From positions 1 to 35,548 of IMG/VR virus record IMGVR_UViG_3300035698_017582: a stretch of 35,548 nt of DNA; one strand, given 5' to 3'. This stretch comes from a virus. A program made the translations under genes and the position numbers. Positions within the stretch are counted from its first letter, which is position 1. Every line of letters begins with the position of its first letter. Positions 1 through 35,548 of this stretch are shown here, one piece after another. The notes under the pieces are model-generated. The model searched no databases, was not told where the DNA came from, and saw only the letters and a list, made by a program, of their open reading frames with translations.

Positions 1-404
1 ACCGACTGCCAGTGCCGCATCGGCACCGTGCTCGCAGATCCTTCGTCCGACACCCAGTCCGCGCCCCTTAGCGTGATGCGCACCGCCCCGGCCTCGTCTG
101 TCTCAGTGAGCTCGAAGAGCAGGAGCGCCTTGATCCTGTCCCACACGTTCTTGACTCCCGACGTCTTCCATGATTGCTCGTAGATTGAGTGGTAGTACGT
201 GCCGTTCACCAGGCCCATCGATCGATCCGGGCTCTCGGCGAACGAGTGGACAATGAAGATGCCGTCCTGATTCGGCGGCGACTGCACCTCATAGATCTGC
301 TTGGTGATGTTCGCCGTAGCCGATCCTCCGATGAGCGTCCGCAACGTGGCATCCCCTGTCTGCAAGGTCCACGCCCAGTCGATGAAGCTGGCCCCGGTCT
401 CCAT
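1..404 (-). CDS. Tail terminator/completion-like protein, cut by window edge
   Basis: The reading frame opens at ATG 404, sharing its A with the stop of the HK97-gp10-like gene, and runs off the left edge without a stop (about 134 residues visible, beginning METGASFIDW). It has the length and position of the siphovirus tail terminator or tail completion protein that caps the tail tube and joins it to the neck. The sequence is an alpha/beta mix with many Trp and Tyr and no membrane segment. Gene order (connector, head closure, gp10-like, this gene) supports the role; the sequence alone does not. The next genes expected, the major tail protein and tail chaperones, are outside the window. Confidence 0.6.
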   Translation of the reverse strand, partial: METGASFIDWAWTLQTGDATLRTLIGGSATANITKQIYEVQSPPNQDGIFIVHSFAESPDRSMGLVNGTYYHSIYEQSWKTSGVKNVWDRIKALLLFELTETDEAGAVRITLRGADWVSDEGSASTVPMRHWQS

Positions 405-892
405 CAGAACCACTTCCTCGAGAGCTCGCGCTTGACCTCTGGGAGCGCTCGCTTGAACGACGGATCCAACCACGGACGCGCTTTCTCCGAGGGAAGCTGT
501 GTCCCCTCATCGGATCGCCCGCGGATGTGGCCGAACTCCAGGCGCCTGCCGTATTCGAGGTTCGTGCCGACCGCACCTCTCAGCTTCCGGCCGTGACCCT
601 CTACGCTCGTCTTGACGGACGACCTGAGCGCCCCGGTGTCGGTCGCCGGCGCTTCACCCGGGGCCGAGGCGGTGTGGGGGCGTGAACGCCTGCCCACGGG
701 CCGCACACGGCCTTGTGGATCGGTGAAGAAGTAGGTCTCGTACCGACGCCCCGTCCGCGTGCCGCTCAGCGTGTCGAGCACCTCGTTGCGGACCAAGAAC
801 ACCGCGCGCTTCATCCGCGTCATCGCGACGTCGTCCATCTTGGTGATCACGCGATTCGCGTTCCGGATGAAACGAACAGACCCGCTAGGCAT
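404..892 (-). CDS. HK97 gp10-like head-tail joining protein
   Basis: A protein of 162 residues starting MPSGSVRFIRNANRVI. It has an N-terminal helix with basic residues and a C-terminal part ending LEFGHIRGRSDEGTQ...PWLDPSFKRALPEVK, the layout of the HK97 gp10 family (N-terminal helix, central ETGALRSS-like segment here DTGALRSSV, and the RPWLDPS ending). These proteins sit at the neck and help join tail to head. The start at 892 overlaps the stop of the upstream gene by 8 bases. An in-frame start further upstream at 943 is possible but would overlap that gene by 59 bases. Confidence 0.8.
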   Translation of the reverse strand: MPSGSVRFIRNANRVITKMDDVAMTRMKRAVFLVRNEVLDTLSGTRTGRRYETYFFTDPQGRVRPVGRRSRPHTASAPGEAPATDTGALRSSVKTSVEGHGRKLRGAVGTNLEYGRRLEFGHIRGRSDEGTQLPSEKARPWLDPSFKRALPEVKRELSRKWF

Positions 893-1223
893 CGGTCTCA
901 CCGGTATCCCTGACCAAGACGGTTGTCCACTCGCCGGTACCATCCGGATCGAACGCCGGCGCCACGATCTCCAGCACCTTGTTGCCGTTGCTGCGCCAGA
1001 CGAACCGGAAGCCTTCCATCGTCACGCCGACCTGTCCCTTCAACAGGAGATCGTGGGTGACGTTGGCTACACCGATCTGGCCGTATGTGACCAGCCTTTC
1101 GGCGGTCATCGGCCGAAAGCGGCCCCAGTTCTCCCAGACCCGCGCGTATTCAAACGATGGGCCTTCGGAGGTGTTGGTCTCGGTCACGCTCTGCAGTTCG
1201 ACCCAGTCACGTAGGCGGTTCAC
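885..1223 (-). CDS. Phage head closure / head-tail adaptor protein
   Basis: A small protein of 112 residues starting at GTG 1223 (NRLRDWVELQSV), in a GTGA overlap with the connector gene. It is beta-rich with a WENWGRFRPMTAERL core followed by VTMEGFRFVWRSNGNKVLEI, which resembles the SPP1 gp16 / head-tail adaptor family (MTAERL..GQIGVANVTH and the closing ..FRFVWR.GN.VLEI strand). It would close the connector channel after packaging. Position between the connector and the gp10-like protein is the standard siphovirus order. Confidence 0.75.
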   Translation of the reverse strand: MNRLRDWVELQSVTETNTSEGPSFEYARVWENWGRFRPMTAERLVTYGQIGVANVTHDLLLKGQVGVTMEGFRFVWRSNGNKVLEIVAPAFDPDGTGEWTTVLVRDTGETDA

Positions 1224-1873
1224 ATGATCACCTTGATGTGCTTGGCGAGAGGCGTGTAGTCGATGGGATCCCACTGCTCGGATCCCAGATGCTTGTCCGA
1301 CTCGGCGCGGAGGCCGAGACCACGCTGCCTGTACCAGCGCTCGATCAGCATGAGCACCCACCGTCCGACATCCTTCGGAATATCGAGCGTGGTCTGCCTG
1401 TAGGTCACAGCCAGCTCGTCTTCCGAGATCTCCGCCGCCGGTATCGGCTCTCCCTGATCTACCAGCCAGTCGAGCGTAATCGTCGTGCCACTACGGGTAC
1501 CGCTGATGTTGCGCATCCCGTACGTCGTGTCGGTCAGTGCATCGAGGATCGCCTGAGCGGTGAGCTCGTCGCTCGCCCCAATCGCGATCTCGTGTTCTTC
1601 GAGATCGGCCGCCTCGGCCAACTCCCACGTGATACCGTGCACCGAGACCATGTTGGCAACCTCTGCGCCGGTGACCGTGATCTCCAAAACAAGCCTGGTG
1701 AACGGGTTGTGGCAGACGCCGTCGGCCTCGGCCAGGGCATCGTCGATGATCCCCTGGATGGTGACGTCGTCTTGCGTCGTGTGGTTGGCCTTCAGGAAGT
1801 TCTTCACATAGGCGAGCTCCGCTGCTGTGGTGCCCGCGCTCGTGAACTTCAGGCGATCGGCGATCGCACCCAT
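1220..1873 (-). CDS. Head-tail connector protein (gp6-like)
   Basis: 217 residues. The helical N-terminal part (LAYVKNFLKANHTTQDDVTIQGIIDDALAEADGVCHNPF) is typical of the Gp6/gp15-like connector family that forms the ring beneath the portal: an acidic LKxxxRIDxxxDDxxIxxxIxxA pattern. Unusually for the family, a middle insert of about 100 residues (roughly 65-165: TVTGAEVANMVSVHG through GTTITLDWLVDQGEP) separates the N-terminal helices from the final DVGRWVLMLIERWYRQRG helix. The start ATG 1873 follows the stop of the 46-residue gene directly. Confidence 0.7.
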   Translation of the reverse strand: MGAIADRLKFTSAGTTAAELAYVKNFLKANHTTQDDVTIQGIIDDALAEADGVCHNPFTRLVLEITVTGAEVANMVSVHGITWELAEAADLEEHEIAIGASDELTAQAILDALTDTTYGMRNISGTRSGTTITLDWLVDQGEPIPAAEISEDELAVTYRQTTLDIPKDVGRWVLMLIERWYRQRGLGLRAESDKHLGSEQWDPIDYTPLAKHIKVIM

Positions 1874-2014
1874 CTAGTCCTCCGGATCTTCCTTCCGATT
1901 CTCACCCGGCTTCACCAGCCGGTTCTCCGGCTTCTTGACCAGCCGGTTCTCAGGCTTTCGCTCCATCCGGGAAGGGGCCGAAGCCCCCTCCCGGTCACGT
2001 GTCTTGTCGCTCAT
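1874..2014 (-). CDS. Small basic repeat protein, 46 residues
   Basis: A short gene between the 256-residue structural gene (TGATG overlap at 2014) and the connector (stop next to its ATG). The product is highly charged and shows an imperfect internal repeat, KPENRLVK twice and then KPGENRK, with no predicted globular core. It may be a short linker or scaffold peptide, or the sequence may be kept for its RNA: the coding strand has a very stable hairpin at 1967-1994. I do not recognise a family. Confidence 0.6.
   Translation of the reverse strand: MSDKTRDREGASAPSRMERKPENRLVKKPENRLVKPGENRKEDPED
1967..1994 (-). other. Stable UUCG hairpin inside the 46-residue gene
   Basis: On the minus-strand RNA, two 12-base arms (CCGGGAGGGGGC and GCCCCTTCCCGG) pair throughout, with one G-U wobble, around a UUCG loop closed by C-G. 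The wobble is a pair only on the minus strand, consistent with an RNA role there. No U-tract follows, so it is not an intrinsic terminator; an mRNA-stabilising or polarity-setting hairpin between capsid and neck genes is an inference. Confidence 0.6.
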
Positions 2015-2784
2015 CAGGCGCTGTCGTCGTAGACCGTCACCGTCTGATCAATCGGCCCTCGGGCTCCACCCCCGCGAATCAGAACACAGGAGAGAACAGA
2101 CGTGGTCGGTACGCTGGCCACTCGAATCCCGACGTGGGTGTAGTCGCTGTTCCGCGTCAGATCCTTCGTGTCCACCTCGAAGTACGCCTGTGCCGCAAGG
2201 TCGGTCACGATCAGCCTGGCAGCCGCTGCAGCCAGTTCGGTGATGTTGAACGTGGCCGCTCCAGGCTCGGTCGGGCGGATCGCCACCTCATCGGTGTTGA
2301 TGACCTCGGCGTACAGGCCGTCGACTCCGTAGGTGGCACTGTTGATGCACGCAGCCAACGAAATCGCACACGCTGCGTCGGTCGACGCCTGGTTGAACTC
2401 CCTGGCCGTCAGATCTTCGGCCGCGGCCGCCGTGAACGTCAGCTCCGTCTGCGCCATAAGCGCGCCATACAGGAGCTTGTTGATCAGCAGCTTGAGCGTG
2501 TCGCCCACCTGCACCGACGTGCACTTGCACTTCGATCGGCAGACGCCGACGCCCTGGTCGATGGTCTGTGTCGCCCCCAACTGCAGCGGCGTGGTCCCCA
2601 GGTTATCAAGCGCCTGGTAGACCGAGTAGGTCAGATCCTCTCCCGTCAGCAGACCGGCCACCGTGAGATGGAAAAGCCCACGGGGATAGTCCGCCAGGGA
2701 GAAGTAGGGGCCTACGAGTGCCGTGACCCCGGTCACCGGCCGCAGTGCGGCATCGGCTTTCAGTTCTTCAACGAGTCTCTGCAT
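2014..2784 (-). CDS. Virion structural protein of unknown role (head module)
   Basis: 256 residues lying directly after the major capsid gene. It is alanine- and threonine-rich, with alternating strands and helices and a Cys cluster (GVCRSKCKCTS, about residues 81-91). The C-terminal part (VDTKDLTRNSDYTHVGIRV...SCVLIRGG) looks beta-rich. Position suggests a head protein (decoration, minor capsid or neck-associated). I do not recognise a named family, and the CxxxCxC cluster could bind metal or form disulphides. Confidence 0.75.
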   Translation of the reverse strand: MQRLVEELKADAALRPVTGVTALVGPYFSLADYPRGLFHLTVAGLLTGEDLTYSVYQALDNLGTTPLQLGATQTIDQGVGVCRSKCKCTSVQVGDTLKLLINKLLYGALMAQTELTFTAAAAEDLTAREFNQASTDAACAISLAACINSATYGVDGLYAEVINTDEVAIRPTEPGAATFNITELAAAAARLIVTDLAAQAYFEVDTKDLTRNSDYTHVGIRVASVPTTSVLSCVLIRGGGARGPIDQTVTVYDDSA

Positions 2785-2793
2785 GATTCCTCC

Positions 2794-4119
2794 CTACGGA
2801 GCCAGCGCGATGAACGGGCTGACCGTGTTCGTACCGTCGCGAAGAGTGAGCGGCGACTGCAGCCACGGCTGACCGTCCATCCAGAACGTCATCTTCGTCG
2901 TGATCTTGCCGGCGATGAAGTTGCTGAACCCCTGGTCGTTCTTGAGTGTCGGCGGCATTCCCGGCTTGAGCAGGACGTAGTTCATATCGACCAACATCAG
3001 GTCGCCGGTCGATCCGAGGTTCGGTCCGAGCTCGTCGTAGAAGACCGGGATGTTGATCAGTCGGTTCGGCTCGCCCTCGCGAGCGTTCTGCGTCCAGATC
3101 GGGCGACTGGCGTCGTCCTTCATCAGCATCAGCTCGGGGAGCACGGTGACCTTGTTGCACAGCCACACGTACTTCCCTCGCCCAAGTGTCCTGGCGTACA
3201 TGTACACCAGGTCCTGGTAGTTGATGTGGCTCGTGGTCTTGCGCTCAACCACGATCTGGGCACTGCAACCGCGGAAGCCCTTCGGCTCGCCCGCGCCGGT
3301 TCCAGTGCCGAGCTTGTCGTCGATCCACGCACTCTGCCCACCACGGAAGAGCGGAACGATGAAGCCGGCCGCAGCCGGTGCGTTCGCTATCAGCTCTTCG
3401 GTGACCACGACGTACACGCCTGCCTTGTTCGGCTTGAGCGTGATCGTCTTGAACTGAGGAGTGTCGCCCTTCGTCAGGTTGTCGGCCTCCTTGGCCGAGT
3501 AGACCATGGCTCCGGCGTAGATCCCCTTCGAACCGGTCTGGTCGAGGTACGGGATCTGCAACTCGGAGTTCGGAGGCGTCCCAGGCGGGAGCTCCCGGCA
3601 CATGTCGCGCATGTACTGCGTGTCATCTGGCACCGTGAGAATGTCGCCGTAGAACTGCTTCGGCATCAGCACACCACCGTCGGCGCCGCTCGAAGTGGCA
3701 AGATCGCGCTTGCCCTCCGGGTCGAGCCGTGCGATCTCGCGCGTGGTGAGCTTCTCCAGCCGCTCAGGCCTCCCCTTGTTGGGGATCCCGATGACGTCTC
3801 GGACCCACTCACCCATCGGGCTCTCTGCGTCCTCGTACCCGCAGAGGTCGGCGTCGTCGTCACCCTCACCAGGCAACGCCCGCTCGGCAAGCTCGGTCTC
3901 GATCTTCTTCGCCCGGGCCTCCAGCTTCTCGAGCTTGTCGTCGCGCTCTTGGAGGGCGTCTCGGAGGTTCTTGCCGAACTCCTTCTTCAGCTCTTCCTGT
4001 ACCCGTTCGCCGAAGCCGTCGTGCTCCTCGGCAATCCGCTCCATCGTTGCGGTCATCGAGTCAATGCGCTCGTCGACCGTCTTCTCAGTCTTCTCAACCT
4101 TCTTGTTCTCATCTGGCAT
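2794..4119 (-). CDS. Major capsid protein, HK97 fold, with N-terminal scaffold domain
   Basis: 441 residues. Residues about 8-90 are a long charged coiled coil (ERIDSMTATMERI...DDKLEKLEARAKKIETELAERA), matching the delta scaffold domain that the prohead protease removes. From about residue 130 the sequence follows HK97-type capsids: TSSGADGGVLMPKQF, ELQIPYLDQTG, TLKPNKAGVYVVVTEELI, then LGTGTGAGEPKGF and a long C-terminal domain. ATG 4119 is chosen because the protease stop overlaps it by 11 bases and a GGTGGTGAG ribosome site precedes it; longer in-frame starts lie deep in the protease gene. Confidence 0.93.
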   Translation of the reverse strand: MPDENKKVEKTEKTVDERIDSMTATMERIAEEHDGFGERVQEELKKEFGKNLRDALQERDDKLEKLEARAKKIETELAERALPGEGDDDADLCGYEDAESPMGEWVRDVIGIPNKGRPERLEKLTTREIARLDPEGKRDLATSSGADGGVLMPKQFYGDILTVPDDTQYMRDMCRELPPGTPPNSELQIPYLDQTGSKGIYAGAMVYSAKEADNLTKGDTPQFKTITLKPNKAGVYVVVTEELIANAPAAAGFIVPLFRGGQSAWIDDKLGTGTGAGEPKGFRGCSAQIVVERKTTSHINYQDLVYMYARTLGRGKYVWLCNKVTVLPELMLMKDDASRPIWTQNAREGEPNRLINIPVFYDELGPNLGSTGDLMLVDMNYVLLKPGMPPTLKNDQGFSNFIAGKITTKMTFWMDGQPWLQSPLTLRDGTNTVSPFIALAP

Positions 4120-4864
4120 TGTTCTCACCACCCGTGAGTACTGTTTCCAATCGCGCTCCAGCTTTCTCGAACGCCCGCAAGTGGTCTCCGCCGGCTTGCG
4201 ATGACGGCTCCCCGGTGCGAGTGGCATTCGCCGGCTCGCTGAAGAGTGTCCTGAACCGCTCGAGCTGCTGTTCGAAGTCGTCGAGACCTTCGATCGCGCG
4301 CCCTTCCTCTTCCTCATCTGTCTCGTCCGCGTCTTGGCGGGAGCGGACGTCATCAATCTCTGCATCCTCGTTCGCCGCGTAGTTGCGGGTCACCGGGGAG
4401 ATCTCGTATAGGCGTACCTCTTTGAAGTGCGGAATCTTGCTTTTGTCGTCGGCTTCCTCGTTCTTGACGGAGACGACACGGAAGGAGTGGCTCATCTGCG
4501 TGATGGCCCGCATCTTCATGTTGCTGTAGACCTCGGCACCCCGCTGTGTCTCAAGGTTTAGGCGCCCCTCGATCCACAAGCCCTTGTCGTCCTCCGTCGC
4601 GGCGCAAATGCCGATCGGCTCCCAGACATCGTGCATCCAGCAGAGCGGGAACTCGCCCTTGTTGTCTCGGAGCGTCTTCTTGAAGCAGCCCTTGTCGAAG
4701 ACGGTTCCGTAGGAGTCGATTACGCCGAAGACCGAGGCGTAGCCGGTGAACGTCCCTTTCTCCTCGCCGTCATCGACAGATCGAACCTCGACGTCGAAGA
4801 AGACGCGCCGCTTCTCGCGATCGGCCGTCGCGCCGTTGGCTCCTTTCTCACGCTCTCGTGGCAT
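4109..4864 (-). CDS. Prohead maturation protease, HK97 family
   Basis: 251 residues. The N-terminal protease domain shows FTGYASVFGVIDSYGTVFDKGCF and then LCWMHD (His 78), QMSHSF (Ser 126) and YEISPVT (Glu 154), the usual His/Ser/acidic candidates of the HK97 gp4-type serine protease that trims capsid and scaffold in the prohead. The C-terminal tail (about 165-251) is acidic and low in complexity. ATG 4864 follows GGGGTGAGGGGA; a GTG at 4873 that overlaps the portal stop is an alternative. It lies between portal and capsid, as usual. Confidence 0.9.
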   Translation of the reverse strand: MPREREKGANGATADREKRRVFFDVEVRSVDDGEEKGTFTGYASVFGVIDSYGTVFDKGCFKKTLRDNKGEFPLCWMHDVWEPIGICAATEDDKGLWIEGRLNLETQRGAEVYSNMKMRAITQMSHSFRVVSVKNEEADDKSKIPHFKEVRLYEISPVTRNYAANEDAEIDDVRSRQDADETDEEEEGRAIEGLDDFEQQLERFRTLFSEPANATRTGEPSSQAGGDHLRAFEKAGARLETVLTGGENNAR

Positions 4865-4869
4865 TCCCC

Positions 4870-6885
4870 TCACCCCTTCAATCCAAACTTCTCAGCGCAA
4901 CGGCAGCGGATGACCTCGTCGGGATCACCATCGGGATCGCCGACGAACTTGAGGCCGTTGGAGTATTTCTGGCCCAGCTTTCGGGTCTCGCCGTTCATCG
5001 ATTCGTGGCTGTTGCGGACGTTCTCGTCGCCGGAGGTGATCCACGTGGCGGTCTCGACGACGCCGCTCTGCTGGGCGGCCTGATCCATGCCATAGCCGGA
5101 GGCGCTGTGGACCTCGGTCCAGGCGATGGCGATCGACCGTGTGCGCTCGTACTGCGCGTACTGCTCCCGGATTCGCTTGGCGATCTGGCCGTAGTCCTCG
5201 TCAGCCTCGCGGCCCTCTTCGATAACCCGGCGAAGGCCCTCGGCCGTCGTGCCCTTGATGAGATCTACGTGCTTGGCAACCTGGCGCTTGATGTAGGAGA
5301 TGACCGCCGGCTTGAACGGATCCCAGGCGATGTCTCGTGTGGAGCGCCCTCCGTTGAGGTCGTTGATCACCTCGTCGCCCATGGCCTCAACGACGTTACG
5401 CCAGATGGCGTCAAGCGTCTTAGACCAGCGCTTGGTGTCGATCTTCGGATCAAGATTGCCCTTCTCAACGGCCGCGGCGATCTCCTCGCCCTCGGCGCCG
5501 AAGATCTCCTTGATCAGGCTGCGAGCCTTGCGATCCCAGGCGGCCTTCTTGCTGGCAATCGTCCGCAGGTAGATCTCGTCATCGGATAGCCGCGTCGAGC
5601 GTCGGCCGCTGCGGTCATCGTCTCCAGACGGCTCGATTACCTGGCTTGACGGAATCATGTTGATCGGTCGCCAGCTCTGATTGGATCCGGCGAATGACGG
5701 CAGACCCAGCTCGAGCCGGGCGTTCGCATCGTCGAACGGCAACCCCGACTCGGTCAGGGCCTTCAGCATCTCGATCTTGTCCTTGAAGGCGGAGAGCACA
5801 CCAGGCGTCCCCGTCAGATCGAAGTCGAGGTAGACGTCGCCGACCTTGGGCGGCCAGCTCGTTCCGAACAGGGCGGCAAACGCTCCGTTGTAGTTCGAGC
5901 GTGAGGACCGCAGATAGGAGGAGACCGGGCCGTTCCATGCCGCGGCAATCGCCCACTCCTTGTTCTCGAACGTAGAACCGCTCTTGCCCATCGCGTCGGC
6001 GTGGAGGTGGAGGATCAGCCAGAGGGCATCCTCCCAGTGACCGAAGGACTTGATGAAGTCCATCTCCACTGGGGTCAGATTGAACGGCGAGTACTTGCCG
6101 GGATACGGCGAGATGAACATGCTCTTGGCGTTCTTGGGCCCGCTGAAGAACTTCTTCACCGACGCGATGAGCGCCTTGTGCTGCTTGTCGTCGAGGCCCA
6201 CCACTTGACCATGCAGCTCCGGCGTGAACATGCCACTCGACCAGATGCGGTTTCCCATCGCCGACTTGTTCGCGGTGAGCCCTGCGTTCATCGAGTCGAC
6301 GATCCGCGATGCCGCCTGGATGTTTGAGAGGCCGAAGATCTCGTTCGAAGGGTTGAAGTTCGTGTGATGGATGACCGCCTCGGGCTCGTACTCCCGCTCC
6401 CCCGGGGTTCCCTTCTGATACACCCAGTGGTCGAGGCGGCCGTTCGACTTCTTCTTGGCGCTCATCTTGTTCGGCTGTAGCCGACGGAGGAACGTCGAGG
6501 CGCCGCTCTGGATGATGAGCTGGTAGCTGTCCCCGGCGTAGATCCTGTCGATGACGATCGCGCCCTGCCCAGCATCCCACTCGGTGCCGAATCCGGGCTC
6601 GCGCACGACATCCATCAGCGGGTGATCGGGCTGATCTTCGATGCCGTCCTTGGTCTTCTTCCGGACCATCCACGGGGGCTGACTAACCCAGTCCGCGAGC
6701 TGCGTGGACCCGGCGTAGAGCGCGTAGCAGGACTTCAGCCCCTCGTCAATCGCCTTGGCCGCGTCCCAGTCGTTCCACTCGGTCATCCCGGCGAAGAAAC
6801 CGTCAGAGGGCGGCGCCTCCGTGGGATAACGGAAGGCCCGCATGGCAGTCGCTACTCGTTCCCTGAGCGCTACTCGTTCCTTCAA
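4870..6885 (-). CDS. Portal protein fused to a MuF/gp7-like head morphogenesis domain
   Basis: 671 residues, much longer than a usual HK97-type portal. Residues about 1-430 read as portal (SCYALYAGSTQLADWVSQPPWMV, DRIYAGDSYQLII, GLSNIQAASRIVDSMN, the NRIWSSGMFTPE and ALWLILHLHADAMG stretches). Residues about 470-671 carry a second domain ending in SIAIAWTEVHSASGYG...RNSHESMNGE...DPDEVIRCRCAEKFG, the pattern of the Mu F / SPP1 gp7 minor head protein. The start is TTG 6885 with AGGAGGG just upstream; the first 35 bases hold two copies of the 12-bp repeat motif, translated as ERVA twice. ATG 6843 is an alternative start. Confidence 0.88.
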   Translation of the reverse strand: MKERVALRERVATAMRAFRYPTEAPPSDGFFAGMTEWNDWDAAKAIDEGLKSCYALYAGSTQLADWVSQPPWMVRKKTKDGIEDQPDHPLMDVVREPGFGTEWDAGQGAIVIDRIYAGDSYQLIIQSGASTFLRRLQPNKMSAKKKSNGRLDHWVYQKGTPGEREYEPEAVIHHTNFNPSNEIFGLSNIQAASRIVDSMNAGLTANKSAMGNRIWSSGMFTPELHGQVVGLDDKQHKALIASVKKFFSGPKNAKSMFISPYPGKYSPFNLTPVEMDFIKSFGHWEDALWLILHLHADAMGKSGSTFENKEWAIAAAWNGPVSSYLRSSRSNYNGAFAALFGTSWPPKVGDVYLDFDLTGTPGVLSAFKDKIEMLKALTESGLPFDDANARLELGLPSFAGSNQSWRPINMIPSSQVIEPSGDDDRSGRRSTRLSDDEIYLRTIASKKAAWDRKARSLIKEIFGAEGEEIAAAVEKGNLDPKIDTKRWSKTLDAIWRNVVEAMGDEVINDLNGGRSTRDIAWDPFKPAVISYIKRQVAKHVDLIKGTTAEGLRRVIEEGREADEDYGQIAKRIREQYAQYERTRSIAIAWTEVHSASGYGMDQAAQQSGVVETATWITSGDENVRNSHESMNGETRKLGQKYSNGLKFVGDPDGDPDEVIRCRCAEKFGLKG
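6851..6880 (-). promoter_or_regulatory. Two copies of the 12-bp AGTAGC motif at the portal start
   Basis: GGAACGAGTAGC (minus strand) occurs at 6851-6862 and again at 6869-6880, 18 bases apart, immediately after the TTG start of the portal gene. These belong to the nine-site family described in the findings. They could be protein-binding sites in DNA or RNA. Confidence 0.5.
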
Positions 6886-6897
6886 GTCCGGGCCCTC

Positions 6898-7236
6898 CTA
6901 GGCCGGAGTGCCTCCCGCACCGAGGTCTGGCAATACCTCGATTTCGATGTACGTCCCGTTCGGGAAGGTCTCCGGCTTATCCCCTGACCACATGACTTCA
7001 AACTCCCCTTCGTGATTCCCGGCAACCTCGAGATCGGAAGCGGTCCAGGCGTACGAGACCTGACCTCCCTCCCGATCGTCAAACGCCGCGGATCCGCCAA
7101 CGGAGGTCCCCCCGTACTTCGGTCTCATGTAGAAGTAGACGGCCTCTGCATCGGTCAGATCGACCACAACCCCATCGCGGTAGAGCACCACGACAAGCGG
7201 ATTGTGCGTGTCTCCCTGCTTGATCTTCGTGGTCAT
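6898..7236 (-). CDS. BppU-like baseplate/tail-fibre N-terminal domain protein
   Basis: 112 residues, ATGA overlap with the gene before it. The sequence follows the BppU N-terminal (DUF2479-like) pattern: a QGDT..PLVVVLYRDGVVVDLTDAEAVYFYMR start, a small insert, GGQVSYAWTASDLEVAGNHEGEFEV and an FPNGTYIEIEVLPDL finish. In lactococcal phages this fold anchors receptor-binding proteins to the baseplate. Here it stands alone between terminase and portal, with no fused fibre, so an additional virion decoration role is as likely as a baseplate role. Confidence 0.7.
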   Translation of the reverse strand: MTTKIKQGDTHNPLVVVLYRDGVVVDLTDAEAVYFYMRPKYGGTSVGGSAAFDDREGGQVSYAWTASDLEVAGNHEGEFEVMWSGDKPETFPNGTYIEIEVLPDLGAGGTPA

Positions 7237-7664
7237 TGCACCACCACCGTCGTCTCCGGCGAGTAGATCCGGACCGTCAGGCTGACCTTGCCGACCTTCA
7301 CATTGCCGTGCCACTCCCATTGCGCCGGTGTGTACGGTGCCGTCAGATCGAACGAGAAGGGCTGTACCGCCTCATCTCCACGTGGGTCGTGGTAGCGGGT
7401 GATGATCAGCCGGTTGTCAACGAGGTCGCGTACCAGCGCCTCGAGCTCGTACGTCCCGAGGTCCCAGGTCGTGACCTCTCCTGTGGCGAAGAGCGTTACC
7501 GGAGACAGCTCGGAGACGACAAGCTCGCGGCGTACAGTATCGGGACCGAGAAGCGTAAGCTGCCCCTCGGCCCCGTTGTAGTCCTTGACGCGGTAGACAT
7601 CGAACACACCCAACGGTGTGTCGCTCGTCAACGTGATGTCAACGTACGTCCGCCGTGCCACCAT
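7233..7664 (-). CDS. Predicted beta-rich virion accessory protein
   Basis: 143 residues, starting just after the previous gene and overlapping the BppU-like gene by four bases. Alternating hydrophobic strands dominate (YVDITLTSDTPLGVFDVYRV, LTLLGPDTVRRELVV, VSLTVRIYSPETTVVVQ), suggesting a beta-sandwich, and there is no signal peptide or membrane segment. I do not recognise a family; operon position suggests a virion surface or assembly component. Confidence 0.7.
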   Translation of the reverse strand: MVARRTYVDITLTSDTPLGVFDVYRVKDYNGAEGQLTLLGPDTVRRELVVSELSPVTLFATGEVTTWDLGTYELEALVRDLVDNRLIITRYHDPRGDEAVQPFSFDLTAPYTPAQWEWHGNVKVGKVSLTVRIYSPETTVVVQ

Positions 7665-7669
7665 GTTGC

Positions 7670-8587
7670 CTACCTCGCTTCTACGCTGATCGACAGCGTC
7701 GGGCCCGTCGAGTCGAGGGTGATGTCACAGTCGACGTAGGCGGAGTCAGCGGACTCCGCAAGCGCCCGGAGCACGAGTCGGAAATACTTGATCCCGTCAC
7801 CCGCCGACAGGTAGAGCCCCGTCGATTCCGCGGTGGCAAGTACCTTCTCATCCTGATCGTCGAGCCCGACATTCCAGTAGGCGTTACAGACCGCCTCGGT
7901 GCCGTGTACCTCCAGATCAACCGTGGCCACACCCCCGTTGTTGGTCCACGCAGAGCAGATGGCAAGCGTGATGTTCGAGTTCTTGGTCTCCTGCCCGGTG
8001 TACGACCCACCGTCGAGCACCACCACGTCGCTCGCCTGGTCGCGCACGAAGACGAAGTAGTCCTGGTACTTGTCGGTCTGGTTGGTCGCCCCGTCACTCG
8101 CCTTGAACTTGACCCAGTTCTCCACGCCGCTTCCGTCCGAGCTGTATGGGCTGGTCCCCGTGTCGGAGTCGTACCGCCATGCGACCTGGTAGGAGATGGT
8201 GGTGAGCGTCGTCCCCAGGTCGGAGGTCAGCGTCAGTGTCGTGCCGTCCTCAACCGTCAGGATCTCGTAGATGCCGTCAGTGAGCGACGCGTGACTCAGG
8301 TAGATCTTGTCCCCGGCTGCAAGCCCGGTGGTGCTGCCGATCGTCAGTATGTCCGTATCGCCGTCCCACGCAGCGTTGGTCCCCTTCTCGATGACCGTTG
8401 CCGCTGGACTCAGCGATGCCTTGACCGAGTTGGTGTAGGTCGTGGTCGAGTCGGTGTCGATCGCCGCATCGTCTGCGGTCGCGACATCCATCGACTCCGG
8501 GATGAATACCAGTTGCAGCCCGAGATCCTTGAGTACCGGATCCGCCGCGCTACCGCCCGCGCTGTTCACTAAGAGTGCGCTGGACAT
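7670..8587 (-). CDS. Virion surface-type protein sharing a C-terminal tail with the 9263-9910 product
   Basis: 305 residues, Thr-, Ser-, Asp- and Gly-rich. A central part (ILTIGSTTGLAAGDKIYLSH, IYEILTVEDGTTLTLTSDLG) resembles small beta-barrels found in phage structural proteins, and the C-terminal half looks like a jelly-roll (DYFVFVRDQASDVVVLDGG, ITLAICSAWTNNGG). The last residues PTLSISVEAR match the PTLSMGVEAR ending of the 9263-9910 product, so the two may dock on the same partner. The start shares a base with the stop of the previous gene. Confidence 0.75.
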   Translation of the reverse strand: MSSALLVNSAGGSAADPVLKDLGLQLVFIPESMDVATADDAAIDTDSTTTYTNSVKASLSPAATVIEKGTNAAWDGDTDILTIGSTTGLAAGDKIYLSHASLTDGIYEILTVEDGTTLTLTSDLGTTLTTISYQVAWRYDSDTGTSPYSSDGSGVENWVKFKASDGATNQTDKYQDYFVFVRDQASDVVVLDGGSYTGQETKNSNITLAICSAWTNNGGVATVDLEVHGTEAVCNAYWNVGLDDQDEKVLATAESTGLYLSAGDGIKYFRLVLRALAESADSAYVDCDITLDSTGPTLSISVEAR

Positions 8588-8901
8588 TAGTCCTCACCCC
8601 CGTCGGCGGCGTCTACCGGCGGTTCGTTCACCGGTGCAACTCGCCGTGGCGCCGGCTGCGCGTTGTCAATCCACACGCTACCGGCCATCTTGTGCGTCTT
8701 CTCGAACTCGATCCGAGCGAGCGCGTAGTTGTTGCCCATCCGCGGGGCAATCTCCTTGTAGATCTCGTTGCACTGCTCGACGTTCAGCCGTGCACCGTTG
8801 AGGTACTTCCACTTCGGCGGCACCTCGTTGATCGACTTCCAGGGCTTCTGGTTGTCGACGTGTTCGATGTGGCTCGGTGCGAATACCCTCGGTCCACCCA
8901 T
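8587..8901 (-). CDS. Phage protein of unknown function, 104 residues
   Basis: Starts MGGPRVFAPSHIEHVD at ATG 8901 behind a GGAGGTGAGGG ribosome site. The middle is amphipathic and helical (ARLNVEQCNEIYKEIAPRMGNNYALARIEFEKTH), with a Pro-rich acidic tail. It is soluble, with no recognisable domain. It sits inside the virion accessory block between terminase and portal and ends at the start of the 305-residue surface protein. Confidence 0.75.
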   Translation of the reverse strand: MGGPRVFAPSHIEHVDNQKPWKSINEVPPKWKYLNGARLNVEQCNEIYKEIAPRMGNNYALARIEFEKTHKMAGSVWIDNAQPAPRRVAPVNEPPVDAADGGED

Positions 8902-8915
8902 GTCCCTCACCTCCG

Positions 8916-9266
8916 CTAGTTGATCGACGTCCATCCGAGCACGGTCTTGATCTGGCCGCCCCGCACAGACACGTTGCCGTTCAGTCCGTACTTGCTCGCC
9001 GCATAGGCGATACTGCTGTTGAGCACCACCTGGCATCGCGGGCACATGGGCCTGATCTGCCCACCCTGGACCGCCTCAAGATCCTTCTCCGACTCAAGTT
9101 TGAAGAATTGCTGACACTTCGCACATCGCACGAGAACCGCGTGCAGCTTCTCTGCCATCGCCTTCCGCGCCTGGAGTTCGGTGTCAGCGAGCTTCGCCGC
9201 GCACGACGGGCAGAGGTCGCCTTCCATCTCGTATGTGACCCCACACTCGCGGCACTTGCGCATCAT
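8916..9266 (-). CDS. Double zinc-ribbon protein
   Basis: 116 residues with three Cys pairs of ribbon type: CRECG...CPSC near the N-terminus (residues about 5-22), CAKC (about 48-51) and CPRC (about 75-78). The first two knuckles pair as one ribbon and the last two as another, linked by a helix rich in Ala, Lys and Glu. It would bind zinc; the partner (protein or nucleic acid) cannot be read from the sequence. The ATGA overlap with the preceding gene suggests coupled translation. It is one of several Cys-rich small proteins here. Confidence 0.75.
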   Translation of the reverse strand: MMRKCRECGVTYEMEGDLCPSCAAKLADTELQARKAMAEKLHAVLVRCAKCQQFFKLESEKDLEAVQGGQIRPMCPRCQVVLNSSIAYAASKYGLNGNVSVRGGQIKTVLGWTSIN

Positions 9267-9910
9267 CGAGCTTCCACCCCCATGGAGAGCGTCGGCGGAA
9301 CGGCGTCCCCCGTGTAGTCCACCTCGACATAGACCTGGGTTACCTTTATAGATTCTTCACTGAATCTTTTGGGAATCATCCCAGCTTGCAGCGCATCTAT
9401 TTCATCCCATGTCCAAGCAGCAGAAGTATTCGGATTCGTAGCCCATTCATAAGAATGTGTAGTCCACGCCGCCCCCGTTAAATTGCTACTGTTGTACCCG
9501 GTGCTATGTGTTTGAATGCGGATGCTAAATCCACCACCGGCGGCCACATACGCACGCGCATAAACTGTGACACTATTAATTGTGCCGCTGCCAGAATGGG
9601 CAGGCAATGCGTATAAATCAACGGCATTCTCGCCGGGGATGGCAACATAGGTCGTGTCGTCATCCGCCACAACTTCATCCACCTTGTCCCAATGTGCACC
9701 AGAGTCTGGAAATTGAACCACCCATTGTGTCAGATCCCCCGCGCCGTTCGGTCGCAGTGTCTCAACATCATTCCGCAGGTCCATCTCTTTTCGGATGCCA
9801 TCAGGCGACAACAGCACAACGAAAGGCCCGTCACGAGAGACACACTTCCAGCCCTCTCTCAGACGGCGCTCGAAATACTGTCGACAGGTCTCGCGGGTAC
9901 TTATCGCCAT
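9263..9910 (-). CDS. Chimeric virion-associated protein, unusually AT-rich
   Basis: 215 residues. The N-terminal 55 residues (TRETCRQYFERRLREGWKC...FVVLLSPDGIRKEMDL) look like a small phage domain. Residues about 70-200 form a predicted beta-sandwich of the kind seen in carbohydrate-binding or fibre domains (INSVTVYARAYVAAGGGFSI, WTWDEIDALQAGMIPK, TQVYVEVDY). The DNA from about 9340 to 9700 is visibly richer in A and T and uses codons such as ATT, AAT and TCA that its neighbours avoid, a sign of recent import. The end, PTLSMGVEAR, matches the tail of the 7670-8587 product. Confidence 0.75.
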   Translation of the reverse strand: MAISTRETCRQYFERRLREGWKCVSRDGPFVVLLSPDGIRKEMDLRNDVETLRPNGAGDLTQWVVQFPDSGAHWDKVDEVVADDDTTYVAIPGENAVDLYALPAHSGSGTINSVTVYARAYVAAGGGFSIRIQTHSTGYNSSNLTGAAWTTHSYEWATNPNTSAAWTWDEIDALQAGMIPKRFSEESIKVTQVYVEVDYTGDAVPPTLSMGVEAR

Positions 9911-10218
9911 TTGGACCTCAGTGCGATCTTGTCTTCCTCTGTCGCCTTCTCAGCGAAATCCGCCTTGTCGGTAAAGCCAAGTTCCTTCACGTTCTGCTCG
10001 TCGCTGCTGGCCCAGAACCGAGCAAGCACCTCGGTCTTCCTGTGCTCGCTATCCGTCTCTGACGAGACAACGCCAGCTGCTTCGAGATCGGCCACCAGCT
10101 TCTCAAGTAGCGGTGTGTGCTCCTCGGAAATACCTTTACGCCAACCTTCCATGTGGAGCTGCCGATGAGCCTCGCGATAGGCGTCAACAGCCTTCCTACC
10201 AATCTCGAGGTCTGTCAT
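9901..10218 (-). CDS. Helical protein of unknown function, first gene after the leader
   Basis: 105 residues starting MTDLEIGRKAVDAYREAH at ATG 10218, behind a GGAGGGCGGGCAG site. It is wholly helical and charged (TPLLEKLVADLEAAGVVSS, FTDKADFAEKATEEDKIALRSKW). It is the first gene downstream of the 10325 promoter and the 48-bp hairpin leader and overlaps the next gene by ten bases. Longer in-frame starts would read through the leader hairpin and are not credible. No family recognised. Confidence 0.75.
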   Translation of the reverse strand: MTDLEIGRKAVDAYREAHRQLHMEGWRKGISEEHTPLLEKLVADLEAAGVVSSETDSEHRKTEVLARFWASSDEQNVKELGFTDKADFAEKATEEDKIALRSKWR

Positions 10219-10247
10219 CTGCCCGCCCTCCGCACACCAAAACGAAA

Positions 10248-10295
10248 GCGGCCCGGCGTGTTGCCGAGCCGCGTGGATTCGCACCAGCGTGCTTG
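10248..10295 (-). repeat. 48-bp repeat, copy 1: leader with terminator-like hairpin
   Basis: The 48 bases are identical to 30487-30534. In the minus-strand RNA the last 25 bases fold into a 10-bp stem (GCGGCTCGGC / GCCGGGCCGC, one G-U pair) around a 5-base loop, followed by TTTCGTTTT, a typical intrinsic terminator. The first 23 bases, also conserved, start about where the upstream promoter would begin transcription. It looks like a leader with an attenuator ahead of the virion accessory genes. Confidence 0.75.
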
Positions 10296-10300
10296 CCGCT

Positions 10301-10330
10301 ATCCTACTCTGATTCCGGTGCGCGTGTCAA
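10301..10330 (-). promoter_or_regulatory. Sigma70-type promoter upstream of the virion accessory block
   Basis: Reading the minus strand, TTGACA (10330-10325) and TAGGAT (10306-10301) are separated by 18 bases. The predicted start falls at about 10295, the first base of the 48-bp repeat. It lies in the gap after the large terminase stop, so it would give the genes from 10218 downward a promoter separate from the terminase. Confidence 0.6.
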
Positions 10331-10357
10331 GAGACGTTGGTGTGGTTCTGAACCGCG

Positions 10358-11686
10358 TCAATCCTCGATCTCCACGACGCCGTCCTCGGTCGAGATCTCC
10401 GGCTTGAGCATCAGCTTCGTCGCGGCCCAGACCATCGCATCCATCCGATCCGGAGACCAGCCCATCTCACGGACGGTCGCACCCTTGAGCCACGTGCACA
10501 TCTGATCTTCGAGCGTTGGCCACGCCCCGACGTGGTGTGCACGCTTCTGTTCGTAGATCGCCACGATTGGCTCTGCGCGGCGCGACTTGCCGACCGATGC
10601 CCAGACATCGGGGTCGATCGCCACGGTCTTGTCACGTTGCCGGATGACGTCCTCAACCATCTCGCCACCGTTGTTCCGCTCCGCGACGATCTCATTCGCA
10701 CCCCAACGGTGATAGGCGGCGATCGCCGTCCGTGCCCACTGGTCAGGAGACATCAGGTCGCTGAGGTCCTCCAGCACGAACAGGTGATCCCCGCGCCGGC
10801 CACAGACGACAATCCCACACTCATCACTGCCCGGCTTGCTCGACGCTGGTGGATCCACGCCGACGAGGATCCGATCAAGGTCTCCAATCGGCCCCTTGAT
10901 ATGCTCGATGAGTGATTGCTTCCACAGCGCGCCAGGCACCTCGCCGATGATCTCCCCGTGCAACTCCTGGCGGCCGAGCGTAGTGCCCTCGTACTTGGAG
11001 AGCAGGCGCTTGAGCCACTTCTTCGGCAGGTTCGCGGCGTTGGCGTAGGTCTCGGCCACAACATCGATGCAGTCCGGATCGGCCAGGAGATCCTTGATCA
11101 CCTTGATCGGACGAGGCGTCGTCGTGCAGATCCATTGAGGGTTGTCACCCACACGAAGTCCGAACTCGAGATTGTCGAGCGTCTCCTGTGGGTACATCAT
11201 CTTGGCGAGCTCGTCAACCCACGCCTTGCCGTGCTGAGGGCCACGCAGCTGTCCGGGCTTGTCGCCAGAGTAGACGATGCCCACAACGCCGTTGGGCCAC
11301 GTCAGACGGCGCTTGGACGGCTCGTATTCGGGAGTGAACCATGGTGGCGACCGCTTCAGGATTGAGGAGTCACCGACCTCGATCATCGTGTCGCGGGCGT
11401 CGGCCTTGGTCTGAGCTACAAGGGCAATCGGGGAGATCCCCTGTTTCGCCCACTCAATGGCCTGCTCAGACCCCGCCCGCGTCTTCCCGGCGCCGCGCCC
11501 GGAACGCATCATCCAGACGTACCAATCACCAGGCGGCGGAAGCTGGTCGTCTCGAGCCCACAGGGGCCAGCAGTACTCCAGCTCCTCAGCTAGCTTCGGA
11601 TCCTTCTCCGCCTCCGTCAGAAGCGCTTGCTTCTCCTCGTCGGTCAGCAAGTCGATCCCGCAGAGCGCGGATGATGGAGTGCTCAT
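10358..11686 (-). CDS. terL: Terminase large subunit
   Basis: 442 residues. The ATPase domain shows Walker A RSGRGAGKT (about 61-69), Walker B WVDEL and the CTTTPRPIKVIKDL coupling segment. The C-terminal nuclease domain has VGVDPPAS, AERNNGGEM and the final DAMVWA, the three acidic positions of the RNase H-like packaging nuclease. It cuts and pumps concatemeric DNA through the portal. ATG 11686 overlaps the small subunit gene by about 100 bases; the exact start is uncertain because no strong ribosome site precedes it. Confidence 0.93.
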   Translation of the reverse strand: MSTPSSALCGIDLLTDEEKQALLTEAEKDPKLAEELEYCWPLWARDDQLPPPGDWYVWMMRSGRGAGKTRAGSEQAIEWAKQGISPIALVAQTKADARDTMIEVGDSSILKRSPPWFTPEYEPSKRRLTWPNGVVGIVYSGDKPGQLRGPQHGKAWVDELAKMMYPQETLDNLEFGLRVGDNPQWICTTTPRPIKVIKDLLADPDCIDVVAETYANAANLPKKWLKRLLSKYEGTTLGRQELHGEIIGEVPGALWKQSLIEHIKGPIGDLDRILVGVDPPASSKPGSDECGIVVCGRRGDHLFVLEDLSDLMSPDQWARTAIAAYHRWGANEIVAERNNGGEMVEDVIRQRDKTVAIDPDVWASVGKSRRAEPIVAIYEQKRAHHVGAWPTLEDQMCTWLKGATVREMGWSPDRMDAMVWAATKLMLKPEISTEDGVVEIED

Positions 11687-12092
11687 GCTCAATCGGGCCT
11701 CCGTCTTTGCCGGTGTGCTCAACCTGCAGCGGTTCGGAGACACCCGACATCTCGATCGCCGCCTTCGCCGCGCTGATCTTAGCCGTTGCCAGGGCATCCT
11801 TGTCGTCCAGAACAGCCTCGATCGCGCCCACAGCCTTGTCAGCCACGCCAAGCAGCCTGTCGCGACTTGCTTCCCTGAGCATGTCTCTCACCGCGTCGAT
11901 TTCTGCCTTGACCACGGGGGAACCGAGGAAGTTCAGATAGGCGTTCTTCGCCGTTCCAGGCGAGGCCCCTGCCTGTAATGCGGCACCCTTCGCGTCCTTG
12001 AATCCATTCGCGATGTAGTTCGCCACGAACTCTGCCTGCAACGTGGTCATGCTCCCTGCGTGCTTGTCCGTCAGCTCGCCCTTCTCTCCCAT
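11586..12092 (-). CDS. terS: Terminase small subunit
   Basis: 168 residues. After a short lead the sequence reads TTLQAEFVANYIANGFKDAKGAALQAGASPGTAKNAYLNFLGSPVVKAEI, the helix-turn-helix and oligomerisation pattern of the Terminase_2 family (E.FV..Y......AA..AGYS...A......L..P.V...I). It recognises the packaging site and feeds the large subunit, whose start lies inside this gene. The C-terminal 45 residues are acidic and Ser/Gly-rich. Confidence 0.88.
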   Translation of the reverse strand: MGEKGELTDKHAGSMTTLQAEFVANYIANGFKDAKGAALQAGASPGTAKNAYLNFLGSPVVKAEIDAVRDMLREASRDRLLGVADKAVGAIEAVLDDKDALATAKISAAKAAIEMSGVSEPLQVEHTGKDGGPIEHEHSIIRALRDRLADRRGEASASDGGGEGSEAS

Positions 12093-12102
12093 GGCTACCC
12101 TT

Positions 12103-12465
12103 TCACGGCAGGTACTCGACGGCGTGGCCGACGGCGATCATGGCGTCGTTGATGTTCTCGCCGTCGACGATGAGAATCGCGAGGTAACGCCCGTACTTGC
12201 CCTTGTTGTCTTTCAGCGTCTGGATGACCACATTCTTTGCTGTCTCGCGCACCGCCCCAGACGCAGATACGGCGGGCCAAACCACATTCACAAGCCACTC
12301 CTTCGCCGCCTCGCCCGCCTCACGGCTCTCGCCCCTCATCTCCGGCGCGTTGATCCCGAACAGCCTGCACCGCTCTCTGACATGCACGTCAAGACCGAGG
12401 TCGATGTCCAGGTCCACCGTGTCGCCATCCACTACTCTCAGCACTGTCGCTCGGTACTCGTACAT
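12103..12465 (-). CDS. Thermonuclease (SNase-like) family nuclease
   Basis: 120 residues, shorter than secreted staphylococcal nuclease and without a signal peptide. The conserved core is visible: VLRVVDGDTVDLDIDLGL, then ERCRLFGINAPEMRG with the metal-site Asp and catalytic Arg/Glu region, EAAKEWL, and KYGRYLAILIVDGENIND with the second Arg. It would be a Ca-dependent phosphodiesterase acting in the cytoplasm. The gene lies just before the terminase genes and starts on the shared A of the previous stop. Its role in the phage (DNA turnover, packaging) is unknown. Confidence 0.85.
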   Translation of the reverse strand: MYEYRATVLRVVDGDTVDLDIDLGLDVHVRERCRLFGINAPEMRGESREAGEAAKEWLVNVVWPAVSASGAVRETAKNVVIQTLKDNKGKYGRYLAILIVDGENINDAMIAVGHAVEYLP

Positions 12466-12635
12466 CAGGACCGCCTCTTCAACCCGTTGTGCACCGCCGG
12501 CTTCGGCATCAGCCGGACCATGCGCCCCTTGCAGTCGGGGCACTCCATCCGCTCAGGAACGTGGTCGCCTCTCCGGAACTCAAGGCGCTCGCTCTCCCCG
12601 CACTCCTCGCACTCGTACGTGTAGGTGATTCGCAT
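12465..12635 (-). CDS. FmdB-type zinc ribbon protein, 56 residues
   Basis: The frame starts at ATG 12635 behind GGGAGAGGA and ends in a TGATG overlap with the thermonuclease. The protein begins MRITYTYECEECGESERL and has a second knuckle, CPDC, at residues 32-35, then a basic tail. This matches the putative regulatory FmdB-type ribbon (Y.Y.C..CG...E......C..C). Zinc binding is near certain; function is unknown. Confidence 0.8.
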   Translation of the reverse strand: MRITYTYECEECGESERLEFRRGDHVPERMECPDCKGRMVRLMPKPAVHNGLKRRS

Positions 12636-12696
12636 TCCTCTCCCTTCTTAGGGAGACGAGCAGCTGGGATAGGCCCTGGCAGGCCCGTGAGATGTG

Positions 12697-12722
12697 GCTA
12701 CTTGTCTCATGCTACTCGTCTG
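12697..12722 (-). promoter_or_regulatory. Two copies of the 12-bp AGTAGC motif between genes
   Basis: GAGACAAGTAGC (12708-12697) and CAGACGAGTAGC (12722-12711) lie two bases apart. The upstream copy contains the stop codon (TAG) of the 12712-13170 gene; both precede the FmdB-ribbon/thermonuclease pair by about 65-90 bases. Confidence 0.5.
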
Positions 12723-13170
12723 TGCCTTCCTTCTCTGTCTCCGGCCAGTGGAACAGCGCTGGATCGGATGTGTAGACAGGCAGTCCGTACAGCCAGCCTC
12801 TGAATCCAGCGTCGATTACAGGGTCAGACCTGATCAACTGGCCCCTCTTCTCGTTGGTGATCTTGATAGCGTGCTTTTCGTCACGCGCAAGCACCGTGAA
12901 CTTGCCCGCACGTCCCTCCAACTCGACGCGCCCGACCTTCCACGGCTCACCAGCGCAGACCTCGAGCACATACCCATCCCGAAGTATCTCGACACAGTAC
13001 GGCGCCATCCCGTCTGGCACCTGCTTGACTGCTGGGTCAAGCTCTATCCATTCAACGGCATTCGTCAACCCCCATACTTTGCGCGCAGCCTCTGCTACTT
13101 CGCGAGAACTGAACGCGCCAACGACATGGTAGTCCGAGTAGTTCCCCTCTGATAGCAGATACACTCTCAT
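12712..13170 (-). CDS. Phage protein with N-terminal YSDY domain
   Basis: 152 residues starting MRVYLLSEGNYSDYHVVGAFSS at ATG 13170, in an ATGA overlap with the previous gene. The opening strand-YSDY-strand-helix (..VAEAARKVWG) is a small alpha/beta unit common in phage and host hypothetical proteins. The rest reads as beta strands (YCVEILRDGYVLEVCAGEPWKVGRVEL) and a C-terminal segment rich in aromatics (GWLYGLPVYTSDPALFHWPE). No catalytic motif is visible. Confidence 0.75.
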   Translation of the reverse strand: MRVYLLSEGNYSDYHVVGAFSSREVAEAARKVWGLTNAVEWIELDPAVKQVPDGMAPYCVEILRDGYVLEVCAGEPWKVGRVELEGRAGKFTVLARDEKHAIKITNEKRGQLIRSDPVIDAGFRGWLYGLPVYTSDPALFHWPETEKEGTDE

Positions 13171-13424
13171 CTCTCTCTCTCTTCCCGAGCAACAGCCCGC
13201 TGTTCCGCTGGGTGGATGACGAGCCCTTCCGGAGCCTTGCTCGTGAGCACTGTGCGCCCCGGCCGCCCATGATAGAACTCGATCGACACGCACGCCGTCA
13301 AGTCCTCCTGCGTACTCACGATCCGAGACGCCAGTCCCAGCGATCGCAGCACGCCTTCGATGTACGATCTCGGCAGCTCCAGATCCTCGGCGAGTGCCTG
13401 TACTGCTTCCTCAAGTCGTCCCAC
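13167..13424 (-). CDS. Small phage protein, 85 residues, unknown
   Basis: The frame starts at GTG 13424 (GRLEEAVQALAEDLELP) and overlaps the next gene by four bases. The first 35 residues form two helices that could be a small DNA-binding helix pair (LPRSYIEGVLRSLGL); the remainder is beta (LTACVSIEFYHGRPGRTVLTSKAPEGLVI). I do not recognise the family. Confidence 0.65.
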   Translation of the reverse strand: MGRLEEAVQALAEDLELPRSYIEGVLRSLGLASRIVSTQEDLTACVSIEFYHGRPGRTVLTSKAPEGLVIHPAEQRAVAREERER

Positions 13425-13459
13425 TCCCCCATCCTTTCGCCGGTGCTGCTGGCACAGCT

Positions 13460-13471
13460 GCTACTTGTCCG
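13460..13471 (-). promoter_or_regulatory. 12-bp AGTAGC motif at the end of the Cys-rich gene
   Basis: CGGACAAGTAGC (minus strand) contains the TAG stop of the 41-residue Cys-rich gene and lies about 36 bases before the start of the next gene. It is a member of the nine-site family with one weaker position. Confidence 0.45.
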
Positions 13472-13586
13472 CTCGCATCTCCCGATCCCAACCACCCTCC
13501 GGGTCAGGTGTTTCGTCGTCGCTGTCCGAGAAGCCGGTCCAGCAGCACGCGAGACACCCGCATCCTCCGCATTCAGGACATTTCAT
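13461..13586 (-). CDS. Cys-rich mini-protein, 41 residues
   Basis: ATG 13586 follows GAGAGGAGAAGGG. The product begins MKCPECGGCGCLACCWTGF and has seven Cys in the first 15 residues, followed by an acidic tail (SDSDDETPDPEGG). It probably binds one zinc ion as a knuckle. It is too short for a family call; the ribosome site and its fit between two genes support it being expressed. Confidence 0.65.
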   Translation of the reverse strand: MKCPECGGCGCLACCWTGFSDSDDETPDPEGGWDREMRADK

Positions 13587-13610
13587 CCCTTCTCCTCTCG
13601 CGCTGCACCG

Positions 13611-13835
13611 TCAGTCGGCTTCACGTTCTGCTGTTGGAATCACTCTATGTCCGGGCGCGAAACAGAAACGGCGATCCCGCGAGATCCTCCAACCTTCCGC
13701 TCTCGCTTGCCGAGTGGTATAGCCCTTGCTGTATGCCCCAAACTGCGCCGGGTGATAGAGGTTGCCGCTACGTCGGGCCGCTGTGCATTCGCGGCAGTCG
13801 CAGTAGAGATCCATGCTATACCCTTCGACGATCAC
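13611..13835 (-). CDS. Small phage protein, 74 residues, unknown
   Basis: The frame starts at GTG 13835 in a GTGA overlap with the Lar-like gene, with GGTGAGGAGGG upstream; an internal ATG (MDLYCDCRECTAARR) at residue 8 is an alternative start. It carries a CxCxxC triplet near the start and a basic, Tyr-rich middle (HPAQFGAYSKGYTTRQARAEGW). It may be another metal-binding peptide. Confidence 0.6.
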   Translation of the reverse strand: MIVEGYSMDLYCDCRECTAARRSGNLYHPAQFGAYSKGYTTRQARAEGWRISRDRRFCFAPGHRVIPTAEREAD

Positions 13836-14068
13836 CCCTCCTCACCTCCCTCGGTTGTCTCGCGGCGGTTCCAGGCGGCGATGGCTTCCTCTCGGTTCGA
13901 GCAATGCGGAGATGAAGCGCCGCATCCGCCGCGGTTGCTAGAGCAGACTACTCGGAACCTGTGCGTGCTTGTCCCATGATCGTATTCCTTCACGATCTCC
14001 CGCGTTTCTCTTGATCCACAGAACGGACACGGCTTCAGCTTCTCCATCACGGCCTCCTCAGCCTTCAT
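13832..14068 (-). CDS. Lar-like restriction alleviation / zinc ribbon protein
   Basis: 78 residues with MEKLKPCPFCGS at the N-terminus, a second cluster VVCSSNRGGCGASSP, and SNREEAIAAWNRRE at the end. This order (LKPCPFCG, C..CGA, S.EEAIAAWNRR) is the signature of the Lar_restr_allev family, named after the Rac prophage protein that modulates type I restriction. Many relatives are uncharacterised ribbons, so anti-restriction is possible, not shown. Either ATG 14068 (overlapping the HNH gene) or ATG 14047 with GAGGAGG before it could be used. Confidence 0.85.
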   Translation of the reverse strand: MKAEEAVMEKLKPCPFCGSRETREIVKEYDHGTSTHRFRVVCSSNRGGCGASSPHCSNREEAIAAWNRRETTEGGEEG

Positions 14069-14946
14069 CCTGCACCCTCCCCGCCCCGCACAATCCGCCC
14101 CTTGATGAGGCGGAATACCTCCGCCACATCAGGCTCTACCTTAAGCAAGCCAAGATCCTCAAGCTTGCCTGTCTTCTTGTTGTGTTTGAGATAGTGCGCC
14201 CGCCGCCCATGCTTGTTCTGGCTCATGTCCTCGATCGCCTTCCAGAATTTAACGGGCTTCGCTGTCAACCCCATCAACCGCTCAACCTCTTCCTCGGGCG
14301 CTGTCCTCAGCGCGTCGATGGCGTCCATGTCGACGCCTCGCACTGACCCCATGCCCTCTTCGTTGATCCACTCGCCAACCGGCATCAGCTCTTTCGCCTT
14401 CGCCGACGTCATGCCAAGCAGGGAAACGAACGTCCAGTACGTCGCCTTGACACCAAACTCCTTGATCTCAGGGCACACGCGAAACAGCTCCGGCCCCTTC
14501 TTCGTCGGCTTGAATGGCGCGAGGTGCTTCGCTACGTCGAACGCCGCTTCGTTCTGCCGACGGACGGCGTCCACCAACAGCGGATACTCTTCGATGGCAT
14601 CTCGCCACATAGGCCACAGGTGGAAGAAGATCCTATCGTGACCCACCTTGTGCGCGCCGGCATCGACGATCTCAAGAATACCTTCATCAAGGTCGATCTC
14701 CACGATCTTCCACGGCATCCCCGGCCCGTGTAGGCGATCGTGGCACGCTTGGCAGCCATAGGGCAGATAGCGCGCCTGGTTACAATCAGCATCGGACACT
14801 GCGCCGCCCATGCCTTGATGCGAAGAATGGACGATCTGATTGCCGGGCGTCGGCAACACACAGAACAGCTCACACCAGCCATGGGACCTCTCGATTACCT
14901 CCTTGCGTGCAGCGGGACTGACGCCGCGTTGGGTCTCAGTCTTCAT
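14065..14946 (-). CDS. HNH-type endonuclease domain protein
   Basis: 293 residues, start at ATG 14946 in an ATGA overlap. Residues about 10-75 look like an HNH domain: EVIERSHGWCELFC, IVHSSHQGMGG, then CNQARYLPYGCQACHDRLHGP with the last Cys pair and His. Downstream lies a long helical region with conserved-looking segments (LAPFKPTKKGPELFRVCPEIKEF, a region ending GRRAHYLKHNKK). The first HNH residue is represented by HSSH. A nicking or cutting nuclease acting in DNA maturation or competition is plausible; the long C-terminal part is unidentified. Confidence 0.7.
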   Translation of the reverse strand: MKTETQRGVSPAARKEVIERSHGWCELFCVLPTPGNQIVHSSHQGMGGAVSDADCNQARYLPYGCQACHDRLHGPGMPWKIVEIDLDEGILEIVDAGAHKVGHDRIFFHLWPMWRDAIEEYPLLVDAVRRQNEAAFDVAKHLAPFKPTKKGPELFRVCPEIKEFGVKATYWTFVSLLGMTSAKAKELMPVGEWINEEGMGSVRGVDMDAIDALRTAPEEEVERLMGLTAKPVKFWKAIEDMSQNKHGRRAHYLKHNKKTGKLEDLGLLKVEPDVAEVFRLIKGRIVRGGEGAG

Positions 14947-15272
14947 CCCTGCATCCTCCCCACCAGGCACTTCGGACAGCGCCAGCCGTTGCCAAAGCCC
15001 TCCGGCATCTCGTGCGAGAACCCGCATTCCTCAATCTGACAGACCATCGTCTTCGACCTCCCCTCCTCAACTACCGGCCACATCCGGACGTTCTGCTTCT
15101 CCCGTCCGTCAGCGCCCTCGAAGCACTTGCCGCACGTCAGCCATGGCGGCACGTACTCACGGCCCGTCTTCCGCGGATCGTCGATCCACAGCTTCCGGAC
15201 CATCCGATTTCGCTTCATCCCCTCCGGATCCGGCGTGTGCTCGTACCCGCACTCACAGCGATAGGTGTGCAT
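14943..15272 (-). CDS. Zinc-ribbon phage protein, 109 residues
   Basis: It begins MHTYRCECGYEHTPDPEGMKR at ATG 15272, sharing its A with the stop of the HTH gene. It has three Cys-pair clusters: CECG (6-9), CGKC in the middle and CQIEECGF...CPKC at the end. The predicted structure is a ribbon at each end with a short beta region between them. It sits in a run of coupled genes ahead of the HNH gene. No specific function can be assigned. Confidence 0.75.
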   Translation of the reverse strand: MHTYRCECGYEHTPDPEGMKRNRMVRKLWIDDPRKTGREYVPPWLTCGKCFEGADGREKQNVRMWPVVEEGRSKTMVCQIEECGFSHEMPEGFGNGWRCPKCLVGRMQG

Positions 15273-15469
15273 CAACCCACCTCCGGCATCTCGTTCCACT
15301 CGCGGCGCGATACGATGTTCCAGATTTGGCTCTTGCTGACGCCGTATTCTCCTGCCAGATCGACAATCCTGACTGTCCCCGGAACGTGCCTTTCTCTGAT
15401 TTCTCGCACCTGGCTCGCATCGCCTTTCTGCACCTTCTGCCAGAATCGCTCAACCTCTGGGAAACTCAT
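15272..15469 (-). CDS. Small homeodomain-like HTH protein, 65 residues
   Basis: It starts MSFPEVERFWQKVQKGD at ATG 15469, inside the end of the DUF5131 gene, with GGAAGGACG upstream. The sequence VREIRERHVPGTVRIVDLAGEYGVSKSQIWNIVSRREW is the HTH of the kind found in phage small terminases and HNH-linked proteins (VR.IR...G.....LA..YGVS...I..I..R..W). It probably binds DNA; its target is unknown. Confidence 0.75.
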   Translation of the reverse strand: MSFPEVERFWQKVQKGDASQVREIRERHVPGTVRIVDLAGEYGVSKSQIWNIVSRREWNEMPEVG

Positions 15470-16463
15470 CCCACGTCCTTCCGTCGAGGAGACGACCGGC
15501 CTTCTTCTTGCCAACGCGGTGCATGATCGCCACCGGATAGCGGCTCTCCTCCTCAAAACACTCGCCACGCTTCATCAGATGCCCGTCGCGACCGATACAG
15601 GCACCACCGTTGACCCAGGTCTGCGCCTTCTGGATCCACTTCATCTTGCTCTCGAACATGCGGAAGACGGGCTCTCCTGTCGTCACCTTGACGGAGCCTG
15701 CGCCGTACTCCCCCCACTGCTTGAAGAAGTAGGAAACGCCCGCCGCTTGGCACTGATCCCGGAGACTCCGCGCCCAGTCAGGGTGCATAGGTCGTGCACC
15801 GGGACCAGACTCGCCGCCTGCGATGATCCAGTCGATGCCGTGCCACCCGTTGAGATACCGCCGGGACTCATCCGCCCCGCCCAACTCTTGTTCTGGGTCC
15901 ACAGGCCCCAGCAACGGCTCGAAGTTCACGAACCACTTCGCCGCTGGCGTTCGGATCAATTCTCCGACACGCCATAGGGCGTCTTCGTTCTCAACCGATG
16001 TCCCGAGCCAGACGTTGGGGAGGGGCCAGTCTCTCGCAAGCGCGATCGAGTAGTCCGATGGGCCATGCACAATCCAGTCCTCGTTCTCATCGCTCACACC
16101 GCAGTCATTCAGCCACTTGGCCATTCGCTGCGGGCGCTTCGTGAGCACTTGGAACGTGTGGCGATTGAACGCTCCCATCCGCCCCCACACCTGAGCGATG
16201 AATTCATCGGGTACGTCCTCGTGGAACAGATCGCCCATCGAGCATACGAACACCATCGACGGCTTCCGCCATCCAGCAGGCTCGTTGAGCTTCCCGTGAT
16301 GCAGCGTCACCCGGAACGGATCGTCTGCCGGATACCCGTAACGCCCCCTCAACCTCTTCGCCATCCGCGCGGCGTAGCAGTTCGCGCAGCCCTCAGAAAC
16401 AGGAGTACAGCCAGTCACCGGATTCCATGTTTTATCCGTCCACTCAATCTTCGTGTAGCTCAT
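15450..16463 (-). CDS. DUF5131 (phage Gp37/Gp68) family protein
   Basis: 337 residues starting MSYTKIEWTDKTWNPVTGC, behind AGGAGGAGG. It has the family hallmarks: IEWTD.TWNPVTGC.PVSEGCANCYA with a Cx6CxxC cluster that could hold an iron-sulphur cluster in a radical-SAM-like barrel, then VFVCSMGDLFHEDVP, HTFQVLTKRPQRM, NVWLGTSVEN, WFVNFEPLLGPV and IDWIIAGGESGPGARPMHPDW. The biochemical role is not known; the family is common in phages and mobile elements. Confidence 0.92.
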   Translation of the reverse strand: MSYTKIEWTDKTWNPVTGCTPVSEGCANCYAARMAKRLRGRYGYPADDPFRVTLHHGKLNEPAGWRKPSMVFVCSMGDLFHEDVPDEFIAQVWGRMGAFNRHTFQVLTKRPQRMAKWLNDCGVSDENEDWIVHGPSDYSIALARDWPLPNVWLGTSVENEDALWRVGELIRTPAAKWFVNFEPLLGPVDPEQELGGADESRRYLNGWHGIDWIIAGGESGPGARPMHPDWARSLRDQCQAAGVSYFFKQWGEYGAGSVKVTTGEPVFRMFESKMKWIQKAQTWVNGGACIGRDGHLMKRGECFEEESRYPVAIMHRVGKKKAGRLLDGRTWDEFPRG

Positions 16464-16480
16464 CGTCGAACCTCCTCCTC

Positions 16481-17593
16481 TCACGTGTGCCTCACCTCGA
16501 TAACCAGATCCGTTGGCTCGCCTCGGACATCACTGAGCAACCGCTCGATCTCCGACCGGTAACGGCTCTTGATCCCTGATGCCGTGAACCCGTCGGGAGC
16601 GACGAGCTTGAAACTCCCGTTGGACAGCTCGAACGGCACCGCATCCGCAAGCCAGGTCCGATAGCTCGTGTCGGGGATCGTAGCTTTCAGCGTCGCGACG
16701 ACCTCGTCCCACACCTGACCGGCGGCGTCATCTCGCTTCGCCACACCCGTGACGTGGGAAAACTCACTGCCCAACTTGGATCGGTCGTCCCTGGCCCATC
16801 CGGGAGGCGTCCGGTTGAGCGACGGCCGCCCCTTCGCATCCCAGTCCTCAGCCAACGTCAGATAGCGGTCGAAGTTCGCGGTCCGAAACGGGGTCACGCA
16901 GTCGAAGAACTGACGCGACTTCTCGTCCCCCGCGTCCTTCGCCGCCAGGTACTCAAGCACCAACACCAGCCCCGCCTCGGGGTGCCCCTCTCCCAGTCGC
17001 CCGTTGATGTGCTCTGCGTTCGCCTTCGTCGCCTTCAGCGGCCGGAACTGCGCCCACTGCCAGCTGGCCTCCCGGAGTTCGTTGAGTCGGTTGATGATCC
17101 GGTCGGCGGGCGTCTCTGTCTCTTGTAGTGTTTGGGTGTTGTCTTGAGTGGGTGTAGTAGTGTCCAGAATCTGGACAGGGGCCTTTCCAGGATCTGGACA
17201 GGGCCTGTCTAATTCCTGGACAGGTGGGGTGGGAGAGCTGTCTAGAATCTGGACAGGTCCCTCAACGTTCAGTGCGTAGTAGATCTTGCGGTGGGCCTCG
17301 CCTATGGCCTTGCGCTTCGCCGGTGTGTCAAGGGCGTTCCCGTCCTCGTCGCGGACCAACAAGATGGAGCGCTCAACGAGCGAGCCGATTGCCGGGCTGA
17401 TCGACGCCCGCGACATCCCCGCGCGCTTGACGACCTGGCTCTGAGTGAGCCAATCCGATTCCTTGTTCCACCCGAGGGTCGAGCGGATGACCACCAAACA
17501 CACGCGGAGTTCCGCGTTGGAGAAGGCCGGCAGGTTGTCGAGGATCAGGTCTGGCGTCTGCGTAGTGTTCGGTTTCAGAATCCGCTTCGTCAT
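16481..17593 (-). CDS. Replication initiator: O-like winged helix plus DnaA N-terminal-like domain
   Basis: 370 residues, ATGA overlap with the methyltransferase. Residues about 10-105 are a winged-helix DNA-binding domain of the phage replisome organiser type (LILDNLPAFSNAELRVCLVV, WLTQSQVVKRAGMSRASI). Residues about 110-160 are a Pro/Gln/Thr-rich linker encoded by the iterons. Residues about 295-370 (VWDEVVATLKATIPDTSYRT through TASGIKSRYRSEIERLL) match DnaA domain I/II as found in replication initiators (W..V...L....I...SY.TWL). It should bind the iterons and recruit host helicase. The internal origin repeats the lambda O plan. Confidence 0.88.
   Translation of the reverse strand: MTKRILKPNTTQTPDLILDNLPAFSNAELRVCLVVIRSTLGWNKESDWLTQSQVVKRAGMSRASISPAIGSLVERSILLVRDEDGNALDTPAKRKAIGEAHRKIYYALNVEGPVQILDSSPTPPVQELDRPCPDPGKAPVQILDTTTPTQDNTQTLQETETPADRIINRLNELREASWQWAQFRPLKATKANAEHINGRLGEGHPEAGLVLVLEYLAAKDAGDEKSRQFFDCVTPFRTANFDRYLTLAEDWDAKGRPSLNRTPPGWARDDRSKLGSEFSHVTGVAKRDDAAGQVWDEVVATLKATIPDTSYRTWLADAVPFELSNGSFKLVAPDGFTASGIKSRYRSEIERLLSDVRGEPTDLVIEVRHT
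17110..17257. other. ori: Candidate replication origin: four iterons plus low-GC tract
   Basis: Four near-identical 19-bp palindromic repeats lie inside the initiator gene: 17161-17179 (TGTCCAGAATCTGGACAGG), 17184-17202, 17206-17224 and 17239-17257. Starts are 23, 22 and 33 bases apart, close to two, two and three helical turns. Beside them, at 17110-17160, is a T/G-rich tract with fewer GC pairs than its surroundings, a candidate unwinding region. The encoded linker accordingly repeats PVQILD. Confidence 0.75.
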
Positions 17594-18597
17594 CGAGTCA
17601 CCGCCAGCCTCTCCATCGGACACTCGCTTTGGATCCGCTCCTCAGCCATGGTCACGTAGTCAGGATTCAACTCGATCCCGATGTAGTGCCGCCCCTCCTG
17701 TTTTGCGACAAGCCCCGTGGTCCCTGCGCCGAAGAACGGATCGAGGACCGTCCCGCCTGGAGGACAGCCAGCCAGGATGCACGGGCGGATCAGGTCGGGT
17801 GGATAGACTGCAAAGTGGGCGTCGGGGAACGGCTTTGGCGTTACTGTCCACACACTGCGTTTATTGCGCCCACTGAACGCGAAATCGCAGTCATTGCCAC
17901 CAGATTGAGGTGATCTTCCTGTTGTCCCATCAACAAAGGCACTCCCTGGTTTTCTATCCCGCGCACCCCAATCTTGTGCCGGTTCCTTTATCGCCTCACA
18001 ATTGTAGTAGTACCGTTTGTTCTTGCTTAACAGAAAGATGTATTCATGTGCTTTCGTCGGTCGATCACGCACGCTTTCCGGCATACAGCAAGTCTTCGCC
18101 CAGATGATGTCAGAGCGGAGATACCAGCCATCAGCCTGGAGAGCAAAAGCCACACGCCAGGGGATGCCGACGAGGTCCTTGGGCTTCAGACCGCGAATTG
18201 GCATCCTGTTGGGTTGGCTCACTGGGCCGATGCCATAGTCGTGCTTCGATCCTTCTCCGCGCCACCGTGCTCCTTGTTTCCCGCCACTGGGACAATCTCC
18301 AACCTTCCCCGCTCCTGTCGCATAGGAATCCCCCAGGTTCAGCCACAGCGTCCCGTCGTCCCTCAACACCCGCCGCACCTCGCGGAAGACCTCGACCAGC
18401 CGTGCAACGTACTCCTCTGGCGTCGCCTCAAGACCGAGCTGGCCGTCTACGCCGTAGTCACGGAGGCCCCAATACGGAGGCGACGTGACGCAGCAATGGA
18501 CGGACTCGTCTGGGATCGTGCGGAGAACCTCAAGCGCGTCTCCGCAGAGGATTCCATCAACTACACCGGAAAAGGGGTTCGCTACTTGTTTCTCCAC
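17590..18597 (-). CDS. Beta-class DNA methyltransferase (N4-cytosine or N6-adenine)
   Basis: 335 residues from GTG 18597. The catalytic motif TSPPYWGLRDYG (about 38-49) comes first and the AdoMet motif DPFFGAGTTG (286-295) last, the beta-class order; SPPY suggests amino methylation of cytosine N4 or adenine N6. KPKDLVGIPWRVAFALQADGWYLRSDIIWAK is also typical of the family. There is no neighbouring restriction gene, so it is an orphan enzyme that could protect phage DNA or mark it. The 12-bp motif lies at the first codons (EKQVAN). Confidence 0.92.
   Translation of the reverse strand: MEKQVANPFSGVVDGILCGDALEVLRTIPDESVHCCVTSPPYWGLRDYGVDGQLGLEATPEEYVARLVEVFREVRRVLRDDGTLWLNLGDSYATGAGKVGDCPSGGKQGARWRGEGSKHDYGIGPVSQPNRMPIRGLKPKDLVGIPWRVAFALQADGWYLRSDIIWAKTCCMPESVRDRPTKAHEYIFLLSKNKRYYYNCEAIKEPAQDWGARDRKPGSAFVDGTTGRSPQSGGNDCDFAFSGRNKRSVWTVTPKPFPDAHFAVYPPDLIRPCILAGCPPGGTVLDPFFGAGTTGLVAKQEGRHYIGIELNPDYVTMAEERIQSECPMERLAVTR
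18581..18592 (-). promoter_or_regulatory. 12-bp AGTAGC motif at the methyltransferase start
   Basis: GAAACAAGTAGC (minus strand) begins six bases into the methyltransferase coding region. The flanks, GTGACGTGGA before and GAAC...CTTTTCCGG after, also match the flanks of the 30149 copy, and the left flank matches the 30017 copy. Confidence 0.5.
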
Positions 18598-18632
18598 GTC
18601 ACCACCCGGTTCTTCTCTGTCCGGGTCGAGCG

Positions 18633-20144
18633 CTACGCCACTAACACCAGCCTGGCAGCTGGTTCGGCCTGCGTCACGTGAGTTTGAATAACCTCAATCG
18701 CTCCCAACCAGTCTCCAGTTTCGACCGCTGACGCCACTGCGTCGAACGGCGTTCTGTAGTTGGGCAGGATCGTTTCGGCACTCAGCACGCAGTTTGAAGC
18801 TAGTGCGTTGAGCAGCTCGGCCCTTTCCTCGTCACTTTTCCGATTATACCATTCAGGAGCGCGTTCGAGAAGTTTGAAGGTTGCGGCGACGTCGTTCGGA
18901 TTCCTCGCACCCGCGGCGGTCACCTTCCCGATCTCCCTCTCTACGAATGTCCCCCTCTCCGCCAACTCGTGGTCGACGGATGCCCACTGCTGCGGTTCGA
19001 TGATGTGCTCGAGCTTCTCGAGGTAGGTGTCTCTCCGAAGCTCTTCGATGCGACGCTTGTCGGCCTTGAGCTGGATGAGCTGGGCTCGTCTCTCTCGGTC
19101 TCGTTGCTTCTCTGTCGCGGCGGCCTCACTGAGTATCCGTGTGACGGCCGGCCGTGGGATGTGGACGCCTTCGACGACAACCCGCAGGCGATCGGAGAGT
19201 ACCTCCTGCCGGTGGAAGGGTTGCGCGCACTTGCCCTTCGCTCGCGTGCAATGGTAGTAGACGTACTGCTTCCCGTGCCGGTTCGTGATCAGGCTCGCGG
19301 TGATCATGCACCCGCAGTAGGAGCACGTCAGGAGACCGCGGAATGGGAACTTGTGCTTCCGCATCCGTGGGCCGCTGCGTCCGTGCATCTTCTCCTGTAC
19401 GGCATCCCAGGTGTCGCGGCTCACCAGCGGCTCGTGCGTGCCTTCGTAGACCTCACCCTTCCATGGGAGGCCGCCGTAGTAGATGCGATGCTGTAACAGG
19501 TTGTGGATCGCCCCGACGTACATCGTGGCCCCGTACCTCGACCGCAGGCCGGCGGCACGCGCCCACGCGGCGACTTCCTTGATGCTCATCTGCGTGTGGG
19601 CGTACAGGTCGAAGAGACTGGTGATGAGGGCGCCGCTGATCGGATCGGGCTCGATGCCCTTCCCGGCGTTGACGTATCCGGTGGGCGCGTAGGTGGGCCA
19701 GAGGCCCTTCTGCGCCTTGGTCCGCAGGCCCAGAGAGACGCGCTGGGAGAGCTGTTGGCTGTAGTGCCGGGCGAAGACGGCGTGCATTCCACCGAGGAGC
19801 TGGTTGTTGGTATCCGAAACCTCGCCCTCGGTCATCGAGATCAGCGTCGCGCCGAGGTCCTCGGTCAGCGTGGCGAAGTCGGTCATGTTCCGGGCGAGGC
19901 GGTCGAGCTTGTAGACGAGGACGGCGCTGACGTCCGATCGTTTCCGCAGCGCGTCGCACATCCGCGCGAACTCCGGGCGCTTGCCGGAGGTGAACGCGGA
20001 CTCGCTTTCCACGAACGACTCGACGATCTGCAGCTGGTGCCCGGCGGCATAGTCGGCGAGGACACTGTCCTGCGCCTCCAGGCTGTAGCCGTGCCGGGCC
20101 TGGTCATCGGTCGAGACGCGCATGTAGCGGAGCACCTTACGCAT
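18633..20144 (-). CDS. int: Large serine recombinase (putative integrase)
   Basis: 503 residues. The catalytic N-terminal domain shows YMRVSTDDQ with Ser 11 and YKLDRLARN with Arg 82 and Arg 85. A recombinase domain follows (APTGYVNAGKGIEPDP, ..HRIYYGGLPWKGE), then a zinc ribbon with Cys 274, 277, 279, 299 and 306, and a coiled-coil segment (about 345-395). This is the architecture of phage integrases such as phiC31. It would integrate and, with a directionality factor, excise the phage. GGAGGG precedes ATG 20144. No clear attachment site is visible in the short gaps on either side. Confidence 0.93.
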   Translation of the reverse strand: MRKVLRYMRVSTDDQARHGYSLEAQDSVLADYAAGHQLQIVESFVESESAFTSGKRPEFARMCDALRKRSDVSAVLVYKLDRLARNMTDFATLTEDLGATLISMTEGEVSDTNNQLLGGMHAVFARHYSQQLSQRVSLGLRTKAQKGLWPTYAPTGYVNAGKGIEPDPISGALITSLFDLYAHTQMSIKEVAAWARAAGLRSRYGATMYVGAIHNLLQHRIYYGGLPWKGEVYEGTHEPLVSRDTWDAVQEKMHGRSGPRMRKHKFPFRGLLTCSYCGCMITASLITNRHGKQYVYYHCTRAKGKCAQPFHRQEVLSDRLRVVVEGVHIPRPAVTRILSEAAATEKQRDRERRAQLIQLKADKRRIEELRRDTYLEKLEHIIEPQQWASVDHELAERGTFVEREIGKVTAAGARNPNDVAATFKLLERAPEWYNRKSDEERAELLNALASNCVLSAETILPNYRTPFDAVASAVETGDWLGAIEVIQTHVTQAEPAARLVLVA

Positions 20145-20460
20145 TGATCACAGCCCTCCACGCGGATCGCAAACCGCGACCCAGCTCGACGAGGACCACC
20201 TTGATGGCGCGCAAGTACAGCGAGATGCGCGACAGTCCGGATCGTGTCGGAATCGGTCCGGTCTGGTGCACAGAGCCATCCTCGAGCTTCACGAACTCCA
20301 GATGGAAGCGCCAGTCAGGCACGAGCCAACTGAAAGTCCGTTGCCAACGTGGGCGTGGTTCCTTCCACATGTAGACGATGCGACTACCCGGTGGGCGATA
20401 GATGTTCTCCATCGCCATCATGCAATCTCGCAGATCCGCGTACGTGATACCGCTACACAT
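20137..20460 (-). CDS. Phage protein of unknown function, 107 residues
   Basis: The gene begins inside the end of its upstream neighbour and overlaps the recombinase start by eight bases, so it is probably translated with it. The sequence has a basic and aromatic middle (VYMWKEPRPRWQRTFSWLVPDWRFHLEFVKLEDG) and a helical C-terminus with basic residues (LSRISLYLRAIKVVLVELGRGLRSAW). Small proteins directly ahead of a serine integrase can be recombination directionality factors, but nothing in the sequence shows that here. Confidence 0.65.
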   Translation of the reverse strand: MCSGITYADLRDCMMAMENIYRPPGSRIVYMWKEPRPRWQRTFSWLVPDWRFHLEFVKLEDGSVHQTGPIPTRSGLSRISLYLRAIKVVLVELGRGLRSAWRAVINA

Positions 20461-20929
20461 CGAGTGTTCTGATCACCCCGCAGATTCGACCGGAGGTGAC
20501 GCCATACCGCGATGCCTCAACCACGGTCGTGAGAACGGCCGACAGCGCGCCCGGCGTCAGCACGCCTTGCTTCACAGCATCGTGCAGGAGATCGACGATG
20601 CCGGCACGGTCGAACTTGTTCGAGACATCCTCACGGAACCCGCGCAGCCTCGCATTCGCGGTCTCGAGTGCTGCGACTCGATCCCGCAGATCGAAGACGT
20701 ACTTGATGTTCCCGCTGGATGCCTCCTCAAGATCCGTTGGCGAACCCAGAAGTGTCTCCGCGTAGCGGAACTCCGCTGGGCCGGATCGTTCGTAGATCGC
20801 GCTATCGAAACGACCTTCGACGATGTGTGGAATCTTGAACCCCTGTGTTCTATCGCCGATCGAGATGGTCTCCCCGTCGGCTGGCCCGCCGATTAACATG
20901 CAATCCGTCTTTGTGGATTCGCCAGTCAT
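20453..20929 (-). CDS. Phage protein of unknown function, 158 residues
   Basis: It starts MTGESTKTDCMLIGGPADGE at ATG 20929. The LIGGPADGETI opening is a recurrent N-terminal motif in small phage proteins of unknown role. Residues about 80-105 form a short coiled coil (YVFDLRDRVAALETANARLRGF) and the end is helical (LLHDAVKQGVLTPGALSAVL). No enzymatic motif was found. It is a soluble, probably oligomeric protein. Confidence 0.7.
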   Translation of the reverse strand: MTGESTKTDCMLIGGPADGETISIGDRTQGFKIPHIVEGRFDSAIYERSGPAEFRYAETLLGSPTDLEEASSGNIKYVFDLRDRVAALETANARLRGFREDVSNKFDRAGIVDLLHDAVKQGVLTPGALSAVLTTVVEASRYGVTSGRICGVIRTLDV

Positions 20930-20938
20930 GTGCCCTCC

Positions 20939-21127
20939 TCAGTGTGATCCCCTGGCTGAACCATGAGCCCCGCCTGTTCGCGGAGGTTCCTCGCCAGGTT
21001 CGCACTGTACATCGTCCAGGAGCTTCTCAACAAACGATCGCTGACCAACCGCTTCCTCATCATCCCACTGGCGGAGAATGCTCATCACGTTCTCGAAGTT
21101 GGTCTGCGCCTCGTCTGTGGGTTGCAC
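20939..21127 (-). CDS. Small acidic phage protein, 62 residues
   Basis: GTG 21127 follows TAGGAGGAGCTG. The N-terminal 40 residues are helical and acidic (AQTNFENVMSILRQWDDEEAVGQRSF...LLDDVQ); the tail is Gly/Ser/His-rich and probably disordered. Good ribosome site and tight packing between neighbours support it; function is unknown. Confidence 0.6.
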   Translation of the reverse strand: MQPTDEAQTNFENVMSILRQWDDEEAVGQRSFVEKLLDDVQCEPGEEPPRTGGAHGSARGSH

Positions 21128-21136
21128 CAGCTCCTC

Positions 21137-21595
21137 CTACCCAAACCTCAGTTCGAGCGTGATCCAGTGCCATTGGTCGCGCCACCACGTCGGCGGCATC
21201 CACATCAGGGCGTCGCACTCCGTCGGGTTTGCCCACTCCGGCCGCACCGGGTTCTCGCTCCGGAACGGATCCATGTCGACGAACAACGCAGCCGGCCACA
21301 TCATCCAGCCCAGTGCACGGCACTGGCGTACGTGGTTCTCTTCGTAGCGCAGGATGTACGCCCTCTTCTCCGACGCCTGCAGCCATCGCTCGGCGATGAT
21401 CGTGTTGCCGAAGGTCATCGCCGCGCCCGGAATCTCTCGGTCCGTCCAGACGAGGAAGACCGGATCCGCGTGCAGTGCGATCGAGTAGCAGGTGATCTCA
21501 AGGTCGAACTCCCAGGCAAGCAGCTCGACGTCGCCAGGCCCTCCATGTAGGAGTGCCAGGAAGATAGCACCGATCGCGATCAACCCGTTAAGCAT
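21137..21595 (-). CDS. Membrane-anchored protein with degenerate metallopeptidase-like motif
   Basis: 152 residues. An N-terminal hydrophobic segment (about 2-17, LNGLIAIGAIFLALLH) could be a membrane anchor or signal peptide. In the middle, YILRYEENHVRQCRALGWM resembles the HEYxHVxQ site of small phage and bacterial metallopeptidase-like proteins, but the first zinc-binding His is Tyr. The C-terminus is very rich in Trp (WMMWPAALF, WMPPTWWRDQWHW). An extracytoplasmic role is likely; protease activity is doubtful. Confidence 0.65.
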   Translation of the reverse strand: MLNGLIAIGAIFLALLHGGPGDVELLAWEFDLEITCYSIALHADPVFLVWTDREIPGAAMTFGNTIIAERWLQASEKRAYILRYEENHVRQCRALGWMMWPAALFVDMDPFRSENPVRPEWANPTECDALMWMPPTWWRDQWHWITLELRFG

Positions 21596-21873
21596 GATGC
21601 CAGCTCCAGTTGCCCGGCCCTCGCCTCGACTTCGAGCGTGTAGTAGAATCCCTTCCCGATCTGGATGGCCGACGGCACGATCTGCCCCGTAGGTAGATCA
21701 GGGTGACTTCGAACCTCATCCACCCGCGTGGAGACGGCGGTCAGGGGCCAGTCGGGATCGTTTGCGGCGGCTCGTGCAAGTTCCGGGCCACTGATCAGTT
21801 CGCCTGATCGGGCCTTGAGAACCCTGTACACACGGGCCGCTGCGCTGTCTCCCGTCAGCTTTCCTCGGTGCAT
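21580..21873 (-). CDS. Putative winged-helix protein, 97 residues
   Basis: It starts MHRGKLTGDSAAARVYRVLKAR behind GAGGAGGTG. The segment RVYRVLKARSGELISGPELARAA...TAVSTRVDEVRSHPDLP reads as a winged helix-turn-helix (helix 1, helix 2 after ISGPELA, recognition helix AVSTRVDEVR), followed by a wing-like strand pair (IVPSAIQIGKGFYYTLEV). It probably binds DNA. It overlaps the next gene by 16 bases. Confidence 0.65.
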   Translation of the reverse strand: MHRGKLTGDSAAARVYRVLKARSGELISGPELARAAANDPDWPLTAVSTRVDEVRSHPDLPTGQIVPSAIQIGKGFYYTLEVEARAGQLELASCLTG

Positions 21874-21879
21874 GTCGCT

Positions 21880-22373
21880 CTACACCTCCTCTTCGGTTTC
21901 TGCTGCGATCTGCTTCTTCAGCTTGGTGACGCGGCCTTCTGCGTTGCGCCGGCGGAGCTCGATGTGTCTGCACGAACGACCAGGACTTTGATGCCATACG
22001 AAGCGAGCAGTCGTGCCTGTCGCTCGCGTTGGGATTCTTCCGCCCGCTGTTCCAGGTCTCTCTCCTCAGCGACTCTCCTGCGCAGCTCTTCGCGGCGCGC
22101 CCCCACAAGCTCATGGAAATCGACTTGCCACTGGCCGAGGTGTAGCCAGCCATACCGCTCCGTCCACCCTCGCTGCCCCGCCACCACGCCATAGACTTCC
22201 ACGGCGTCCTCGTTTAAGCACAAGTTGCTTCTTCCATTTGGGATCGCTTCTTCGCCTTCTGGCAGCACTTGAATGTGGAATATCTTCCCGCGTGCATGTT
22301 GACTCGAAACGAGATAGAGCCTTCCGTACCGGCCGGTCTCAAACAACTCTGCATATTCTCGCGCGCCGAACAT
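21880..22373 (-). pseudogene. Unknown coiled-coil protein, apparently -1 frameshifted near its end
   Basis: The frame from ATG 22373 (GAAGGAGGGG upstream) encodes a 151-residue product to 21918. Residues 1-95 are beta-rich (RGKIFHIQVLPEGEEA, WTERYGWLHLGQWQVDFHEL), then a charged helix follows. After GIKVLVVRAD the frame degenerates to SSSAGATQ..., whereas the -1 frame continues as a helix (HIELRRRNAEGRVTKLKKQI AAE...) to a stop at 21880, just ahead of the next gene. No start codon is seen in the -1 frame. A disabled gene, a sequence error or programmed shifting are all possible. Confidence 0.6.
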
Positions 22374-22391
22374 CGCCCCTCCTTCGTATCT

Positions 22392-22454
22392 TCAGGTCAA
22401 GCGCCGGCACGGCCCAAAGCCGGGCTCGAAACGTGGGTGCATTTCAGGTTGCAT
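22392..22454 (-). CDS. Possible 20-residue leader peptide
   Basis: ATG 22454 follows AAAGGAGG with ten bases between, and the frame (MQPEMHPRFEPGFGPCRRLT) ends shortly before the ribosome site of the coiled-coil gene. It could be a translated leader. Its size means it may also be chance. Confidence 0.3.
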   Translation of the reverse strand: MQPEMHPRFEPGFGPCRRLT

Positions 22455-22729
22455 GTGATAGGTGCCTCCTTTCGTGGTTTTGGGCCGCTGGTCGGCGGGG
22501 CGGGATTCGAACCCGCGCGGCGGGCAAGACCGCTCCGGTGATATTGGGGCTGGCTGAGACGCCCGTTGTACCCGCCGAAGAAGGGCGGGGGCTGCTGCAC
22601 CCCCGCCCGGTCGGAAAGCAAGGAGGCTCTCGTACCTAGCGAGCACACGATCGCGAGGATGAATCCGGCCGGAGTCCGGGGGGACTCGGGATCTCGGGTT
22701 GTCCTCTCGATCGGCGCCCACTTCAGCAT
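22397..22729 (-). CDS. Doubtful 110-residue reading frame across the RNA elements
   Basis: ATG 22729 has a good site (GAGGTGAGAG). The first 45 residues (MLKWAPIERTTRDPESPRTP, GFILAIVCSLGTRASLL) are coding-like, but from residue 47 on the frame runs through the 22583-22608 hairpin, the tRNA-like element and the leader peptide, giving sequence of the kind typical of translated tRNA genes. A short product may be made; the full length is unlikely to be meaningful. Confidence 0.25.
   Translation of the reverse strand: MLKWAPIERTTRDPESPRTPAGFILAIVCSLGTRASLLSDRAGVQQPPPFFGGYNGRLSQPQYHRSGLARRAGSNPAPPTSGPKPRKEAPITCNLKCTHVSSPALGRAGA
22489..22577 (-). tRNA. tRNA-like element with CCA end, non-canonical 5' half
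   Basis: The minus strand has a 7-bp acceptor stem, CGGCGGG (22577-22571) with CCCGCCG (22499-22493), an adjacent perfect T-arm (GCGGG-TTCGAAT-CCCGC, 22516-22500), discriminator A and an encoded CCA (22491-22489). C1-G72 and A73 recall proline tRNAs. Length (86 nt plus CCA) would fit a class II tRNA, but I cannot fold an acceptable D-arm or anticodon arm: no T33-containing 7-base loop on a 5-bp stem sits at the right place. Degenerate tRNA, tRNA mimic or an att-type fragment are options. Confidence 0.45.
22583..22608 (-). terminator. Strong GC hairpin upstream of the tRNA-like element
   Basis: Perfect 9-bp inverted repeat GGGCGGGGG / CCCCCGCCC with an 8-base loop. On the minus strand it is followed by TTCTTC, a poor U-tract, so termination would be weak; it may instead set the 5' end of the tRNA-like RNA, which starts six bases later. 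Confidence 0.4.
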
Positions 22730-22744
22730 CTCTCACCTCTGTAC

Positions 22745-22857
22745 GGGACGGCTGGCCGGTCTCGCACCGGCCTGGGGGTCTCTAGCGTCCAGGTCGTTGG
22801 ACTCCCCCGCATCACACTTGGGGTGCGTGTACGTTGTGCCCCAACCGCAGCCGTCCC
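22745..22857 (-). ncRNA. 113-nt structured RNA with four-way junction
   Basis: The gap after the YqaJ stop folds into a closed four-way junction: a 9-bp closing stem (GGGACGGCT 22745-22753 with AGCCGTCCC 22849-22857), a 7-bp hairpin (22754-22772), a 5+5-bp interrupted arm (GGGGG/CCCCC around GTCCA/TGGAC, 22774-22808) and a 6-bp arm (TTGGGG/CCCCAA, 22818-22844). All pairs are Watson-Crick, so the strand is not fixed by the sequence; co-transcription with neighbours favours minus. On minus, the 7-bp hairpin resembles a T-arm (GGTGCGAGACC). Confidence 0.55.
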
Positions 22858-22862
22858 ATTGC

Positions 22863-23471
22863 TCAGCATCGTTGTCTCTCAATCACTTCGCAGATCGCGT
22901 TGAGTTCCTCGGCGAACTTGACGAGTTCCTCTTCCAGCTTCTGGTGTAGCGCTTCGTCCGGCGTCACCCGAACGACAAGGAGCGGCATATTCGGGTAGTA
23001 CGACACGAAGTCACACCACAAGCGGCCTGTCACGAAGAGCTGCCCCTGGACTTGCACGATGTACGTCGACGGCACCTCGCCCTTGAGGAGGTACTCGATC
23101 GCCGTCTTGCCCATCGGGTTCTTCAGCTCGACCATGCCGTCATCGCCGACGAGGCCGTCCGGACTGCACCCCCAACGCCCGCCGTCTTCGATGCAGAAGC
23201 CGGCCTCGACTACCTCGGCCTCCGTCTGCATCGCGTAGACCGCGCGGCTCTCCGCTTCGCGCTCGATGCCCTCGAGCATCTTGTCCGACACGAACGTCGA
23301 CTCACTGACGCCGGAGATCCGTTCGGCAGCCAGCGTGTAGAGATAGCCCTCGCGCTGCTTGGATGCCGCCCCGTTGCCGGTGACGATCTTGGCGAACGAT
23401 GATGCCGTGGGGATGCCGCGTCGCACCTCCCACCATTCGTCCGACCGCTGGTCGCACGTGATGATCCTCAT
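22863..23471 (-). CDS. YqaJ/lambda-exonuclease family recombination nuclease
   Basis: 202 residues starting MRIITCDQRSDEWWEVRRGIPTA at ATG 23471 (ATGA overlap with the annealing protein). The family core is clear: Q.S.EW...R.GIPTASSFAKIVTG, then GIEREAESRAVYAMQTEAEVVE, CSPDGLVGDDGMVELKNP with the PDG and ELK metal-site residues, and IVQVQGQLFVTGRLWCDFVSY. It should be a 5'-3' double-strand DNA exonuclease that makes 3' tails for the annealing protein encoded next to it. Confidence 0.92.
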   Translation of the reverse strand: MRIITCDQRSDEWWEVRRGIPTASSFAKIVTGNGAASKQREGYLYTLAAERISGVSESTFVSDKMLEGIEREAESRAVYAMQTEAEVVEAGFCIEDGGRWGCSPDGLVGDDGMVELKNPMGKTAIEYLLKGEVPSTYIVQVQGQLFVTGRLWCDFVSYYPNMPLLVVRVTPDEALHQKLEEELVKFAEELNAICEVIERQRC

Positions 23472-24154
23472 GCGACACCTACGGGCTGGCGATCCTTGAC
23501 CTTCGAGTGCAGCGCTTTGTAGCGGTCGTAGATCTGCGAGGCCAGTACGGTACCACAGGACTCCTTGACCTTGTCGCCGTTCTCGATCCACCACTCACCA
23601 AGCGCCTCATCGGATGTTTCATCCAGCGCAGCCCTCCAGTCGGCGGCGCGGAACTCCTGGTCCTCGCTCGCTGCACGTGCCGGAACGACGGGATCCTTGT
23701 ACTTACTGCCGTCCCAGCGGCCCATGTAGATCGCGGCGCCGACGCCGAGCCTCGACATGGAAACGCTCAGTCCGTCGGTTGTCGCCATCTTCCACGCCTC
23801 GTCATTGACGTGCAGGCCCCTCGTCTCCTTTGCGATCAGCATGGCCCCGCCGGCCCCTGGAATTGGCTCTGACCAGTTGTCACCTTCCTTGACGTAGAGG
23901 TGGACCAGCACGTTCGCGACTCTCTCGCCTTCAGGCCCTGAGTCGGTCCACCGGTCGACGATCTCGTACTTCCAGCCAACGCCACACGGGCCGTACTCCT
24001 CGGTCATCACCAGATACCGCCACTGCGGCTTGATGTCCGTCATGCCGGAGAGGCGCCCGCCGCCGATCGTCTTCAGTACCCCCGGCGGCGGCTCGCTCAT
24101 CCGGTCCCAGTGCTTCGTCCGTTCTGCGATGCCAGCGTTCGCCTCGTCAGACAT
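23468..24154 (-). CDS. Probable single-strand annealing protein (Sak/Rad52-like group)
   Basis: 228 residues; ATG 24154 follows GAGGAGGTTGTCC. The core (PPGVLKTIGGGRLSGMTDIK, PQWRYLVMTEEYGPCGVGWK, ANVLVHLYVKEGDNWSEPIP, GGAMLIAKETRGLHVNDEAWKMATTDGLSVSMSRLGVGA, IYMGRWDGSKY) matches a phage family I recall next to YqaJ exonucleases and place with the Rad52-like annealing proteins. Which subgroup (Sak3/DUF1071 or another) I cannot settle by eye. The pairing with the downstream exonuclease supports the role: annealing of complementary strands in recombination-dependent replication. Confidence 0.65.
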   Translation of the reverse strand: MSDEANAGIAERTKHWDRMSEPPPGVLKTIGGGRLSGMTDIKPQWRYLVMTEEYGPCGVGWKYEIVDRWTDSGPEGERVANVLVHLYVKEGDNWSEPIPGAGGAMLIAKETRGLHVNDEAWKMATTDGLSVSMSRLGVGAAIYMGRWDGSKYKDPVVPARAASEDQEFRAADWRAALDETSDEALGEWWIENGDKVKESCGTVLASQIYDRYKALHSKVKDRQPVGVA

Positions 24155-24431
24155 GGACAACCTCCTCAAGTTCTTGCTCTGCTTGGATTCGATAGGCCTC
24201 GGACCGCAGGCACACTGCCAGCGCGTGCTTGCACAGCCCGTGCTGCTCTGTGTGATGTAGTTCCCAGTTGGTGCAGTCGCAGACGAACCCGGCGCCGTCC
24301 CAGCGGACGATGTGGCTGTTGACGCTCCAGACACGTCCGGGCTCGATCGTGACAACCTTCTGCCACAGGCCGAGGGCACGGATCGCGATGGGGGCGACGT
24401 CGAGGATCGTGTCGAGGGACGGGAGCTGCAT
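24147..24431 (-). CDS. SWIM zinc-finger protein, 94 residues
   Basis: ATG 24431 shares its A with the ribbon gene's stop. After a helical start (MQLPSLDTILDVAPIAIRAL) comes VWSVNSHIVRWDGAGFVCDCTNWELHH..GLCKHALAV, the CxC...CxH pattern of the SWIM domain. SWIM proteins bind DNA or proteins; some partner with recombinases, which fits its place between an SMC-like ATPase and an annealing protein. Confidence 0.85.
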   Translation of the reverse strand: MQLPSLDTILDVAPIAIRALGLWQKVVTIEPGRVWSVNSHIVRWDGAGFVCDCTNWELHHTEQHGLCKHALAVCLRSEAYRIQAEQELEEVVHV

Positions 24432-24610
24432 CACGCCACCGCCTCGAGCGCGTTGAGTGCGTCGCATTCGGGACAGTCGCGGTCTTCGTCCAGGCCAACA
24501 ACCTCGGCGTCGAATCGGGCGACCCGGCTGCAGTACTCGCAGAACGCGTCCTCGGTGATCGTGAACCCGCACTCGGTACAGCGGAGAATCGTGGAGGTCT
24601 TGACGACCAT
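24431..24610 (-). CDS. Zinc-ribbon protein, 59 residues
   Basis: The frame begins on the A of the ATPase stop codon and ends on the start of the SWIM gene. It starts MVVKTSTILRCTECGFTITE, continues FCEYCSRVARFD and ends CPECDALNALEAVA, giving three CxxC knuckles. It is probably a single treble-clef or ribbon plus a free pair. It was found by reading the gap; coupling on both sides supports translation. Function unknown. Confidence 0.8.
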   Translation of the reverse strand: MVVKTSTILRCTECGFTITEDAFCEYCSRVARFDAEVVGLDEDRDCPECDALNALEAVA

Positions 24611-25911
24611 CAGGACACCTCCACGGGCTCGGATGCAGGCTGCACAACGGTGCCGTCTTCGATGAGAACGGAGATCTCGGCGCCGTTGCCGACGCGCTCG
24701 ATCCAGATCTGGGCGTCGTTCTCCTCGGCCATCTGCGCGATCAGCGCCAGGTTCTCCTCGTCGAGGAGCGACCCGTCGCGAATGAGCATCACGCGGAGCT
24801 TCGGGTTCATCGACAGGCCCATGGCCACGCTGACGCGCAGCTTCTCGGCCTGCGAGATCTGATCGAACGGGATCCTGTTGAAGATCACACCGTCTTCGTC
24901 GAAGGCAAGGCCTTCGATTGGGAACTCGGCGGAGGCCAGCTGCTCGGCCTTCTTCTGGTCGATCTTCTTGATGCGATCGTCGAGCTTCGTGGCCTCCCGC
25001 TGGACAGTCTCGAGTCCCTGGGCTGTCTCGGCCCGGGCTGCATTCGCCCGAACCTTGGCGTTAACCTCGTCGGCTGCGGCAATCTGGGTACGGATCTCGT
25101 CGACGTTGGCGTCCTGGAGATCGTCGACGATCTCGGCGGTCCCCTGAATCTTGGACTCAGCTTCCTCAATCAGGACGCCGAACGAATGCGCTCGCGACTG
25201 AAGCGATTCGATCTGCTCAAGGAGTGCGGTGCGCTCCTCATGGTCCCTGGAAACCGCCTGTCGCATGAGATCGAGAGATTCCCGCTGATCTGCGTTGGCG
25301 TCGTTTGATTCCTCTCGCGCCTTCAACTCGGTCATCAAATCGGAGACGGACACGACTTCGCCAGGAACGCCTTCGTGCGCGGGCATCCCGTCGAGGCGGG
25401 CCTGGGTCTCCCTGACCGACTTGTTGGCAGCCGTGCGCGCCTCGTAGACCTGGCTACGCTCCTCATCCAGCTTCGAGAGGTCGAGGCCGACCAATGCCTT
25501 GAGCGTCTCGGCCTGGTCCGCCGGCTTCATGTTGGCGAACGCCAGCGGGTCGAAGGAGAGCTTGCCGACGAGGCCGTCGAGGATCGCCTGGGGCGAGTCC
25601 ACGCGATACCCCTCGCCTGTCTTCAGCGTGAGATACGACTCCTTCTGGGTGAAGGTTCGCTCGACGACGAGCTCGCCGAGATCGACCTTGACCACGCCCC
25701 TCTCAGCGCCATCCTTGATCGGCTTCGCCGGGCAGAGGTTCTTGCCGCCGAGAGCCATCGCGATCGAGTCGAGGACCGAGGTCTTGCCCGCTCCGTTCTT
25801 GCCGCCGATGACGACCAGCGAACCGTCCGGCGTGATCGCCACGGCGGAGATGCGCTTCACGTTCTCGGCTTCCAGCTTGAGGATTCTCATCCCCGTTCCG
25901 TTCTTTCCCAT
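24610..25911 (-). CDS. RecF/SbcC-like AAA ATPase of the recombination module
   Basis: 433 residues from ATG 25911 (GAGGAGGCTGGC before it). MRILKLEAENVKRISAVAI and the Walker A GGKNGAGKTSV (36-46) are typical of the SMC/RecF/RecN N-terminal half; residues about 165-335 form a coiled coil (LMTELKAREESNDANADQRE ... KLDDRIKKIDQKKAE); the C-terminal half has ISQAEKLRVSVAMGLSMNPK (signature region) and MLIRDGSLLDEENLALI (Walker B region). No nuclease domain is seen. It may load or organise the exonuclease/annealing proteins during replication or repair. Confidence 0.88.
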   Translation of the reverse strand: MGKNGTGMRILKLEAENVKRISAVAITPDGSLVVIGGKNGAGKTSVLDSIAMALGGKNLCPAKPIKDGAERGVVKVDLGELVVERTFTQKESYLTLKTGEGYRVDSPQAILDGLVGKLSFDPLAFANMKPADQAETLKALVGLDLSKLDEERSQVYEARTAANKSVRETQARLDGMPAHEGVPGEVVSVSDLMTELKAREESNDANADQRESLDLMRQAVSRDHEERTALLEQIESLQSRAHSFGVLIEEAESKIQGTAEIVDDLQDANVDEIRTQIAAADEVNAKVRANAARAETAQGLETVQREATKLDDRIKKIDQKKAEQLASAEFPIEGLAFDEDGVIFNRIPFDQISQAEKLRVSVAMGLSMNPKLRVMLIRDGSLLDEENLALIAQMAEENDAQIWIERVGNGAEISVLIEDGTVVQPASEPVEVS

Positions 25912-25924
25912 GCCAGCCTCCTCG

Positions 25925-26128
25925 CTACGAGAGGCCCAGCGCGGCGTGCGCCAGGCTCGGGTTGCTCGCCTCAACAAGCGACGCGCGCTCGCAAGCGCAG
26001 TGCTCGGCGAACGCGCGGTCATCGTCGGGATCGCTGCGGTGAGCGCGATCCCGAAGCTCGTTGAGTTCCTCAGTGGTCAGATAGCGGATGTGGCCTGCGT
26101 CCAGGCGCATGAGTGACGCGCCCGGCAT
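25925..26128 (-). CDS. Small acidic protein, 67 residues, start uncertain
   Basis: The frame encodes MPGASLMRLDAGHIRYLTTEELNELRDRAHRSDPDDD... and ends ASNPSLAHAALGLS. The helix LTTEELNELRDRAHR and the acidic patch look natural. No ribosome site precedes either candidate ATG (26128 or 26110), and the frame stays coding-like upstream for about 25 residues (YAGVHPEGFTLYTPAS) without a start codon. It lies directly before the ATPase. Function unknown. Confidence 0.55.
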   Translation of the reverse strand: MPGASLMRLDAGHIRYLTTEELNELRDRAHRSDPDDDRAFAEHCACERASLVEASNPSLAHAALGLS

Positions 26129-26220
26129 CGAGGCAGGTGTGTAGAGCGTGAAGCCCTCGGGATGGACGCCCGCGTACTGCGGGTCTTGATTCGGACAGGA
26201 CGTGTGTGCTATTCTGTCCC

Positions 26221-26295
26221 TGCTGCTTGTTTCTTTGGGCCCTCTGGCAAGGGCCTTTACGTCGCCCCCGGGCTTCACCGCCCGGGGGCACTTCG
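26221..26295 (+). ncRNA. Double-hairpin element, copy A
   Basis: On plus, hairpin 1 is GGCCCT-ctggca-AGGGCC and hairpin 2 is a perfect 10-bp stem GCCCCCGGGC / GCCCGGGGGC with a 6-base loop. A plausible plus-strand promoter ends a few bases before it. The left edge, GCTGCTTGTTTC, is one base from the 12-bp motif. It aligns with copy B over its whole length. Confidence 0.5.
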
Positions 26296-26348
26296 TTGAT
26301 GGCTCGCCCCGCCTGAAAGGAATGGATCCCCCTCCGAGGCAAGATGAG

Positions 26349-26360
26349 GCTACTTGTCTG
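26349..26360 (-). promoter_or_regulatory. 12-bp AGTAGC motif between the hairpin elements
   Basis: CAGACAAGTAGC (minus strand), in non-coding DNA between copies A and B and next to a small GCCGG/CCGGC hairpin. Confidence 0.5.
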
Positions 26361-26433
26361 CCGGGACTGCCGGCACAGGTGTATATGCACGCTGGCTGTT
26401 GATCGCGGGAAGAGCTGCCCTGTGGGTTGTGGC

Positions 26434-26505
26434 TGCTGCCTGCTCTTTGGGCCCTCTGGCAAGGGTCCTGACGTTGTCCCCGGTCCTTAGGGACTGGGGG
26501 CGGCG
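26434..26505 (+). ncRNA. Double-hairpin element, copy B
   Basis: Hairpin 1 keeps the same loop and stem as copy A with one change that gives a G-U pair on plus (C-A mismatch on minus). Hairpin 2 keeps the outer CCCC/GGGG pairs but has a different inner stem (GTCC/GGAC, with a G-U pair on plus only). The conserved fold with changed bases suggests RNA, more likely read from plus. It overlaps the end of the XRE gene by 19 bases. Confidence 0.45.
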
Positions 26506-26750
26506 GTCTCCATCTCTTCCTCTGCATCGTGAACCTCCTCTTGTGGATCATCTAGCACGAGATACGGCGCAAGGAGATCACACATGCACATCATTTCGCT
26601 GTACTTGGGCTCCGTCTGTCCGGTCTCCCAATTGGCGATGGTGTTCACGTGACGCGATACTCCCTTCTCCTCGAGTAGGAGCTGAAGTTGTTCGCGAGTG
26701 AGCCCTTTGCGCTCTCGTGCCTCTTTGATCCGACGGCCGATGTCTGTCAT
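26487..26750 (-). CDS. XRE-family repressor-like regulator, 87 residues
   Basis: It starts MTDIGRRIKEARERKGLTRE at ATG 26750. The HTH covers residues about 4-58 (IKEARERKGLTREQLQLLLE..GVSRHVNTIANWETGQTEP), with WETGQ typical of XRE repressors. The tail is acidic (DDPQEEVHDAEEEMET). There is no peptidase domain, so it is not a LexA-type CI. ATG 26750 is only about three bases from the predicted transcript start, so the message is probably leaderless. It is the best candidate for the lysogeny switch, acting on the two palindromes in its own promoter. Confidence 0.88.
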   Translation of the reverse strand: MTDIGRRIKEARERKGLTREQLQLLLEEKGVSRHVNTIANWETGQTEPKYSEMMCMCDLLAPYLVLDDPQEEVHDAEEEMETAAPSP

Positions 26751-26759
26751 GCTGGAGAC

Positions 26760-26800
26760 ACCATAGCACAATTCGTTGTGTGTGTCAACAATCCGTTGTG
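26760..26800 (-). promoter_or_regulatory. XRE gene promoter with two palindromic operators
   Basis: Minus strand: TTGACA (26788-26783), 17 bases, TATGGT (26765-26760). Two 14-bp palindromes cover it: CACAATTCGTTGTG (26767-26780, in the spacer) and AACAATCCGTTGTG (26787-26800, over and upstream of the -35). They share ACAAT-pyrimidine-CGTTGTG, with centres 20 bp apart on the same helix face, as expected for an autoregulating XRE dimer pair. Confidence 0.85.
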
Positions 26801-26809
26801 AGACATTCG

Positions 26810-27211
26810 TCACCAACTAGCCTTCGAGTAGGGGGCTGGTCCGAGCGTCAAGGCACCCGTTGTGATCCACACGTTGATGGTGTTCTCGTCGACGAGTTCG
26901 AAGCGGTACGAGCCCAGGCTTTCGCCTTCGAAGAAGGCCGACACGATGTACCGCGTGTCCGTGATCGTCTCATCCACGACGGCCTGGGCGTCTGCGTATA
27001 TCTGAGACATGTCCATGCTGAATCCGCTGCCGTACATGATGATCGAGTCTTCGGCGAAGATGTAGCCGCCCCCGATCTCAACCACCTGCCACTCCCCCCA
27101 GATCCACGCCGGCGGATGCACCTCCCACGTCACCACGGGCGGGGCAATAGGACCGGTACACCCACAGAGAAACGCGCCCACCAGTAGGGCGCAGATCGCC
27201 AGCTTCCTCAC
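26810..27211 (-). CDS. Predicted lipoprotein, 133 residues
   Basis: GTG 27211 follows GAGGAGGTGGCT. The start (RKLAICALLVGAFLCGCTGP) is a lipoprotein signal peptide with lipobox LCGC and lipidated Cys 18. The mature part is soluble and beta-rich (WGEWQVVEIGGGYIFAEDSI, SFRFELVDENTINVWIT-like strands), similar in feel to small lipocalin-like lipoproteins. It would be anchored on the outer face of the cytoplasmic membrane. Its place beside the repressor, with its own promoter two genes up, suggests expression in the lysogen, for example for superinfection exclusion. Confidence 0.8.
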   Translation of the reverse strand: MRKLAICALLVGAFLCGCTGPIAPPVVTWEVHPPAWIWGEWQVVEIGGGYIFAEDSIIMYGSGFSMDMSQIYADAQAVVDETITDTRYIVSAFFEGESLGSYRFELVDENTINVWITTGALTLGPAPYSKASW

Positions 27212-27363
27212 AGCCACCTCCTCAGCCACTTCCGCGCCCGTGCGACCCGCGCGGCCGACCAGATCCACGCACGCCTCGTGCATGTGACGATCCCTTTGCC
27301 GACCAAGCGGTAGGCGACCCTTGCCCCACGTTCATCCTCCTCCAGCTCAAACTCGATACGCAT
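27208..27363 (-). CDS. Small basic protein, 51 residues
   Basis: ATG 27363 to a TGA that overlaps the lipoprotein start (GTGA). It starts MRIEFELEEDERGARVAYRL and ends in a strongly basic, Trp-rich amphipathic segment (WSAARVARARKWLRRWL). It is the first gene after the 27375 promoter and nearly leaderless. The tail could bind membranes or nucleic acid. No family recognised. Confidence 0.7.
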   Translation of the reverse strand: MRIEFELEEDERGARVAYRLVGKGIVTCTRRAWIWSAARVARARKWLRRWL

Positions 27364-27374
27364 GGCAAGCGTCC

Positions 27375-27402
27375 AGTATACGGAGTCTGTTGTGCCTGTC
27401 CA
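27375..27402 (-). promoter_or_regulatory. Sigma70-type promoter for the small-basic-protein/lipoprotein pair
   Basis: Minus strand: TGGACA (27402-27397), 16 bases, TATACT (27380-27375). Transcription would begin near 27368, about five bases before ATG 27363. The -35 overlaps CTGGACAGG, which equals half of an origin iteron; this may be chance. Confidence 0.7.
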
Positions 27403-27407
27403 GTGTC

Positions 27408-27593
27408 CTAGGAGCGCCTATTCTCATGTCTGCTGAGATAAGAAACACACGCCTCCATGACAAGTTGGCTGAGCGATCGGTCCCTGCTCTTGGCGAGTTT
27501 CGCCATCCGCACGATGACACGCTCCTCGCGATAGCGCACGGCGACGTAGATCCGAACGCACACCGAATCGCGATCGCCAGCCCCCTGAGGCAT
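27408..27593 (-). CDS. Ribbon-helix-helix DNA-binding protein
   Basis: 61 residues. The C-terminal 45 residues (VRIYVAVRYREERVIVRMAK, LAKSRDRSLSQLVMEACVSYL) have the CopG/Arc layout: one strand, helix 1, turn with DRSLSQ, helix 2. Such dimers repress promoters; this one lies next to the 27375 promoter. The first 13 residues are weakly supported; GTG 27557 (VCVRIYVAV) is another possible start. Confidence 0.75.
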   Translation of the reverse strand: MPQGAGDRDSVCVRIYVAVRYREERVIVRMAKLAKSRDRSLSQLVMEACVSYLSRHENRRS

Positions 27594-27614
27594 AACAACC
27601 GTATGGTATGCGTT

Positions 27615-27659
27615 TCACTCCTCTTCGTCCCAAACCCAGTCACACTCCTCGCACTGTCA
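27615..27659 (-). pseudogene. Possible zinc-ribbon remnant
   Basis: In the gap after the metallophosphoesterase, one frame reads QCEECDWVWDEEE and stops, closely resembling the end of the 29153-29272 ribbon (VECETCGYIWDEG). A stop precedes it and no start codon is available. It looks like the tail of a decayed ribbon gene; it is too short to be sure. Confidence 0.25.
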
Positions 27660-27674
27660 CGTATTGGTGAGAAA

Positions 27675-28733
27675 CTAGGCAAGCGCGAAGTTGGTCCGGT
27701 CGAACTCAGCAAACTCCGGGTGTACCAGCCACGCAGACTGAGACGGCTTCGCATAGCGCCCCGCCTTGTGATCGTAGGCGTCGGTTCCCTGTACGCTACC
27801 GGAAGCCATGTACAGCGGAAGGTCAATCGCCGTGTGCCAATGGCCGAAGACGTAGCGGTGGAAACCTACCTGCTGTGCCCTAGCCAGGTCCTCCATGATG
27901 ATCTGCAGCCTCGCCACGGCTTCCCGTGCGACCTTGCGCTGGATCCCGTACCACGGCATCCCCATCCATCCCTGTACATCGTGCCCGTGACAAAGGAGAT
28001 ACTGCCGATTGAGGACGTGAACGACGGTCTCGTGCATGGGATACACGTTGAACTCGACGTTCTTGTGCTGGGCAAGCAGGGCTTTCGCGTAGTGGCCGAC
28101 GACGTAGTTGAGCGAGTTCATTCCCGCTTCTTTCGCCTGTGGCTTGACCGTCAGCCGCGAGTGATTGTCGGCCACGATGAACTCGACCACGACCTTCTGG
28201 AAGCGGGGCGCGGTGATCGCGACCTGTTTGGCCAGTAGTTCCCCGGCCCGGATCGCCTGGACAGGAGACGGCCACGCATTCGTCACCCGCAGCTCCTCAT
28301 GGATGTCTCCAGAGATCATGTCCCCGGTGACCAGGTGATGCAGCTCGTCGACAACGTAGCCGTGCCGGTGCATCTCGACCCATTCGACGACGTCACGGGC
28401 AAATCCCAGTTGCCGGCGTTCGCCGATCTCCGGAGAGAACACACCGAATCCTTCGATCTCGCTGGCCTCCTGCACCGCACCATGATGCCCGTCCGTAGAG
28501 TGCATGACGGCCGCGACTGAGACCTTCTGCGTGCTCTTCCGCGGCGTGTACTCAGATGGCAGCGGCTTCAGCGGCTCGATTGCCGCATCGAGCTGACGGA
28601 AGAAACTAGCGAGCTTCCCGTGTTCCTTCCGGTACGCCTCGAGTTCCTTGTCCCTCTCTTTGAGCACGTTCTGGAGGTGTTCAACCTCCTCGGAATGCTT
28701 GGCCTTCAGTTCAGCTTCGTCGAGTCCTGGCAT
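27675..28733 (-). CDS. Calcineurin-like metallophosphoesterase with N-terminal coiled coil
   Basis: 352 residues; ATG 28733 follows GAGGAGAGGATC. Residues 5-45 are a coiled coil (EAELKAKHSEEVEHLQNVLK). The di-metal motifs follow in order: STDGHHG (Asp 81, His 83), TGDMISGDIHEE (Asp 138), VADNHSR (Asn 190, His 191), CHGHDVQGW and FGHWHT (His 298, His 300). It is expected to hydrolyse a phosphodiester or phosphomonoester, probably DNA or a nucleotide. Similar phage proteins occur near replication genes; the substrate is not known. Confidence 0.88.
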   Translation of the reverse strand: MPGLDEAELKAKHSEEVEHLQNVLKERDKELEAYRKEHGKLASFFRQLDAAIEPLKPLPSEYTPRKSTQKVSVAAVMHSTDGHHGAVQEASEIEGFGVFSPEIGERRQLGFARDVVEWVEMHRHGYVVDELHHLVTGDMISGDIHEELRVTNAWPSPVQAIRAGELLAKQVAITAPRFQKVVVEFIVADNHSRLTVKPQAKEAGMNSLNYVVGHYAKALLAQHKNVEFNVYPMHETVVHVLNRQYLLCHGHDVQGWMGMPWYGIQRKVAREAVARLQIIMEDLARAQQVGFHRYVFGHWHTAIDLPLYMASGSVQGTDAYDHKAGRYAKPSQSAWLVHPEFAEFDRTNFALA

Positions 28734-28743
28734 GATCCTCTCC

Positions 28744-29160
28744 TCAGCGGAGCACGTGCTGCTCCTTCATTTCCTTGATGCTCGCCGGGTGTGACCAGTA
28801 GATGACGCTACCGCTTGCCCTGCCGCGATACCGCTCAAACTCCTCGCGCTCGACGATGTGTTTGTACCCACTGGATCCCGTCACGTTGTCGCGGATGAAC
28901 TCAGGCTCGGGCACAAACTCTCCCTCGACCAGCTGGTCGGCCGCGTGCTTGATCTGATGCTCGATGCTGTGTCGAAGCAGCAGCTGTTCCCTGTTCAACC
29001 CGCCATGCTCTCGCTTCTTGCTCTTCCTGGATGAACTCACCGTCTTGCCGTCGATCTCGGCAACGTACCCATCCCGAAACGTTGACTTCGGGATTCCGAG
29101 CGCCCGCGCGGCTGCCGCGAAACTGCCGTGCTCTTCGTAAAGCGTCGCGTACCTACCCAT
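28744..29160 (-). CDS. HTH-containing phage protein, 138 residues
   Basis: ATG 29160 follows GGGGAGTGAAG and overlaps the ribbon gene by eight bases. MGRYATLYEEHGSFAAAARALGIPKSTFRDG is a helix-turn-helix of the Psq/Fis-like kind used by phage regulators and small terminases. The C-terminal part (LVEGEFVPEPEFIRDNVTGSSGYKHIV, GSVIYWSHPASIKEMKEQ) is unidentified. It directly precedes the metallophosphoesterase and may act with it. Confidence 0.7.
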   Translation of the reverse strand: MGRYATLYEEHGSFAAAARALGIPKSTFRDGYVAEIDGKTVSSSRKSKKREHGGLNREQLLLRHSIEHQIKHAADQLVEGEFVPEPEFIRDNVTGSSGYKHIVEREEFERYRGRASGSVIYWSHPASIKEMKEQHVLR

Positions 29161-29272
29161 CTTCACTCCCCTCATCCCAGATGTAGCCGCATGTCTCGCA
29201 CTCCACCGTCGATCCCATGATCAACACGATGCTCTCCGAACCGCAGGACGGGCAGCTGATCGTCTTAGTCAC
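29153..29272 (-). CDS. Zinc-ribbon protein, 39 residues
   Basis: GTG 29272 to a stop at 29153, overlapping both neighbours. The product, TKTISCPSCGSESIVLIMG then VECETCGYIWDEG, is a minimal ribbon with two CxxC knuckles. Its ribosome site is weak, but coupling with the gene before it would allow translation. Function unknown. Confidence 0.65.
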   Translation of the reverse strand: MTKTISCPSCGSESIVLIMGSTVECETCGYIWDEGSEDG

Positions 29273-29927
29273 AGTGCGATTTGATAGCCCACACGTGGTA
29301 GACCTCGTGATAGACCTCGCCGAACTCCATGACCCAGACGTGGATCTTGTGCGTCGGCTCGCCTTCAGCGGGGTCGGGAACCGGGCCGGGGCTGGGTGTG
29401 CACGATTTCGGTGTAAGGTCGCTCCGGTCCTTTGGGGGGAATGAGTCACACCCAAGACCCGCAGGCACACGTGCCTCTGCGTAGTAGGGCAGCCACACGA
29501 ACAGAGGGTCGTCAACCCATTCGCCCTCGCCCATGGCTCGGACCGCGTTTTCGTCGCAGATCCACACCGGCTCATAGGCGCCGTCGATGCGCTCGACCGC
29601 GACGCGATACTGCCAGTTGTCAGTGAGATCCCGGTCTACGGGCGGCTCAGTCGCATAGTCCAGGTCTTGCACGCCGGAATAGAGCGTGGGCCCACCAGCG
29701 GAATCACAACCGTGTAGTCGGTAGTAAAGCGAGATTCTGATCCACTCGCCGGCTTCCGGACGGGAGTCGATGAACAGGTTGTGGAACACCGGTGGGATGA
29801 TCTGCGGGATGACGGGCTCGTCGATGGGCGGAACTACATCCGGCCCAGTATCACGGAACGCGAAGACGAAGGCCAGAATCGCGACGATCACCATCACAAC
29901 AACAGGTCTCAAGCTCAGGTCGTTCAT
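29265..29927 (-). CDS. Membrane-anchored phage protein, 220 residues
   Basis: ATG 29927 follows AAGGAGGGACC. One N-terminal membrane segment (RPVVVMVIVAILAFVFAF, about 7-24) precedes a Pro-rich linker (PIDEPVIPQIIPPV) and a beta-rich domain with several Cys (GCDSAG, WICDEN, GLGCDSF, KSCTPS, SHCD), which would form disulphides outside the membrane. It lies downstream of the holin genes, so it could be a spanin-like or exclusion protein, but it has no lytic motif. Confidence 0.7.
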   Translation of the reverse strand: MNDLSLRPVVVMVIVAILAFVFAFRDTGPDVVPPIDEPVIPQIIPPVFHNLFIDSRPEAGEWIRISLYYRLHGCDSAGGPTLYSGVQDLDYATEPPVDRDLTDNWQYRVAVERIDGAYEPVWICDENAVRAMGEGEWVDDPLFVWLPYYAEARVPAGLGCDSFPPKDRSDLTPKSCTPSPGPVPDPAEGEPTHKIHVWVMEFGEVYHEVYHVWAIKSHCD

Positions 29928-29950
29928 GGTCCCTCCTTGTCAAAGCAACG

Positions 29951-29976
29951 GCCGGCAACCCGGAGGGCGCCGGCCA
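29951..29976 (-). terminator. Terminator-like hairpin before the membrane-anchored gene
   Basis: Perfect 7-bp stem GGCCGGC / GCCGGCC with a 12-base loop; on the minus strand GTTGCTTTG follows, a weak U-tract. Partial termination after the holin unit is plausible. Confidence 0.4.
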
Positions 29977-30016
29977 TCACTCTCTCGTACTCAGAAGCGC
30001 GGTAGTCCGCTGCTTC

Positions 30017-30028
30017 GCTACTCGTTTC
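30017..30028 (-). promoter_or_regulatory. 12-bp AGTAGC motif, holin-downstream copy 2
   Basis: GAAACGAGTAGC (minus strand), preceded by GGCGACGTGAA and followed by GAA, the fullest match to the extended form seen at the methyltransferase start. Confidence 0.5.
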
Positions 30029-30148
30029 TTCACGTCGCCCTTGGCCGCGGGGCCGGGCGCTGGCACACCCGACCCCGTGTTGAGGAGGTTCGTCGGTCAG
30101 CGGCGGCTAGTACCGCTGTTGACGAGGTTCCACCCGGAAAGGTCATTG

Positions 30149-30160
30149 GCTACCTGTCTC
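30149..30160 (-). promoter_or_regulatory. 12-bp AGTAGC motif, holin-downstream copy 1
   Basis: GAGACAGGTAGC (minus strand), one base off consensus, preceded by GTGGCGACGTCGAA and followed by CAATGACCTTTCCGG, matching the methyltransferase copy over more than 30 positions with a few changes. Confidence 0.5.
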
Positions 30161-30175
30161 TTCGACGTCGCCACT

Positions 30176-30457
30176 CTACGCTTCTGCGGGCTCTTCGCCC
30201 TTGTGTTTGAACTCACCGATCGCGTTCTTCAGCCATACGAAGGCATCGATGATTCCCTCGGCGGCACTCACGATCAGGTTGACAACCGACTCACGAAAGC
30301 CAAATCCCTTGAGTGCCAGTATCAGCGCGTCTAGAACGGCTCGCTGTTTCTCCGAGCCGAAGCCGGGCGTTTCGAATTGCTCGACCAACACTCTGATCAA
30401 CGGGATTCCCACGGCAAACGCTGCGATGACCTCGGGGATGAACTTCAGCCACTTCAT
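30176..30457 (-). CDS. Putative holin-like membrane protein, 93 residues
   Basis: It starts MKWLKFIPEVIAAFAVGIPL at ATG 30457 behind GAGGAGGTG; longer in-frame starts would read through the leader hairpin. Hydrophobic stretches are at about 6-25 and 58-80 (FRESVVNLIVSAAEGIIDAF), separated by a charged loop, with a charged Lys/Glu C-terminus. Size, topology and place after the tail genes suit a holin that permeabilises the membrane at lysis. There is no endolysin beside it to confirm this. Confidence 0.55.
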   Translation of the reverse strand: MKWLKFIPEVIAAFAVGIPLIRVLVEQFETPGFGSEKQRAVLDALILALKGFGFRESVVNLIVSAAEGIIDAFVWLKNAIGEFKHKGEEPAEA

Positions 30458-30486
30458 CCTCTCACACCTCCTCTGAAAAGCAAAAC

Positions 30487-30534
30487 GCGGCCCGGCGTGT
30501 TGCCGAGCCGCGTGGATTCGCACCAGCGTGCTTG
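30487..30534 (-). repeat. 48-bp repeat, copy 2: leader with terminator-like hairpin
   Basis: Identical to 10248-10295. The hairpin is followed here by GTTTTGCTTTT and then the ribosome site of the holin-like gene. As at copy 1 it begins close to the start predicted from an upstream promoter. Confidence 0.75.
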
Positions 30535-30567
30535 AATATAGTGTAGGGATCTGATCGTGAAAGTCAA
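30535..30567 (-). promoter_or_regulatory. Probable promoter ahead of leader copy 2
   Basis: Minus strand: TTGACT (30567-30562) overlaps the stop of the upstream gene. An AT-rich -10 region, CACTATATT (30543-30535), follows at about 18-21 bases. The -10 is less clear than at 10301, but the distance from -35 to repeat (28 bases) is almost the same as there (30). Confidence 0.4.
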
Positions 30568-30752
30568 ATGCGGCCAAGAACGATGTTGACCACCGTCAGT
30601 AGGATGGCAGTCCCGAGACCGAGCAGAACCCTGTTGTAGAGGGAATCGACCTTGTGCTCGATCCGATCCAGGCTCCCGTTCTGGCGCTCGTTCCATGCGT
30701 GCTGTCCCTCGATCGCTGCCTCGTTCTTCGCCACACGTTCTTCGGTTGTCAT
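30564..30752 (-). CDS. XhlA/holin-accessory-like small membrane protein
   Basis: 62 residues: a charged helical region (TTEERVAKNEAAIEGQHAWN, RQNGSLDRIEHKVDSLYNR) and then a single C-terminal membrane helix (VLLGLGTAILLTVVNIVLG). This is the layout of the haemolysin XhlA family, which works with a holin in phage lysis. It starts in a TGATG overlap with the tail-tip gene and ends just before the leader and holin-like gene. Confidence 0.7.
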   Translation of the reverse strand: MTTEERVAKNEAAIEGQHAWNERQNGSLDRIEHKVDSLYNRVLLGLGTAILLTVVNIVLGRI

Positions 30753-32266
30753 CAGTACACACCACCCGTCGTTGATTGGCTGTATCCCTTCACCACAATG
30801 TCGGCCCGGATCCGCCCGAGGTCGTTGGGCTCAATCGTCACCGTGTGCCACCCGCGCGTGATCGCGCCGGCGTCGTACCCGTCGAGGTACTCGGTAATAT
30901 CCAGATCGGTCTCGTCCGTCCCGGCACCGGACACGGTGTTGCCATCCACCTCGAGAGTTACCGCCGTCGGCTCGTCTTCCGCTTCGAAGATCCCGCTGGT
31001 CAACGTGTGGCTGTGGGGGTCGTCTGGAGACACACTGTTGGTCTGAGGCCAGGCGTACGAGCGGAAGGCGAGAGTGGAGTAGCTGATCAGCACTGCATTC
31101 ACATTGAGCACCGCATCAAGGAGATAGAAGCGGAGGACCGCCGGGTTGTCCGGATCTGCATTCGCCTCGACGCTCTTGGTGTCCATCCACGCGGCGCCCT
31201 GTGCGTGCGTCTGCTCTGTTTGCAGGCCAGCGCCCTGACCGGCGATCGTGCTGGCGAAGGTCAGCCCGCTCTTGCCACACACGAGCGAAAGGCGTTCATC
31301 CTTGATCCCTCTCTTCGATACAGAGACGACGAGGAGGTCCGCATCAATTCCCAGGCCCTCATGCTCTACTCGCACGTAGTCGCCGGGCACGATCTCATCT
31401 CTCTCAGTCAGCAGAGGGAGGTCTGCGATCTCCAACCGGTAGGTGGTCGGCGGCGTATCGTGCTCGGCAAGCCACACCGCAGCGTAGTCGTAGAGCGCCT
31501 GCGCATCGGTGAACCGCCTGTCTACCAGCGGATGCGTGCGAACCACATCGTAGTCGCCGGCCTTGGACGATTCGATGTACGTCAGGCCCGCAGGGTGAAC
31601 CGACTCGATCGTCAGCTGGTTGACCCCCTCGCCGGCGCCGCGAGGTTCGACGCGCGTGTAGAGCTGGCTGTAGTCAGCATCGGTGGTCAGTGACTGGATG
31701 TTGATTCCATCCCGCAGGTTGGCGACCGGATCGGCATCGGTCTCCACCAAGTTGAGGGTCCACGGATATGACGTCGTGTCGTAGGTCAGCCGCCAGTCGG
31801 TGAGCCGCGCGGCGAGCGCCCACAGCACGTAGAGCAGGGTCTCGCCCGCGAAGTCGATCGTCAGGCTGTCAGTGAAGTCGACCGTCCCAACCTGCCAGTG
31901 TGCTGTCCCTTGTTCGGCGAGGATCGCGGTCAGGATCTCCGTAACAGTCCCTGTCTGTGTGCCTTCGACCGTGTCGTCACTCAGCGTGCAGAGGACGTGA
32001 GAAGCCCGGTAGGAGCCGTACAAGCCTCCCTGGTCCTTTCGCCCGTCTCCCATCAGCCGGAAGAGTTCGACGCGGGTATCGCCCCTCCACAGCTCGGCGT
32101 AGCGGAGCCCCTGGACTTCGGAGCGGTGTGCATCGTCCCACGGGAGCCCGAAGGTCAGCGTCCCTAGTTGATTCAGGTGTAGCCCGTAGCCGATAGAAAC
32201 CGCCTTGTGTAGGTCGGCAACCGGATCGAGGTCTCCGTTGTAGACGATGATTGGTGCACGTTCCAT
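30752..32266 (-). CDS. Tail-tip protein (Tal/Gp37-like minor tail protein)
   Basis: 504 residues. The N-terminal 350 residues (IVYNGDLDPVADLHKAVSIG, YGLHLNQLGTLTFGLPWDD, FRLMGDGRKDQGGLYGS, VTEILTAILAEQGTAHWQVG, AYDYAAVWLAEH-like segments, PGDYVRVEHEGLGIDADLLV) follow the tail-associated protein that forms the tip hub below Dit. The last 150 residues are a beta-rich extension (TALEVDGNTVSG-like strands). ATG 32266 sits in a TGATG overlap with the fibre gene; its ribosome site is the codons for the fibre's last residues. No peptidase motif was found. Confidence 0.75.
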   Translation of the reverse strand: MERAPIIVYNGDLDPVADLHKAVSIGYGLHLNQLGTLTFGLPWDDAHRSEVQGLRYAELWRGDTRVELFRLMGDGRKDQGGLYGSYRASHVLCTLSDDTVEGTQTGTVTEILTAILAEQGTAHWQVGTVDFTDSLTIDFAGETLLYVLWALAARLTDWRLTYDTTSYPWTLNLVETDADPVANLRDGINIQSLTTDADYSQLYTRVEPRGAGEGVNQLTIESVHPAGLTYIESSKAGDYDVVRTHPLVDRRFTDAQALYDYAAVWLAEHDTPPTTYRLEIADLPLLTERDEIVPGDYVRVEHEGLGIDADLLVVSVSKRGIKDERLSLVCGKSGLTFASTIAGQGAGLQTEQTHAQGAAWMDTKSVEANADPDNPAVLRFYLLDAVLNVNAVLISYSTLAFRSYAWPQTNSVSPDDPHSHTLTSGIFEAEDEPTAVTLEVDGNTVSGAGTDETDLDITEYLDGYDAGAITRGWHTVTIEPNDLGRIRADIVVKGYSQSTTGGVY

Positions 32267-34176
32267 CAGATCCACCTCGGGCTGTGGGTAACCTTCACGT
32301 CGAGATCCTCGCCGCCTTCAATGGTGATCGTGTTCTCCCCGGGATAGAGGCGCGGGAACGGGCCGGAATAGACATCCGGCCGGCTCACGTCGTCAATCAG
32401 TGCACCGGCTGTGCGTGGCTCAATCCGGAGCGTTTCGCCCGCGCCGAGTTCGCTGATCGTTAACACCTGACGCTTCTGCGTCCGACGGTTGGCGGTGGCC
32501 GTCCACGTGGCCATGGCAGAGCCGGTCGCACGCGCGACGCACCGGGGGATGGCGGTCGCCGTCCACGTGGCCATCGCGCTCCCCTTGTTCGTCTGCTTGT
32601 ACTCCAGGTAGAGCGTCGGCTCCTTGCCCGATTCGGCTGACGAGTAAAACGTGTTGTAGCGGTAGGATGAGGTTGCCCCTCCGAGGAAGTATTGCCCGTA
32701 GTAATCCTCCCAGCCGATCAGCAACAGCTCGGTCATCCCCCCCTTGTTGAAGATCAGGTTCTCGTCAAGCCGCTCCAGAAGGTCGATCACGATGTACTGA
32801 CCGGTCACGATGTCGTCTTCGTCGAAGCTCGCCAGGTGGTAGACGCCGGCGGGGAACCCGTACTGCGTGCGGTCGAAGTCGGCGACCACCGGCGGGTTGC
32901 CCGGCGCACCGGCGATCTTGCTCGAGTAGACGTACATGTTGGTCTCGGGATAGATGTACATGCCGGGGCCGATTTCAATCGCTACCTCGATGACCCACAG
33001 CCTCAGCTCTGCCACGGTGATCAGATCGGCGGGTGTGAGGTGCTCCAGGTCGAAGGCGAGGCCCGGCCGGTAGATCTCGTATTGGTTGTCGCCATTCGCG
33101 TTGTACGAGGCGCCGACCAAGATCGTGCTCCCGCCCTCGACGCTGTCCGCTTCCTCCGCATCGTGTGCCGAAGCCCAAAAGGTGGACGCCTTCTTCAGAT
33201 GTGCATCACCGGTCTGGGCGATGTGCGCGCCGCCGCCGGCGCTGGTGCCCTCCGGTTCGCCGATGATCACCTTGCCCTTACTAGAATCGGTTACGTCGAC
33301 GAAGGAGATCACGAATCCCGTGGCCGACACGCGGGCTACAGACGGGGTTTGGGTGTACCCGCTTTCGAAGGTCGACGCCCCGTCTTCGACAATCGTGATC
33401 GTCGTGCCCGAGACCGAGCCTGCGATCACCTTACCGGCGTACCCTGGGTACTCGGAGTAGGTGATGACAAAGTGTGTATCGTCAATGGCACAGACCGACG
33501 TCTTGTATGCAGAGTTTGACGTTGCGAATGACGATCCCCCATCCTCGGTGACGGTCACCGTGTTACCGGAGAGCGTACCACACACGACGACACTTCCGCC
33601 GGAGAGAGAGCCCCTGTATGCAATGACGAAGTGGCTGGAGTCGAGGGAGCAAATCGAGGTGTAGAGAGCGGAGCGATCCGTCGATGCGAAGACGTCGACC
33701 ACGCCCATGGTGATCGTCGTGCCCGAGACGGAGCCGGCGATGGCCCGGCCTGTGTACGGAGAATCCAGCGTGAAGGCGACGACGAAGTGCGTGGCGTCCA
33801 TGCCACACACGTCGTAGTACGACACGGCACCAGCTGCGAAGGTCTTCGCTCCCCCCATGGTGATCGTCGTGCCCGAGACCGAGCCCACTTTACATATCCC
33901 GGAGGCCGGCGCCGCTATCTCATAGGCGATGACGAAGTGCGTGTCATCGAGGCGAGAGATTGAGATCTCTGTCCAGACAGCGACGCTACTGAACTCGACG
34001 ATCGCGCCGAGCGTCGGGGTCAGCTCGTCGATCACCCCGCAGACGACCTTCCCTTTGTTGCCGTCCGTCACATCTCTGTAGGCGATGACGAAGTGCGTAT
34101 CGTCAAGGTAGGTGATGGCCAGGGGATTCGTTGTCCCCGTCTCGAAGACGGTCCCCGTGTCGGCCAAGATCTTCAT
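32266..34176 (-). CDS. Composite tail fibre with six propeller repeats
   Basis: 636 residues from ATG 34176. Residues about 15-325 are six repeats of about 50 residues with the pattern DDTHFVIAYRD...GKV..G..SGTTIT, a beta-propeller. About 340-535 is a DNRLRE/carbohydrate-binding-like region (ASTFWASAHDAEEADSVEGG, AFDLEHLTPADLITVAELRL). A short duplicate, GSAMATWTATA twice, leads into a Dit-like C-terminal domain ending VKVTHSPRWI. It is likely a host-binding fibre. The repeats are also visible as DNA repeats (for example GATCGTCGTGCCCGAGAC near 33397, 33713 and 33860). Confidence 0.75.
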   Translation of the reverse strand: MKILADTGTVFETGTTNPLAITYLDDTHFVIAYRDVTDGNKGKVVCGVIDELTPTLGAIVEFSSVAVWTEISISRLDDTHFVIAYEIAAPASGICKVGSVSGTTITMGGAKTFAAGAVSYYDVCGMDATHFVVAFTLDSPYTGRAIAGSVSGTTITMGVVDVFASTDRSALYTSICSLDSSHFVIAYRGSLSGGSVVVCGTLSGNTVTVTEDGGSSFATSNSAYKTSVCAIDDTHFVITYSEYPGYAGKVIAGSVSGTTITIVEDGASTFESGYTQTPSVARVSATGFVISFVDVTDSSKGKVIIGEPEGTSAGGGAHIAQTGDAHLKKASTFWASAHDAEEADSVEGGSTILVGASYNANGDNQYEIYRPGLAFDLEHLTPADLITVAELRLWVIEVAIEIGPGMYIYPETNMYVYSSKIAGAPGNPPVVADFDRTQYGFPAGVYHLASFDEDDIVTGQYIVIDLLERLDENLIFNKGGMTELLLIGWEDYYGQYFLGGATSSYRYNTFYSSAESGKEPTLYLEYKQTNKGSAMATWTATAIPRCVARATGSAMATWTATANRRTQKRQVLTISELGAGETLRIEPRTAGALIDDVSRPDVYSGPFPRLYPGENTITIEGGEDLDVKVTHSPRWI

Positions 34177-34394
34177 CAGATCCACCTCGGTCTGTGGGTG
34201 ACGGTGACGCCCAGGGTCCGGGAGCTGCCCCCGTCCGTGATCACAATCGTGTTCTCGCCTGGTGGCAGGTCGAAGAACCGGCCGGTGGTCTGTGCCCGTA
34301 CATTCGTACCGGCCACGGCGATCGTCCTCTGACGCATGTCAATCCGGAGCGTTTCCCCGGGCTCCAGGTCGCGACTCAGCGTCAGGTCGGGCAT
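34176..34394 (-). CDS. Stand-alone Dit-like C-terminal domain, 72 residues
   Basis: MPDLTLSRDLEPGETLRIDM, then FFDLPPGENTIVITDG and VTVTHRPRWI. This is the C-terminal domain of siphovirus distal tail proteins (L..GE.L.ID...R.......R.....F..L.PGENTI), here as its own gene. The Dit gene at 34836 lacks it in this form, and the 32266 fibre carries a second copy. It may attach the fibre to the hub. It ends in TGATG overlap with the fibre gene. Confidence 0.75.
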   Translation of the reverse strand: MPDLTLSRDLEPGETLRIDMRQRTIAVAGTNVRAQTTGRFFDLPPGENTIVITDGGSSRTLGVTVTHRPRWI

Positions 34395-34403
34395 GGTCCT
34401 CCC

Positions 34404-34832
34404 CTAGGCGGTGGCCGTACATCCAAGCTCAAGGTCGTCTTCGTCGGCCTCAAAGCGATCGTTCTGCAGGATCTCACGCGGGGTCTGCCATTCACCCCAG
34501 AAGAGCAGGTTCCCGCCCAACCGGGTCACAGAGTCGTAGAGTCCCCAGGCGACGACGTCGCCGTCGTAGTCGTCGGTGGCAATCGCGAACTGGGTCAGCG
34601 CCGCGAGCAACGCCTTACGATCGGCGAGTACCGCTGCATCCCACGTACACGCTACGCGCGCGTAGGCGGTGTCGACGTCGGTGATCTCGTTCGCGACGTT
34701 CGCGTTGTTGTCGCCGGGCCCCGCCGTGTGGAACAGGGCAAGATAGATCGTCGCCGGCGGCGTGAACGCCCCATTCCCCAACAGGTCGTCAAGCACCTTC
34801 TTGACCAGATAGTTGCTCATGTTGCCGGGCAT
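34404..34832 (-). CDS. Small tail-associated protein (phage Gp80-like family)
   Basis: 142 residues; ATG 34832 has GGAGGTG before it (ATG 34820 is possible). NYLVKKVLDDLLGNGAFTPP then ATIYLALFHTAGP, AYARVACTWDAAV, TQFAIATDDYDGDVVAWGLYD and GNLLFWGEWQTPREI match a widespread family (NYLE.KLLDHLFG..AYTPP.TLYVALFT...YARV......G...FP.AT..WG.VT..GIFD) found in tail regions, often named tail fibre protein without proof. Confidence 0.75.
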   Translation of the reverse strand: MPGNMSNYLVKKVLDDLLGNGAFTPPATIYLALFHTAGPGDNNANVANEITDVDTAYARVACTWDAAVLADRKALLAALTQFAIATDDYDGDVVAWGLYDSVTRLGGNLLFWGEWQTPREILQNDRFEADEDDLELGCTATA

Positions 34833-34835
34833 CTG

Positions 34836-35411
34836 CTACACCTCCGTCTCGATCGTGATCGTCAGTTCCTCGACCGGATCCTCGCCGTTGTTGGTGATCT
34901 CAATCACCGGGTAGTCCGGGGCGGTCCCCGTGTTCTCCACTGTGAATTGGCCGGGAGAGATGGTGATGTTCTCCTCGGTGACCACCTCGGCGCCGTAGGC
35001 GGTGGCATCGAAGCAGATGAACTGCAGCCGGAACTCGCCCACCTTCTCAGCGACAATCCGCTTGACGTCGAACTTCTTCAGCGCGTAGACGTCGTAGGTC
35101 TTGGCCGTCTCATCATCGAATGAGAGGGTCACCAGCTTCGGCTTGCCATCAACTCCGGTGAGAGCAGCGGCCAGCGCTCTCAAGCGGACCTGAAGGGCGT
35201 CAGCCGTCAGCTCCTGGTCAACCTCACACTCAACGCGGATCTCCAGCGACCGGAAGTCACTACCGAAGTAGTGGGCACCGATCAACCCCTCGATCTCCAG
35301 ATACCGGTCTTTGGTCGGCGGCGCAAGCGGACGGCGCGACCCCTCACCCATCACGATCCCGTAGTCGTTGCAGTGTGTGCCGTCAATGCTGAATCCACGT
35401 GTGTTGCTCAT
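34836..35411 (-). CDS. Distal tail protein (Dit-like, siphovirus tail family)
   Basis: 191 residues from ATG 35411 in an ATGA overlap with the tape measure. The N-terminal domain is typical: FSIDGTHCNDYGIVMGEGSR, RYLEIEGLIGAHYFGSDFRS, LEIRVECEVDQE and LRALAAALTG...LVTLSFDDETAKTYDVYALKKFDVKR. The end (PGQFTVENTGTAPDYPVIEI) starts the second domain, where the protein stops earlier than many relatives. Dit forms the ring at the tail end that holds the tip and fibres. Confidence 0.85.
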   Translation of the reverse strand: MSNTRGFSIDGTHCNDYGIVMGEGSRRPLAPPTKDRYLEIEGLIGAHYFGSDFRSLEIRVECEVDQELTADALQVRLRALAAALTGVDGKPKLVTLSFDDETAKTYDVYALKKFDVKRIVAEKVGEFRLQFICFDATAYGAEVVTEENITISPGQFTVENTGTAPDYPVIEITNNGEDPVEELTITIETEV

Positions 35412-35548
35412 CGTCGAAGCCCCTTCCCATCGAGCTCGTCGCGCAGTGTCCGGCTGAGCCGATCCTCGGCTGCGTCGATGATGTGTTCGATGTCCGCGTC
35501 TTCGCGGACGTTGAACTCGCTCCCGGACATGTCGACCGTTAGCTGGAT
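35408..35548 (-). CDS. C-terminal end of the tape-measure protein (partial)
   Basis: The first 46 residues visible from the right edge (QLTVDMSGSEFNVREDADIE, HIIDAAEDRLSRTLRDEL) end at TGA 35408. A short beta segment followed by a helix, directly before Dit, is the usual end of siphovirus tape-measure proteins. The rest of the gene, normally several kilobases, is outside the window. Confidence 0.6.
   Translation of the reverse strand: MQLTVDMSGSEFNVREDADIEHIIDAAEDRLSRTLRDELDGKGLRR

Follow-up and report, generated by a model that had tools for sequence, protein, structure and literature searches.

Phage noncoding RNAs other than tRNAs are poorly charted. Among RNAs with a tRNA-like shape, tmRNA has tRNA-like ends in which acceptor-like and T-like arms close around an enlarged insert. 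The Y RNA known as YrlA, in the excerpted description used here, is 90-150 nt long and combines a large 5'/3' stem with D-, T- and acceptor-like arms (PMC8394870). The window analysed in this study is a virus record of 35,548 nucleotides (35.5 kb) whose genes include those for head and tail, an exonuclease and a serine integrase, and it contains a 113-nt four-way junction at 22745-22857, in the gap after the exonuclease stop codon. This element, termed element A, is a genuine folded RNA, conserved in evolution and similar in outline to a tRNA.

The exonuclease gene lies at 22863-23471 on the minus strand (phrog_149, E 2e-34) and its stop codon is 5 nt upstream of element A on that strand. A first-pass annotation had delimited the element correctly at 22745-22857 and had placed it between recombination genes; the exonuclease is indeed upstream, but the serine integrase is found only ~2.6 kb downstream, separated from element A by small ORFs and a tRNA-like gene. 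The claim that the interval is far more structured than a spacer requires withstood a folding check, in which the energies were -65.2 kcal/mol for the plus strand (z -4.7) and -58.6 kcal/mol for the minus strand (z -3.5), neither of them equalled by any of 200 dinucleotide shuffles. The description of the pairing as entirely Watson-Crick was wrong, since the plus-strand MFE structure includes G-U pairs. The minus strand is likely to be the RNA, because the neighbouring genes are on that strand, because the G-U pairs of a homologue form on it and because, across a related family, alignment cells with G-U outnumber those with A-C by 16 to 6, which suggests that the RNA corresponds to the gene strand. 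The whole element (22745-22857, minus strand) is matched on this strand by a CM, designated R1, at 22747-22855.

Read along the minus strand, the closing, acceptor-like stem P1 has 10 bp, its 5' strand at 22848-22857 pairing with its 3' strand at 22745-22754. A linker of 3 nt, as against 2 nt in the related family, leads to the D-arm-like hairpin P2 (22818-22844), which has 6 bp of TTGGGG/CCCCAA and the 15-nt loop CACAACGTACACGCA. The variable arm P3 (22774-22808) consists of 5 bp of GGGGG/CCCCC closing an inner hairpin, and the T-arm-like hairpin P4 (22755-22771), made up of GCCGG, the 7-nt loop TGCGAGA and CCGGC, abuts P1. The T-like arm GGTGCGAGACC pointed out in the first-pass annotation is present, but its sequence belongs to the minus strand, that is, the likely RNA strand. 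In place of a closing stem of 9 bp with a 7-bp arm, the relatives favour 10 bp beside a 5-bp arm with a 7-nt loop.

Element A is not a tRNA. ARAGORN called neither a tRNA nor a tmRNA at element A in the window, the tRNA model of Rfam (RF00005) did not recognise it, and it has no TTCRANN T loop (TGCGAGA stands there), no anticodon arm and no CCA after P1. The term tRNA mimic is reasonable as a structural reading, and the other first-pass suggestions, an anti-defence decoy and an RNase-processed spacer, are hypotheses. Searched with Rfam 15, the window was without a match at gathering scores and had only weak ones up to E 5, and element A's DNA resembled nothing among sequenced phages and plasmids. 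A scan of 22300-23000 revealed neither a promoter-like site nor, on the minus strand, a terminator-like one. There is, in addition, a tRNA-like gene of 89 nt at 22489-22577 on the minus strand, 168 bases past element A along that strand, which ARAGORN calls as tRNA-Asp with anticodon atc and which has an 8 + 5 bp acceptor/T arm and an encoded CCA. It gives a tRNA-Sec match of sub-threshold score and its topology resembles tRNA-Sec; it is treated here as a neighbour of element A and not as the same class of RNA.

Attempts to find homologues of element A through its neighbouring exonuclease were unsuccessful, as none of the 11 loci with related exonucleases (L002-L012) shows anything like element A after the gene. 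The route that led to a homologue was a set of 80 loci related to the DUF5131 protein of the record, among which blastn gave a lead of 26 bases in L035/L036. The resulting element, L035a, is a complete homologue in which the order of helices is kept and the closing stem is again followed by the linker CGG; it has the strings GGCTGCGG, GGGGCA and ACACGCACCCC in common with element A. The first-pass annotation had looked to homologues for retention of the stems, and here the outcome was divided, L035a keeping them while the exonuclease relatives carry no such element. When the 26 pairs of element A are compared with those of L035a, 16 are the same, one has a one-sided change, eight are double changes and one is broken. 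The double changes are spread over P1 (3 of 10 pairs, with one further pair broken), P2 (2 of 6, the loop keeping ACACGCA) and P3 (3 of 5); in P4 one of the five pairs goes from C-G to U-G and the loop reads TGGAAGA. L035a also folds best on its gene strand (z -2.4, as against -0.8 on the opposite strand). The phage that carries it has a terminase of another family than that of the window record, and the neighbours of L035a differ too.

The phage carrying L035a, the closest homologue of element A, was also the sole one of 39 records with a TROVE gene. This gene encodes a TROVE/Ro60-like protein of 435 aa (L380, 2078-3385, minus strand; phrog_850, RNA-binding), and just upstream of it is a 125-nt tRNA-like RNA (L339, 18527-18651, minus strand) with a score of 41 bits against RF00005 and a 65-nt insert in the anticodon region. 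Hairpins like GTGAAG..TACGG.TACTTC recur about three times at the locus and are possibly Ro-binding sites, and the TROVE gene with its tRNA-like RNA may be a phage Y RNA locus. Downstream of L035a there is another large RNA with multiple branches (L035, 11691-11853, plus strand), which has a closing stem of 12 bp and, at its 3' side, a T-arm-like hairpin.

A related family of phage RNAs emerged from a script that searched the collected loci for T-arm-like hairpins lying directly against the 3' strand of a closing stem and returned 21 matches, as against none in block-shuffled sequence; 13 of these had TTCRANN loops (ordinary tRNAs included) and eight had TGNRAGA. Two loci that surfaced in this way, L110 and L135, had originally been picked solely for carrying the T-arm sequence of element A, and they have the same P4 arm. 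They were found to have a second motif in common beside the closing stem, GCGTGGNNAGATGACACGC, with one variation. A scan of IMG/VR for this motif alone gave 43 loci, of which at least 10 had the closing stem and the T-arm-like hairpin, the latter mostly with the altered sequence GCCGG-GGCAGGA-CCGGC. Scanning IMG/VR for this hairpin alone then gave 73 loci with 75 pattern matches, and 34 of the 75 have P1 and a D-arm, features that are absent from the search pattern. Counted from the output, 25 of the 34 were new and nine were already known or duplicates; the other 41 matches are taken as chance or unresolved. The bare architecture of closing stem, D-like hairpin and 5 + 7 arm was unspecific as a search pattern, with 220 matches in 2.06 Mb of real sequence and 169 in shuffled sequence; ranked by the score of the closing stem, element A comes first among the matches (tied), which also include L035a and L039.

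In a first alignment of 10 family sequences all eight P1 pairs were double-changed. In a CM-based alignment, for which 35 chosen loci were supplied and 31 phage members passed E 1e-4, the paired share of cells is 98.4%, double changes occur at 15 of the 18 pairs and the covariation is 0.658, as against 0.161 when shuffled and at most 0.152 with the partners slid, figures that are biased towards the structure because the alignment was fitted to it. P1 pairing in the loci of the hairpin scan was nevertheless visible ahead of any fitting. In outline, the family combines a long closing stem with a D-arm-like hairpin carrying the loop GCGAGATGA, a variable middle and the T-arm-like hairpin GCCGG-GGCAGGA-CCGGC; as in tRNA, this last hairpin consists of 5 bp with a 7-nt loop and lies directly against the closing stem. 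The loops GCGAGATGA and GGCAGGA are strongly conserved, whereas P1, with a total length of 8-17 bp in a list of 38 loci, keeps its pairing while its sequence drifts and has none conserved. The variable middle, in place of an anticodon arm, measured 46-130 nt in 29 of the 31 members, and 19 of these 29 have one dominant variable arm. Neither the T-loop of the family nor that of element A is canonical, and no conserved 3' CCA end was seen in the family loci examined.

At Rfam gathering scores no family was found at the element in 14 sources tried, 13 of them with family members or candidates, and the queries tried against 50,697 sequenced phage genomes gave no close match. Nor was the RNA found in the literature searched, including the portions consulted of PMC7790460, PMC7824862 and PMC8394870. 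The family, which is absent from Rfam 15, is therefore regarded as uncatalogued within Rfam 15 and the literature searched. It comprises about 40 loci, 31 from the alignment and ~11 others with E no higher than 1e-4. Loci of the L161 type, which have a D-arm-like string without the P1/T-arm frame, were excluded from it, as were the oversized tRNA-like RNAs of L014/L021, L034 and L094, three of which (L014, L034 and L094) R1 missed in whole records. The former, seen in L161, L162, L165-L169 and similar phage contigs, represent a separate conserved sequence with CGTGGGTAGATGACACG. The latter (L014, 5089-5228; L021, 4499-4638; L034, 11279-11405; L094, 1757-1899, minus strand) are 120-145 nt long with canonical TTCRANN T loops, and those of L014, L021 and L034 were not called as tRNAs by ARAGORN.

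The relationship of element A to this family was examined with two models. R1 was built from 10 sequences that excluded the window but included L110 and L135, and it matched element A over its full length on the minus strand with 33.6 bits (E 5.1e-4 in 1.26 Mb); on the window's own record element A was the sole match at E 0.01, with E 1.4e-5. At E 0.01 or better R1 found nothing in 50 further DUF5131 records or in 50 control records. As 43 of these control records carry a T-arm sequence of element A's type (the remaining seven include three exonuclease records), the silence of R1 in them argues that the T arm alone is not the cause of the match. The match is nevertheless partly circular, since L110 and L135 had been found with the T-arm sequence of element A. 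A stricter model, R2, was built from 31 sequences none of which was found through element A. It finds L135 (66 bits) and L110 (48 bits) but misses element A, L035a and L017; even at a limit of E 5 it matches nothing in the window, and it likewise matches nothing in the window record at E 0.01. The likeness of the D region to the family is not significant for element A, with 152 of 1000 shuffles as good, as against 8 of 1000 for L035a. Element A has a P1 that abuts a 5-bp arm with a 7-nt loop, with covariation (against L035a, together with the R1 match), but in its D-arm it carries CACAACGTACACGCA instead of the family loop GCGAGATGA. Because it is matched by R1 and missed by R2, and in view of the D-region result, element A would be either a divergent member of the family or a sister to it, linked through L110 and L135.

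Family members usually occur once per record; R1 matched 24 of 27 records, two with a second, partial match. A same-strand ORF ends no more than 40 nt upstream at 21 of 46 loci, and the next possible start is close downstream of the element in the window and at L194, L183, L015 and L135. The flanking genes include head genes, methyltransferases, SbcC-like genes, a terminase and an integrase, and neighbours so diverse indicate that the RNA is not the regulator of one gene. Most of 46 loci scanned with ARAGORN yielded no tRNA. Some members are closely associated with tRNA genes. The element of L244 starts at the base after a tRNA-Thr gene and ends 3 nt before a tRNA-Ala gene, tRNA genes directly adjoin the element in L257 and L224, and L110, like the window, has a tRNA-like neighbour, in its case just upstream. 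The tRNA resemblance of the four-way junction proposed in the first pass is supported both by compensatory change in the homologue and by a family of the same outline with members beside tRNA genes. Other RNAs were seen at these loci. A tRNA-like sequence (ARAGORN tRNA-???) is nested in the variable middle of the family member of L244 (2092-2161, plus strand), and L178, which also holds a family member, has ribozymes of the type-P1 twister class at 2812-2874 and of the twister-sister class at 5163-5234 (both plus strand).

Searches for a dedicated partner protein were negative. DUF5131/Gp37-Gp68 was considered since the first relatives carried it, and it was over the cut-off in 3 of 40 carrier and 2 of 40 control records. 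With blastp on 28 carrier and 16 control records no protein family occurred in most carriers, the maximum being 7 of 28. The most widely shared were integrase (7 carriers and no controls), RecE and RecT (6 and none for each), with methyltransferases and terminase also among them. These are ordinary phage genes, and a dedicated partner protein was rejected.

Usually one copy per record, diverse neighbours, an ORF closely upstream and sites beside tRNA genes are together reminiscent of the behaviour of a tRNA gene. The favoured reading, to which roughly even chances are given, is that element A is a free-standing, tRNA-shaped phage RNA gene that would be excised from mRNA and engage a host tRNA-binding factor. 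Its scaffold is P1 abutting the T-arm-like hairpin, together with the D-arm-like hairpin and an enlarged variable arm that replaces the anticodon arm. Most likely, element A would be co-transcribed with the neighbouring genes, the RNA would be freed by host tRNA-processing nucleases, as for phage tRNAs, and it would then act in trans as a stable tRNA mimic occupying a host tRNA-binding protein. Possible targets include a tRNA-attacking defence nuclease, a tRNA-modifying enzyme and PNPase. A broader and rather doubtful proposal is that the family is a widespread, uncatalogued class of phage tRNA mimics, in which the tRNA-like acceptor/T/D frame would present a variable arm and either inhibit host tRNA-directed immunity or RNA decay or act as a decoy for them, with element A a divergent form. 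A covariation-backed family of about 40 loci provides a testable object, a small RNA gene in unrelated phage positions that is sometimes packed against tRNA genes.

The main rival to the tRNA-mimic reading, a serious one though on the unlikely side, is a cis-acting processing or stability element. Element A would in that case be punctuation in a polycistronic message, a processing site for RNase P, RNase III or RNase E or a stabilising stem, which cuts or protects the exonuclease mRNA and sets the expression level of the gene downstream; the RNA released would have no function of its own. Its position 5 nt past a stop codon, with the next possible start not far beyond, as at the four other loci named above, is consistent with this, as are the drift of P1 sequence under maintained pairing and the variety of neighbours, which is what would be expected of a generic device. 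However, the conservation of the loops GCGAGATGA and GGCAGGA goes beyond the need of a processing stem, some members adjoin tRNA genes instead of lying between coding genes, and there is usually one copy per record.

A Y RNA of the YrlA kind, that is a tRNA-mimicking tether of the Ro60/Rsr ring to PNPase, is improbable. The size and arms agree with the description of YrlA, as far as the part consulted goes (PMC8394870), and the phage of L035a encodes a TROVE protein with the 125-nt tRNA-like RNA just upstream of its gene, but that RNA is not L035a. Furthermore, a TROVE/Rsr gene was found in only the one of 39 records searched and not in that of the window (which is possibly a fragment, a host Rsr being possible), P1, the stem to which Rsr would bind, is not conserved in sequence, and the Y RNA models of Rfam, YrlA among them, do not match element A at gathering scores or up to E 5.

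It is very improbable that element A is a decayed or odd tRNA gene retained by ancestry only; the tRNA outline, the tRNA-like gene nearby and the canonical TTCAAAT T loop of the relative L017 would fit, but covariation indicates selection on non-tRNA features as well, and ARAGORN makes no call on an element that has neither an anticodon arm nor a CCA. Hardly more credible is a DNA-level element such as an attachment site, origin or cruciform, for although the plus strand folds slightly better and the record has an integrase gene, the G-U pairs of the homologue on the minus strand and the 16 to 6 ratio in the family favour an RNA, many members are oriented like the upstream gene, and the only integrase among the flanking genes named is that of L182.

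Compared with tmRNA, element A is far shorter, with no tag reading frame called and no tmRNA found by ARAGORN, but both have acceptor-like and T-like arms that enclose an enlarged middle. YrlA, by the portion of its description consulted (PMC8394870), is of the same length class and has a long end-joining stem with D- and T-like arms, whereas the end stem of the family has no conserved sequence, the loops are not those of tRNA and there is no Rfam match. The family differs from tRNA in a closing stem of 8-17 bp instead of 7, in a variable middle of 46-130 nt without an anticodon arm, in its non-canonical T loop and in having no CCA end. It is like tRNA in the T-arm-like hairpin of 5 bp and 7 nt that abuts the closing stem, in the short linker to a D-arm-like hairpin and in the location of some of its members, which adjoin phage tRNA genes.

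What the first reader, a model, noticed from the sequence alone, without database searches (positions are those of the whole stretch)
26186..26505. Two diverged double-hairpin elements beside the repressor
Copy A (26221-26295) and copy B (26434-26505) align throughout: the same first hairpin and loop, and a second hairpin whose inner stem differs in sequence but not in pairing. The differing positions make G-U pairs only if the RNA is read from plus, opposite to all genes. A TTGATT-18-TATTCT pair with an extended -10 lies just before copy A, and both copies have TTGAT 47-48 bases before the hairpin. This suggests a small plus-strand RNA, possibly antisense to the early leader; put-like antitermination RNA (phage HK022) on minus is an alternative.
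Basis: partly seen in the sequence, partly recalled or inferred. Interest (0 to 1): 0.62.

Follow-up and report, generated by a model that had tools for sequence, protein, structure and literature searches.

The report
Phage antisense RNA beside a regulator
A group of uncultivated phages carries a small two-hairpin RNA, read backwards across the junction between a regulator gene and the next gene, which probably silences that next gene; one phage here holds a second, promoterless copy.

Summary
Copies A and B are 79% identical over 58 nt, and both fold far better than shuffled sequence on the plus strand. I found the same element in two related phages, IMGVR_3300008516_000235 (L004) and IMGVR_3300017989_000148 (L044). 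Across the four copies 71 of 72 cells pair. Eight of 18 pairs show changes on both sides, a count no shuffle of 500 reached. There are 7 G·U and no A·C pairs, so the RNA is plus-strand. The first hairpin's stem is rewritten in L044, yet its loop CUGGCA is invariant.

Copy A, L004 and L044 each have a sigma-70 promoter 20-21 nt before hairpin 1, among the 3-7 best-scoring sites of their stretch. Copy B has none. No Rfam family matches.

The element lies opposite the junction of a small DNA-binding regulator (HTH, or Arc-like in L044) and an overlapping downstream gene. Best explanation: an ~75-80 nt cis-antisense RNA that blocks expression of that gene. This is the layout of phage P22 arc-sar-ant and plasmid pMV158 copG-RNAII-repB, but I found no homology to them. 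Transcription, target and host are untested. Four Clostridium-like phages carry a simpler one-hairpin counterpart.

The parts
26186..26191 (+). -35 element TTGATT of copy A (TTGAAT in L004, TTGACA in L044)
   Evidence: sequence; whole promoter 4th of 71,024 window positions; conserved in two relatives.
26207..26215 (+). Extended -10 TGC-TATTCT of copy A; predicted transcription start about 26222-26223
   Evidence: L004 TGCTATGCT, L044 TATTCT, all ending 20-21 nt before hairpin 1. Start site is inferred.
26223..26236 (+). Single-stranded 5' tail of about 14 nt
   Evidence: Fold; length inferred from the -10 position.
26237..26256 (+). Copy A hairpin 1: 7 bp, loop CUGGCA
   Evidence: Loop invariant in four copies while the stem is rewritten in L044.
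26264..26289 (+). Copy A hairpin 2: 10 bp, G+C-rich; probable terminator with a weak U-rich tail (CACUUCGUU)
   Evidence: termination is inferred.
26399..26404 (+). TTGATC before copy B; no usable -10, so probably no promoter
   Evidence: best site scores 3.6, P about 0.28.
26449..26468 (+). Copy B hairpin 1, same loop CUGGCA
26476..26501 (+). Copy B hairpin 2: 11 bp plus outer extension; loop UUAG holds the complement of the regulator's stop codon
26487..26750 (-). Small HTH regulator (87 aa), upstream gene of the junction; stop codon inside copy B hairpin 2
   Evidence: HTH_31, HTH_3; phrog_3 transcriptional repressor.
25925..26527 (-). ORF2, the proposed target: SD GAGGAGG (26534-26540) then ATG 26527; open through both copies into the conserved QDPxYAGxHPxGFxLY region
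   Evidence: In L004 the only ATG/GTG/TTG of the 121-codon frame is the one before the element.
26296..26433 (.). 138-bp spacer between the copies, resembling neither flank
   Evidence: left flank of A matches L004 (p 0.001) and that of B does not; right flank of B matches L004 (p 0.005) and that of A does not.

Best explanation
Copy A is the gene of a small antisense RNA of about 75-80 nt: a 14-nt tail, hairpin 1 with loop CUGGCA, linker ACGUYG, and G+C-rich hairpin 2 as terminator. It is made from its own sigma-70 promoter, opposite to the phage genes. It is complementary to the mRNA at the junction of a small DNA-binding regulator and the overlapping downstream gene ORF2, from about codon 4-5 of ORF2 onward. 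Pairing, probably begun at the loops (both carry the YUNR U-turn motif), would keep ribosomes from starting ORF2 or expose the mRNA to cleavage. ORF2 would then be under double control, by the regulator protein and by the RNA. Copy B is a second copy that keeps the structure but has no promoter. Shown by computation: conserved structure, strand, promoter and location. Inferred: transcription, termination at hairpin 2, ORF2 translation, target and mechanism.
For: Covariation: 8 of 18 pairs with two-sided changes, 98.6% of cells paired, 0/500 shuffles for both; sliding the pairing by one base drops pairing to 64%. Strand: 7 G·U, 0 A·C. Promoter in three phages among the 3-7 best-scoring positions of their stretch, 20-21 nt before hairpin 1. 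Predicted RNAs of equal stability: -39.4, -39.1, -39.1 kcal/mol. Same site in three phages: SD and ATG of ORF2 lie 20, 20 and 23 nt beyond hairpin 2, and the regulator's stop codon lies in its loop. The regulator family differs, HTH in two and Arc-like in L044, while the RNA stays. Window against L004: apart from the recombinase gene this is the strongest DNA match, 77.6% over 134 nt, E 6e-18. YUNR loops are typical of antisense RNAs that start by loop contact (PMC4485353; PMC6562991).
Against: No expression data. Three phages only, four copies. The U-rich tail after hairpin 2 is weak. A cis-antisense RNA does not need an invariant loop, since its target changes with it; U-turn geometry explains that only in part. 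The first 40 codons of ORF2 do not look coding by base composition, so the exact start of the target gene is open. In the window the promoter copy (A) is not the copy next to the ORF2 start (B).
Confidence: 0.62

Rival explanations
1. A trans-acting small RNA: same transcript, but the invariant loop CUGGCA binds another phage or host RNA, or a protein, rather than ORF2 mRNA.
For: The loop is unchanged while the stem of hairpin 1 is largely replaced in L044. Copies A and B keep the same loop although they read in different frames of ORF2.
Against: Position at the regulator-ORF2 junction is constant in three phages, which a trans-acting RNA would not need. The loop carries YUNR, which explains much of the constraint.
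Confidence: 0.15
2. An OOP-like antisense RNA whose target is the 3' end of the upstream regulator mRNA (as lambda OOP on cII), lowering the regulator rather than ORF2.
For: Hairpin 2 covers the stop codon and the last codons of the regulator in all three phages. OOP is a known case of this geometry.
Against: The overlap with the regulator is short and mostly the terminator hairpin. The regulator family is swapped while the RNA is kept, so the constant partner is ORF2.
Confidence: 0.12
3. A minus-strand structure: terminator or put-like antitermination signal in the regulator mRNA.
For: Copy A also folds well on minus (z -4.4). Hairpin 2 lies right at the regulator stop.
Against: G·U asymmetry; poor fold of B on minus; no U run after it on minus; a promoter pointing the other way.
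Confidence: 0.06
4. No RNA function: conservation comes from protein coding on minus (ORF2) and the promoter match is chance.
For: ORF2 is open through the element in all three phages and reads Cys-Gln at the loop in B, L004 and L044; the only size differences in that stretch are of 3 nt.
Against: Compensatory changes in stems and promoter ranks are not explained. Copy A keeps the loop in another frame. Codon composition there is not coding-like.
Confidence: 0.03

Closest known systems
sar RNA of Salmonella phage P22 (arc-sar-ant)
   Same: Small antisense RNA from its own promoter at the junction of a small repressor gene and the next gene; in L044 the upstream protein matches the Arc-like repressor family. 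[quoted passage not shown]
   Different: No sequence relation found. ORF2 is not a recognisable antirepressor. Here the RNA lies just inside the overlapping downstream frame instead of in an intergenic gap.
RNAII of plasmid pMV158 (copG-RNAII-repB)
   Same: Short antisense RNA between a small repressor gene and the gene it controls, with a 17-nt tail, a G+C-rich hairpin, and double control with the repressor (PMC4485353).
   Different: RNAII is 48 nt with one hairpin, lacks U-turn loops and acts just upstream of repB; here there are two hairpins and YUNR loops. The one-hairpin RNAs of the Clostridium-like phages resemble RNAII more closely.
OOP RNA of phage lambda
   Same: Small RNA opposite to the early operon, just after a regulator gene (layout from general knowledge).
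   Different: OOP targets the 3' end of cII; no homology found here.
put RNAs of phage HK022
   Same: Two hairpins near a phage repressor.
   Different: put acts in cis on the strand of the early genes (general knowledge); here the evidence favours the opposite strand.

Membership tests
P22 sar-type antisense RNA (by function, not homology) | RNA encoded opposite to the junction of a small repressor gene and its downstream gene | tested here: met
   Three phages.
P22 sar-type antisense RNA (by function, not homology) | Own promoter and compact hairpin structure | tested here: met
   transcription itself not shown.
P22 sar-type antisense RNA (by function, not homology) | Downstream gene encodes an antirepressor | tested here: inconclusive
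   ORF2 has no Pfam or PHROGs match.
P22 sar-type antisense RNA (by function, not homology) | Blocks translation of the downstream gene | not testable with these tools
   Needs expression experiments.
pMV158 RNAII | 48-nt RNA: 17-nt tail, one terminator hairpin, poly-U | tested here: not met
   Two hairpins and a weak U tail.
Known Rfam family | Match at or above gathering score | tested here: not met
   None in the whole window; best weak match in the element 13.7 bits against a cut-off of 34.7.
HK022 put RNA | Conserved structure in the early (minus) transcript | tested here: not met
   7 G·U to 0 A·C in favour of plus; minus fold of B poor.
lambda OOP | Antisense to the 3' end of the upstream regulator | tested here: inconclusive
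   Hairpin 2 covers the stop codon; effect not testable.

The most novel reading that the evidence does not exclude
A new family of phage antisense RNAs that travels as a module: promoter, two U-turn hairpins and the start of a target gene, fixed across phages while the paired regulator is swapped between HTH and Arc-like types. The window phage has gained a second copy that acts as an extra binding site or decoy for the RNA from copy A.
Probability: 0.25. Interest if true: 0.65.

Novelty: new member of a known kind. Interest (0 to 1): 0.5.

Why it matters
Antisense RNAs at phage regulator junctions are known from a few model systems such as P22 sar and lambda OOP. This is a covariation-supported, promoter-bearing case in uncultivated phages with no Rfam family. 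It suggests that the layout 'small repressor, antisense RNA, controlled gene' has arisen or spread more widely. The invariant loop over a replaced stem is a clear, testable statement about what the RNA must do. The simpler one-hairpin version in Clostridium-like phages gives an independent group to test.

Tried and rejected
Rfam, gathering and permissive: nothing. DNA similarity in annotated phages and plasmids: no real match. Genome-wide pattern scan of 85k species: 25 hits, about the number I expect by chance, and by eye none has the second hairpin together with a promoter. A pattern for hairpin 1 plus linker in IMG/VR: of nine hits only L004 and L044 are real. The ATPase gene gave no new relative with the element. 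The gene next to the element in L004 and L044 gave one more record, where the expected site falls off the contig end and the model found nothing convincing. Host: recombinase searches in about 1,200 genomes of three phyla plus narrower groups gave only 32-34% matches in the Chloroflexota draw; host undecided. The similarity of hairpin 1 to that of two Clostridium-like phages could be chance by hit count alone; it is kept as a parallel because of position, promoter and strand, not claimed as homology. The Cys-rich plus-strand ORF between the copies has no relative.

Full report
Observation. The two elements are real. Direct-repeat search gives 58 nt at 79% identity, 212 nt apart. Plus-strand folding is far below shuffled sequence for both (z -4.0 and -3.7), while the minus strand of copy B folds only weakly. 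The 17-nt core occurs twice in the window, against 0.14 expected even with 3 mismatches allowed.

Relatives. A pattern search of IMG/VR for the core with free purine/pyrimidine flanks gave three contigs. One, L004 (IMGVR_UViG_3300008516_000235), is a true relative of the window phage: a single copy beside an HTH gene, followed by a gene homologous to the window's QDPxYAGxHPxGFxLY gene. DNA comparison of the window with that genome shows the element region (26141-26269, 77.6%, E 6e-18) as the strongest match apart from the serine recombinase gene. The recombinase, about 70% identical in protein, led to a further phage, L044 (IMGVR_UViG_3300017989_000148), again with one copy in the corresponding place.

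Structure. In L044 the stem of hairpin 1 is GUCCGCU/AGCGGAC instead of GGGCCCU/AGGGYCY, but the loop CUGGCA is the same. Hairpin 2 differs in its inner stem in all four copies but always pairs and always spans 26 nt. With N padding for a 3-nt insertion in L044, the count of structure pairs gave 98.6% paired cells and 8 pairs with changes on both sides; no shuffle of 500 reached either value, and shifted pairings collapse. Non-Watson-Crick pairs are 7 G·U and no A·C (sign test p 0.016), which is what an RNA from the plus strand predicts and neither a DNA cruciform nor a minus-strand RNA does. A covariance model finds A, B, L004 and L044 at 71-87 bits (the model was built from them). Two Clostridium-like phages come next at 23-24 bits, though these had been found by sequence beforehand.

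Promoter. A sigma-70 score computed over both strands puts the site before copy A 4th of 71,024 positions in the window, the L004 site 7th of 39,928 and the L044 site 3rd of 39,074. All end 20-21 nt before hairpin 1. Copy B has TTGATC but no -10 and scores at chance. The simple consensus scan missed copy A because it matches only 8 of 12 bases.

Surroundings. All three phages have the same junction on the other strand. A small DNA-binding protein gene (HTH in the window and L004; Arc-like in L044, phrog_3180) ends inside the loop of hairpin 2. A strong Shine-Dalgarno sequence and ATG for an overlapping frame, ORF2, lie 20-23 nt beyond hairpin 2. ORF2 is open through the element into the downstream gene in all three. 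In L004 it has no other ATG/GTG/TTG start, and in L044 none between codons 20 and 94. The only size differences within the ORF2 start and element are multiples of 3. Against this, base composition of the first 40 codons is not coding-like, so the start of ORF2 is inferred.

The double copy. The left flank of A matches the left flank of the single copy in L004, and the right flank of B matches its right flank. The spacer sides match nothing. The window thus has a chimeric doubling of one ancestral element, possibly by recombination between two related phages. Only A keeps a promoter.

Mechanism. The best reading is a cis-antisense RNA that silences ORF2 from just inside its start. Both loops carry the YUNR motif (CUGG in hairpin 1; UUCA, CUUA or CUCA in hairpin 2), which promotes rapid loop contact in antisense systems (PMC4485353; PMC6562991). 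The layout is that of P22 arc-sar-ant (PMC7968456; PMC2629481) and of pMV158 copG-RNAII-repB (PMC4485353). I claim likeness of working, not membership: no homology was found and the downstream gene is unidentified. The main rival is a trans-acting RNA, because a cis-antisense RNA does not by itself need an invariant loop.

A parallel. Four Clostridium-like phages (L002, L003, L008, L011) carry, opposite to their early genes, a promoter 21-23 nt before an 8-bp hairpin with a 6-nt loop and a U run (7 bp in L003). This is very like pMV158 RNAII. Two of them share CCCUCUGGCAAGGG with the window. Given the number of pattern hits this could be chance, so common descent is left open.

Limits.

Noticed in passing
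L003:5280-5230 (-), L002:9030-9080 (+), L008:2100-2050 (-), L011:1420-1370 (-): Clostridium-like phages have a probable tiny RNA opposite to their early genes: an extended -10 (three of four), about 22 nt, a 7-8 bp hairpin with a 6-nt loop and a U run, much like plasmid pMV158 RNAII.
   Followed up: partly
26344-26490 (+): A 48-codon plus-strand ORF between the two copies encodes a Cys-rich peptide (MRLLVCRDCRHRCICTLAVDRGKSCPVGCGCC...). No relative in Pfam or phage records; may be chance.
   Followed up: partly
26750-26788 (-): The HTH regulator has a good promoter (TTGACA-17-TATGGT) whose -10 ends only 9 nt before the ATG, so its mRNA may be nearly leaderless.
   Followed up: no
18633-20144 (-): The large serine recombinase is about 70% identical in protein to those of L004, L043 and L044, while most other genes of these phages are much more diverged or absent.
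   Followed up: partly
L044:3080-3250 (+): In L044 the gene before the element encodes an Arc-like ribbon-helix-helix protein instead of an HTH protein, so the regulator has been swapped while the RNA stayed.
   Followed up: yes
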